NCBI GenBank assembly: GCA_023511615.1
Contig: JAIMBL010000014.1
Coordinates: 1 to 44,212 of the forward strand
Origin: Leptolyngbyaceae cyanobacterium HOT.MB2.61
GTDB lineage: Bacteria > Cyanobacteriota > Cyanobacteriia > Leptolyngbyales > Leptolyngbyaceae
DNA: 44,212 bases
Direction of reading: 5' to 3'
How positions within the stretch are numbered: position 1 is the stretch's first letter; the number at the start of each line of letters is the position of its first letter. This document shows positions 1 through 44,212 of the stretch, in pieces. The notes beneath the pieces were generated by a model. The model was not told the origin of the DNA. It did not search any database and saw only the letters and a program-made list of their open reading frames with translations. A program made the position numbers and the translations under genes.

Positions 1-64
1 TGCAGGGGGTTTCACCCCCTCCACCCCCAAAACCATCTTTAATTTAATTGCACCCAGCTACTTA
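1..64 (+). mobile_element. MITE family A, copy 1 (cut by window start)
   Basis: The right-hand part of a short repeat that occurs three times in the window (also 17286-17404 and 35138-35254). This copy shares the G-run/C-run hairpin, the AT-rich tract ATCTTTAATTTAATTG and the terminal CACCCAGCTACTTA with the other two. The left end lies outside the window. It encodes nothing. It is inferred to be a non-autonomous element because the complete copies have imperfect terminal inverted repeats. Confidence 0.75.
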
Positions 65-116
65 TCAGAAACGCTTTATCCTGCTTTACCACAATGCCAA
101 AATCCGATCGCCTTCG

Positions 117-142
117 CTCCATCGTATATCAATACGATGGAG
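117..142. promoter_or_regulatory. Perfect 11-bp hairpin upstream of the sigma-factor operon
   Basis: CTCCATCGTAT (117-127) and its exact reverse complement (132-142) flank the loop ATCA. The structure ends 40 bp before the sigma-factor start. There is no T-tract, so it does not look like a terminator. It could be an operator dyad or a hairpin in the 5' leader controlling the ECF sigma operon. The structure is plain in the sequence; the function is inferred. Confidence 0.5.
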
Positions 143-182
143 CTTAGCCTGAACCCACTCGCAAACTTCAATCAACACTCCT

Positions 183-773
183 ATGGATGTAGGCGCTGCT
201 GACAACAGCGTAGACTATCAACCCGTACCAACCGATACTGAACTGTTTTTGGCAATGAAAGCAGGGCAGCAGTCGGCGCTGGGTGCTCTCTACGATCGCT
301 ATTCCAGCCTTGTCTATCGGTTGGCACTGAGAGTGTTAACCAACCCCCAGGAAGCGGAAGATCTGACCCAGGAGATTTTTCTCAACCTGTGGCGAGGAAA
401 AACTTACGAACCAGGCCGAGGTTCCCTCAGCAGCTTTTTGACCACCCTGACGCGATCGCGGGCAATTGATCGGCTCCGTTCCCGCAGCAGTAACCTCAAA
501 TTCCTCCAGCGCTGGAGCCAGACGATGATCACCGCTCCCCCTCCCCTCACTCCGTTTGAATCGGCTTCTCTCAGCCAGCGATCAGAGTACGTCCGCAGGG
601 CACTGGCTCAGTTGCCGGAAAAGCAGCGGCAAGTACTGGAACTGGCTTATTACGATGGGCTTAGTCAATCTGAAATCGCAGCCCGGTTAAATACTCCCCT
701 GGGAACGGTGAAAACCTGGTCACGCCAGGGACTTTTAAGTCTTAGAGACCACCTCAAGTCGTTGATCGAGTAA
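183..773 (+). CDS. ECF-type RNA polymerase sigma factor
   Basis: A 196-aa sigma-70 family protein of the small extracytoplasmic-function class. Region 2 lies at about residues 25-95 (core-binding and -10 recognition; includes ALYDRYSSLVYRLALRVL and EAEDLTQEIFLNLW). Region 4 lies at about 135-190 (LPEKQRQVLELAYYDGLSQ, then SEIAARLNTPLGTVKTW, a helix-turn-helix for the -35 element). Regions 1 and 3 are absent, as expected for an ECF factor. The stop codon overlaps the start of the next gene by one base (TAATG), so sigma and anti-sigma are translationally coupled. A perfect hairpin (117-142) lies in the leader. Which stress it answers cannot be read from the sequence. Confidence 0.92.
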   Translation: MDVGAADNSVDYQPVPTDTELFLAMKAGQQSALGALYDRYSSLVYRLALRVLTNPQEAEDLTQEIFLNLWRGKTYEPGRGSLSSFLTTLTRSRAIDRLRSRSSNLKFLQRWSQTMITAPPPLTPFESASLSQRSEYVRRALAQLPEKQRQVLELAYYDGLSQSEIAARLNTPLGTVKTWSRQGLLSLRDHLKSLIE

Positions 774-1522
774 TGGCAGGTATGGCTGAACCCCTCCCTC
801 CCGAACAATTACAGGAATTACTGGCAGGCTATGTCCTCGGTAACCTCAGCCCGGAAGAAGCTGAGTCTCTACGGCAACTGCTCTCAACTCATCCTGAGCT
901 GATGGGTGACGTGCAGCAACTCCAGGAAGTTCTCTCTACCATGCCCTATGCCTTGCCGGAAGCCGTTCCACCAGACCAGCTACGAGGGGCAATTCTCTCC
1001 GCCACTGCAAATGAGGAAGGGTGGCGTTCTTCCCTCCAAAAGCCCTGGCAACGTTTAGCGGTAGCCTGGGGCAGCATTGCTGCGGTCCTGTTACTGGCTC
1101 TCGGTTTAGATAACGTCCGACTGAGGGGGCAACTGAGTGAAACCCAGGCTCAGGTTGCCCAGCAGCGGGACCTCATCACGATGCTGCAAGAACCCAAAAC
1201 CCAACTCATTTCGCTCAAGGGCATAGCTCAGATGTCGTCCGCTTCTGGTCGGGCGGTGATTACGCCGGGACATCCAGCCGCCATTTTAGTATTGCAAAAC
1301 CTGCCCAATCTGCCGGAAGACCGTTATTACTGCCTCTGGGCAATTGTAAATGGCAAAAAGAAGGTGGCGATCGCCGAATTTGAACCCAATTCCCAGGGCA
1401 ACGTGTTTGTCAAAATTCCCCTTTCTTCTAGCTCTGGCATTACCGGGTTAGCAGTCACTATCGAAGTGTTGCCCACCCCAGTCAACCCTAAAGGCCCAAT
1501 GGTAATGACCAGCAGCCTTTAG
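773..1522 (+). CDS. Anti-sigma factor, RskA-like, single-pass membrane protein
   Basis: A 249-aa protein coupled to the ECF sigma gene (TAATG overlap). The N-terminal cytoplasmic part (about 10-60, EQLQELLAGYVLGNLSPEEA) resembles the sigma-binding helices of RskA-type anti-sigma factors and lacks the HxxxCxxC zinc motif of ZAS proteins. A single hydrophobic helix lies at about 94-112. It is followed by a short coiled stretch rich in Gln, then a C-terminal domain like that of RskA (DRYYCLWAIVNGKKKVA, VTIEVLP). It probably holds the sigma factor at the membrane until regulated proteolysis releases it; this role rests on family knowledge and gene order. Confidence 0.88.
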   Translation: MAGMAEPLPPEQLQELLAGYVLGNLSPEEAESLRQLLSTHPELMGDVQQLQEVLSTMPYALPEAVPPDQLRGAILSATANEEGWRSSLQKPWQRLAVAWGSIAAVLLLALGLDNVRLRGQLSETQAQVAQQRDLITMLQEPKTQLISLKGIAQMSSASGRAVITPGHPAAILVLQNLPNLPEDRYYCLWAIVNGKKKVAIAEFEPNSQGNVFVKIPLSSSSGITGLAVTIEVLPTPVNPKGPMVMTSSL

Positions 1523-1550
1523 ACCAGTTGGCTCTCCTGAGAATTTGGTA

Positions 1551-1650
1551 ATAAGCGATGCTTATCACCAAAACAAAATCAATATTCCAGGGATTTTGTT
1601 TGAGATGGAAGAGTAGCTTGCGCTACTCTTTCATCGGCAAGCCAGGCGAA
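1551..1650 (+). repeat. Hairpin repeat family B, copy 1
   Basis: About 100 bp that recurs in reverse orientation at 23711-23811. It holds three small dyads in a row: ATAAGC-GAT-GCTTAT, then AAACAAAATC...GATTTTGTTT, then AAGAGTAGC-TTGC-GCTACTCTT. The spacer 1523-1838 holds otherwise only a copy of repeat D and a CCAGGGA/TCCCTGG dyad. The position just after the anti-sigma gene suggests a possible terminator role. Confidence 0.7.
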
Positions 1651-1698
1651 CTGGCCAGTTATACGATCGCAGCCAGGGAAATTACCGTCCAACTCCCT

Positions 1699-1757
1699 GG
1701 AAACCTGCCCCCCTCGACTCCTTTCCAGAACGGCCACAAAAATTCTGACATCCCCTC
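1699..1757 (+). repeat. Dispersed spacer repeat D, copy 1
   Basis: About 60 bp that matches 29077-29136 in the same orientation; the best-kept parts are CTCGACTCC, TTTCCAG and GCCACAAAAA. It has no coding potential and no clear terminal inverted repeat. The origin is unknown. Confidence 0.45.
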
Positions 1758-1838
1758 CATGTCCCAGAACGAGGAATTCTGAGAGATACTTCACTTCAGG
1801 TTGTAAAGTAGTGGTGATCCATTACAGTATTTTTTTTC

Positions 1839-2603
1839 TTGATCCTAGAGAAGCTTCGGTTTTATTGGTTCGTATTCTTCGGAATTATTCTAGTCCGATA
1901 TTTCCTCGTTGCTGGAGGAGCGTACTGGTTTTTCTACTTGCATGTGGGGAAGTCATCTGCTCAGGCGAAGAGGGCCATGCAAGCAGCATCGTGGCCGTCA
2001 ATTCGGCGGGATGTGGAACTATCGATTCTGTCCTCCATGTTTTTTGCCCTCTGTGCCACGCTGATTATGTCAGCCTACGATGCAGGTCTGACGCTTCTAC
2101 ATACCACCGCCTGCAAGCATGAGCTGTGGTATGCCGGATTCAGCTTTATTGGAGTGCTGTTCCTCCAGGATCTTTACTTTTACTGGGTTCACCGGGCGTT
2201 TCACCACCCCTTGTTGTTTAAGTGGCTCCATTGGGGGCATCACCAATCAGGAGTTCCCACCCCCTGGACTTCTTTTGCCTTCGATTTGCCAGAGGCGATC
2301 GTACAGGGGCTTTTCTTTGTGGGCATTGTTTTCCTGATTCCACTCCATGTTGTCACCTTCATTGCGGTGCTGATAACAATGACCGTATGGTCAGTTTTGA
2401 CTCATTTGGGCTTTGAGCCGTTTACGTCTTCGTCTCTATGTCGATGGTTTGGAAGATGGTTCATCGGCCCAACCCATCACCTTATCCATCACCGCAAGTA
2501 TAGGTTGCACTTCGGATTGTATTTCACACTGTGGGATCGCCTGTTGAATACTCAAGACCCCGACTACGAAGATGAGTTTGCCTTTCCATCTACTGGTAAA
2601 TAG
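1839..2603 (+). CDS. Sterol desaturase / fatty acid hydroxylase family membrane protein
   Basis: A 254-aa integral membrane di-iron oxygenase. The eight-histidine signature is complete: HRAFHH (118-123), HWGHH (131-135) and HHLIHH (213-218), with a further conserved LHFGLYFTLWDRLL near the C-terminus. Several hydrophobic helices (about 8-34, 65-85, 97-115, 152-190) surround the catalytic loops. The family hydroxylates or desaturates C-H bonds in sterols, carotenoids or fatty acids; the substrate cannot be told. The start is weak: TTG with no Shine-Dalgarno, directly after a run of eight T. A one-base change in that run would join it in frame to GTG at 1811. The annotated start is therefore uncertain. 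Confidence 0.8.
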   Translation: MILEKLRFYWFVFFGIILVRYFLVAGGAYWFFYLHVGKSSAQAKRAMQAASWPSIRRDVELSILSSMFFALCATLIMSAYDAGLTLLHTTACKHELWYAGFSFIGVLFLQDLYFYWVHRAFHHPLLFKWLHWGHHQSGVPTPWTSFAFDLPEAIVQGLFFVGIVFLIPLHVVTFIAVLITMTVWSVLTHLGFEPFTSSSLCRWFGRWFIGPTHHLIHHRKYRLHFGLYFTLWDRLLNTQDPDYEDEFAFPSTGK

Positions 2604-2635
2604 ATGCCAACAGTGAATTAACAGCAGATGCGTAT

Positions 2636-3088
2636 TTGCTGTTGATTAAAACTAAAAAGTTCCACTGGGATGTCATTGGACCTCAGTTCCGCACGCTCCA
2701 TGAATTGTGGGAAGAGCAGTACGAAACCCTGACTGAAACGATTGATTCACTGGCTGAACGGGTTCGGCAACTGGGCTTTTACCCGGTTGGTAGCGCAGAA
2801 GGTTTTTTGAAAGTGGCATCCATTAAAGAGGAAAACCAGGAAATTCCAACAGCAACTGCAATGGTGGAAAAATTGGTATATGACCACGAACTCATCATTC
2901 GTAATCTGCGAGAGCACATTGATCAATGTTCTGAACAATACCATGATGAAGGTACAGCAGACTTTCTGACTGGATTGATGGAAGGGCATGAAGAAATGGC
3001 ATGGATGCTGCGCTCCTTCCTGGAAGGCGAGTCCTTGCAGGCCGATGATGTCGGTGTACGGAAAGAGCCTGTTGGCGTAACCAATTGA
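2636..3088 (+). CDS. Dps-family ferritin, 5'-truncated (probable pseudogene)
   Basis: The Dps core is clear. The inter-subunit ferroxidase residues are all present with the family's exact spacing: H10 and H22 (FHWDVIGPQF, LHELWEEQYE), D37 and E41 (IDSLAER), counted from the TTG at 2636. The frame is open back to a TAA at 2597, and the upstream residues (NSELTADAYLL) still look like Dps. However, no ATG or GTG precedes, and the usual N-terminal 30 or so residues are missing. The homology begins just where the desaturase gene stops (2603), so the gene seems to have lost its 5' end in a deletion or rearrangement. It ends in a good terminator. A TTG-started, shortened protein of 150 aa cannot be excluded. 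Confidence 0.8.
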   Translation: MLLIKTKKFHWDVIGPQFRTLHELWEEQYETLTETIDSLAERVRQLGFYPVGSAEGFLKVASIKEENQEIPTATAMVEKLVYDHELIIRNLREHIDQCSEQYHDEGTADFLTGLMEGHEEMAWMLRSFLEGESLQADDVGVRKEPVGVTN

Positions 3089-3108
3089 TAAGGTTGTAAT
3101 TTCTATGT

Positions 3109-3136
3109 AAAGCAGTCCTTCAGGGGCTGCTTTTTA
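3109..3136 (+). terminator. Rho-independent terminator after dps
   Basis: Stem AAAGCAGTCC / GGGGCTGCTTT with a TTCA loop, followed by a run of five T. It lies 20 bp after the Dps stop codon, so it is the native terminator of that gene. Confidence 0.85.
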
Positions 3137-3251
3137 ATAAGCTCTGAAGAATTCAATAGGAACCAGAAGCCAAACATCAGGGAGGCTGAGGCGACAGGCA
3201 CACAGGCGACAGAAAAGAATGAAAAGAATGACGCCCGTTGTCAGCTATAGC

Positions 3252-3296
3252 GGGGTTGTGGTTAGGGGGAAGTGCAGGGGCGGTGCCCTCAACCCC
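3252..3296. repeat. Nested G/C-run hairpin
   Basis: Outer arms GGGGTTG / CAACCCC enclose the inner hairpin AGGGGC-GGT-GCCCT. It resembles the hairpin at 3634-3663 and the core of MITE family A (GCAGGGG followed by a C-run). The surrounding 3137-3402 holds no gene, only this hairpin and a short run of the GGCGACAGG-type motif at 3188-3213. Confidence 0.5.
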
Positions 3297-3402
3297 TTCA
3301 AGCTCAATGTCCTAACACATTTGCATAAGACCATACCTGGCTTATGTTCACAAATAAACAGATGAGCATCTAAAATTAGGATGCAGTCTGGAGCGGTTTG
3401 TT

Positions 3403-3525
3403 ATGAACCCTATTTGCCGCATTGTTCGTGGTCTGCTTGTTGTGGCTCTTTTGAGCCTGCTGGCATTTTTCTATATTGGAGTGCAGGGGGCGATCGCCAA
3501 CTCTGCCCTTATTCTGCACGCGTAA
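3403..3525 (+). CDS. Small secreted or membrane peptide, 40 aa, open beyond its stop
   Basis: ATG with a good ribosome binding site (GGAG, nine bases upstream). The product is 40 aa: a short basic start (MNPICRIVRG), a hydrophobic stretch (LLVVALLSLLAFFYIGV) and AIANSALILHA. This reads as a signal peptide or a single membrane helix. After the TAA at 3523 the same frame stays open for another 24 codons to TAG at 3600, and that stretch (KDDFAGPTSNPGGR, then ISCGVIAFAR) has protein-like composition. The gene may be a ~65-aa secreted protein broken by a nonsense mutation, or a 40-aa peptide. I do not recognise a family. Confidence 0.4.
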   Translation: MNPICRIVRGLLVVALLSLLAFFYIGVQGAIANSALILHA

Positions 3526-3633
3526 AAAGACGATTTTGCAGGACCAACCAGCAATCCAGGTGGACGCATTAGTTGCGGAGTAATTGCTTTTGCTAGATAG
3601 TGATCCCAATTTCAATGGAAAAGGTGAGACATA

Positions 3634-3663
3634 GGGGTGCAGGGGGCGTGCCCCCACACCCCC
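3634..3663. repeat. G/C-run hairpin
   Basis: GGGGTG-CA-GGGGGC, then GT, then GCCCCC-AC-ACCCC forms a strong hairpin between the 40-aa ORF and the glycosyltransferase 3' end. The arms match the style of the MITE A core. It could act as a transcription barrier for the convergent glycosyltransferase gene. Confidence 0.5.
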
Positions 3664-3780
3664 TCCATCCGTCGCGAGTGCTGTTTAAGCTTATAAAATC
3701 TACGCATCACAAAGCGGCATTACAAAGGTGGACGTTACTTTCCCTTGCAATGCCACTCTTTTGTAAGGTTTGTAAGGGTG

Positions 3781-5052
3781 TCAGGCACTCACCTGAGTTG
3801 GCTTTTTAGCGGGTTGCTCCAGCAATTGTGTGTACAGACGGTTCAGTTGGGAGGCAATACCATCCCAGCTAAACTTAGCTCTGACCCGCTTCCTGGCGGC
3901 TTGCCCCAGTTGATCGCGCCATTCGGGATGGTTGAGGATGCGATCAATGGCGATCGCAAATGCTTCCTCATCCTTGGGCGGACAGAGCAATCCCGTCTCC
4001 TCTGGAAGGATAGTGAATTGGAGACCTCCTACATCGCTGCCTACTACTGGAGTTCCCGCAGCCATAGCTTCTACTGTCACCAGTCCAAAGGGTTCGTAGT
4101 GACTGGGAACGACGCAGACATCAGCCGCCGCATAGTAGGTGGGAAGCTCCTCCCGACTTAACCGACCGGGGAAATGGGTGATTTCGCCTAAACCCAGTTC
4201 TGCCACGATCCCTTCGATGCGAACGCGCTCCTGACCGTCACTATGTCCTGGACGGCTGCCTCCACCAATGAACAATTTGAGCTTGCCAGAATCTCGCAGG
4301 CAAGAACGATGGACAGCTCGCACCAGGGTTTCGATCCCCTTGCGAGGGTCGAATCGCCCAACATAAAGAACCAGTTTCTCATCGGGAGCGATGCCTAACG
4401 CTGCCCTGGCATCCTGTCGCTCCACAGACCCAAAGTGATCGACATCCGTACCACAGGGGATAATGTCAATCTTGCCATTGGGAGAAACCAGCGATCGCAT
4501 ATGCTCCTTCTCCTGTGGGCTGGTTGCCACGATCCGGTCTGCCGTTTCTAAAACCGCCTTTTCAACTGCAAGACGAGTCTTGGCAATCAGCGGAATCGTG
4601 GGAATGGACTTGTACTTCACAGCTCCAAGCGAATGGTAAGTGTGCACCTGTTTCAACGAGGGCTGTTTCTTTCTCAGTTCCATCCCCACCCAGGAGGATA
4701 ACCAGTAATTGGTGTGAACAAGCAGATAGGGAGCTTCTAGCTTTTGTTGAAAGTCCAGAAAGGCTTGAACAAATTCTGGTAGAAATTCGAAGATTTCATC
4801 CCGTGGAACAAACTCTTGAGGGCCTGCCTTCAGGCGAATGGTTCGACAGTAGGGGCTATGTTCAACGACTTTAGGTTGCTCCGGGCCAGCCCGACGGGTA
4901 AACATATCCACTTGCCATCCCTGGCGCGCCAGAGCCTCACCAACATGGCGCACGTAAACATTTTGTCCCCCAGCTTCCTCTTTTCCAATTTCAACTGCTG
5001 GATCGCCATGAACGGAAATCAGAGCGATACGCTTTCTATTTGAGAAAAACAT
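3781..5052 (-). CDS. GT4-family glycosyltransferase (sucrose-phosphate synthase/MshA-like)
   Basis: A 423-aa retaining GT-B enzyme. The N-terminal acceptor domain starts with HGDPAVEIGKEEAGGQNVYV; the GGQN loop at 28-31 is typical of the MshA/sucrose synthase/SPS branch. The C-terminal nucleotide-sugar domain starts near 210 (VLYVGRFDPRKGIETL) and carries the E-x7-E motif (E330 and E338 in EPFGLVTVEAMAAGTPVVG). It transfers a sugar from a nucleotide donor. Sucrose synthesis, an inositol acceptor or a cell-surface glycan are all possible, and the neighbours do not decide. There is no signal peptide, so it is cytoplasmic. The gene stands alone, with about 1 kb of non-coding DNA upstream. Confidence 0.88.
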   Translation of the reverse strand: MFFSNRKRIALISVHGDPAVEIGKEEAGGQNVYVRHVGEALARQGWQVDMFTRRAGPEQPKVVEHSPYCRTIRLKAGPQEFVPRDEIFEFLPEFVQAFLDFQQKLEAPYLLVHTNYWLSSWVGMELRKKQPSLKQVHTYHSLGAVKYKSIPTIPLIAKTRLAVEKAVLETADRIVATSPQEKEHMRSLVSPNGKIDIIPCGTDVDHFGSVERQDARAALGIAPDEKLVLYVGRFDPRKGIETLVRAVHRSCLRDSGKLKLFIGGGSRPGHSDGQERVRIEGIVAELGLGEITHFPGRLSREELPTYYAAADVCVVPSHYEPFGLVTVEAMAAGTPVVGSDVGGLQFTILPEETGLLCPPKDEEAFAIAIDRILNHPEWRDQLGQAARKRVRAKFSWDGIASQLNRLYTQLLEQPAKKPTQVSA

Positions 5053-6036
5053 GGCTTTGTGAGCTTTGTACTAAAGTTGACAAAAACCGAACACCAACAA
5101 GCAGGGAACACAAACTCAAAAAAGTTTGTACTTATTCTCAGGATATTGTTATTCAGGATATTGTTATAGAGTGCAAGACATATCGTTCAATAGAAATAGA
5201 TTTTGAGTCTCCATCATCAAGACGAAGTGACTTGTCTCAATCTCCATCCCCCTAAGGGTAGAACTTCAACTGAAAGAAGTCAAATTTAGTAGAAAAATTT
5301 AGTAGAAAAATTAGAAGGTATTCTCTAGAATCTATACCTTCAAAAGGTTCTCCTGTATGTTTCCTAGAAAACCCAAATCTTAATAGTATGTGGGACATGG
5401 CAAACTTAAAAATCTGCTAATCCTGTAAGACCAGTACAGGAGTTAAAGGATTTCTTGCTAGCAACCACCAAAAATGTAGAAGTGCGATCGCACAACTACA
5501 CAACCTCTATTGAATAAACTTCTACCAACTAAAATCGAACTCTAGCATAAGTTCGCAATCTCAAAAGTTCATTCTGAGAACAGTTTTTACTATAGAAATG
5601 TAGAGGTTGTATCAATAATCGTCTCCTGTCCAGGCAAAGTTATCAGATTCACTTTAGACAGATACCTGACGAAACTACTGCCCGTTCAAGGTTAAAGAGA
5701 TTCAGGCAATAACCTCGTTTGATATCAATGTTCAGGGAGGGGACTGACCCCCTGTAATGAATCAAACACCCAGGCTTATTTATGAGATAAAAAAATACTA
5801 TAGTTAGAGAATCTTGAATTAGTTTTACTGATTTATTCCTAACAGATCTTGATTCCCAACCGATAAAGTTGGAAGGCTGTTAGCAAACCAGCTCTTAAAT
5901 CGAATGAAGGACGGCTCCCAAAGCTTTGGTTTCTGGTCAGGTAGCGATCGCAGGTAGGATTCCAATGCGAAAGGCTGGAACTGTAGAGACCCTCAGCTTA
6001 CAGATCTGCTTCTCTTAAGAAATCACTGAATTCGGC
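5053..6036. other. Long non-coding spacer with small repeats
   Basis: I see no convincing gene in this 984-bp AT-rich stretch. It holds a perfect 15-bp tandem duplication (5139-5168, unit CAGGATATTGTTATT), a 13-bp tandem duplication (5284-5309, unit ATTTAGTAGAAAA), a pair of 10-bp inverted arms (ACAACCTCTA 5500-5509 and TAGAGGTTGT 5601-5610, 111 bp end to end, possibly another small element), and an imperfect G/C-run hairpin (5733-5754). The promoter of the glycosyltransferase should lie in its left part; I cannot pick a single -10/-35 pair with confidence. Confidence 0.5.
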
Positions 6037-7008
6037 TCAGTAAAGGCGACTCAAAACATAATCCCCCAGCTTTACCAGAGCCTGACGAGAAGTAGAGGGT
6101 GGAAGATCTTCTAAATGCTCAACAGCCATGCGGGTATGATGCGTTGCCAGTTCTCGCGCTCGTTCAATTCCACCACTGTCCCTGACCAGGGTCACAGCCT
6201 GTTCCAGGTCTCCCGGTTGGGCAAACTCACGCTCAATCAAAACTTCCAGGTAGGGCTTTTCTTCCAGCGCATAAAGAACCGGTGCCGTTAAATTTCCGCT
6301 TTTGAGATCAGAACCAGCTGGCTTGCCCAGAGCTTCCGTAGAACCCGTAAAATCCAGAATGTCATCAATAATCTGAAACGCCAGTCCGATATGGCGACCA
6401 TAGCTGAACATATCTTCTACCAAGTTGGAAGGCCCTTCGCTCAAAAGGGCTGCGGCCTTAGAACTGTTAGCAATCAAACTGGCAGTTTTGTAGTAGCTCT
6501 TTTCCAAATAGGCGTCAATTGACAGATTGGTCGAAAATCGATTTAAGCCCTGCTGAATCTCGCCTTCTGCCAGGTCCATAATGACCTGGGATAGTAGCTT
6601 CACAACTTCTAAATTGTCCAGATTAGCCAGATACCAGGAAGATTGAGCAAACAAAAAATCGCCTGCCAGAACTGCAATGCGGTTGCCAAAACTGCTGTGA
6701 ACCGTCGGCACTCCCCGCCGCAGTTCGGCCTCATCGACTACATCATCATGGACAAGACTGGCGGTGTGAATCATTTCCGTAATCTCTGCCAATCTTCGGT
6801 GCCGCATGGTGATTTCCTGCCCCTTCATAGTGGCTCGTGCAACCAGAAGTACGATCGCAGGTCTTACCCGTTTTCCCTTTGCCCCAAATAAGTGCTCTGC
6901 CGCTGCATAGAGAACTGGATGGCGAGCCCCGATCAGGTTCTTAAGATTCTCCGTCAGCAGGCACAGGTCTGCTTCAACAGGAGAAAAAAGGGAAGTAGCT
7001 GAAGTCAT
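6037..7008 (-). CDS. sds: Solanesyl diphosphate synthase (trans-polyprenyl diphosphate synthase)
   Basis: A 323-aa all-helical isoprenyl diphosphate synthase. Both aspartate-rich motifs that bind Mg2+-diphosphate are present: DDVVD (88-92, in LVHDDVVDEAELRRG) and DDILD (215-219, in FQIIDDILDF), as is GKRVRP (45-50) for isopentenyl diphosphate binding. Small residues before the first motif (HTASLVHDD) are typical of long-chain enzymes, fitting synthesis of the C45 tail of plastoquinone-9 in cyanobacteria; the exact chain length is inferred. It is divergently arranged from the HdrB-like gene with a 183-bp shared spacer. Confidence 0.92.
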   Translation of the reverse strand: MTSATSLFSPVEADLCLLTENLKNLIGARHPVLYAAAEHLFGAKGKRVRPAIVLLVARATMKGQEITMRHRRLAEITEMIHTASLVHDDVVDEAELRRGVPTVHSSFGNRIAVLAGDFLFAQSSWYLANLDNLEVVKLLSQVIMDLAEGEIQQGLNRFSTNLSIDAYLEKSYYKTASLIANSSKAAALLSEGPSNLVEDMFSYGRHIGLAFQIIDDILDFTGSTEALGKPAGSDLKSGNLTAPVLYALEEKPYLEVLIEREFAQPGDLEQAVTLVRDSGGIERARELATHHTRMAVEHLEDLPPSTSRQALVKLGDYVLSRLY

Positions 7009-7191
7009 GGATTTCCGACTCAGGCAGAGAGTAAGGTAACAAAAATTTAAATAATCTCCATCTATTTTAAGATAACCACCTCACTGATAGACATCAAACT
7101 TCCAATTGGATCGATCTTTTCTCAGAAACCTGCCCAAAGGAGGATGGAACAAAGTTCTACACTGGAAATTACTCCCTACTACTGATCTGTT

Positions 7192-8097
7192 ATGCCATCT
7201 TCAACGCTTAAGTACGCCTATTTTCCCGGCTGTGTCGCACAGGGAGCCTGCCGGGAACTGTATCAATCGACTCAGGCTCTGGCTCAGGCCCTTGGGATTG
7301 AGCTAATTGAGTTGAAAAAAGCTTCCTGCTGTGGTTCCGGCACGTTTAAGGAAGACTCCCAGCTACTGGAAGATACGGTGAACGCCCGTAATATTGCCCT
7401 GGCAGAAGAGTTGAATTTGCCACTGCTGACCCATTGCAGCACCTGCCAGGGGGTGATTGGGCGGGTTGATGAGCGGCTCAAAGACCGGCAGGAATCCAAT
7501 CCGGCCTACATTCAGCAGGTTAACGATCTGCTCAAGAAAGAAGGTTGCTCTCCCTACCGGGGAACCACTGAGGTCAGGCATTTACTGTGGGCACTGGTGG
7601 GGGACTATGGTCTGGAAACTCTTGCCCAGCAAGTCGTCCACAAGCTTGCTGGGCTGAAGTGTGCTGCTTTTTACGGCTGCTACCTGCTGCGAGTCCAGGC
7701 CCACATTCCCTTTGATGACCCTTATGACCCTCAGTCTATGGAGAAGGTATTTCGGGCTGTTGGAGCAACACCTGTTTACTATCGGGGGCGGACTCAGTGC
7801 TGTGGCTGGCCGCTCTCCAGCTATGCAACAGAGCAAGCATTTACGATGGCGGGGATGCATATTCGAGAAGCGATCGCCCAGGGAGCAGATTGTATTGTTA
7901 CACCCTGCCCTCTTTGCCATTTGAATCTGGACTCTCGCCAACCCGAAGTTGAAAAAGTGATTGGGCAAAAGCTCAACCTGCCAATTTTGCACCTGTCTCA
8001 ACTGGTTGCTTTAGCATTAGGCGTCAACCCTCAAGCATTGGGGCTTAATCGTCATATCGTTTCTACACGCCCAGTACTTAAGAAGTTAGAGCTATAG
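7192..8097 (+). CDS. HdrB-like protein with two CCG (cysteine-rich) domains
   Basis: A 301-aa protein with two complete CCG domains, each binding a non-cubane iron-sulfur cluster in characterised members. First: C14 (FPGC), C46-C47 (CCG), C82 and C85 (CSTC). Second: C163 (YGC), C203-C204 (CCGWP), C239 and C242 (CPLC). This matches subunit B of heterodisulfide reductase and the SdhE subunit of archaeal-type succinate dehydrogenases. Cyanobacteria make no methane cofactors, so a role in quinone or thiol/disulfide electron transfer, perhaps with succinate dehydrogenase, is more likely. No HdrA, HdrC or SDH gene is adjacent. The ATG follows a weak ribosome site. Confidence 0.9.
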   Translation: MPSSTLKYAYFPGCVAQGACRELYQSTQALAQALGIELIELKKASCCGSGTFKEDSQLLEDTVNARNIALAEELNLPLLTHCSTCQGVIGRVDERLKDRQESNPAYIQQVNDLLKKEGCSPYRGTTEVRHLLWALVGDYGLETLAQQVVHKLAGLKCAAFYGCYLLRVQAHIPFDDPYDPQSMEKVFRAVGATPVYYRGRTQCCGWPLSSYATEQAFTMAGMHIREAIAQGADCIVTPCPLCHLNLDSRQPEVEKVIGQKLNLPILHLSQLVALALGVNPQALGLNRHIVSTRPVLKKLEL

Positions 8098-8169
8098 GAG
8101 ATGGCTAGTAGAACCTAGCGTAAATCAACCGACCCCATTCTCGAAGCACCAACTGTGGTGGGGCTCTAC

Positions 8170-8300
8170 GAATCGCAAACCCAGGAGAAACTTTGAATGT
8201 CAGGTAACCGACGGTAAAGGTAAATCTCGCACTGCCAAAGTGACTGTCAAGGACGAACAGGGGAATATGGACGCATCGTTTAAATTAACAAATCTTTATC
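8170..8300 (+). pseudogene. Possible remnant of a bacterial Ig/PKD-like domain
   Basis: One frame across 8186-8295 reads FECQVTDGKGKSRTAKVTV then KDEQGN, which has the alternating pattern of Ig-like or cadherin-type surface domains (VTD-G-AKVTV). Just upstream, another frame gives ILEAPTVVGLYES, and the phrase PGETLNV sits one base out of frame. There is no start or ribosome site. The rest of the spacer (8098-8557) has no gene. I read it as a decayed fragment, with low certainty. Confidence 0.25.
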
Positions 8301-8557
8301 TTTCTTTGGTTTTGTTTGCTTTCCCCTGCCCTCCAATGGTTACACCCTTCCCCTCTGTGGTTTTAGACCCTATCCCCTCTTCCAGCTGCTAACCCCTCCA
8401 CAATACGGAAATCTCTTTGAAACTGCGTTTGCAGAACTTGATCCTGTGTTAACTTAAAAGTCGAGTATTTGATTCGGTGGCGTTGTTTGTGAAGGAATAT
8501 TCAACAGGCTTCTCTCCGGATTTAAATCTCTACACTGTGCAATTTCCGGAGATCTCC

Positions 8558-8860
8558 ATGTCAATTTATGTAGGTAACCTTTCCTACGCCGTTACCCAGG
8601 ACGAACTGTCTGCTATCTTTGCTGAGTATGGAACCGTTAAGCGGGTCCAGTTGCCTACAGACCGTGAAACCGGTCGGCCACGAGGCTTTGGCTTCGTGGA
8701 AATGTCAACTGATGACGAAGAAGCGGCTGCCATTGAAGCTCTAGATGGTGCTGAATGGATGGGTCGTGACCTAAAGGTCAACAAAGCTAGACCCCGCGAG
8801 GAGCGTAAACCCGGTGGTAGCTTTGGAGGCAATGCCAGAGGCTACTCCCGCCGCTATTAA
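8558..8860 (+). CDS. Cyanobacterial RRM RNA-binding protein (Rbp type)
   Basis: A 100-aa single-RRM protein. RNP2 is IYVGNL (3-8) and RNP1 is RGFGFVEM (42-49). The RRM fills residues 1-80, followed by a short tail rich in Gly, Arg and Ser (GGSFGGNARGYSRRY). I chose the ATG at 8558 over the longer open frame from 8477: it has GGAG seven bases upstream, and the protein then starts MSIYVGNLSY as in the family. In cyanobacteria such proteins bind mRNA, some are cold-induced, and some guide photosystem mRNAs to thylakoids. The gene stands alone with a long untranslated region upstream, fitting post-transcriptional control (inference). Confidence 0.93.
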   Translation: MSIYVGNLSYAVTQDELSAIFAEYGTVKRVQLPTDRETGRPRGFGFVEMSTDDEEAAAIEALDGAEWMGRDLKVNKARPREERKPGGSFGGNARGYSRRY

Positions 8861-8899
8861 TTCTTTGGGCTTTAGACAAATGGTGCTGAATTGAGGCTG

Positions 8900-8998
8900 G
8901 TGAGCGATGCTCACAAAAAAAATAGGGTTCTTGACTCTGGAGCAGTTAAAGTTCGCCTGATTTGGACTTTTGTATTCAGAGTCAAGAGCTTATTTTTT
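8900..8998. terminator. Large inverted repeat between convergent genes (candidate bidirectional terminator)
   Basis: A small dyad GTGAGC-GAT-GCTCAC (8900-8914) is followed by long arms: A8 with TAGGGTTCTTGACTCTG (8915-8939) against CAGAGTCAAGAGCTTATTTTTT (8977-8998, 22 bases read in two parts: CAGAGTCAAGA and GCTTATTTTTT), enclosing 37 bases. It ends in a T-run on both strands and sits exactly between the RRM gene and potC, which converge. The first dyad resembles the first dyad of repeat family B. Confidence 0.55.
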
Positions 8999-9001
8999 GA
9001 G

Positions 9002-9832
9002 TTACCGGGTTCGCTTCCGTTCACTGCGGAAACGGATATATTCTGCGATGGAGAATACGATTCCCGTTGCCCCAATCAGAACGACACTAAGGGCATTGAT
9101 ATCCGGTTTCACGCCTGTACGAATGCGGCTGAAGATTTCCATGGGCAGGGTGGTAACGCCTCCTCCAGCTGTGAAGCTAGCAATTAAAAAGTCATCCAGG
9201 CTCAGCACAAATGCCAGTAGGCAGCCTGAGAGGATGGCTGGTGCGAGTTCGGGCAATAAAACCTGAACAAATGCCTGAACTTGAGTGGCTCCCAAATCTA
9301 GAGCAGCCTCTTCTAAATGGGGGTTGAGGTCAGTGAGGCGCGTAGAAACTACCCAGGCAATGTAAGACAGGCAGAAAACAACATGGGCTGCGACTACTGT
9401 CCACAGGCTGAGTTGAATGGCTCCGCCACTAAGGGGGATGGCGATCGCGGCTAAGAACACTAATGTAGAGACCGCCATTGCAATATCCGGCACGATTAAT
9501 GGTAGGTAGGCAACTCCCTGATAAATCCCTTTACCCGGAAACCGATAGCGGGCCAGTCCCACTGCCATCAAAGTCCCAATTACGGCAGAAACCGCCACTG
9601 CCAGAACCGCTACTTGCAAACTGGTCGCCAGAGCCGCGAGAATTCGGTTGTCATTGAAGAATTTGATGTACCACTCCCATGTAAACCCCTTCCAACCCGC
9701 ACTGTAGGGCGATTGGTTAAAGCTATAAAATGCCAGGACGGCGATTGGCAAATACATGAACCCAAACATCAGCACGGAAAAGGCTGCCTGCCAGGAGAAA
9801 GGCAATCTAGATTTAGGCTTGTGATGAACCAT
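9002..9832 (-). CDS. potC: Spermidine/putrescine ABC transporter, permease PotC
   Basis: A 276-aa inner-membrane permease with about six hydrophobic helices. The conserved cytoplasmic EAA loop, which contacts the ATPase, is at EEAALDLGATQVQAFVQVLL. The open frame reaches upstream to 10279 but only overlaps potB out of frame; the ATG at 9832 (MVHHKPKSRLPFSW) gives the usual PotC length. It is the last gene of a polyamine uptake operon transcribed potA-potD-potB-potC. It is separated from potB by 182 bp of repetitive spacer (GTTGTTAGT-type runs), which may weaken its expression. The Shine-Dalgarno is poor. Confidence 0.9.
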   Translation of the reverse strand: MVHHKPKSRLPFSWQAAFSVLMFGFMYLPIAVLAFYSFNQSPYSAGWKGFTWEWYIKFFNDNRILAALATSLQVAVLAVAVSAVIGTLMAVGLARYRFPGKGIYQGVAYLPLIVPDIAMAVSTLVFLAAIAIPLSGGAIQLSLWTVVAAHVVFCLSYIAWVVSTRLTDLNPHLEEAALDLGATQVQAFVQVLLPELAPAILSGCLLAFVLSLDDFLIASFTAGGGVTTLPMEIFSRIRTGVKPDINALSVVLIGATGIVFSIAEYIRFRSERKRTR

Positions 9833-10014
9833 GGGAGTTGTTAGTTGTTGGTTGTTAGTTGTTAGTGAGGAGTAAGGAGTAAGGGGTGAAGGGAATTTTG
9901 AGTGATAAGTTTTGAGTGAACATCTAACGCCCGTCGCCTGGTCTTTCACCTTCAGCCCCCTAATTCCTTCCTCAACTCCTCTGCCTGCCCTCAGGCCCCT
10001 CCGCTCCCCTACTT

Positions 10015-10905
10015 CTATCCCCGGAGGGATGAGTCGCCGTATCTGACTTGCAGTGCGATCGCCACACTCACAATCAAGATCAACATCATGCTGAGGGCAG
10101 AGCCGAAGCCCCAGTTTTGGGTTGCTCCCAGAAACTGGTTGTAGATTAATCGGGCGACCGTCATGCTGGAGGCGCCGCCTAACAGTTCCGGGTTCACAAA
10201 ATCGCCCATGCAAGCAATAAAAACCAGCAGGGAGCCTGCCGCAATTCCACTCTTCGCCTGAGGGATGGTAACTTTCCAAAAAGCTTGTTGGGGAGTGGCT
10301 CCCAAATCTGCAGCAGCCTCTAAAAGCCGTCTGTCCAGTTTTTCCAGAGAAGCGTATAAAATCAACACCATGTAGGGCAGAAGGCTATAGGTCATGCCAA
10401 TCAGAACGGCAGGTTCGCGGTTGAGGATATCCAGGGGAGGAATCCCAATCGCCTTCAGCAGGCTGTTGATGACCCCCGTTGGGCGCAGGATGGTAATCCA
10501 GGCGTAGGAGCGTAACAGGGAAGAAGTCCACAATGGCAAAACAAAACCCAGCAGTACCAGATTTTGCCAGCGTTTGGGTACCATCAGGGCAATCCAGTAG
10601 GCGACAGGAAACCCCAGCAGCAGGCAGAGAGCCGTTGAACTAATGGAGAAGAAGAGCGATCGCCCCAAGACCGGCAAGTAGCCAGGCTGAAAGATTTTAA
10701 AGTAGTTGTCTAGGCCAGAAGGGTTAACTACCTGCCCCGGTCGAATTCCTGGCACCAGGCTAAGCTGAAAAATTAACAGCGTGGGGATGACCATCAGCAA
10801 ACTTAACCAGATACCAGCCGGAGCCAGCATCACAAGTGGCTCCAGCCATTTGGGGAAAGTGGCGACCTTTGTTCCGGCCCGATTAGTGAGGGAAGGATTG
10901 CTCAT
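10015..10905 (-). CDS. potB: Spermidine/putrescine ABC transporter, permease PotB
   Basis: A 296-aa binding-protein-dependent permease with about six membrane helices and the EAA loop EAAADLGATPQQAFWKVTIP. The start ATG is preceded by AAGGAC, which overlaps the potD stop region (TAAGGACTATG), so the five-base gap to potD suggests translational coupling. PotB pairs with PotC to form the membrane channel for polyamines. Confidence 0.92.
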   Translation of the reverse strand: MSNPSLTNRAGTKVATFPKWLEPLVMLAPAGIWLSLLMVIPTLLIFQLSLVPGIRPGQVVNPSGLDNYFKIFQPGYLPVLGRSLFFSISSTALCLLLGFPVAYWIALMVPKRWQNLVLLGFVLPLWTSSLLRSYAWITILRPTGVINSLLKAIGIPPLDILNREPAVLIGMTYSLLPYMVLILYASLEKLDRRLLEAAADLGATPQQAFWKVTIPQAKSGIAAGSLLVFIACMGDFVNPELLGGASSMTVARLIYNQFLGATQNWGFGSALSMMLILIVSVAIALQVRYGDSSLRG

Positions 10906-10910
10906 AGTCC

Positions 10911-12035
10911 TTAGCTGCTCGTGAGTTTGGTCCAGTATTGGTCGTATAGCTCAGTGGCTTCTGGCGTTACTGGAATGATCCGCTCGCAGATTTCAATAAT
11001 CTCGTTGGGGGGAAACAAGCTCCTGTCGTCGCGGAGGGGAGCAGGAAGCTGGTCATAGGCCGCCTGGTTGGGGGTCGCGAAGTATAAGCGCTCTGTAACG
11101 TCAACAGCGATCGCCGGTTGCAGCATGAAATTGATCCAGGCATAGGCTGCGTCTGGATTGGGAGCGGTTTTAGGAATTACCATCGTGTCGCTCCAGAGGG
11201 ATGTGCCACTCTTTGGAACCGTATACTTCAAATTCAAACCGGGATTCTCCTTAATCAGTCGCACTGCGTCCGCAGAATAAACCATTGCCAGATAGAGGTC
11301 TCCCGCCAGCAGGCGTTCCTTCCAGGCGTCGGTTGTAAAAGCTGTTATCGCAGGCTTAAGTTTCACCAGCTTTTCGTAAGCCTGCCTGATTTCATCGGGG
11401 TTCGTTGTGTTATAGGAGTAACCAAGGGATTTCAGCGCTGCGCCCATTACCTCCCGCACATCATCAAGCAGGGTAATCCGCCGGTCGAGTTTATCCTGGT
11501 TCTCCCAGAGATAGCGCCAGTCCTCTGGCCCAGGGTTTAAAGTATCAGCATCATACAGTAGACCCGTTGTTCCCCAACTAATCGGAATACTGTGACGGTT
11601 GCCAGGGTCGTAAACTGGATTTTGAAACTTCGGCAGAATATTATCCAGCCCAATCAGGCGCGAACTATCCAGTTCGCTTAAAAAGCCCTTCTCAATCATC
11701 TCTGCTACTTTGTAGTCGGAAGGGTAGATGACGCTATAAATAGCTCCCTTACCAGCCTGAAACGATGCCAGCATGGTTTCGTTGGAATTAAAAATATCTG
11801 GAATCACCCGAATCCCGGTCAGCGTTGCAAAGTCTTCCAGCAAGGGGTCATCCACATAGCTTGACCAGGTGTAGATGTACAGCTCATCCTTATTACCTCG
11901 AGGTTGGGTGGCTGGTCTCACCTCAGCCAACGTCCAACCACAGCCAGACAACCCAAAACCTATCAGGGCTACGCTGGACGCCCGCAAAAACTGACGACGG
12001 GTGAGGGAAGTAGAAGAGGGGATGGTTGAGAGCAC
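10911..12035 (-). CDS. potD: Spermidine/putrescine-binding lipoprotein PotD
   Basis: A 374-aa extracytoplasmic solute-binding protein of the PotD/PotF family. The N-terminus has a twin-arginine-like start (TRRQFLRASS), a hydrophobic stretch and a lipobox-like LSGC at about 29-32, so it may be exported folded and lipid-anchored. The mature part opens with ELYIYTWSSYVDDPLLEDF, as in polyamine-binding proteins, and carries NPDAAYAWINFMLQP near the end. The likely start is GTG at 12035 with no clear ribosome site. It delivers polyamine to PotB/PotC. Confidence 0.9.
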   Translation of the reverse strand: MLSTIPSSTSLTRRQFLRASSVALIGFGLSGCGWTLAEVRPATQPRGNKDELYIYTWSSYVDDPLLEDFATLTGIRVIPDIFNSNETMLASFQAGKGAIYSVIYPSDYKVAEMIEKGFLSELDSSRLIGLDNILPKFQNPVYDPGNRHSIPISWGTTGLLYDADTLNPGPEDWRYLWENQDKLDRRITLLDDVREVMGAALKSLGYSYNTTNPDEIRQAYEKLVKLKPAITAFTTDAWKERLLAGDLYLAMVYSADAVRLIKENPGLNLKYTVPKSGTSLWSDTMVIPKTAPNPDAAYAWINFMLQPAIAVDVTERLYFATPNQAAYDQLPAPLRDDRSLFPPNEIIEICERIIPVTPEATELYDQYWTKLTSS

Positions 12036-12343
12036 GGGAGGGCAGGAACTAGAAGGAGGGAGAAAGAAGAAAAGAGTCAGGGGGGAGGGATTAGGAACCA
12101 GAGGGTGGGTGTCAGTCAGGAGAGGGGGAGAGGGGGAAAGAAAGGGGTTGGCAAGAAAGGGGGACGAGGGAATCAGGGTTTCAAGGGATCAGCGCCCCAT
12201 TTATCGAACATCTTCAACAGGTCACTTATTCCCCATCCAATCCTTTCCTCATCTATTCTGTCGCCTGTCACCTGTCGCCCGTTGCTTGCCACCTCACCCC
12301 TCTCTAACAGTAACAACCAACAACTAACCACTAACCGCTTCCC
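12036..12343. other. Purine/pyrimidine-skewed spacer inside the pot operon
   Basis: 308 bp between potA and potD with no gene. On the + strand, 12040-12185 is strongly purine-rich (runs of GGGAGAGGGGGA type). From 12255 it changes to the CCTGTCGC-type degenerate octamer motif seen in other spacers. I see no terminator or promoter, so the operon is probably continuous across it. Confidence 0.4.
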
Positions 12344-13468
12344 CTATGCAGGAATTGCAATGCAGTCATCAAATGCCCAATGAACGTAGATTGACGTGTC
12401 TGAATCAGGCAGGCTGATGGTATTGGGTTGCATGACAGTGAGGCGATCGCCTGACTCCAGTTCCACCAGGTAATGAACGTGGGTACCCAGATACATTACA
12501 TTAACCAACCGTCCCTCAAATCCATTGATTTGTTCTCCTAGGGGGGAAAGGCTGACCTGAATTTTCTCCGGGCGGACGCTTACAACGACTGAGCCAGAGG
12601 AAGGCGCATTCTCCAATTTGGGTGGCTTCACCTTTAGCTTCAAACCCCGGTCAGTTGTGACCAATAACATCGCTGGATGAACCTCCTCAATCTTGCCAGA
12701 AAAAAGGTTGGTATCCCCGATGAAGTCAGCAACGAAGGCAGTCAGCGGTTGTTCATAAATCTGGTTGGGAGTGTCAATCTGTTCAACCCTGCCCTGGTTC
12801 ATTACCGCAATGCGGTCAGACAAACTGAGGGCTTCTTCCTGGTCATGGGTCACCATCACAAAAGTCAACCCCAGCTCTCGGTGAAGATTGGATAGCTCGA
12901 CCTGCATCTCTTTACGCAGCTTTAAGTCCAATGCTCCCAGGGGTTCATCCAGCAGTACTACCGCAGGTCGATTCACCAGGGCCCTTGCGAGAGCAACCCG
13001 CTGCTGTTGACCGCCGGAAAGTTGGGCCGGGAAACGATTGGCAAATGCTTCCATTTTGACCAACTTGAGGGCTTCTTTCACCCGGTCTTCAATTTCTGCC
13101 CGACCTCGCTTCTTGAGACGGAGCCCGAAGGCAATATTCTCTCGAACCGTTAGATGATTGAACAGAGCGTAGCTTTGAAACACCGTATTCACGGGGCGGC
13201 GGTAAGGGGGTACCTGGGTCATCAACTGCTGCTGGATCAAAACTTCCCCAGCGGATGGAGTTTCAAACCCGGCAATCAACCGGAGCGTGGTAGTTTTACC
13301 ACAACCGGAAGGACCGAGGATACTAAAGAACTCTCCCCGTCGGATACTCAAATCGACCCCCCGGACAGCAGCTTCACCATCGTAGACCTTAAACACTTTT
13401 CGTAACTCAACATCAAACCCGGTGTCCGCTGCCGTGGCGTGCTGATTCTGGACGGCTGTTTGAGACAT
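12344..13468 (-). CDS. potA: Spermidine/putrescine ABC transporter, ATP-binding protein PotA
   Basis: A 374-aa ATPase. Walker A is GPSGCGKTT (52-60), the ABC signature is LSGGQQQRVALARAL (from 150) and Walker B is VVLLDEPLGALD. A C-terminal TOBE-type regulatory domain (about 280-374) carries the family phrase SVRPEKIQVS. I chose ATG 13468 (MSQTAVQN) because AGGGA lies nine bases upstream; an in-frame ATG at 13504 would add 12 residues. It is the first gene of the polyamine operon and energises PotB/PotC. Polyamine rather than another substrate is inferred from the whole operon. Confidence 0.92.
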   Translation of the reverse strand: MSQTAVQNQHATAADTGFDVELRKVFKVYDGEAAVRGVDLSIRRGEFFSILGPSGCGKTTTLRLIAGFETPSAGEVLIQQQLMTQVPPYRRPVNTVFQSYALFNHLTVRENIAFGLRLKKRGRAEIEDRVKEALKLVKMEAFANRFPAQLSGGQQQRVALARALVNRPAVVLLDEPLGALDLKLRKEMQVELSNLHRELGLTFVMVTHDQEEALSLSDRIAVMNQGRVEQIDTPNQIYEQPLTAFVADFIGDTNLFSGKIEEVHPAMLLVTTDRGLKLKVKPPKLENAPSSGSVVVSVRPEKIQVSLSPLGEQINGFEGRLVNVMYLGTHVHYLVELESGDRLTVMQPNTISLPDSDTSIYVHWAFDDCIAIPA

Positions 13469-13794
13469 AATGGTGATTCCCTGAGCGAACTCAACCAGCT
13501 TCATTGATCTTCTGCTAAAGTGGGCGTTTGGGCCTGTGGTTTATTGTATCCACCTGGCACTCGTCGGTAAGCGATTTGAGCAAACGTTAGATTTAGACGA
13601 GATTCAGACTGGCAGATGCAAACTGGCAGATGCTTCCCTAACTACTTGAGATGGGTCCAATTTTCCAGAATGGAATGAAGTCGTATCTTGGATATTAGGT
13701 TGCCCAATCTACTAATTAAAAAGATTACCCTTCAATCTGAACAAAACTTCTCTTTCAATCTCGAACTGGAAGAATTTCGTCGATTTTCGAATCT
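13469..13794. other. Divergent promoter region between potA and mrdA
   Basis: 326 bp without a gene, separating the two divergent transcripts. It contains a short direct repeat (GACTGGCAGATGCA followed by AACTGGCAGATGC, 13607-13632) of unknown meaning and an AT-rich stretch near 13700-13730. Promoters for both genes must lie here, but I cannot assign them firmly. Confidence 0.35.
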
Positions 13795-15612
13795 ATGACC
13801 CTAACTCAACCTGCTTCCAATGTCCCTCAAAAAACTGCTCGCACCGTTGGGCGGGGGTATCAATCAGTTGCCCTGATGCTGTTCATCTCTCTGGTGATGC
13901 TGGGGGGAATTTGTACCCGGTTGGCCTATTTACAGTTGGTGGAGGGCGATCGCAACCGCCAGCTAGCCGACAATAACCGCATTCGCCTGATTCCAAAGCA
14001 GCCAGAGCGGGGCACGATTCGCGATCGGAAGGGAAAGGTTCTGGCAGTCAGTCGTCTGTCCCATTCTGTCTACCTCTGGCCCCTGGCCCAGAAAAAAACA
14101 GAATGGAATCAAACATTCAAGCGGCTGGCCCAACTTCTGAAAATTCCTGAAAGTTACCTTCAGAAACGAATTGAGCAGGCTGGCTATAACTCTCCCTACC
14201 TGATTCGCGTCATGCGTAGCATTAGTCCAGCTCAGGTGACGGCCCTGTCTGAATATGCCAGTGAGCTGGAAGGCGTGCAGGTGGAGCCAGAAGCCGTTCG
14301 CTACTACCCTAATGGTGACCTGGCTGCTCATGTACTGGGGTATACAGGGGAAATGAGCGATCAGGATCTGGAGCGCTACAAAGCGAAGGGATATCGCCTG
14401 GGCGATGTCATCGGGCAGATGGGAATTGAAGCAGCCTATGAAGATTTGCTGCGTGGCGAATGGGGTGGGCAGCAGGTTGAAGTAGATGGCATGGGTCAGG
14501 TGGTGAGGGTTTTAGGTAGAAAGCAGACCCAGGCTGGAAAGAGTATCACTTTGACACTGGATCTGGATGTTCAGAAAGCAGCAGAGGCAGCTCTGGGCGA
14601 TCGCAAGGGAGCAATTGTGGCGATCGACCCTAACAATGGTGCGGTACTGGCGATGGTCAGCCGTCCTGCCTTTGACCCCAACCTCTTTTCTGGTCGTATT
14701 AGTGATGCTCAATGGAAGCGGTTACAGAGTGAAGATCACCCCTTTGTTAACCGGGCCCTTCAGGGATTTCCCCCCGCCAGTACCTTTAAGATCGTAACCA
14801 CCACGGCTGCGCTGGAGTCAGGCAAGTTTAGCCCAGACACAGTTTTGCAAACTTACCCTTCCTTAACCATCGGTGGTATTGAGTTTGGCGACTGGAACCG
14901 GGCAGGCTTCGGTCCACTCGGCTTTGTGGGAGCAATGGCCTGGAGCAGTGATACCTTCTTCTACCAGATTGCGATGGGGGTAGGTGATGAAACATTGATT
15001 CAATGGACTCGCCGCTTTGGATTTGGCCGCAAAACCGGGATTGAGCTATCTTCGGAGGAATCCCCCGGCCTGGTACCGGACGATGCCTGGAAACGGAAAG
15101 AAGTTGGGGAAGGCTGGTTTTTGGGTGATACGGTCAATATGTCAATCGGGCAAGGATTTTTACAAACTTCGCCACTCCAGGTTGCAGTCATGTTTGCAGT
15201 TGCGGCTAATGGGGGCTACTTGGTCAAGCCGCACCTTCTGAAGGACAATGAGTCTTCCCAGAATTGGCGGGAGCCGCTGAACTTGAAACCAGAAACGATT
15301 CGGATCTTACAGGAAGGTCTGCGGGAAGTTGTTTCAAGTGGCACGGGAACCGCACTGAATGTACAGAACTTACCTCCCGTTGCAGGCAAAAGTGGCACTG
15401 CCGAAGATTTTGGGCGTAAAAGCCACACCTGGTTTGGAGCCTATGCTCCTGCAAACAAACCAGAAATCATCGTCGTCGCTTTTGGCGAAAACTCTGGCGG
15501 TGGTGGTGGTTCAGTCGCCGCTCCAATGGTCCGCCAGGTACTGGAAGCCTACTTCCATCCCCATAAGAAGCCTGCGAAGCAAGCAGAAGTGGAAGAGGTG
15601 GTGACGGACTGA
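13795..15612 (+). CDS. mrdA: Penicillin-binding protein 2 (class B, peptidoglycan transpeptidase)
   Basis: A 605-aa bitopic membrane protein: membrane anchor at about 25-46, dimerisation/pedestal domain starting PERGTIRDRKG (70-80), and a C-terminal transpeptidase domain. Active-site motifs: S329-xx-K332 in PPASTFK, SSD at 384-386 (the SxN-equivalent, as in PBP2) and KSGTAE from 532. The KSG form and SSDTFFY favour PBP2 over PBP3/FtsI. It cross-links peptidoglycan for lateral wall growth, normally with RodA, which is not adjacent. The C-terminus is Lys/Glu-rich. It converges on the DUF2358 gene 30 bp away. Confidence 0.92.
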   Translation: MTLTQPASNVPQKTARTVGRGYQSVALMLFISLVMLGGICTRLAYLQLVEGDRNRQLADNNRIRLIPKQPERGTIRDRKGKVLAVSRLSHSVYLWPLAQKKTEWNQTFKRLAQLLKIPESYLQKRIEQAGYNSPYLIRVMRSISPAQVTALSEYASELEGVQVEPEAVRYYPNGDLAAHVLGYTGEMSDQDLERYKAKGYRLGDVIGQMGIEAAYEDLLRGEWGGQQVEVDGMGQVVRVLGRKQTQAGKSITLTLDLDVQKAAEAALGDRKGAIVAIDPNNGAVLAMVSRPAFDPNLFSGRISDAQWKRLQSEDHPFVNRALQGFPPASTFKIVTTTAALESGKFSPDTVLQTYPSLTIGGIEFGDWNRAGFGPLGFVGAMAWSSDTFFYQIAMGVGDETLIQWTRRFGFGRKTGIELSSEESPGLVPDDAWKRKEVGEGWFLGDTVNMSIGQGFLQTSPLQVAVMFAVAANGGYLVKPHLLKDNESSQNWREPLNLKPETIRILQEGLREVVSSGTGTALNVQNLPPVAGKSGTAEDFGRKSHTWFGAYAPANKPEIIVVAFGENSGGGGGSVAAPMVRQVLEAYFHPHKKPAKQAEVEEVVTD

Positions 15613-15642
15613 GGAGTGAAGGAGTTGGGGGAGTATCGCCTT

Positions 15643-16074
15643 TCACCTCACACCTCTTTCTATAAATTGCTTCAGAATTTCTTTAGGTGGACGATCCCAT
15701 GTATCGATATGCTCATTGATAAGTCCATCAGCATTCAGTTTGTAGATCGAGTAGCCGTTGAAGAAAAGTTTAGCTTTCCAAGGAACTCGCAGAATGCCAC
15801 GGACTGTCCAGTCAGCGCGGATGGTATCGGGACTGATGGGTTGAACGTTATGTAAGTCGAAATAGAGTTCGGTAAAAAAGAGCCGCCCGTGGAAGCGCAG
15901 TGTCCAGAAGATGATGCGGTAGCTGAATTTACCTTTGAATTGGTTAACTGGGTCGCGGAAAAAAATGTCCTGGCTGTAGATGTCGTAGGAGATGTCTTTC
16001 TGAAAAAGGGTTGGCAGGTCACGGTTCAGGGTTGCAATCGCCCGCTCAACCTGGGCAGCATATTGGTTAGTCAT
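15643..16074 (-). CDS. DUF2358 domain protein
   Basis: A 143-aa soluble protein. The phrases YSQDIFFRDPVNQFKGKF, YRIIFWTLRFHGRLFFTEL and TIRADWTVRG are typical of DUF2358, a family shared by cyanobacteria and plastid-targeted plant proteins with a probable SnoaL/NTF2-like fold. The function is not established. I chose ATG 16074 (MTNQYAAQVER) over the longer frame from 16188, whose first 38 residues are low-complexity spacer translation. Confidence 0.85.
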   Translation of the reverse strand: MTNQYAAQVERAIATLNRDLPTLFQKDISYDIYSQDIFFRDPVNQFKGKFSYRIIFWTLRFHGRLFFTELYFDLHNVQPISPDTIRADWTVRGILRVPWKAKLFFNGYSIYKLNADGLINEHIDTWDRPPKEILKQFIERGVR

Positions 16075-16218
16075 CGTTATCTTAGAAAGGGATTGTTGGT
16101 TAAGTGAGGTGTGAGGGAGTGATAGGGTGATGGGGTTGGGGGCCGGTTGTTCGTTCACTCCCCCTCCTCTAAGCGGCTGCTCTCCCACCCCTTTCGCCTC
16201 CTCTGCAAGTAACCATTC

Positions 16219-17139
16219 ATGATCATCTTAGAAGCTCGTAATCTGCAAAAGTCCTACACCGAAAAGGGGCGTGGTGTAACGGCGGTGAAGGATGTCTCCC
16301 TCCAGATTATGGCAGGGGAGGTGTTGGCGTTTTTGGGTCCAAACGGGGCAGGAAAAACGACCACCATCAAGATGATTGCAGGACTGATTCAGCCCGATGC
16401 AGGTTGGGTGAGGATTGCTGATCGCGATCCCCACAAGAACCCAGAATCACTGCGACTGTTGGGAGCTGTTTTGGAGGGCAATCGAAACATATACTGGCGG
16501 CTGACCCCTGCAGAAAATTTAGAATATTTCGGAGTGCTGCGGGGAATGAGCCAGCGGGCGGCCCGGTTGCGAACGCGGGAGCTATTAGAACGGTTCAACC
16601 TGATGGATAAGCAGCGGAGCCTGGTTCAGTCTCTTTCACGGGGAATGCAGCAAAAGCTGGCGATCGCAGTCGCCATGATGCACCAGCCACCGCTGCTGTT
16701 GCTGGACGAACCTACTCTGGGTCTGGATGTAGAGGCCACTGAAGATGTGAAGCAACTCATCCGAGAAATCGCCCGTGAAGGCTGCGCAATTTTACTTACG
16801 ACTCACCAACTGGCGATCGCCGAAGAACTCTCTGACCGGGTTGCCATTATCAACAATGGGGCGATCGTCGCTGAAGAGCCCACCACTGAACTCATCCGTC
16901 AGTTCTCTGGCAGTGCTTACCGGGTAGAGACTGAGGAGGCGATTGACCCGCAACGATTAAGCAAAATTGCTGCCCTCGGTGCCGAAGTGCAGACCAACCA
17001 AATTATTCACATCGGCGACCCGGCACTGTTTTACCAGGTGTTAGAAATTCTGAAACCTTTGCCCTTGCTACAAGTTCAAAAGGATCAGGCAAATCTAACC
17101 GATGTATTTCTCAAGCTGGTGAGGGGAGAGGGGGGATGA
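16219..17139 (+). CDS. ABC-2 type exporter, ATP-binding subunit
   Basis: A 306-aa ATPase of the CcmA/drug-export type. Walker A is GPNGAGKT (40-47). The signature is SLSRGMQQKLAIA, a variant LSRGM form usual in ABC-2 exporters. Walker B is LLLLDEPTLGLD and the H-loop is LLTTHQLAIAEEL. The C-terminal 80 residues are the export-family extension. It pairs with the permease at 17456. The 316-bp gap between them is larger than normal because it has gained a MITE (17286-17404) and low-complexity runs. The substrate is unknown. Confidence 0.9.
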   Translation: MIILEARNLQKSYTEKGRGVTAVKDVSLQIMAGEVLAFLGPNGAGKTTTIKMIAGLIQPDAGWVRIADRDPHKNPESLRLLGAVLEGNRNIYWRLTPAENLEYFGVLRGMSQRAARLRTRELLERFNLMDKQRSLVQSLSRGMQQKLAIAVAMMHQPPLLLLDEPTLGLDVEATEDVKQLIREIAREGCAILLTTHQLAIAEELSDRVAIINNGAIVAEEPTTELIRQFSGSAYRVETEEAIDPQRLSKIAALGAEVQTNQIIHIGDPALFYQVLEILKPLPLLQVQKDQANLTDVFLKLVRGEGG

Positions 17140-17224
17140 GTTTTGAGTTCAAGAAGGGAGGATGAGTTTTGAGTTTTCACCTCACCCCTCATACCTCTCT
17201 CCTCACTCAAAGCTCATTTGAGTG

Positions 17225-17280
17225 AGCTCTGCCTGTCGCCTATCGCCTGTCACCCCTCACTTGCCACCTGCCGCTTCACC
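17225..17280 (+). repeat. Degenerate CCTGTCGC-type repeat run
   Basis: Consecutive variants of an eight-base unit: GCCTGTCG, CCTATCGC, CTGTCACC, then TTGCCACC and TGCCGCTT. Similar runs occur at 12255-12295, 28415-28477, 29135-29205 and 33410-33500. They resemble the short tandemly repeated repetitive (STRR) sequences of filamentous cyanobacteria in style, though the unit here is imperfect. Confidence 0.5.
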
Positions 17281-17285
17281 CCTTA

Positions 17286-17404
17286 TAAGTAGGTAGACAT
17301 CATTAATTGGAAGAAAGAGGAGTGGGCGCGTTGCCCGCAGGCAGGGGGTTTCACCCCCCTCCACCCCCAAAACTATCTTTAATTTAATTGCACCCAGCTA
17401 CTTA
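17286..17404 (+). mobile_element. MITE family A, copy 2 (complete, 119 bp)
   Basis: The ends are imperfect inverted repeats: TAAGTAGGTAGACATCATTA on the left and, reading in from the right, TAAGTAGCTGGGTGCAATTA. Both outer edges carry TA, consistent with TA target duplication of the IS630/Tc1-mariner type. The interior holds a hairpin (GTGGGC-GC-GTT-GCCCGC, one G-T pair) and a G-run/C-run hairpin. No coding capacity. It lies inside an ABC exporter operon. Confidence 0.75.
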
Positions 17405-17455
17405 CGTTCCTTAACTCTCTATCCCTTTCCGAATCCTGACTCCTGGCTCCTAACA

Positions 17456-18226
17456 ATGCTCAAACTTTTTCTAGCCGAACTGAAACGTGAGTGGACTTTG
17501 CTGCGGCGCTACGCCACAGAAATGGTGGCTGGCATTATGGGGGTCACGTTCGCATTTTATGGATTGTTTCTAACGACCAAGTACGTAGCGGGTCCTATCC
17601 AATTTGGCGATCGCCTCGATTCGATTGTGGTTGGTTATGTGCTCTGGTCGCTGGTTGTGTTTATCGTGACTAGTATTGCAGGCGGCTTACAGCAGGAGGC
17701 GTTTACGGGCACACTGGAGCAAATTTTTCTGACGCCCTACGGGGCTTCGCAAGTATTTATCACACGAGCGATCGCCAATTTAGCAATTCAGCTTCTCCAA
17801 AACATTAGCATTCTGCTCATCATCATGGTATTGACAGGGACTCAGTTATCCTTTCCACCGTCCCTGATTCTGCCCCTACTGGCGGTTTTGCTGGGAGCCT
17901 ATGGAATGGCGCTCGCGGTCGGTTCCCTGGCGCTCCTGCTGAAGCGGGTGCAACAACTGCTGGGGTTTCTACCGTTTGGGCTGGTGTTGCTGTTGATGGT
18001 GCCCGTTGATAGTTGGACAGGGCCATTTCAACTGCTGGGCGTTGTGCTACCCATGACGCCAGGAGCCGAGATGCTACGAAACCTGATGGCAAGGGGAGGA
18101 ACGTTTAATGCAGGCGAATTTGCGATCGCCCTGCTCAATGGCATAGCTTACCTGGTACTGGGGCTATGGCTCTTTCGCAAAGCCGAACGAGTCGCAAAAC
18201 GCCGTGGCAAACTGGGGGGATACTAA
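17456..18226 (+). CDS. ABC-2 type exporter, permease subunit
   Basis: A 256-aa membrane protein with about six hydrophobic helices, ABC-2 type. It begins MLKLFLAELKREWTLLRRY, a cytoplasmic helix typical of the family, and has the conserved GTLEQIFLTPYG region after helix 2, which contacts the ATPase. It is the partner of the upstream ATPase gene. The stop codon overlaps that of the convergent M23 gene: the four bases CTAA at 18223-18226 contain both stops. The substrate is unknown. Confidence 0.88.
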   Translation: MLKLFLAELKREWTLLRRYATEMVAGIMGVTFAFYGLFLTTKYVAGPIQFGDRLDSIVVGYVLWSLVVFIVTSIAGGLQQEAFTGTLEQIFLTPYGASQVFITRAIANLAIQLLQNISILLIIMVLTGTQLSFPPSLILPLLAVLLGAYGMALAVGSLALLLKRVQQLLGFLPFGLVLLLMVPVDSWTGPFQLLGVVLPMTPGAEMLRNLMARGGTFNAGEFAIALLNGIAYLVLGLWLFRKAERVAKRRGKLGGY

Positions 18227-19251
18227 GACTGTTTCTGCAAGTTCACATCCATCGTTGCCGACAAATCCAATTCAAGGGCGTCTCTTAATTCAGAAGCAGA
18301 AGGCAATTGAGCAACGCCCATTGTCTTCATCAATTGCGCCAGGGCATACTCCAACTGTTCTCCAGCATCCAGAGCCACCCAGCCTTCAGGGGTTTGTTGA
18401 TGGAACTCAAAGTGGAGATGGGGGCCCGTAGACAGGCCAGTATTGCCCACTCGTCCAATGACAACACCCTGTGGTACCCACTCGCCAGGCTTCACAAAAA
18501 GCTCTGACAGGTGACCATAAAGGGTTTGCTGTGATCCCTTATTATGCTCCAGCAAAACGGTCAAACCGTAGCCCCCCAGAAAATCCGCAAGGACTACCCG
18601 ACCCGCATAGGCGGCCAGTACAGGCGTGCCGATGGGCGCACCAATATCAGTCCCAGAGTGAAACCGTTGTTCCCCTGTGATTGGATGAAGCCGCCAACCG
18701 AATAGGGACGTAATAGGAGCAGGAATAGACAGGGGAAAAATGAGGCGAATATTGCCATTTCCCAGGCGCCCCGGCGGTCTCAGGGTTCGTCGGTAGTAGT
18801 CTTTTACAGAAGGCGTTGTCCCAAAGCTCAAGCCATAGCTGTTTACGGTTAACGGTCCCACCCGCACGGCGCTGGGTGCACTGGGAAGCCGTATCGCTCT
18901 CCGGGGTTGGTCGCTGCTGCGTTGAGTCGCTCCAATGCTGTACTGGGTGGAGTCGATGTAGGTCTCATCCAGATCGATGGGTGAGGCAGAGACATTCGGA
19001 GCCGAATCGACGGGAATCTTTGAGGGAATGCTTTCTGGTAGGGAAGGAATGACCTCAGAACCGGGGGCAGGGTCAACTAAAGCAGGAGCAGGATCTATGG
19101 TTGCTTCGATCGCGGGTTCCGTAGCTTCTTGGGTGCGGGCAACACCACCACTTAGAATGGCTAGCGCACTGAGAAGGCCCACCCCCCGAGACAGGAGCAA
19201 TCTTTGAAGGACTTGCGGCAAGGAATGGATGGATCGGGTATTCAAAGTCAT
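18223..19251 (-). CDS. Secreted M23 (LytM-type) peptidoglycan peptidase
   Basis: A 342-aa protein. An N-terminal signal/anchor (about 18-38) is followed by a long Pro/Ser/Glu-rich linker (about 42-130) and a C-terminal M23 domain. Zinc and catalytic residues are all present: H198 and D202 (HSGTD), H247 (LYGHL), H278 and H280 (PHLHFEF). It should be an active endopeptidase of the periplasmic wall. I chose ATG 19251 because GAGG lies six bases before it; the open frame extends to a TTG at 19281. It follows the TolC-like gene by 69 bp on the same strand and may be co-transcribed. Confidence 0.9.
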   Translation of the reverse strand: MTLNTRSIHSLPQVLQRLLLSRGVGLLSALAILSGGVARTQEATEPAIEATIDPAPALVDPAPGSEVIPSLPESIPSKIPVDSAPNVSASPIDLDETYIDSTQYSIGATQRSSDQPRRAIRLPSAPSAVRVGPLTVNSYGLSFGTTPSVKDYYRRTLRPPGRLGNGNIRLIFPLSIPAPITSLFGWRLHPITGEQRFHSGTDIGAPIGTPVLAAYAGRVVLADFLGGYGLTVLLEHNKGSQQTLYGHLSELFVKPGEWVPQGVVIGRVGNTGLSTGPHLHFEFHQQTPEGWVALDAGEQLEYALAQLMKTMGVAQLPSASELRDALELDLSATMDVNLQKQS

Positions 19252-19320
19252 GGTGAACCTCATGTCCTTTAATGATCCCAAAAGAATCGGGTACGTAAAA
19301 CGGAGAGTTGACAGAAGAGG

Positions 19321-21372
19321 TCAGGGGGTGGGACTGGGCGTATTGTTTGAAGGTGCAGTCGATTGAGCCGGAGGAGTTACAGTACTCGGCTGAGGGGCAA
19401 TGGTGCCCGGACTCAAGGTGGGTGAAGGCGGGGCCGGGACAGGAGAGGGCGTTCGGGAGCCGGTAGGAATGGGTAAGTTGGTCACTGCTCGCTGCAGGGT
19501 AGCCAGCGATCGGTTGTATCCCAGGATAGCGCTGACCAGGTTGCCCTGGGCATTTGTCAGGTCAGTTTCTGCATTGATCACATCGGTCTGGGTGCCTACC
19601 CCTGCCTGAAATCGAAGTCTTGCCAGCCTGAGGGCTTCTGTTGCCTGTTCTACTGCGGCCCTTGCTGTAGTAATGTTGGAGCGATTGGCTAGCAGGCTAG
19701 AGTATGCCTGCTCGACCTGGAAGCGCACCTGGTTACGGACATTAGCAAAATTGGCTTCTGCGATCGCAATATTCGCCTCTTGCTGATTTGCACTGGCTCT
19801 AGCCGCTCCCCCATCAAACAATCGCCAGCGAATTCCAGCCTGAACTGCATAACCCGATGCTGGCCCTAACGTATCGCCAAAGGAATCCGTGAGCTGATAC
19901 TGAGCAGAAACACTCAGTGTGGGTCCCAGAGCCGACAATGCCAGCCGCTTTTGCTGTTCCGCCAGTTCTCGCCGGGCAAGCTGTTGCTCCAACTCAGCCC
20001 GGTTCCTGAAGGCCAGGACAATACTATCCTCCAGCGACAGGTTCCACTCTCCTGCGGCATCCACCGGATCTGCTGCCGCCAGATCAATCGCTGGTGAAAT
20101 GTTTAAGATTTGAGCCAGTTGTCGGCGGTTGACCTGCTGCTGAGAAATGGCATTCGTTAGCTGCTGTTGAGAATTCGCTAACTGCACCTGGGCCCGCAAC
20201 ACATCAAATCGGGTGCCAATTCCTGCCCTCTCCAGGGCCTGGGCATCGCGCAAGCTGATCTGGGAGTTTCGTACAGCCGCCCTGCCAATACCAACATTCG
20301 CATCTGCCTGCTGCAAATCGTAATAGGCATTTGTCACATTCAGTCGCAGTTGCTCCCGCTGGATCTCAGCCTGTAACTGATCGGAACGAACCTGCTGGGC
20401 CGCCGCTCGAATTCGAGCCGAACGTGCGCCAGAGGTAAAAATGTCGTAACTGAGTGTTGCTGCGCCAGTAAATCCCCGACTAATTGCGCCATCTGATGTA
20501 GGTATGCCAGTCAATTCCTCTGTTGCTCGATTCCTGAGCCGCACTTCGGGTGACAGCGATCGGGCAACATTGGCTTGAAGATCAATGGTTGGATAAAGCT
20601 CTGCCTGGGCCTGGCGCAAACCTGCCTGGCTGCGCTCAAGCTGAAGCCTGGCCGTCTGATAGTCAAGGTTGTTGCGTTCTGCCAGTTCCAACGCTTGCTG
20701 CAAGGTAATGGGCTGAATTCCTCGTAATCTAACGTCTTCTCCTCTGGTTGGAAAGGTGAGAGGATTTGGCTCAGGATTAAGATACTCCGGGGCAGCACCT
20801 GCTTTGGCAGGACCAATAGGTCTTGCGACGGGTTCTATCACCGGCTCAGCAATGGAGGGCAAACCCGGAGTTAACGGTTGACTGGGCTGAAGCAATGGAG
20901 CCGCATTTGTTTGAGCTTTCTTAATCGGTAGAGCAGAGCTAGAGGTGGGCTTACTGTTCCCAGTTTCTTGCTTGAGTGGGGTTCTTGCTCCTGCTGGCGA
21001 AGTATTTTGAGCCACTTTAGCCGATCGAGGAGAAGTTGGATCGGTTTCGGACACTCTTCCTTTGGCTGGGATTGGAATGTAGCTGGCAGCAGATACTACT
21101 CTCTGACCTGCTTTGCGATCCCCAGTGGAATCTGTGGAACCGTTTACAAAATCAAATTCGCCAATGTTAAGTGAGACACTCTGCCCTAGCTTGCTGCTTG
21201 CATTGGGAACAGATTGCAACCAGCGCCTAGGTATGGAAGTTTTCTGGGTCTGATTGACTTGATCTGAATTCTGGGGTTTGCTGGGGGCTGGTTCGGCGTT
21301 ACCCAATGTCGTATTGCCAAAGGCGACGAACGCTCCCACACCAACGAGAAGTAACCGAAAGGAAAATTGCAT
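19321..21372 (-). CDS. TolC-like outer-membrane efflux protein
   Basis: A 683-aa protein, longer than E. coli TolC because of an N-terminal extension: signal peptide (MQFSFRLLLVGVGAFVAFG), then about 190 residues rich in Pro, Ser, Gln and Thr. Two outer-membrane-efflux repeats follow (ITLQQALELAERNNLDYQTA, and LEDSIVLAFRNRAELEQQLA later), each with the Ala/Gln-rich helices of the periplasmic barrel. A Pro/Thr/Ser tail ends it. Long extensions of this kind are known in cyanobacterial TolC homologues such as HgdD of Anabaena. I start at ATG 21372, where the signal peptide begins, rather than 21450. It serves type I secretion or RND/MFS efflux. Confidence 0.88.
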   Translation of the reverse strand: MQFSFRLLLVGVGAFVAFGNTTLGNAEPAPSKPQNSDQVNQTQKTSIPRRWLQSVPNASSKLGQSVSLNIGEFDFVNGSTDSTGDRKAGQRVVSAASYIPIPAKGRVSETDPTSPRSAKVAQNTSPAGARTPLKQETGNSKPTSSSALPIKKAQTNAAPLLQPSQPLTPGLPSIAEPVIEPVARPIGPAKAGAAPEYLNPEPNPLTFPTRGEDVRLRGIQPITLQQALELAERNNLDYQTARLQLERSQAGLRQAQAELYPTIDLQANVARSLSPEVRLRNRATEELTGIPTSDGAISRGFTGAATLSYDIFTSGARSARIRAAAQQVRSDQLQAEIQREQLRLNVTNAYYDLQQADANVGIGRAAVRNSQISLRDAQALERAGIGTRFDVLRAQVQLANSQQQLTNAISQQQVNRRQLAQILNISPAIDLAAADPVDAAGEWNLSLEDSIVLAFRNRAELEQQLARRELAEQQKRLALSALGPTLSVSAQYQLTDSFGDTLGPASGYAVQAGIRWRLFDGGAARASANQQEANIAIAEANFANVRNQVRFQVEQAYSSLLANRSNITTARAAVEQATEALRLARLRFQAGVGTQTDVINAETDLTNAQGNLVSAILGYNRSLATLQRAVTNLPIPTGSRTPSPVPAPPSPTLSPGTIAPQPSTVTPPAQSTAPSNNTPSPTP

Positions 21373-21503
21373 AACCGTTTCACTTCTTGGACAATCCAGA
21401 GGCTTGCTCTTAGCAATATAAATATCCTTATGAAGGATACTGGTTTCCATCCCAGCTTGGCAAAAACTTTTGAGTCAGGTTTTAATCCATTTAGTTTGCA
21501 TGC

Positions 21504-21635
21504 TAAGTAGGTCAGCGTAATTTAGCTCATGTAAGTCAAGTTGTGTAACATCTTCTCCAGGCTTGCTTAGGCTGACCAATAGAGTGAAGTTTACATTTCG
21601 CGATCTGGATGCATTTTCCTACCCTTACCTACTTA
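21504..21635. mobile_element. Possible MITE with TAAGTAGGT ends
   Basis: TAAGTAGGTCAGCG at 21504 and, reading inward from 21635 on the other strand, TAAGTAGGTAAGGG: twelve of fourteen bases agree. The core TAAGTAGGT is the same as the left end of MITE family A. The interior does not match family A. TA is at both edges. It lies just upstream of the tolC-like gene. Nine exact bases is short, so chance is possible. Confidence 0.35.
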
Positions 21636-22372
21636 AATAAATGCATACCAATTATAAACAGATGGCTGCTATTGGAGTGTTTGCTTACTTTCGCATCCTG
21701 GGGGGCTCAACAGGCGACAAAACTAAATACTCCCCAGTTGACTGACAAAAGTTTTGAAAGACTCCTTTATTGCCAACCTGCCCAAAGATAAATTTTGGCC
21801 TAACAGCGTAAGCTCTTCAAATGGACTGGAAATCTTGTTTCAGTCGTCTATTAGATGGCTTTAGCGATGAGCCAGCAAATTAATTTTCTGGCAGTGCAGG
21901 GGTGTTCAGTAGATTTGTCAGTCAATCAGGCTCCGCATTAATGGATAACAACTATGGTGACAAGAAAGCTCCGTAGTCCAGCCCATTTGTTGGATGAGTT
22001 CGATTGACTTTCATCAATCGCCTGTAACTCTGCAAGATCTTACCGATAGCTACCAGGATTCAATTCATCTATCTGGTTCACCTGAATGGGTGATTTCAGG
22101 AGCGATCGCCCTTTAGCTAAAAAATTAGAAAAGTCAATCAGTATATATTTTGCTAATTCACTTCTGATTTTGCTGTTCACCTCTGGAATAGAGCTACTGA
22201 ATAAGTTTCAATCGCTCCAATCTTGATTATCTGATTTACTTACAACTATCAAAAGTTATAAGTTTAAAGAAATGAACAGAAATGTAAGGGAAAAGAGGAT
22301 ACGTGTGATTGTGTCAGCGATTGCACTGCCCCTATCGATAGCAATCCTGAATTATTTGTGAAAAGGGGAGTT

Positions 22373-22406
22373 GTGAGAGGCTTCCCCTACGTGGGAAGCC
22401 TCTCAC
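22373..22406. promoter_or_regulatory. Perfect 14-bp hairpin in a long spacer
   Basis: GTGAGAGGCTTCCC (22373-22386) and its exact reverse complement (22393-22406) flank the loop CTACGT. No T-run follows on the + strand. It could be a structured RNA element, a protein-binding dyad, or the stem of a small RNA. It is 470 bp upstream of the next gene on the + strand. Confidence 0.5.
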
Positions 22407-22876
22407 GATCCAGATAGGATTGGCTATCATGCCAGTGTTAGAGAGGGAGTTGTGGAAGGTTTCTTTGATTGATTAAGGAGAAAGGCGATCGAAACAAGCT
22501 TTAAACATCCCAAAATCAGAACCCCAGACACAAATGACTAAAAAATAGCTTCTCGGACTTCTCAAAATTCTCTTAGTGTGATAGTTTGTGAGAACAATAT
22601 AGTACTTGCGTATCCAGGCTCATCGTGGAGTTTTGGGGTAGCTTGCTGGTACCGCAGGTAACCTTAAATTTCACTGCAATTGTCATCGATAAAGGTGGCA
22701 TTTCTAACAGCGATGCTATTTTTATTTTGCATCACTGTTGGTTTACATTGCAGACAAGGATTCCATTTGTCTATACCAAGATTGTAGATGGCCATCTTGG
22801 CATTCTTGTAAGCTTTGGCTAATAGGCAGCTTTGTCACTAGCCTGTGCAGGTTGAAGAAAACGAGTGAGGGAATTT

Positions 22877-23653
22877 ATGGAGACATTAGCCTTTATTCAT
22901 GTTGCCGTTCACTACGAGGATCCCACTCCTGCTCCTAAAGTGAAGGCATTTGAAAATCTGTCAGTTTCGCCTACTGCTTTGATGGGTATGGCAGGAGCTG
23001 CTGTTGCCGCCTCTGTTTTAACAGGTACTCCTGATAAGGCTGTGGCTGCAACCGCTCCTATCGGTCCTGGCAACTCCGGTGCTGAAGTTCAGGCCATTCA
23101 GGAAGCCCTTGGGATAGAAGCCACAGGCGAGTATGATGCCAAAACTGAAGCAGCTGTAACCGATTTCCAAATCCGTCAAGACCTTAAGATGATCGACGGT
23201 ATTGTTGGGCAGGAAACAGCCAAAGCGCTGGGTCTGGATGAAGAATACCGCCCAATCGGCTACGTTTCTACCTGCAGTGGCTGCGGTCTCAACATTCGTA
23301 GCGGCCCGGGATTGGGATACTACATCATTGGTGGTGCTCCCGATGGTGCTTTCCTGTACCAAGACTACGAAACCGTTGTCTACAACGATGGTTATGCCTG
23401 GACTCCCCTCTATGATGGCGGCTGGGTCGCTTCTGATTACACCTACGAGGGGTATTACCCTGTCAGCTACAATAGCAGCTACTATGACTGTAGCTACTAC
23501 GGTAATTGCGGTGGCTACGAAGACTATTCCCCGGTCAGCTACGGTGGCTGCTATAGCGGTGGCTGCTACAAGCCCACCTATTACCATGGTGGTTGCTACA
23601 GACCCACGGCCTACTATTACTATGGCCGCTGTGGGAGTTGCTACTACTACTAA
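22877..23653 (+). CDS. Peptidoglycan-binding protein with SH3-like domain and Tyr/Cys-rich tail
   Basis: A 258-aa protein. It starts METLAFIHVAVHYEDP, a leader seen in cyanobacterial peptidoglycan-binding proteins, then has a hydrophobic stretch (about 34-58). A PG_binding_1 domain follows at 65-120 (GAEVQAIQEALGI, FQIRQDLKMIDGIVG) and an SH3b-like domain at about 130-190 (LNIRSGPGLGYYIIG). The last 71 residues contain 24 Tyr and 7 Cys with Gly and Ser, in repeats such as YGGCYSGGCY. The ATG at 22877 has AGGG five bases upstream. It is probably exported and wall-associated; the tail could be cross-linked through tyrosines or disulfides (inference). Confidence 0.88.
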   Translation: METLAFIHVAVHYEDPTPAPKVKAFENLSVSPTALMGMAGAAVAASVLTGTPDKAVAATAPIGPGNSGAEVQAIQEALGIEATGEYDAKTEAAVTDFQIRQDLKMIDGIVGQETAKALGLDEEYRPIGYVSTCSGCGLNIRSGPGLGYYIIGGAPDGAFLYQDYETVVYNDGYAWTPLYDGGWVASDYTYEGYYPVSYNSSYYDCSYYGNCGGYEDYSPVSYGGCYSGGCYKPTYYHGGCYRPTAYYYYGRCGSCYYY

Positions 23654-23710
23654 GCTGCTACTAGTTGGTGGGTCATTTGCCTCGAATATCGCCTTTATGG
23701 CTGAAAAGTG

Positions 23711-23811
23711 GTTCTCCTGACTTGCCAGTGAAAGAGTAGCTTACGCTACTCTTTCGTCTAAAACAAAATTTCTGGAATATTGATTTTGTTTTGACCATGA
23801 GCAACGCTTAT
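23711..23811 (-). repeat. Hairpin repeat family B, copy 2 (inverted)
   Basis: The reverse complement of this stretch matches 1551-1650. The AAGAGTAGC/GCTACTCTT hairpin (loop TTAC here, TTGC there) and the AAACAAAAT/ATTTTGTTT hairpin are both kept; the third dyad is degraded (ATAAGCGTTGCTCAT). It follows the peptidoglycan-binding protein gene, where it may end transcription. Confidence 0.7.
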
Positions 23812-23836
23812 GATTCAGACTCTTAGGAAAGCCTGA

Positions 23837-23883
23837 TTAGATTTTCAGAGTCTGCGACCCATCAAAGTTTTCCTGACAGAACA
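23837..23883 (-). repeat. Hairpin repeat family C, copy 1
   Basis: The reverse complement begins TGTTCTGTCAGGAAAA directly after the stop codon of the 332-aa gene, and continues through GGGTCGCAGACTCTGAAAAT. It matches 44142-44188, which also begins right after a stop codon. The hairpin GGGTC-GCA-GACTC sits in the middle. A terminator-like role at the 3' end of genes is plausible. Confidence 0.6.
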
Positions 23884-24882
23884 TTAGCGGCATATTTCGT
23901 TGACGAGTTCCTGAATGCCTGGGTTAGATGAACCGTAGCTTACGATTGCGATGTCTAGACCAATATTTTTATAGAGGTTCAGGGCACGCCGGATTGCTCC
24001 AATAATCCAGTCGATTTGATTGCCAAATGCCCCGCCACCGAGCAGTGTCAGAAACACTCTATTGTTTCCATTTCTTACAGAATTTAGGACCGCAGTACAG
24101 ATCGTCGCTTCATAGGCCCCCTCCAAAACCAGCCGGGCAAATTCTGCCCAAAGTTCTGGTGAATGGTCTGTATAGGCAACTGGCAGGGCAGCACAATAGG
24201 CTTGAGAAACGAGGTGCTTGCAGTTGTTGAGTGTTACTTGTGTATTCCACTGAATGCCGATTCGCAGCTTCTGGCGCAATCTATCTATCTCACTCTCGTT
24301 TAATGCTCTCAGTTGCTTCGCAATCTCGACCAATCCGCTTCGCGATGCCAGAGCATAACCATTTTTCATCTCCCATAGCTGGCCCTCGGAGTTTCCCAAT
24401 ACTGTCCCCACATCTGCAAGGCAATCAATCTGGTTTTCTGCTGATTGGCCGATTTGCCCATTTACGATCGCAAAGTAGTTTCGATAAATTGTTCCAGCAC
24501 CTGCCGCAATAGCACAGGCGGGTCCCTGGGTATGATCGTTCTCATAAATTCCAACACCACGTTCAGGCGTTACGCTTGGAGACACCATCTCAAGCAGGTT
24601 AAACTGAGAGGCCACCTGAAACAGCGCACCAGCATTCGACTCGTCCTTGTGCAAATCCTGGACATTGGCAACGACTTCCTGGACATTCAACCTTCCCGTC
24701 CTAAACTCATTCGAATGAACATGCTCTCTCAGTTCACCCAGAGATGGAGTTGCCAATTCGCCACAAACCCATGCTTTCCCGTTTACAAGGGACTTCAATG
24801 TATTACCCTCAACTGTGAGATTTGCACGAACCTGCTGTGGGGATTCTTCAGGAAAGCCCGTCAATCTTTCAAACCAGGTCAT
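23884..24882 (-). CDS. Conserved protein of unknown function, 332 aa
   Basis: A soluble 332-aa protein with no signal peptide or membrane helix. Notable phrases: GALFQVASQFNLLEM (about 85-100), a Gly/Ala-rich GPACAIAAGAGTIYRNYF (about 120-137), and near the C-terminus NRVFLTLLGGGAFGN followed by GLDIAIVSYGSSNPG. The last part has the look of a nucleotide-binding alpha/beta fold, with a glycine loop after a hydrophobic strand and before another strand. This is weakly reminiscent of macrodomain/PARG proteins, but I cannot prove it by eye. The gene is single, with a hairpin repeat immediately after its stop. Its 5' neighbour is a decayed gene. Confidence 0.8.
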   Translation of the reverse strand: MTWFERLTGFPEESPQQVRANLTVEGNTLKSLVNGKAWVCGELATPSLGELREHVHSNEFRTGRLNVQEVVANVQDLHKDESNAGALFQVASQFNLLEMVSPSVTPERGVGIYENDHTQGPACAIAAGAGTIYRNYFAIVNGQIGQSAENQIDCLADVGTVLGNSEGQLWEMKNGYALASRSGLVEIAKQLRALNESEIDRLRQKLRIGIQWNTQVTLNNCKHLVSQAYCAALPVAYTDHSPELWAEFARLVLEGAYEATICTAVLNSVRNGNNRVFLTLLGGGAFGNQIDWIIGAIRRALNLYKNIGLDIAIVSYGSSNPGIQELVNEICR

Positions 24883-24924
24883 ACACTTTCTTCAAAGGAA
24901 ACATAAGCTACTACTACTCCCAAA

Positions 24925-25669
24925 CTACCAGCCAAAATCTGGCCCCAGGCTCAGCAAATAGTGAAAATTGTCATTGCCGACGTGTTCCTTCAGGGTTGCA
25001 ATCATCCGGTCAGCATTATCACGGGGACCACTGATATAAAAGGGTTTACCATCTTTTCCAAATTCAAGCCGCATCAATTTCTCTGGGCGTTGACCTAGAT
25101 GAAATTTGGTTTGCTCAAAATCCCGATGGGGCTTTAAGCCCAAACTGGCAGCGTAGTCTACCGCTCCAAAGATGACTGCCTGAGCCTGTTCCAGGGAGAT
25201 TTCCCGGTAGCTTTGATCAAAACCAGCATAGGCTATTTCGATTCAGGATTCATACTTGAAGCGATCGCACTTACGCGGCCCAAAGGTATTCTTCACCCCC
25301 AGGCACCAGTAATCTACCAGATAACTGCAAACCATGTAGTTGTTGCAGTCGGGTCACAAAAATTTCTGCCAGCCCTCTTACTCCATCTTCCAGGTCAGAA
25401 TCTTTCTTTTTCCCAAACCATCCGGTCTTGGGGTGATCAAAGAAATATCTGGCAGCATTTTCATTAATCAAGCACCGTTCCAGAGGAGTAAGTTCCCCTG
25501 CCTCTAACCGTGCCAGAGTTTCCTGGGATGCCTGTAATTTGATAAAGGCCTTTACTTCGGCTGGTCGTAGCCCTAACTGGCGAGCAATTTACTTGGGCGA
25601 TAGATTTTGATCACGGAGCCGTGCAATCTCCTGGATTTGTTTTGGAGTCATAGGATTAAACCCACTCAT
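24925..25669 (-). pseudogene. Decayed cyanobacterial HTH-domain protein
   Basis: Three frames together rebuild one protein of about 245 residues. The N-terminus (MSGFNPMTPKQIQEIARLRD) leads to a helix-turn-helix-like stretch with an internal TAA (SPK-stop-IARQLGLRPAEV). It continues to AEIFVTRLQ, where a +1 shift is needed to enter NYMVCSYLVDYWCLGVKNTF. A second stop interrupts KYES-stop-IEIAYAGF, and the frame then runs to LLSLGPDFGW. Two nonsense changes and one frameshift mean the gene is dead. The intact family is found in cyanobacteria, as I recall it; its function is unknown. Confidence 0.85.
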
Positions 25670-25681
25670 CATTCCATAATC

Positions 25682-25790
25682 CTAGTAGTTCACCAAAGGA
25701 ACTTTGCCTGGTTGTCTAAACCCAGAAAAACCAATTTGTGGGGTTTTGCAGAGGTTGAAACCCTGCAAAATCTGCTTGGCAGACTACTAG
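25682..25790. mobile_element. MITE-like element with CTAGTAGT ends (109 bp)
   Basis: The left end CTAGTAGTTCACCAAAG and the right end read inward CTAGTAGTCTGCCAAGC share 12 of 17 bases, the outer eight exactly. Inside is a long hairpin: TTTTGCAG-A-GGTT, GA, AACC-CTGCAAAA (25744-25770). Nothing is encoded. It sits between a pseudogene and the AhpD-like gene. Confidence 0.45.
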
Positions 25791-25847
25791 TACCTCTGTG
25801 GATTTTGGAGAAACACAAGGAGCACACCTCGACTACAGGAGAAACCC

Positions 25848-26180
25848 ATGGAACCCTATTACAAACCTGAACACCTTCCCCACTTTGGACACATCAACGA
25901 AGGAAACCCCGAACTGGCAGAAAAATTCTTTGCTTATTACCATTCAGTGTTCGCCGAGGGTGCCCTTTCCAGTCGCGAAAAAGCCCTCATCGCTCTGGCC
26001 GTTTCCCATACTGTCCAGTGCCCTTACTGCATTGATGCCTATAGTAAAGAATGCCTGCAACAGGGAGCTGATTTAGAGCAAATGACCGAAGCCGTCCATG
26101 TCGCAACGGCCATCCGTGGCGGAGCCTCCCTCATTCATGGGCTTCAGATGCTGGATCATGTGAAGAAGTTGGCGATGTAG
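25848..26180 (+). CDS. Carboxymuconolactone decarboxylase/AhpD-like protein (arsenosugar-associated peroxidase-like type)
   Basis: A 110-aa protein with the AhpD-type CxxC: HTVQCPYCIDAY (C58 and C61), plus E44 in SSREKALIALAVSH, as in thiol-dependent peroxidase-like members. The start MEPYYKPEHLPHFGHINEGN and the phrase AVHVATAIRGGASL match the group often found next to the arsenosugar radical SAM gene arsS. Here no arsS or arsM is near, so the role is open; thiol-based peroxide reduction is possible. The ATG has AGGAG six bases upstream. A MITE-like element lies just before it. Confidence 0.9.
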   Translation: MEPYYKPEHLPHFGHINEGNPELAEKFFAYYHSVFAEGALSSREKALIALAVSHTVQCPYCIDAYSKECLQQGADLEQMTEAVHVATAIRGGASLIHGLQMLDHVKKLAM

Positions 26181-26359
26181 GAAGAGGGCAGTGGGATAGG
26201 GAAGTGAGGGAAGTGGAAGGAGGGATGAGTGGATGAAGTGGATGGGTAAATGAGTAGTGGAGTAATGGAGTGGAGAAACCTCACCCTATTACCCCATTCT
26301 CCTAACCATTCCAAGACCTCTCCCCCCTCACTTCACTAACAGCTAACCACTACAGGTAC

Positions 26360-26821
26360 TTACTTCTCCCCTGCTACGGGTTTCAGTAGAGTGACTTTTA
26401 GCTTGTAATTTCCACCTGCCACTTCACCGAATGCCCGTACCCGAATGTAGTAGGTTCCTGTTTTGGTGATACGGGTGAACAGGAGGGCATTGGTGCTGCC
26501 ATCGGGACCGTCATCGTTTTCGGCAACGGTAGAGCCATCTCCTGCGATCAGAGAGACGATCGCATCAAAATTATCTGACGTCAGGTCAATCGCCAATTGA
26601 CTGCCTTCCTTCAACTGCAACACATAGTCACGAGCAAAGCCCCCCTGCCCGGTGGGGATGTCTTTCTCGGTCAGGCGATCGGTGATTGTAGTGCCCGGTG
26701 TTAGAGGAATGGGTTTGTAAATCGGATCCTGGGCAATGGCTTTAGGAGGGTTCATGCTCGCTGCAAAGAGACTGAGGAGGACGAGAATGGAGTAAAACCT
26801 TGCAGCAAAGGAATGAGCCAT
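26360..26821 (-). CDS. Secreted single PPC-domain protein
   Basis: A 153-aa protein. A signal peptide (MAHSFAARFYSILVLLSLFAA, cut probably after KAIAQ) is followed by one bacterial pre-peptidase C-terminal domain (about 55-145): DYVLQLKEGSQLAIDL, an acidic loop AENDDGPDG, then GTYYIRVRAF and GNYKLKVTLL. Such beta-sandwich domains usually sit at the end of secreted peptidases; here the domain stands alone. The acidic loop may bind calcium. The frame is open to an ATG at 26848, but the signal peptide starts better at 26821. The function is unknown. Confidence 0.82.
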   Translation of the reverse strand: MAHSFAARFYSILVLLSLFAASMNPPKAIAQDPIYKPIPLTPGTTITDRLTEKDIPTGQGGFARDYVLQLKEGSQLAIDLTSDNFDAIVSLIAGDGSTVAENDDGPDGSTNALLFTRITKTGTYYIRVRAFGEVAGGNYKLKVTLLKPVAGEK

Positions 26822-26964
26822 GAACTTAAGATTCTCTGAAAACAACATTCACCAGAGATAAACCTGGCAGTAGTAGATTAGCAAAGAATTCTCCTGAATG
26901 GCTTAGGGTTGGCGAGCAACCGTATACTGGAGTTTTGGAGATTGAGTCAGAAAGAGGTTATTGC

Positions 26965-28416
26965 ATGGTATCCATCCGCAAGTTGCACCAACAGCTCATT
27001 CAGAAAGAACGCTCTGCTGTGGAAATTGCTCAAGAAGCCCTGGATACCATTCAGAAGCTCGAGCCAAAGCTGCACAGCTTTATCACCGTTACGGCTGAGC
27101 GGGCGCTAGAGCAGGCGAAACAGGTGGATACCAGAATTGCGGCAGGCGAAGAGATCGGGCTGCTGGCAGGGATTCCTGTTGGAGTTAAGGACAACCTCTG
27201 CACCCAGGGAATTCGCACCACCTGTGCCTCTCACATTTTGGAGAATTTCATCCCACCCTACGAATCTACAGTGACGCAGAAGCTAGCAGATGCCGGAGCT
27301 GTAATAGTCGGTAAGACAAACCTGGATGAGTTTGCAATGGGTGGTTCGACGGAAACCTCGGCTATCCAGCAAACAGCCAACCCCTGGAATCTGAAACGGG
27401 TACCGGGAGGCTCATCGGGTGGTTCGGCAGCGGCGGTTGCTGGTGGAGAATGTGTGGTTTCACTCGGTTCGGATACCGGAGGCTCCATCCGGCAGCCTGC
27501 TTCTTTTTGCGGCATTGTGGGCATGAAACCTACCTATGGATTGGTTTCGCGTTATGGATTGGTCGCATTTGCGTCGTCCCTAGACCAGATTGGTCCCTTT
27601 GCACGGACGGTGGAGGATGTAGCTATCCTGCTGGGGGAGATTGCTGGACATGATCCCAAAGATTCCACTAGTTTGAATGTGGAAATTCCTGATTACACCC
27701 GCTATCTTGTTCCCGATTTAAAGGGAAAAAAGGTGGGAGTGATTCAGGAAACCTTTGGCGAAGGGCTTGATCCAGAGGTGGAAAAGGCAGTTAGGGTTGC
27801 GATCGCCCAACTCAAAGATCTAGGAGCCGAAATTCAAGAAATCTCCTGCCCCCGCTTCCGCTACGGCATTGCCGCCTACTACATCATCGCTCCATCAGAA
27901 GCTTCGGCAAACCTTGCCCGTTACGATGGCGTTAAGTATGGGATGCGAATCGAAGATGCCGACAACCTGATTGACATGTATACTCGCACCCGCGCCCAGG
28001 GATTTGGGCCAGAGGTGAAACGCCGGATCATGATTGGTACCTATGCGCTATCAGCAGGCTACTACGATGCCTATTATTTGAAAGCCCAAAAAGTACGGAC
28101 GCTGATTAAGCAAGACTTTGAAAAAGCCTTTGAAAAAGTCGATGTGCTGGTCTGCCCCACGGCACCCACTACTGCTTTTAAGGCGGGTGATAAGTCGGCT
28201 GATCCACTCAGCATGTATCTGGTTGACCTGATGACTATTCCAGTTAACCTTGCCGGTCTTCCTGGTATGAGCCTCCCCTGCGGTTTTGACTCCAGCGGAA
28301 TGCCTGTTGGTCTTCAAATCATCGGCAATGTTCTGCGGGAAGACCAGGTGTTTCAAGTGGGTTACGCCTATGAGCAAGCAACTGACTGGCACAGGCGATC
28401 GCCCAAACTGAAATAG
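26965..28416 (+). CDS. gatA: Glutamyl-tRNA(Gln) amidotransferase subunit A
   Basis: A 483-aa amidase-signature enzyme. The Ser-cisSer-Lys triad is K75 (GVKDN), S150 (VPGGSSGGS) and S174 ([11 protein letters not shown]). With GatB and GatC it converts Glu-tRNA(Gln) to Gln-tRNA(Gln), which cyanobacteria need because they lack glutaminyl-tRNA synthetase. GatA releases ammonia from glutamine. gatB and gatC are not in the window, as is common in cyanobacteria where these genes are dispersed. I chose ATG 26965 (GAGG seven bases upstream) over the open frame from 26935. Confidence 0.95.
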
Positions 28417-28477
28417 GCGACGGGCGACGGGCAACAGCTCCTTCCCTCATCGATTTTGTCTATGGCCTGTCGCCTAT
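28413..28477. terminator. Inverted repeat between convergent gatA and marR
   Basis: ATAGGCGACGGG (28413-28424, overlapping the gatA stop codon) pairs with CCTGTCGCCTAT (28466-28477), eleven of twelve bases. No T-run follows, so termination is only suggested by position. The arms are made of the same degenerate octamer seen in other spacers. Confidence 0.35.
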
Positions 28478-28507
28478 CACCTCTTCTGGCTCCTGGCTTC
28501 TTTCCTC

Positions 28508-28978
28508 TCAAAACAATTCCCGGACTCGCCTTAAGGTAGCTGTAATTTGCTCGATCTCCTCTTCGCTCAACTGGCTGAAGCGTTCTTTGAGGTGGTTAAT
28601 GTGAGTGGGGAAAACTTCTTCAAAGACCTTTTCCCCTTCGTTTGTGAGTACGATCCTGAAGCAGCGACGATTGTCAGGAGGCACTTCCCGCCGCACCAGT
28701 CCTTTTTGTTCCAGGCGATCGATAATTCCCGTCAACGTTCCCTTTGTTACCAGCGTCTTTTCGGCAAGCTGGCCCATCATCATTCCGGAAGTGTTGCCTA
28801 GCGTCGCGATGACATCAAACTGAGGACCTGTCAATCCCAGAGTTCGAATATGTTCCTCATCAAATGAACAAAACGCCTGATAGGCTCTAGCCAGTTCCCG
28901 AATCAGCGGAAGAAATGGTTCTCTGGCAGCCTCTTGAGAAGCTGTCAATTGTTTTTTTGACTCAGCTTTTGCCTGCAT
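28508..28978 (-). CDS. MarR-family transcriptional regulator
   Basis: A 156-aa winged-helix repressor-type protein. Helical dimerisation regions lie at both ends. The DNA-binding part is at about 45-115: LTGPQFDVIATLG, MMGQLAEKTLVTKGTLTGII (recognition helix), and the wing LVRREVPPDNRRCFRIVLT with the Asp-Arg-Arg pattern of MarR wings. The ATG has AAGG eight bases upstream. An AT-rich near-palindrome 33 bp upstream (29011-29027) could be its own operator. The effector and other targets are unknown; the divergently transcribed aldehyde dehydrogenase gene 350 bp away is a possible target. Confidence 0.9.
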   Translation of the reverse strand: MQAKAESKKQLTASQEAAREPFLPLIRELARAYQAFCSFDEEHIRTLGLTGPQFDVIATLGNTSGMMMGQLAEKTLVTKGTLTGIIDRLEQKGLVRREVPPDNRRCFRIVLTNEGEKVFEEVFPTHINHLKERFSQLSEEEIEQITATLRRVRELF

Positions 28979-29010
28979 CCGACTTGCCTTCCGACTTAAC
29001 TGTATAGAGC

Positions 29011-29027
29011 ATCACTAATTTAATGAT
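29011..29027. promoter_or_regulatory. Candidate MarR operator (17-bp near-palindrome)
   Basis: ATCACTAA-T-TTAATGAT: seven of eight base pairs match around the central T. It lies between the marR start and the dehydrogenase gene. Reading toward marR, a -10-like TATACA follows it by a few bases, so binding would block the promoter. Size and AT-richness fit MarR sites. The assignment is inferred. Confidence 0.4.
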
Positions 29028-29076
29028 ATTACACAAATAGTACTAATACGGACTGTTCTAAGTAGGGATGACTCCT

Positions 29077-29136
29077 CGAAACCCTGATTCTCTCGACTCC
29101 CTTTCCAGGATTGCCACAAAAAATTGACAACCCCCT
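29077..29136 (+). repeat. Dispersed spacer repeat D, copy 2
   Basis: Matches 1699-1757 (CTCGACTCC, TTTCCAG, GCCACAAAAA). It is followed directly by a run of the degenerate octamer motif (CTGTTGTC, CTGTTGCC, CCTGTTGCC, CTGTCACC) to about 29205. The rest of the 28979-29327 spacer is the promoter region for the two divergent genes. Confidence 0.45.
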
Positions 29137-29327
29137 GTTGTCTCTACCTGTTGTCTGTTGCCCATAGCCTGTTGCCTCTATCTATTGCCTGTCACCTTTA
29201 GCCAAACTCAAAACTCAAAACTTATCCCCCTTTCCCCTTCCCCAACGATTACGAAATACTTTAGCTAGAGGTCATCCCATTCCTGGCGTGTCTACAATGG
29301 AATCCTGCACTCGACTGGAGGACGGGA

Positions 29328-30692
29328 ATGGGAATCGCTACAGTGAACCCCGCAACCGGAGAGGTCATTAAAACGTTTGAACCGTTAACGGATTCTGACA
29401 TTGAGATCAGGTTGCAGAAAGCACAGGAAGCATTTGAGCAGTATCGCAAGACTTCCTTTGAGCAGCGATCGTGCTGGATGAGTGAAACGGCCAACATTCT
29501 GGAGGCAAGGAAGGAAGAGTTTGGCAAGCTGATGACCCTGGAAATGGGGAAAACGTTGAAATCGGCGATCGCAGAGGTGGAGAAGTGCGCCTGGGTGTGT
29601 CGCTTCTATGCCGAAAATGCGGCGCAATTTCTCGCCGATGTTCACACTCAAACTGATGCCAGTGATAGTTTTGTTCGTCATCAACCGTTGGGCATTGTGC
29701 TGGCTGTGATGCCCTGGAACTTTCCCTTCTGGCAGGTATTTCGGTTTGCGGCACCGGGATTGATGGCCGGGAATGTGGGTTTGCTCAAACACGCCTCCAA
29801 TGTGCCTCAATGTGCTTTGGCGATCGAGAAAATCTTTCTTCAGGCAGGGTTTCCTCCCGGTGTGTTTCAGACATTGCTGATTGGCGCAGACAAGATAGCC
29901 CCTCTGATAGCCGATGACCGGATTAAAGCCGCAACTCTGACCGGAAGTGAGCCAGCGGGAGCAAGCCTGGCAGCAGCGGCTGGAAAGCAAATTAAGAAGG
30001 TCGTGCTGGAACTGGGTGGCAGTGATCCGTTCATTGTCATGCCCAGTGCTGACCTGGATGCCGCGGTTTCAACGGCGGTTACCGCGCGAATGCTGAACAA
30101 TGGACAATCCTGCATTGCTGCCAAACGGTTCATCGTGGCTGAATCGATTGCCGCTGAATTTGAGAAACACCTGGTCGAAAAATACCAGACATTAAAGGTC
30201 GGCGACCCCATGCTGCCAGACACGGATATTGGCCCTCTGGCAACACCGACCATTCTCAAAGATCTGGCCCATCAGGTGCAGGTCAGTATTGAACAGGGCG
30301 CTAAAGTACTGATTGGTGGGCAACCCCTGGATCAGCCAGGAAACTTTTACCCGCCCACGATTCTGGCTGGAATTCCATTGGACAGCGCGATCGCCAAGGA
30401 AGAGTTCTTTGGTCCGGTCGCTATGCTGTTTCGAGCGGCGAATATTGAGATGGCGATCCAGATTGCCAATAACGTTCCTTTTGGGCTAGGTGCCAGTGCC
30501 TGGACGAACAATCCTTTAGAACAGGAGAAATTCATTAATGAACTGGAAGCAGGAGCAGTCTTCATTAACGGTCTGGTCAAATCCGATCCACGCCTGCCCT
30601 TTGGCGGCATCAAGCGTTCTGGTTTTGGTCGGGAGTTGGGAATTCATGGGATTCAGGAATTCGTCAATATCAAGACCGTCTGGGTGAAGTAA
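29328..30692 (+). CDS. gabD: Succinate-semialdehyde dehydrogenase (NAD(P)+), TCA-shunt type
   Basis: A 454-aa aldehyde dehydrogenase. The catalytic Cys is C262 (NNGQSCIAAKR) and the general base is E228 (LELGGSDPF). The cofactor loop has MPWNFPFWQ, as in the slr0370-type/Sad-type short SSADHs. It oxidises succinate semialdehyde to succinate. It is directly upstream of a thiamine-diphosphate enzyme that fits 2-oxoglutarate decarboxylase; in Synechococcus PCC 7002 this pair replaces 2-oxoglutarate dehydrogenase and closes the TCA cycle. GGAGG lies six bases before the ATG. The gap to the next gene is 102 bp. Confidence 0.88.
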   Translation: MGIATVNPATGEVIKTFEPLTDSDIEIRLQKAQEAFEQYRKTSFEQRSCWMSETANILEARKEEFGKLMTLEMGKTLKSAIAEVEKCAWVCRFYAENAAQFLADVHTQTDASDSFVRHQPLGIVLAVMPWNFPFWQVFRFAAPGLMAGNVGLLKHASNVPQCALAIEKIFLQAGFPPGVFQTLLIGADKIAPLIADDRIKAATLTGSEPAGASLAAAAGKQIKKVVLELGGSDPFIVMPSADLDAAVSTAVTARMLNNGQSCIAAKRFIVAESIAAEFEKHLVEKYQTLKVGDPMLPDTDIGPLATPTILKDLAHQVQVSIEQGAKVLIGGQPLDQPGNFYPPTILAGIPLDSAIAKEEFFGPVAMLFRAANIEMAIQIANNVPFGLGASAWTNNPLEQEKFINELEAGAVFINGLVKSDPRLPFGGIKRSGFGRELGIHGIQEFVNIKTVWVK

Positions 30693-30794
30693 TCATCTGG
30701 CGGGCAATTTTTTCTGAAAGCGGCGATCGCGGAAGGTGGACTGAGACAATCTAGAAAGTGGGGCAAGCGTAAGTTGTTGTGAAGGGAAAGAACT

Positions 30795-32441
30795 ATGGGT
30801 GACATGAACACAGCCGAACTACTCATTCGATGTTTAGAGAACGAGGGAGTTCGCTACGTCTTTGGCTTACCTGGTGAGGAGAATCTGCACGTCCTGGAAG
30901 CATTGAGGAATTCTTCTATCCAATTCATTACCACTCGCCACGAACAGGGCGCTGCATTTATGGCCGATGTCTACGGTCGGCTAACGGGTAAAGCCGGAGT
31001 GTGCCTTTCGACCCTGGGGCCGGGAGCCACCAACCTGATGACGGGCGTGGCCGATGCCAACCTGGACCGGGCTCCCCTGGTTGCCATCACTGGACAGGTG
31101 GGAACTGACCGAATGCACATCGAATCCCACCAGTACCTGGACCTGGTGGCGATGTTTGCCCCCGTCACCAAGTGGAATACTCAAATCGTTCGCCCAACCA
31201 ATACGCCAGAAATTGTCCGTAAGGCATTTAAGATCGCTCAGTCAGAGAAACCTGGAGCCGTCCATATCGATTTACCGGAGAACATCGCAGCCATGCCTGC
31301 CCCCGGTAAACCCCTTGCCAAAGACAACAAGGAAAAATTCTTTGCTTCTTTCCAAAGCATTGAGAAAGCAGCGGAAATCATTTCCCAGGCTGATAACCCA
31401 CTCATCCTGGTGGGCAACGGAGCAATTCGGGCTAATGCCAGTGAAATGCTGACGGAGTTTGCAACCCGACTCAATATTCCGGTTGCCAATACGTTTATGG
31501 GTAAAGGCGTGATCCGTTACACCCATCCGCTGGCACTGTGGGCAGTTGGTTTGCAACAGCGGGATTACATTAACTGTGGATTTGATCGGGCTGACCTGGT
31601 CATTTGTGTAGGCTACGACTTGGTTGAGTACTCGCCTAAGAAATGGAACCCAAATGGCACCATTCCCATTGTGCACATTAGCATGACGCCTGCCGAGGTT
31701 GATAGTAGCTATATTCCAGTGGTCGAAGTGGTTGGTGATATTTCTGACTCATTAAAAGAAATTCTTTACCGGGCTGATCGCGCCAACAAACCCGACCCCT
31801 ATGCCCTGGAACTACGAGCCGATATTCGCAATGATTACATTTACTACTCTAAGGACGATGCTTTTCCAATTAAGCCGCAGAAGATTGTCTACGATCTTCG
31901 GCAGGTGATGGGTCCCGAAGATATTGGGATCTGCGATGTGGGGGCGCACAAGATGTGGATGGCACGCCATTACCACTGTGAACGCCCCAACACCTGTCTG
32001 ATTTCGAATGGCTTCGCTGCGATGGGGATAGCCATTCCGGGGGCGATCGCGGCCAAACTCGTCTATCCAGATCGGCGGATTGTTGCAGTGACTGGAGATG
32101 GTGGTTTCATGATGAACTGTCAGGAGCTAGAAACGGCCCTGCGAGTCGGAACCCCCTTCGTCACCCTAATCTTTAACGATGGCGGCTATGGCCTAATCGA
32201 ATGGAAGCAGCAGAACCACTTTGGGCATTCCTCCTTTGTGAAGTTTGGCAACCCAGATTTCGTGAAGCTAGCAGAAAGTATGGGCTTGAAAGGCTATCGG
32301 ATAGAATCCTGTCTCGATCTGATCCCCACGCTCAAAGATGCCCTAGAGCAGAACATTCCTACGGTAATTGACTGCCCGGTGGATTACAGCGAAAACCTGC
32401 GGTTTACCCAACGGGCTGGGGACCTGAGCTGCACTATTTAG
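30795..32441 (+). CDS. 2-oxoglutarate decarboxylase (ThDP enzyme, acetolactate-synthase-like)
   Basis: A 548-aa thiamine-diphosphate enzyme with the three domains of the acetolactate synthase superfamily. The ThDP-activating Glu is E50 (TTRHEQGAAFMADVYGR). The cofactor motif is GDGGF at 434-438, through N461 (NDGGYGLIEW). By sequence alone it could be named acetolactate synthase large subunit (ilvB). However, its place directly after succinate-semialdehyde dehydrogenase matches the 2-oxoglutarate decarboxylase that converts 2-oxoglutarate to succinate semialdehyde in cyanobacteria. There is no small regulatory subunit gene nearby. A perfect 10-bp tandem duplication (32431-32450) covers the stop codon. 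Confidence 0.85.
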   Translation: MGDMNTAELLIRCLENEGVRYVFGLPGEENLHVLEALRNSSIQFITTRHEQGAAFMADVYGRLTGKAGVCLSTLGPGATNLMTGVADANLDRAPLVAITGQVGTDRMHIESHQYLDLVAMFAPVTKWNTQIVRPTNTPEIVRKAFKIAQSEKPGAVHIDLPENIAAMPAPGKPLAKDNKEKFFASFQSIEKAAEIISQADNPLILVGNGAIRANASEMLTEFATRLNIPVANTFMGKGVIRYTHPLALWAVGLQQRDYINCGFDRADLVICVGYDLVEYSPKKWNPNGTIPIVHISMTPAEVDSSYIPVVEVVGDISDSLKEILYRADRANKPDPYALELRADIRNDYIYYSKDDAFPIKPQKIVYDLRQVMGPEDIGICDVGAHKMWMARHYHCERPNTCLISNGFAAMGIAIPGAIAAKLVYPDRRIVAVTGDGGFMMNCQELETALRVGTPFVTLIFNDGGYGLIEWKQQNHFGHSSFVKFGNPDFVKLAESMGLKGYRIESCLDLIPTLKDALEQNIPTVIDCPVDYSENLRFTQRAGDLSCTI

Positions 32442-32458
32442 CACTATTTAAAGGTACT

Positions 32459-33244
32459 TTACTGCTCAACTTTGACCGGGGTTCCAATCGCCACCTTCTC
32501 AAACAGGGCTGTCACATCCTTGTTCAGCATACGGATGCAGCCGTGGGATACTGCTTGCCCGATCAGTTCCGGCTGGTTGGTGCCGTGGAACCCAAGCTGG
32601 GTCTTACCATCCGTCCAGATGCCAATCCATCGAACGCCGAGGGGATTGTCAGGGCCGGGCTTGATAATGCGACCAGACTTAAAGCTTTTGAAGGTAGGGT
32701 TCTTTTCCATGTTGAATACTTTGTATTCCCCAGTGGGAGTTTCCCAGCCTGGCTTGCCGACAGCAATGGGGTAGCTAGCGATTACCTTGTCGCGTTCGTA
32801 GACGTAGACCCTTCGTTTGCTGAGCTTTACAACCAATCGCAGACCGGGTACTTCTGCCTCATTGGGCAGGTAAATTTTTTCATCCCCAAGGGTTGGCAGG
32901 TTGAGTTGATACAGACTGGGATCAGGAGGAAGAACGATCGCCACCGCAGGCTTCCGATTCTTTAAGTCAGATCTGGCAGGCGCTTCTGGAAAAGACTGGG
33001 GAGAAATGGAACGGTGAGTGGGAGACTCTTCGTCAGCAAGCGGAATCATTGGGGAGGAGCCTGATCGCTCAGAACTTTCTTGTAGTTGCACCGCTCCAAA
33101 TCGGGTTGCATCGTCTACAATGGCAGTCTGTCCCACCATCCGTTGGGAGACAGACACTACTAGAATCCCGGAACCTAAACAAGCAGAAAAAAACTTAAAG
33201 GATAACCGAAGCCCGCACAAGTTTCGCAAGAAACAGATTGCCAT
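32459..33244 (-). CDS. L,D-transpeptidase (YkuD domain), exported
   Basis: A 261-aa protein. An N-terminal signal/anchor (about 12-33) and a variable linker (about 45-125, Ser/Pro/Glu-rich) precede a YkuD domain at about 133-260. The catalytic motif is complete: H220 (GFHGTNQPELIG) and SHGCIRM (233-239) with nucleophile C236. It forms 3-3 cross-links in peptidoglycan or attaches proteins to it. It converges on the decarboxylase gene 17 bp away. Upstream there are three evenly spaced TTCCTAAGT elements (33342-33381). Confidence 0.92.
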   Translation of the reverse strand: MAICFLRNLCGLRLSFKFFSACLGSGILVVSVSQRMVGQTAIVDDATRFGAVQLQESSERSGSSPMIPLADEESPTHRSISPQSFPEAPARSDLKNRKPAVAIVLPPDPSLYQLNLPTLGDEKIYLPNEAEVPGLRLVVKLSKRRVYVYERDKVIASYPIAVGKPGWETPTGEYKVFNMEKNPTFKSFKSGRIIKPGPDNPLGVRWIGIWTDGKTQLGFHGTNQPELIGQAVSHGCIRMLNKDVTALFEKVAIGTPVKVEQ

Positions 33245-33341
33245 ACTGCCAATCAGCGATATATCCCTACATTATTGACTGTAGGGCAAAGATGGCGATC
33301 GCTGGTATACCAAAATCGTTGCCTTATAAAAAATCTAAAAT

Positions 33342-33381
33342 TTCCTAAGTAAAAATTTCCTAAGTATAATATTCCCTAAGT
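33342..33381. promoter_or_regulatory. Three evenly spaced TTCC(C)TAAGT elements
   Basis: TTCCTAAGT at 33342 and 33357 and TTCCCTAAGT at 33372: starts 15 bp apart each time. They lie about 100-140 bp before the L,D-transpeptidase start. Regular spacing suggests an array of binding sites, or a small tandem duplication. The rest of the 33245-33560 spacer is degenerate octamer repeats (33410-33500). Confidence 0.35.
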
Positions 33382-33409
33382 GTTTGATAAGGGAAGGGAA
33401 GGGAGCGAC

Positions 33410-33500
33410 AAACAGGCGACGGACAACAGGTTATGGTTAATAGGTGACGGGCAACAGGTACAGGCCACTCATCCCCCTCTCCCCTCTTATTGCCTGTCGC
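33410..33500. repeat. Degenerate octamer repeat cluster with opposite-facing halves
   Basis: The left half reads ACAGGCGACGGACAACAGG then AGGTGACGGGCAACAGG; the right half reads the other strand's form, TTGCCTGTCGCTGTCGTCTG. The halves can pair into an imperfect stem. Same motif as at 17225-17280 and 28413-28477. Confidence 0.4.
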
Positions 33501-33560
33501 TGTCGTCTGTCCCCTAGCCCTCTCTTAACAATCAACAACGCACCACCCCCTATTTCACCC

Positions 33561-34064
33561 CTACCAAGTCTGTGGAACGATTTGCTGAGGTTCCTGGGCG
33601 GGGGCTGGTTCGGCTACGGGTCTAGGGGTCAACGGTGGGACGGTGGGTGTAATGGGTGTAAATTGCAGCGCAGGCACTTCAATCGGTTTCACAACCGGGG
33701 GCGGTGGGGGAGCCAGATCAATGCGATTGCAATAGACATCTCTAACAACGACTTTTTTGCCCACAAGCTGGCCCATGTGTCCCCGCTCCCACCAGTCGAG
33801 GTAGACATGCTCGGTGGTACCGTCCTCTTTTTCAATCATGACGGTGTTGCCAATGACGCTGTACACCCTGCCAATAATCTTGTCGTTTTCAACCGCAGGG
33901 TTTTGGGCGATTGCCTGGGCCAGTAAGTAGCACTTTGGTTGCACCGGGGGCTGTGCTGAAATCGATGGAACTGGTGATGGCGAGCTTTCTGAAGCAGCCA
34001 GGGCATGACCTGCCGACAACAGGGGCAATAACGCGATCGAAGGAATCAGAGTTCTTTTTACCAT
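33561..34064 (-). CDS. Secreted protein with Pro-rich C-terminus, unknown function
   Basis: A 167-aa protein. A clear signal peptide (MVKRTLIPSIALLPLLSAG, cut near HALAASES) is followed by a compact middle (about 55-115: KIIGRVYSVIGNTVMIEKED, then GQLVGKKVVVRDVYCNRI) that looks like a small beta-barrel, with two Cys in the mature part. The last 50 residues are Pro-rich (PPPPPV, PTVPPLTPRPVAEP). The start ATG at 34064 has AGGA about seven bases upstream. I do not recognise the family. The tail suggests envelope location; its partner is unknown. Confidence 0.75.
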   Translation of the reverse strand: MVKRTLIPSIALLPLLSAGHALAASESSPSPVPSISAQPPVQPKCYLLAQAIAQNPAVENDKIIGRVYSVIGNTVMIEKEDGTTEHVYLDWWERGHMGQLVGKKVVVRDVYCNRIDLAPPPPPVVKPIEVPALQFTPITPTVPPLTPRPVAEPAPAQEPQQIVPQTW

Positions 34065-34121
34065 TTTCAAATCCTTAATCTCAAATTCTCTATGTGTAAG
34101 CGCTCCGCGAATCCAGCATCA

Positions 34122-34151
34122 GAAGAGTCGAACATTGAAGAGTCGAACATT
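34122..34151. repeat. Perfect 15-bp tandem duplication
   Basis: GAAGAGTCGAACATT occurs twice back to back, 58 bp upstream of the Pro-rich protein gene. The rest of 34065-34373 shows no gene and no other clear feature. Confidence 0.8.
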
Positions 34152-34373
34152 TCAGACTGGAGCAATCCAGTCCATTAAATAGCTCGCTAGCATTTTAATA
34201 TCACTGAACTTAATTGGAAATAGCCCATTTCGATGAATGATTAGCAAAAATCATTCAGGAACCTGCAATTAGTTAGTTTTCGTGAAGTTTTCTTTGAGAT
34301 CGCTTGTGCAGGCTCGCGGAAATGAAATGGGTAAATGGGTGGATAATTCTCCTCCACTCCCCACAAATGGCTC

Positions 34374-35057
34374 TTAATTTTCAATGACCATTACCGTCGC
34401 TCCGATTGCCTCCAGCTTTCGCTTACATTCCTGCGCAGTCGCCTCTGATACCCGCTCTCTGAGTCTGGTGGGAGTGGCTTCCACCAGATCTTTAGCGTCC
34501 TTCAAACCCAGATGGGTCAGCTCCCCTACCACTTGAATGGCGTCAATCTTGCGATGATTGGGCACACTCTCCAGAACGACATCAAAAGTAACCCCAGAGC
34601 CAGCGATAGCAGGTTCGCTCAGTCTAGCTTCTAAACTTGCTGGCAGGCATGCAATGCCCATATCGAACTGGTAGAAGAGATCCCCATCCTCATCCACTTC
34701 AAAACGGGCATTGAACTCTTTTGCCCGCTCATCCAGGTAGGCTTTTGCCAGGGTTCCGTCCAGACCAGTTTCCATCGCAAAACGGAGGGGGGTCAGACGG
34801 CCATCTCCCTGTTTGAGTAGTTTGAAAAAGGTAGAGCGGAGGCAATCGCGCTGCTCTTGTTGACTTTGGATTTGCAGGCTGCGAATCAGCCAAATACCCA
34901 ATGCTGTAGGAGGAATTCCAAAAATCAAGCACCCTGCAACTGTTGAATTCCTTTCCTTGGGATCCTCAGTATCAATTACTACTATCGTAGCGGCTAGCAG
35001 AAACACAAAACCCAAGGAAAGAAACAGAGCTGCAAATACCTTTTTGATCAGCTTCAT
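34374..35057 (-). CDS. Membrane protein with ribosomal L7/L12-type C-terminal domain
   Basis: A 227-aa protein. Two membrane helices lie at the N-terminus (about 7-28 and 41-61), then a charged cytoplasmic region (about 65-150), then a domain at 155-227 that aligns with the L7/L12 C-terminal domain: TFDVVLESVPNHRKIDAI, LGLKDAKDLVEATP, KRKLEAIGATVMV. The factor-binding Lys70 and Arg73 of E. coli L12 are Gln and Gly here (IQVVG), so it is unlikely to recruit translation factors to ribosomes. No N-terminal dimerisation domain of L12 is present. This is a membrane-tethered reuse of the fold; its function is unknown. Confidence 0.8.
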   Translation of the reverse strand: MKLIKKVFAALFLSLGFVFLLAATIVVIDTEDPKERNSTVAGCLIFGIPPTALGIWLIRSLQIQSQQEQRDCLRSTFFKLLKQGDGRLTPLRFAMETGLDGTLAKAYLDERAKEFNARFEVDEDGDLFYQFDMGIACLPASLEARLSEPAIAGSGVTFDVVLESVPNHRKIDAIQVVGELTHLGLKDAKDLVEATPTRLRERVSEATAQECKRKLEAIGATVMVIEN

Positions 35058-35137
35058 ATTCCCACAAGGCTGGCAATAACGGGGTGATGATGATCCTAGC
35101 CACTCTCAAGGAGAATGTCTTTACTTTGTAATTCTTC

Positions 35138-35254
35138 TAAGTAGGTAAACATAATTAGTTGGAAGAAAGGGGAGTGGAGGCGTTGCCTCCAGGCAGGGGG
35201 GTTCACCCCCTCCACCCCCAAAACATCTTTAATTTAATTGCACCCAGCTACTTA
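35138..35254 (+). mobile_element. MITE family A, copy 3 (complete, 117 bp)
   Basis: Same ends as copy 2 (TAAGTAGGTAAACATAATTA on the left; right end GCACCCAGCTACTTA). The inner hairpin here is GGAGGC-GTT-GCCTCC, where copy 2 has a different but still pairing sequence, so the stem is kept while its bases change. The right edge overlaps the stop codon of chlM (35252-35254). Confidence 0.75.
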
Positions 35255-35935
35255 TTTTGTTGCCTCCAACAGGCGCGAGAAATAGAAGCGGGTTTTTGTC
35301 ATCGCAGTGCGCTGGATCGTCCAACCCTGGCTTGCGAGGATTCCCACGATCTCAGCTTCGCTGTGGAGATAGGCACGGGTTGCCTTACTGGCACCGGGAA
35401 AGAAGGAGCCAATTTTTTTCAGAGTTTCGTAGAAGAAAGTCTTGGGGGCAAAGCTAAGAATCAGGCGGGACTCTGCCAGGCTGCTGAGGTGGGTAATCAT
35501 CTCCGCCGCTTTTCCTTGAGGATAGTGGATCAGCACATCCAGGCAAATAACGGTGTGGTAGCGCCCGCTGAGAGTTTCCAGATCTTGCACGGCAAAGGTG
35601 ATATTGCGGATATCGGCTAGTTCGGCGGTGGCCCGGTCTTTTGCTTCGCCAATCATTTTCTCGGAAATGTCACTGGCAAAGACGATCGCCCCTTCTTTCG
35701 CCAGTGGAATGCTGAGACTGCCCACACCGCACCCGGCATCACAAATGGTCAACCCCGCTAGGTTACCGTCTGCTTTGAGCCAGGATAAAAGGGTATCAAC
35801 GGTTTGCTGGTGCCCGTTGCGGATGTCTAACTGAACTTTATTAACGTCTCCGTCGCCATAAATTCGCCGCCAGCGATCGAACCCAGTAGCGTTGAAATAT
35901 TCTTTTACAACGGTTTTATCGTCGGTAACTGTCAT
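35252..35935 (-). CDS. chlM: Mg-protoporphyrin IX O-methyltransferase
   Basis: A 227-aa SAM-dependent enzyme of chlorophyll synthesis. It methylates Mg-protoporphyrin IX at the C13 propionate. The SAM motif is TICDAGCGVGSLSIPLA (63-79). The N-terminus (VVKEYFNATGFDRWRRIYGD) and SFAPKTFFYETLKKIGSFFPG match ChlM/BchM. The stop codon TAA is formed by the edge of MITE copy 3, so the original 3' end may have been altered by a residue or so. It is 28 bp downstream of nagA on the same strand and is probably co-transcribed with it. Confidence 0.93.
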   Translation of the reverse strand: MTVTDDKTVVKEYFNATGFDRWRRIYGDGDVNKVQLDIRNGHQQTVDTLLSWLKADGNLAGLTICDAGCGVGSLSIPLAKEGAIVFASDISEKMIGEAKDRATAELADIRNITFAVQDLETLSGRYHTVICLDVLIHYPQGKAAEMITHLSSLAESRLILSFAPKTFFYETLKKIGSFFPGASKATRAYLHSEAEIVGILASQGWTIQRTAMTKTRFYFSRLLEATK

Positions 35936-35963
35936 TAATCTGCTGCGTCAGTTGCTTGAACAC

Positions 35964-37169
35964 TTAATTAATTACCACGCCGAGGTGACGGTTGGCGCGG
36001 AAATTTGCCAGGTCTGCCAGCCGCTGCCAGGTCAACTCTTTACCAGACGATTGGTGCCAGCGTAGTAAGTGGGTGATGGGGTTGCCTTCCAGTTGAGTGG
36101 AAAGCCCGATCGCTCGACGGGGCGCAATAGTGGCAAGGGCGATCGCCTGCTCCATTCGACAAATTCCCCATTTCACCAGATTTTGCACACCGACCAGCAA
36201 GGATAAGGTTGTGCCGGAGAGTGTACCATCGGGTAATCGAGCTGTGCCGTTTCTGACCTCAATCTGGCGGGTATCCCAGGGATAAATGCCATCGGGCAAC
36301 CCTAACGGAGCCAAGGCATCACTGACCAGGAAGATTCCCTGAGCGTAATGGCTGGCTCGCAGCAGAATGTCGGCCATGATCGGCGCAACATGCTGACCAT
36401 CTGCAATTAAGCCACAGTAGACGTTGGCGTGGGTGATGGCGGCTCCCAGTAATCCGGGTTCACGATGGTGCAGGGGCGGCATGGCATTGAAGGCATGGGT
36501 CACCATGCTGGCTCCCTGGTTAAAAGCTGTTTGGGCTTGCTCTGCGGTGGCAAGAGAATGCCCTAGACTGACTGTGATACCCAGGGATCGCAAATACGGA
36601 ATGACTCCCCCCGTTTTATCCAGTTCGGGAGCCAGGGTCATGACTTTGACAGTATTGGCGTAATTTCCCAGGACTTGTTTGACAGTTTCAATGGTGAGTG
36701 GCAACAAATGCTCTTGAGGATGGGCACCCCGTTTGTCTGGGTTGAGAAACGGCCCCTCCAGATGGCCCCCCAGAATTTCAGCCTGGAAAGGTGGAACTGT
36801 AAGCTTTTGCATCTTTTGATAGAGGTTGATGCTGGATAGGGAACTCTGGATTTTTTCAATGGAGGTGGTAACAATGGTGGGTAAAAACCCATCAATCCCG
36901 TTGGCCCACAGGTACTCGCAGATATCCTTCAGCTTTGTGGAGTTGTTTGCATCCAGGTCAGGAAATGCCAGACCGAGCGTTCCATTAATCTGAAGATCAA
37001 TGCCACCCAACGAGATCCAATCTCCTTCAACATCCAGAAACGACATATTTTCAGAATTGGATGGAACGGTGGGTGCGATCGCCACTACCCTTCCCTGCTG
37101 GATCAGAATTTGCTGCAATCCTTCGTATCCAGGAACCTGGGCATTACTAAGTGTTAAATTTTCAATCAT
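35964..37169 (-). CDS. nagA: N-acetylglucosamine-6-phosphate deacetylase
   Basis: A 401-aa amidohydrolase. Metal and substrate residues: E138 (GGHLEGPF), H204 (SLGHS), H225 (THAFNAM), H260 (IADGQH) and the catalytic Asp D284 (VSDALAPLG). The phrase LGGIDLQINGTLGLAF replaces the usual PGFID-type N-terminal motif. It deacetylates GlcNAc-6-P in amino-sugar and cell-wall recycling. It lies 28 bp ahead of chlM in one transcription unit, an unexpected partner. nagB is not in the window. Confidence 0.92.
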   Translation of the reverse strand: MIENLTLSNAQVPGYEGLQQILIQQGRVVAIAPTVPSNSENMSFLDVEGDWISLGGIDLQINGTLGLAFPDLDANNSTKLKDICEYLWANGIDGFLPTIVTTSIEKIQSSLSSINLYQKMQKLTVPPFQAEILGGHLEGPFLNPDKRGAHPQEHLLPLTIETVKQVLGNYANTVKVMTLAPELDKTGGVIPYLRSLGITVSLGHSLATAEQAQTAFNQGASMVTHAFNAMPPLHHREPGLLGAAITHANVYCGLIADGQHVAPIMADILLRASHYAQGIFLVSDALAPLGLPDGIYPWDTRQIEVRNGTARLPDGTLSGTTLSLLVGVQNLVKWGICRMEQAIALATIAPRRAIGLSTQLEGNPITHLLRWHQSSGKELTWQRLADLANFRANRHLGVVIN

Positions 37170-37314
37170 GCAATCAGTAACCAGTGAACAAATGAGCAGA
37201 AATCGAATAGCACTGAAATAAGCTCAGAACTAAAGTTCTGGCTCAAAGTTAAATTCAGTTAAAACTGACTAAAACGCAGATTGGTTAGGGGTTGAACCTG
37301 TTTTAACCGGTTTC

Positions 37315-37560
37315 CGCTTCGAGCCTGAGATTTATCTCAACGCTCTTGAGTAAAGACTGAAGTTGTCACCCTACTGGGTGTCACTGACCATATTCTGCCG
37401 GATGAAGGGGTGCATTGGGTCTCTCCTGTGTTTCTGATGCGGATCAGGGCAGGCATCTTCGGAACGTGGAAAGCCATAAGCACCAGGATTTACGCTGGTT
37501 TCCGCTGAGTAATTTGCCAAACAAAGTTACCCTCACGACCCGCTGTGCGGTAGAGTTCCT
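37315..37560 (+). ncRNA. Structured leader or small RNA upstream of purE (6S RNA candidate)
   Basis: Non-coding, with several hairpins: TGAGAT-TT-ATCTCA (37326-37339), CACCC-TACT-GGGTG (37367-37380), and a long bulged stem near 37395-37475 in which CTGCC/GGCAG, GAT/ATC and GCAT/ATGC nest. CCAG/CTGG lies near the end. In some cyanobacteria the 6S RNA gene lies next to a pur gene, and the size of the structured part (about 180-240 nt) would fit. I could not establish the closing stem typical of 6S RNA. The left part of the spacer (37170-37314) holds only small dyads such as CAGAACT-AA-AGTTCTG (37225-37240). Confidence 0.22.
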
Positions 37561-37581
37561 GAAGAATTACCAGGCACCGTC

Positions 37582-38103
37582 ATGACACAACCGCTTGTGG
37601 GCATCATTATGGGCAGCGATTCCGATTTGCCGACGATGAAGGAAGCGATCGCCGCCTGCGAAGAGTTTGGGGTTCCCTGTGAAGTGGGAATCGTCTCTGC
37701 CCATCGCACTCCGGAACGGATGGTGGAATACGCCAAACAGGCTCACCAGCGGGGGCTGAAAGTGATCGTTGCCGGAGCAGGAGGGGCCGCCCACCTGCCA
37801 GGAATGGTGGCATCCCTCACCCCCCTGCCCGTAGTTGGGGTTCCCGTACCCAGTCGCCATTTACAGGGAGTCGATTCGCTCTATTCCATTGTCCAAATGC
37901 CTGCGGGAATTCCAGTGGCAACGGTGGCGATCGGCAATGCCCGCAACGCCGGACTTCTGGCAGTACAAATTCTGGCAACCCACGATCCAGCTTTGTTGGA
38001 AAAAGTCCAGCAATATCGTCAGAGCCTGAGTCAAATGGTGATGGAGAAACAAGCAAAGTTGGATCAGATTGGCTATCAGAACTACCTGGAACTGTATCCT
38101 TGA
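37582..38103 (+). CDS. purE: N5-carboxyaminoimidazole ribonucleotide mutase (PurE class I)
   Basis: A 173-aa purine biosynthesis enzyme that moves the carboxyl group of N5-CAIR to give CAIR. Family motifs: [13 protein letters not shown] (8-20), [11 protein letters not shown] (37-47, with the catalytic His H41) and [15 protein letters not shown] (64-78). The full expected length is present. The ATG has no strong Shine-Dalgarno, and the 412-bp spacer before it contains a structured region. purK is not adjacent. Confidence 0.95.
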
Positions 38104-38193
38104 ATTCAGCTTGGGCTTCTACTCGAAAGACGATGGGAAGACTCCTTGAATCCTGTGACAAGATAGGCTCAGTTCAATTCCCAATGGCAATTT

Positions 38194-38244
38194 ATGGCGG
38201 ATATCTTCATCTCCTATTCCCGGCGTGACAAGGCATTTGTGCGT
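38194..38244 (+). pseudogene. 5' remnant of a TIR-domain gene
   Basis: ATG followed by ADIFISYSRRDKAFVR, the characteristic first beta strand and helix start of bacterial TIR domains (D-I-F-I-S-Y-S-R-R-D). The match stops after 17 codons; the frame then runs through unrelated sequence into the 3' end of the Rpn-family gene and ends at 38283. The expected next TIR strand (W-x-D-x-E-type) is not found anywhere in the window. The gene was probably cut by a rearrangement that brought in the neighbouring Rpn gene. Confidence 0.5.
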
Positions 38245-38259
38245 GGGATCGCTATATCC

Positions 38260-39120
38260 TCACTGCTCCAACCAATTCACTAAATCCGAGATCTCAGAAA
38301 AATTAAGCAGGGCAAGGGCCAGTGCTTCAAGCTGCGGTAGGTCTAAAGTGGAGATGCGATCGCGCAACTCATCCGGCAATTGCCCGACACGCCGTTCCAA
38401 CAACAGCAGTACCAGAGTCAATCCCTCTTCCTGTCTGCCTTCCTGTCTGCCTTCCTGTCTGCCTTCCTGTCTGCCCTCTTGCTTACCTTCTTGAAAAATT
38501 TCTTGATAGATAACAGACTCCCGCATAACTCCCTCCCAAAAGACTTGTCGGATCACTTGTCTGTCAAACTTTAGACCTGCCAGTAGTTGAGCATAGCCAG
38601 AGACTTCCTGCCGTTGCTGAGCTGATTCTATCTCATTCACTACTTGGGCTACTTGTTGAAGCAGTTGCACCGGGTCAGAGGTTGCGGCTAGAGAGGCAAA
38701 CGGCAGCAATGCAGCATCAGTGAGAAAAATCTCTGGATTTTGCTCCCAAAGCCTCAGAACTTGATACTCATGGCGGGTGGATTCGACACTGAAAGTCGTT
38801 TCAATATCTGCCAGATCTGACGGTGGTAACAGAAGAACGACAATCTGGGTAGTGGGTAAGCGATACAGGCGATACAATCTGACCCAGGAATCCAGCATTC
38901 TGAGTGGGAGTGGAGGATTGGACTCGATTCGGGTTTGAAATTCCAGATGGACAATTCGCTGATCGGTTTGCAGCAGTGTTACGGAATCGGCACGAATCGG
39001 TTCGATACTCAATTCGGTTTTGAGGACAGTGATTGAGGCTGGTGTTTCGCCTAAAAGCCAGTTAATGAAGCGATCGGGATACTTTTCTGCCAAAAGTTTG
39101 CAGAGATTATCGAAGGACAT
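38260..39120 (-). CDS. Rpn-family nuclease / DUF4351 protein
   Basis: A 286-aa protein. The N-terminal PD-(D/E)xK nuclease core: MSFDNLCKLLAEKYPDRF, then EPIRADSVTLL and IVHLEFQTR (E-x-Q form). The C-terminus has the DUF4351-type stretch VLLLLERRVGQLPDELRDRI. Between them is a run of four perfect QEGR repeats (DNA repeat 38427-38474). Members are described as recombination-promoting nucleases or putative transposases and are abundant in cyanobacteria. I use ATG 39120 (family-typical MSFDN); a GTG at 39153 is also in frame. It follows the subtilase gene by 11 bp. Confidence 0.85.
   Translation of the reverse strand: MSFDNLCKLLAEKYPDRFINWLLGETPASITVLKTELSIEPIRADSVTLLQTDQRIVHLEFQTRIESNPPLPLRMLDSWVRLYRLYRLPTTQIVVLLLPPSDLADIETTFSVESTRHEYQVLRLWEQNPEIFLTDAALLPFASLAATSDPVQLLQQVAQVVNEIESAQQRQEVSGYAQLLAGLKFDRQVIRQVFWEGVMRESVIYQEIFQEGKQEGRQEGRQEGRQEGRQEEGLTLVLLLLERRVGQLPDELRDRISTLDLPQLEALALALLNFSEISDLVNWLEQ
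38427..38474. repeat. Four perfect 12-bp tandem repeats inside the Rpn-family gene
   Basis: The unit CTTCCTGTCTGC occurs four times exactly, followed by a degenerate fifth copy (38475-38486). It encodes QEGR repeats in frame, so changes in copy number would keep the frame. Confidence 0.95.
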
Positions 39121-39131
39121 GCTATGGAAGG

Positions 39132-40835
39132 TTAATTTGCAGGCTGAGTCCACCAGGCAAGGGCATAGGGCTGATTGGGCTCATTCACTCGTTGCTGAAA
39201 GACAACTCGAATCTTATAGCGTCCTGTTTCGGGAATCTGGTAGAAGATGTGCTCTACGCTATCGACTTCGCTAATGGATGACCAGACGCTTTTGCGCACA
39301 TCCTCGTCTTCTGCCCGCATCAGATAGAGGTCAAGATTGTTCAGGCCGCGATCGCGAAAGCTCTCGCCCACATCAAATTCACCGTTTTTATTTTTGTCTA
39401 CCAATTCCACCAGTCGGCTCCAGGCCAGCGTGATGGAAACAAAACTTCCCTTCTGTAAAGGCTTTTCCAGCATGTAATCCTTACTGTTCTCGCTTTCTGC
39501 TTCCTGCTTCCCTTTTTCCACTTCGGTTAATGTCTTCTCTCCGTTTCCTTTATCCGGCTGTCCCAGGCTTACCATGCGATAATCCCACCCGATCGCCGGT
39601 ACAGGTGACTCCGAGCTCCACTGCCCGGGGCTAAACTGCTGATAGGCACGAAATGCATTTAACTGCCCCGTCCCCATTTGCACATTGAGCGGAATCCGGG
39701 GATTTTTGAAGGCATCTGACTCCAGCCAGCTACGATTGTTCTTATCCAGAATGGTGCGGCTCATACCGAGACGAAGTCCTCTACCATCGTCCTTAATTTT
39801 GTCTGTTGAGTTGAGCAAAACGGCTTTCATCACCTCAAAGCGGCGAGCATCCAAGCTCCAGGGCAGGTTACAGCCAGAAGGTTTTTTGCAGCTTGAACGG
39901 AGCTGGCGATCGCCATATTCCTGAAGCAATGCCACAGTCGCCGTCACATGGGGAGCGGCAAAACTGGTACCGCTAGAGGTGGTCAGGTTGCCATTCAGCG
40001 AAACCATAGCAATTTCACTTCCCGGTGCTGCCAGCCCAATTGCCCGTCGGGGGCCCACATTACTTTCGATCCCTTCAATTGCTGCCCCCGCCCCGCTGGG
40101 GTCACCCAGATTGGCAAAATCAACCTTTCTAAACACCCCTTCCAGGCGAGTAGTAAATGCCACATTGATGCCGTTGTAGTTGTCCGTTGGAATTGAAATG
40201 CCTCCCTTTCCCTGATTGCCTGCCACTACATACAGAACGTTGTGGACTCTAGCAGACCAATCTACACATTGGGTTAAAAGGGCATTACCATCCAGCAAAG
40301 GTTTGGGACGGGGGTCTTGCCGCAGCGCTTCTCCAAAGCTGAAGTTGATGGCTCTCACATCGCCCCCGTTCTGCATTGCGATATGTTGAGCCGAAAGGCA
40401 CTCCTCCGGTTGCCCGTAGCGTTTGGGCGTTCCCGCGGCTGAGGAATATAGCCTCGCTCCTGGCGCAACGCCTCGCATCGCCTTTGCTGAGCTAATCATG
40501 ATGCTGGCAACATTTTGGGCGTGCCCGTCCACATTTGTGTTAATTCGCGCTGGAGCGTTGCGGTAAAATACCCGGTGCAACGACATCACCCGATTCTGAG
40601 CAACCGCTTTATCAATCCCAAACTGACCGGGGCGGCCAATCTCTACCTGACCGATCGCAATCTTTCGCCCTGTTAAGTTATAGGGAGAATTGTGTAACCG
40701 GATGGCATCGATCCCCGCTTCACCAATTGAGCTTGAGCGGAGCGGATCACCTTCTGCCAGAGCTTGTCCAACCCAAATGGCTGCTAAAGCCCCTGTTACC
40801 CCTATCAGCCTGCCAAGAATTTGCTGCCGCGCCAC
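39132..40835 (-). CDS. Subtilase (S8 family) with Glu in place of the catalytic Asp
   Basis: A 567-aa exported serine peptidase. The signal peptide begins at GTG 40835 (MARQQILGRLIGVTGALAAI, cut near QALA), chosen because GAGG lies five bases upstream; the open frame reaches a TTG at 40865. S8 landmarks: E65 in IGQVEIGRPG where Asp is usual, H105 in DGHAQNVASIM, oxyanion N207 in VVAGNQG, nucleophile S291 in SSGTSFAAPH. About 200 residues follow the peptidase domain, including an acidic stretch DKNKNGEFDVGE that looks like a calcium loop, and a PPC-like end (TGRYKIRVVF). Activity with Glu is uncertain. Confidence 0.85.
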   Translation of the reverse strand: MARQQILGRLIGVTGALAAIWVGQALAEGDPLRSSSIGEAGIDAIRLHNSPYNLTGRKIAIGQVEIGRPGQFGIDKAVAQNRVMSLHRVFYRNAPARINTNVDGHAQNVASIMISSAKAMRGVAPGARLYSSAAGTPKRYGQPEECLSAQHIAMQNGGDVRAINFSFGEALRQDPRPKPLLDGNALLTQCVDWSARVHNVLYVVAGNQGKGGISIPTDNYNGINVAFTTRLEGVFRKVDFANLGDPSGAGAAIEGIESNVGPRRAIGLAAPGSEIAMVSLNGNLTTSSGTSFAAPHVTATVALLQEYGDRQLRSSCKKPSGCNLPWSLDARRFEVMKAVLLNSTDKIKDDGRGLRLGMSRTILDKNNRSWLESDAFKNPRIPLNVQMGTGQLNAFRAYQQFSPGQWSSESPVPAIGWDYRMVSLGQPDKGNGEKTLTEVEKGKQEAESENSKDYMLEKPLQKGSFVSITLAWSRLVELVDKNKNGEFDVGESFRDRGLNNLDLYLMRAEDEDVRKSVWSSISEVDSVEHIFYQIPETGRYKIRVVFQQRVNEPNQPYALAWWTQPAN

Positions 40836-40969
40836 AAATGCCTCTCCATAAACGGTTTCTGTCAACGGGTGTAGAGGACAGGGATCAAAACCTGAGAAGA
40901 CTCAGGGACTTTCGTCACACTTTGTTAAAATAATTACCATCAAAGCGCCGTTAGGAGACACAGCCCGCT

Positions 40970-41677
40970 ATGAACCAGATGCCATCCAGAAAACCCGTTG
41001 TTGTTGCTCCGTCTATTCTATCAGCCGATTTTAGTCGCCTGGGAGATGAAGTTCGGGCGGTTGATGCCGCTGGGGCAGATTGGATTCACGTTGATGTCAT
41101 GGATGGTCGATTTGTCCCTAACATCACCATTGGTCCCCTGATTGTAGAAGCGCTGCGCCCGGTTACTCAAAAACCTCTGGATGTTCACCTGATGATTGTA
41201 GAACCAGAGAAGTACGTTGCCGATTTTGCCAAAGCGGGGGCCGACCACATCCTGGTTCATGCTGAATCCAGTTCCACCATTCATATTCACCGGGTCCTGG
41301 GGCAAATCAAGGAACTGGGTAAGAAAGCGGGGGCTGTTCTCAACCCCGGTAGTCCGCTGGATCTGATCGAGTACGTCCTGGAACTGTGTGACATCGTACT
41401 GATTATGAGCGTCAACCCTGGCTTTGGAGGACAGAGTTTTATTGAATCCGCTGTCCCCAAAATTCGCCAGCTGCGCCAGATGTGTGACGAACGAGGACTG
41501 GATCCCTGGATTGAGGTCGATGGTGGCCTGAAAGCAAACAACACCTGGAAGGTTCTGGAAGCAGGGGCAAATGCGATCGTGGCCGGGTCGGCGGTGTTCA
41601 AAGCAAAGGACTATGCAGCAGAAATTGAAGGAATCCGCAATAGCAAACGTCCGGCTCCTGAACTGGCTAAGGTCTAA
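40970..41677 (+). CDS. rpe: Ribulose-phosphate 3-epimerase
   Basis: A 235-aa TIM-barrel enzyme that interconverts ribulose-5-P and xylulose-5-P in the Calvin cycle and pentose phosphate pathway. Motifs: [14 protein letters not shown] (12-25, with the conserved Ser and Asp), [16 protein letters not shown] (metal-binding Asp D42), DVHLMIVEP (H73), [13 protein letters not shown] and IEVDGG. The length is usual. GGAG lies 13 bases before the ATG. An MITE has inserted 33 bp after its stop. Confidence 0.95.
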
Positions 41678-41710
41678 CAACTGAAAGAGACTGAGCGAGC
41701 TGTTAGTGAG

Positions 41711-41791
41711 GGGCGTTGCTGAAAGCAGGATGATTTGAAACGAGGTTTCAAGCATCCAACCCATTTCTCATCGCCAGGATCAGCAATGCCC
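41711..41791. mobile_element. 81-bp MITE with 12-bp inverted ends and 10-bp target duplication
   Basis: The ends GGGCGTTGCTGA (41711-41722) and TCAGCAATGCCC (41780-41791) are inverted repeats with one mismatch. The element is flanked by a perfect direct repeat TGTTAGTGAG (41701-41710 and 41792-41801). Inside is the hairpin GGATGATTTGAAAC...GTTTCAAGCATCC. The size, ends and target duplication together mark a recent transposition. The long 10-bp duplication suggests a transposase of an IS4-like group rather than IS630. Confidence 0.85.
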
Positions 41792-41919
41792 TGTTAGTGA
41801 GGAAGGTAACAGGCAACAGGGGGTGAGGTGGAGGGTTGGATGGGGTGAGGAAAGTTTTGAGTTTTCACTTCACTCCTGGCCCCTCACCTTCCACTCAACT
41901 AACAACTAAATCTGCCTTC

Positions 41920-42519
41920 TTATGGCAACGTTTTGGGAGTGGGTGTGGCCTCTAGACTGCCACTGCCGGGAGTTTGTCCACTGGTAGGCGGCAGTTGGTA
42001 GGGTTGCGCTGGATTGAAGGTTGGAAGGGGAGTGGGGGTACCAAAGGGATTATATGGGGTTGTGGTTGGGCTGATAGTGAGGGGAAAGTTAGGACCAGGA
42101 GTGGGAGTGGGGGAGGTTGTGGGTAGAGTTGCCAGGGCAACGCGATCGCCCCCCACCTGACGCATCAGATCTAAAACCTGCACCACATCGTTATAAAACG
42201 CGGTTTGTGAGGCATACAGCACCAGCAGGCCATCCGGGTTCCTTTCCCGATAGGATTGCAACGCCTGATAAAGCTGGCTGCGATCAACGAACTGGCGATC
42301 AATAAACGTTTGCCCAGTGGCATTGATGGTCACAACCAGCATGTCGCGCATCTGCGTTACCCCTGTACTCGCCTTGGGCAGATCAATATTGATTGCCTGC
42401 TGGCGGGTTAACTGCAAGGCCGCCAGGATAAAGAACGTCAGGATGCAGAAGATCACATCGATGAGCGGAATGATCTGAATCTGCACATCATCAGTTGGGG
42501 AATCAATGTTAACTTTCAT
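41920..42519 (-). CDS. exbD: ExbD/TolR-type biopolymer transport protein
   Basis: A 199-aa inner-membrane protein with one transmembrane helix (about 16-37) that carries the proton-pathway Asp (D21 in IIPLIDVIFCILTFF), followed by a periplasmic domain (about 60-130: LVVTINATGQTFIDRQ, LLVLYASQTAFYNDVVQVLDLM). The last 65 residues are Pro/Thr-rich low complexity, longer than in E. coli ExbD and possibly spanning the periplasm. With ExbB it uses the proton gradient to energise TonB or Tol-type envelope processes. It lies 135 bp downstream of exbB on the same strand. Confidence 0.9.
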   Translation of the reverse strand: MKVNIDSPTDDVQIQIIPLIDVIFCILTFFILAALQLTRQQAINIDLPKASTGVTQMRDMLVVTINATGQTFIDRQFVDRSQLYQALQSYRERNPDGLLVLYASQTAFYNDVVQVLDLMRQVGGDRVALATLPTTSPTPTPGPNFPLTISPTTTPYNPFGTPTPLPTFNPAQPYQLPPTSGQTPGSGSLEATPTPKTLP

Positions 42520-42654
42520 CGTGCTGTTTTCTAGGCAAGGGCTGGTTAATCTGCATCTCCGGTACAGAGTAAACTATTTCGATAGACTTTCCCTATTGAA
42601 TAATACCGAGTGATTTTGTTGGTCATTCGAACCCGTCAACCGTTTATTTAGCCA

Positions 42655-43347
42655 TCAAGGGTTGGTTCCTTCTGGTGTGGAAGCGATCGCTTCCCCCGGC
42701 TTCTTGAGTGAATCGGCCCCATTTTCGTGAGCCCAGTGCTGACGGTAGAGAAGTTCCAACTCGTTTCCAGCCTTCCGAAACACCTTCGCCTGAAAGAAAA
42801 GAAACCCTTGAAACAAACGGTAGAACGCCAGACTAAAAATTGCCACAACCAGCCCAGTCGCTGTACTGATTAGCGCTTCACCAATCCCAGCGGTGACTCC
42901 TGCGGTCGAAGATGTACCAATATCGCCAATCCGAATCGAGCCTAAGGAAATAATCAATCCAAGAACAGTTCCCAGCAGACCCAGCAAAGGCGCTAAAGCG
43001 ATCACCGCTTCCAAAATTTTATCCCCCCGGCGCATGGATGTCAGTTCATCCTCTGCGGTTGCTTCCAGGGCCAGTCGGAACATCTCTGGATCTGCGTTCT
43101 TAAGCTGTAAAGGACTATAGAGGAATCGTCCAATCGGCTGATCATAGGCCTGTCTGGCGAGTTCAGTAGCTAATACCCAGTCTCGCCGCGCCGCATCTAG
43201 CACACGATTGACAGTTTCACGCTCCTTCGTTAACACACTCGACCAGAACCACAGCCGTTCAATGATGACGCTCAGAGCCAGAATTGAGAGAAGCAGCAGG
43301 GGAAACATCGTTACCCCACCCTTCTGAAAGAGTTCTCCAACGTTCAC
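42655..43347 (-). CDS. exbB: ExbB/TolQ/MotA-type proton channel protein
   Basis: A 230-aa protein with three hydrophobic helices: about 13-35, 113-135 ([20 protein letters not shown]) and 155-178 ([20 protein letters not shown]), with the family's G-LGTV-G motif and the conserved Thr in the third helix. It forms the pentameric channel around ExbD. No tonB or tolA gene is in the window. It is the first gene of the exbB-exbD unit. Confidence 0.92.
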
Positions 43348-43799
43348 AGTCTACCTATCCCTCCGTATACCTCTGGTTTGATGAACCCAAACTTTGAACC
43401 CTAGACTCCAGATAGAGGTAAAAGTTTCAAACTTAAACGTTAACAGGAGAAGGCACTTTAAAGCCGATGTCTGAGAGTCAAAGGTTCCCTATCGCTGTCG
43501 TTGGGTTGTCCAGGACGCTGGTTTAAGGAAAAGCAGGGGCTTCGCTTCCAGTCAGGGTGCTGCTCCTGAGTCCCATTCTGAGCCTGCTGACCATGGCCAT
43601 ATTTCATATCAAATCTCAGCATTTCAATTTTAGAGAATCAGAACCCCCTTCAATCAGGTGAACAAAATTTCGGTTCCAATTGGGCGTCCCCCATTCCTGA
43701 TTCCTGATGGTACAGTTTACTCCCCAGCTACGACAGGATATCCACACTGGAGGTCTATCGAGCAACTTGCAACTATAAAAATAAATAGAGGGCTAAATA
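43348..43799. other. 452-bp spacer, no gene seen
   Basis: Divergent region between exbB and the DUF1232 gene. I see no ORF with a ribosome site, no strong hairpin and no repeat. An AT-rich stretch at 43770-43790 (CTATAAAAATAAATAG) lies just before the DUF1232 gene and could be its core promoter. Confidence 0.3.
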
Positions 43800-44141
43800 A
43801 TGAACATTACAGAACCTGGCCAAAAAATGAATTTTGCTGAATCGATCTACAACTGGTACCGCAGTGTCATTCGCAATCCTAAGTATCGCTGGTGGATTAT
43901 CGCAGGTACGCTGGTTTACTTGCTAAGCCCAATTGATATTGCCCCCGATTTTCTACCCATCATCGGATGGATTGACGATGGTATCATCGCCTCGCTGCTG
44001 GTAGCAGAGCTGTCACAGGTTTTACTTGAACGTCTGAAAGCTGGTAAGGGCGGTACTCCAGATCAGGGTATCGATTCAGCGGATACGGGTTCAACCTCGA
44101 CTTCAGATACAGTTGACGTCAATGCCGTCAAAATTGACTAG
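43800..44141 (+). CDS. YkvA-like DUF1232 membrane protein
   Basis: A 113-aa protein. The DUF1232 core is at about 26-75: YRWWIIAGTLVYLLSPIDIA and PDFLPIIGWIDDGI, a short membrane hairpin with the conserved SPID-PDF-DD pattern. The tail from 80 is rich in Gly, Ser, Thr and Asp (low complexity). GAGGG lies seven or eight bases before the ATG. The function of the family is unknown. Repeat family C begins right after its stop. Confidence 0.88.
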   Translation: MNITEPGQKMNFAESIYNWYRSVIRNPKYRWWIIAGTLVYLLSPIDIAPDFLPIIGWIDDGIIASLLVAELSQVLLERLKAGKGGTPDQGIDSADTGSTSTSDTVDVNAVKID

Positions 44142-44188
44142 TGTTCCGCCAGGAAAATTTTGACGGGTCGCAGACCCTCAAAATTTAA
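44142..44188 (+). repeat. Hairpin repeat family C, copy 2
   Basis: Begins TGTTCCGCCAGGAAAA directly after the DUF1232 stop codon. The hairpin AAATTTTGA-C-GGGTC, loop GCA, GACCCTCAAAATTT (44155-44186) has 14 pairs with one bulged C. It matches the reverse complement of 23837-23883. A position just after stop codons in both cases fits a terminator-like function. Confidence 0.65.
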
Positions 44189-44212
44189 CCCCCATCAACT
44201 TCCTGGGTATTC

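What the first reader, a model, noticed from the sequence alone, without database searches (positions are those of the whole stretch)
41701..41801. Recent 81-bp MITE with perfect 10-bp target duplication next to rpe
All hallmarks are visible: 12-bp inverted ends (GGGCGTTGCTGA/TCAGCAATGCCC), an internal hairpin and a perfect TGTTAGTGAG duplication on both sides. The intact duplication means insertion was recent, so an active transposase that recognises these ends should exist in the genome. A 10-bp duplication is unusual for the IS630-type MITEs common in cyanobacteria.
Basis: seen in the sequence. Interest (0 to 1): 0.72.

Follow-up and report, generated by a model that had tools for sequence, protein, structure and literature searches.

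The report
IS1-type MITE copy downstream of rpe
A 79-bp non-coding transposon copy, one of about a hundred in this cyanobacterial genome, sits beside the gene rpe inside a perfect 12-bp target duplication; its ends and duplication lengths indicate that it was moved by an IS1-family transposase, which makes it a real but fairly ordinary mobile element.

Summary
At 41711-41791 a short inverted-repeat element sits inside a perfect direct repeat. Judged against its family, the element is GGC...GCC (41712-41790, 79 bp) and the duplication is 12 bp (CTGTTAGTGAGG), not 10 bp. It belongs to a MITE family with at least 40 copies, by end counts about 100, in this draft genome, and dozens more in related Leptolyngbyaceae-type cyanobacteria. 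Of 115 copies examined, 39 have exact target duplications of 7 bp or more (0.35 expected by chance); the usual length is 8 bp, a few are 9-14 bp.

Its right end matches the MITE end at up to 23 of 25 bases (best of 3,172 control sites: 17).

By sequence the copy is not young: nearest relative 91% identical (rank 91 of 110). No intact cognate transposase was found in this assembly, only relics on contigs C348 and C6. A long duplication is within the range known for IS1. The MITE is absent beside rpe in 29 relatives, but no clean empty site could be shown. New member of a known kind.

The parts
41712..41790 (+).
41700..41711 (+). left copy of the target duplication CTGTTAGTGAGG (12 bp)
41791..41802 (+). 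right copy of the target duplication CTGTTAGTGAGG (12 bp)
41712..41734 (+). left terminal inverted repeat with subterminal part (GGCGTTGCTGAAAGCAGGATGAT); resembles the right end of the IS1-type elements after a 1-base gap
41767..41790 (-). right terminal inverted repeat with subterminal part (reverse complement GGCATTGCTGATCCTGGCGATGAG)
41728..41757 (+). internal hairpin GGATG-at-TTGAAAC-gag-GTTTCAA-g-CATCC

Best explanation
A non-autonomous MITE of about 80 bp, one of roughly a hundred in this cyanobacterial genome, that was inserted downstream of rpe in trans by an IS1-family (InsA/InsB' DDE) transposase. The transposase recognises the roughly 25-bp ends GGCGTTGCTGAA..GC.GGATGAA, joins them to a staggered cut in the target, and repair of the stagger gives the duplication, usually 8 bp and here 12 bp. 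Shown: copy number, termini, duplications, and an IS1-type element with matching ends in close relatives plus a relic in the genome itself. Inferred: that this transposase moved the MITE. The copy lies between two convergent genes and probably has little effect; it is not notably young, and no intact cognate transposase was found in this draft assembly.
For: At least 40 copies and 216 end-type sites in the genome, also in relatives. Exact duplications of at least 7 bp, adjacent to GGC...GCC, in 39 of 115 copies against 0.35 expected from shuffled flanks; 29 of the 39 are 8 bp. IS1-type elements of about 755 bp in the same taxonomic family have right ends such as GGCGTTGCTGAATGGCGGGATGAATT, matching the MITE consensus end at up to 23 of 25 bases, against a maximum of 17 at 3,172 GG sites and at most 13 for other IS1 groups. 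These IS make 8-9 bp duplications too. The transposase is IS1: NCBIfam NF033558 E = 3e-77, Pfam PF03400, with an A6-7C slippery run and, in L180, the second ORF in the -1 frame. Relic IS with these ends in the genome itself: C348, 755 bp. E. coli IS1 makes 9- and 8-bp duplications with aberrant 7, 11 and 23 bp (PMC10359306).
Against: No intact cognate transposase in this draft genome, and none in the complete same-genus genome with at least 21 copies. The genomes richest in the MITE are not those with intact IS. The middle of the MITE (about 30 bp hairpin) was not traced to an IS. The window copy itself matches the IS ends less well than the consensus does (at most 17 of 25 ungapped), partly owing to a 1-base deletion.
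Confidence: 0.9

Rival explanations
1. A young insertion by a transposase that is still active in this strain, missed because IS copies break draft assemblies.
For: Perfect 12-bp duplication. The assembly is a draft of 383 contigs, and several IS1-type fragments lie at contig ends.
Against: Nearest copy only 91% identical, rank 91 of 110. Only decayed cognate IS copies found. The complete genome of the same genus has many MITEs and no cognate transposase.
Confidence: 0.15
2. The MITE is moved by another transposase family (for example ISL3 or IS5 type) and the likeness of its ends to IS1 is coincidence.
For: No intact cognate IS1 in the genome. A Microcystis MITE with 8-bp duplications is attributed to ISL3 (PMC11448079).
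Against: End match 23 of 25 against a null maximum of 17. IS630-type elements duplicate TA only (established knowledge), which is not what is seen. Screening the isolated ends among the first 59 loci gave no other IS with these ends.
Confidence: 0.05
3. A selected repeat (for example a transcript-end or RNA hairpin) kept for its structure rather than a mobile element.
For: Some helix pairs show two-sided changes: 24 cells in the outer stem against a mean of 5 in shuffles, 15 in the inner stem against 4.
Against: Those changes are concentrated in a few subfamilies, so they may be few events. Copies sit in target duplications. No T-run terminator in the element. Absent beside rpe in 29 relatives.
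Confidence: 0.05

Closest known systems
IS1 family (E. coli IS1)
   Same: The cognate elements have IS1 transposase, ORFs in -1 register at an A6C-type run, and 8-9 bp duplications with occasional others (PMC10359306).
   Different: The MITE has no ORF and is 79-81 bp; its duplications are mostly 8 bp, while E. coli IS1 prefers 9 bp.
ISMae3 (IS1-like IS of Microcystis aeruginosa PCC 7806)
   Same: An IS1-like element that moves in a cyanobacterium (PMC11448079).
   Different: A full IS; its ends were not compared here; no MITE of it was found described in that paper.
187-nt MITE of Microcystis aeruginosa PCC 7806
   Same: Cyanobacterial MITE with 8-bp duplications and a stem-loop, mostly intergenic, assigned to an IS family by its ends (PMC11448079).
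   Different: Ends GGCTCTTCG, attributed to an ISL3-family transposase.
Nezha MITE of cyanobacteria
   Same: A published cyanobacterial MITE family (cited in PMC10969869).
   Different: The original paper is not held, so its ends could not be compared.

Membership tests
MITE (non-autonomous DNA transposon) | short, no transposase ORF | tested here: met
   79 bp, no transposase reading frame
MITE (non-autonomous DNA transposon) | terminal inverted repeats | tested here: met
   11 of 12 outer bases complementary
MITE (non-autonomous DNA transposon) | target duplication at many independent sites | tested here: met
   39 of 115 copies exact, 7 bp or longer; control 0.35
MITE (non-autonomous DNA transposon) | many dispersed copies | tested here: met
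   at least 40 matches and 216 ends in the genome
IS1 family (as source of the transposase) | autonomous partner with IS1 transposase and matching ends | tested here: met
   about 755-bp elements in same-family genomes, ends up to 23 of 25; NF033558 E = 3e-77
IS1 family (as source of the transposase) | -1 frameshift joining InsA and InsB' at an A6C-type run in the partner | tested here: met
   A6-7C run at about position 366 in 11 of 12 elements; in L180 the InsB part is in the -1 frame; frameshifting itself not tested
IS1 family (as source of the transposase) | 8-9 bp duplications | tested here: met
   mode 8 bp for both MITE and partner IS; this copy is 12 bp, in the long tail
IS1 family (as source of the transposase) | intact partner in the same genome | tested here: not met
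   only relics on C348 and C6; the assembly is a draft. Not a defining feature of a MITE, but of an active system
IS1 family (as source of the transposase) | transposase moves the MITE in trans | not testable with these tools
   needs an experiment
IS630 / Tc1-mariner type MITE | TA target duplication | tested here: not met
   8-14 bp duplications

The most novel reading that the evidence does not exclude
An IS1-derived MITE family that has largely outlived its own IS in this genus: MITE-rich genomes lack an intact cognate IS while related genomes with intact IS have few or no MITEs, and the central hairpin is kept by paired changes, which would suggest that the hairpin has a role of its own in mobility or as RNA.
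Probability: 0.2. Interest if true: 0.45.

Novelty: new member of a known kind. Interest (0 to 1): 0.28.

Why it matters
It assigns an abundant cyanobacterial repeat to a transposase family. In the held library I found no description of an IS1-derived MITE in cyanobacteria, though this is a limited library and ISfinder could not be searched. It also shows that a perfect target duplication alone does not prove a recent insertion or a living transposase. Otherwise it is an ordinary kind of mobile element.

Tried and rejected
Rfam search of the region gave only sub-threshold microRNA-like matches to a neighbouring G-rich stretch. Looking for long pairs of ends around the first 59 loci gave no intact IS in this genome. 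The abundant IS1 group with GGTAATG/GGTAGTG ends, more than 30 near-identical copies in the same-genus genome, was considered as partner and rejected: at most 13 of 25 bases match. A clean empty site could not be shown: downstream of rpe the same-genus genome has no MITE, but the spacer does not align. The two-sided changes in the hairpin were not taken as proof of selection, because they fall in a few subfamilies. An automatic search for the rpe stop in relatives went wrong for many loci (wrong strand or frame); only its MITE-absence result is used.

Full report
Observation. The window holds GGGCGTTGCTGA...TCAGCAATGCCC at 41711-41791 with TGTTAGTGAG on both sides. The repeat finder gives the direct repeat as 12 bp, CTGTTAGTGAGG, at 41700-41711 and 41791-41802. 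Read against the family, whose copies begin GGC and end GCC, the element is 41712-41790 (79 bp) and the duplication is 12 bp. The 81 bp fold much better than shuffles (z = -3.5). The element lies between rpe (40970-41677, +) and a convergent ExbD-like gene (41920-42519, -; named from its sequence, not from a family search).

Family. A 26-base end pattern has 216 matches against 1 for the reversed control, which suggests about 100 copies. The consensus is GGCGTTGCTGAAAAGCAGGATGAATTGAAACGAAGTTTCAAGCATCCAGCACCTTTTTCATCCCCAGATTCAGCAACGCC. Matches occur in 17 of 42 genomes of the order, most in G000, G001 (same genus, complete), G010 and G013. Exact matches to a degenerate internal pattern were found in Leptolyngbyaceae cyanobacterium RU_5_1 and Tildeniella nuda, so the host is probably a Leptolyngbyaceae-type cyanobacterium (inference).

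Target duplications. With ends fixed at GG..TTGCTGA, 39 of 115 copies from several genomes have an exact duplication of 7 bp or more, against 0.35 expected when flanks are re-paired at random. Lengths: 7 bp 2, 8 bp 29, 9 bp 3, 10 bp 1, 12 bp 1 (this copy), 13 bp 2, 14 bp 1. So this copy is at the long end of a family whose norm is 8 bp.

The partner. Searching for IS1 transposases (PF03400) in the genome gave 16 matches. One, on C348, is a decayed 755-bp element with ends GGCGTTGCTGAATAGGAATATGA and GGCGTTGCATAATGAGAATATGA. In relatives of the same taxonomic family the same group is intact or nearly so: 755-781 bp, left end GGCGTTGCATAAT..., right end GGCGTTGCTGAAT..GCGGGATGAAT, with 8-bp duplications such as AAATTCCA, ATGAAATG, GAAAATAT, GAAAATCT, GATTTTTT and AATTAGTC. 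The right ends match the MITE consensus end at up to 23 of 25 bases (L164). Among 3,172 GG sites of the window the best is 17, and other IS1 groups give 5-13. The G032 transposase matches NCBIfam NF033558 'IS1 family transposase' at E = 3e-77 and Pfam DDE_Tnp_IS1. Most elements of the group have two overlapping ORFs and an A6-7C run near position 366; in L180 the second ORF is in the -1 frame, the IS1 arrangement. The family assignment is therefore well supported; that this transposase moved the MITE is inferred.

Duplication length. In an E. coli trap, IS1 made 9-bp duplications in 78% and 8-bp in 22% of its events, with aberrant 7, 11 and 23 bp (PMC10359306). A minority of longer duplications is therefore not surprising for an IS1-type enzyme.

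Age and activity. In an alignment of 110 distinct copies the window copy is 91% identical to its nearest relative (L002), rank 91 of 110, and 86% to the consensus; it falls in a small subfamily with L002, L003 and L239 (support 0.89), with a terminal branch of about 0.055. At that rate 24 bases stay unchanged about a quarter of the time (own arithmetic), so the perfect duplication does not prove youth. No intact transposase of the cognate group was found in G000, and none in the complete genome G001; fragments with the IS left end occur in G010 and G013. The prediction of an active transposase in the genome is not supported, although a draft assembly cannot exclude one.

Orthologous sites. No MITE was found within the held flanks of rpe in 29 relatives. 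In G001 the rpe spacer has no MITE, but it does not align well enough to show a clean empty site.

Hairpin. The central hairpin shows more two-sided changes than shuffles (outer stem 24 cells against a mean of 5, inner stem 15 against 4), chiefly GGATG/CATCC to GTATG/CATAC and TTGAAAC/GTTTCAA to TCGAAAC/GTTTCGA. Since these define a few subfamilies they may be few events; the matching motif in the right end changes with them. I leave this as a lead.

Literature. A 2024 review of prokaryotic MITEs cites cyanobacterial MITEs including Nezha (PMC10969869); a Microcystis MITE is attributed to ISL3, and IS1-like ISMae3 differs in position between Microcystis strains (PMC11448079). In Anabaena sp. 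90, MITEs of 77-541 bp could not be linked to any IS there (PMC3542288). I found no IS1-derived MITE described for cyanobacteria in the held library; this is a limited library.

Noticed in passing
41818-41897: G-rich/C-rich inverted repeat between the MITE and the next gene; folds at -39 kcal/mol as RNA but only z = -1.6 against shuffles; possibly a transcript-end hairpin between convergent genes.
   Followed up: partly
L107, L118, L129 (G001): The same-genus complete genome carries more than 30 nearly identical IS1-family copies of a different end group (GGTAATGTTCTAGG/GGTCGTGTTCTAGA, 8-bp duplications), probably recently active.
   Followed up: partly
L257, L260, L265, L273 and others in G000: A further MITE subfamily of about 81 bp (GGTGTTGCTGAATAGCAGGATGAATTGGAACGAAGTTTCAATTCATCC...) with a longer central palindrome.
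   Followed up: no
L066 (G000 C6, element 1162-1889 of the locus): 728-bp IS1-type element with GGCGTTGCACA ends and a slippery AAAAAAG run between its two ORFs; no target duplication seen.
   Followed up: partly
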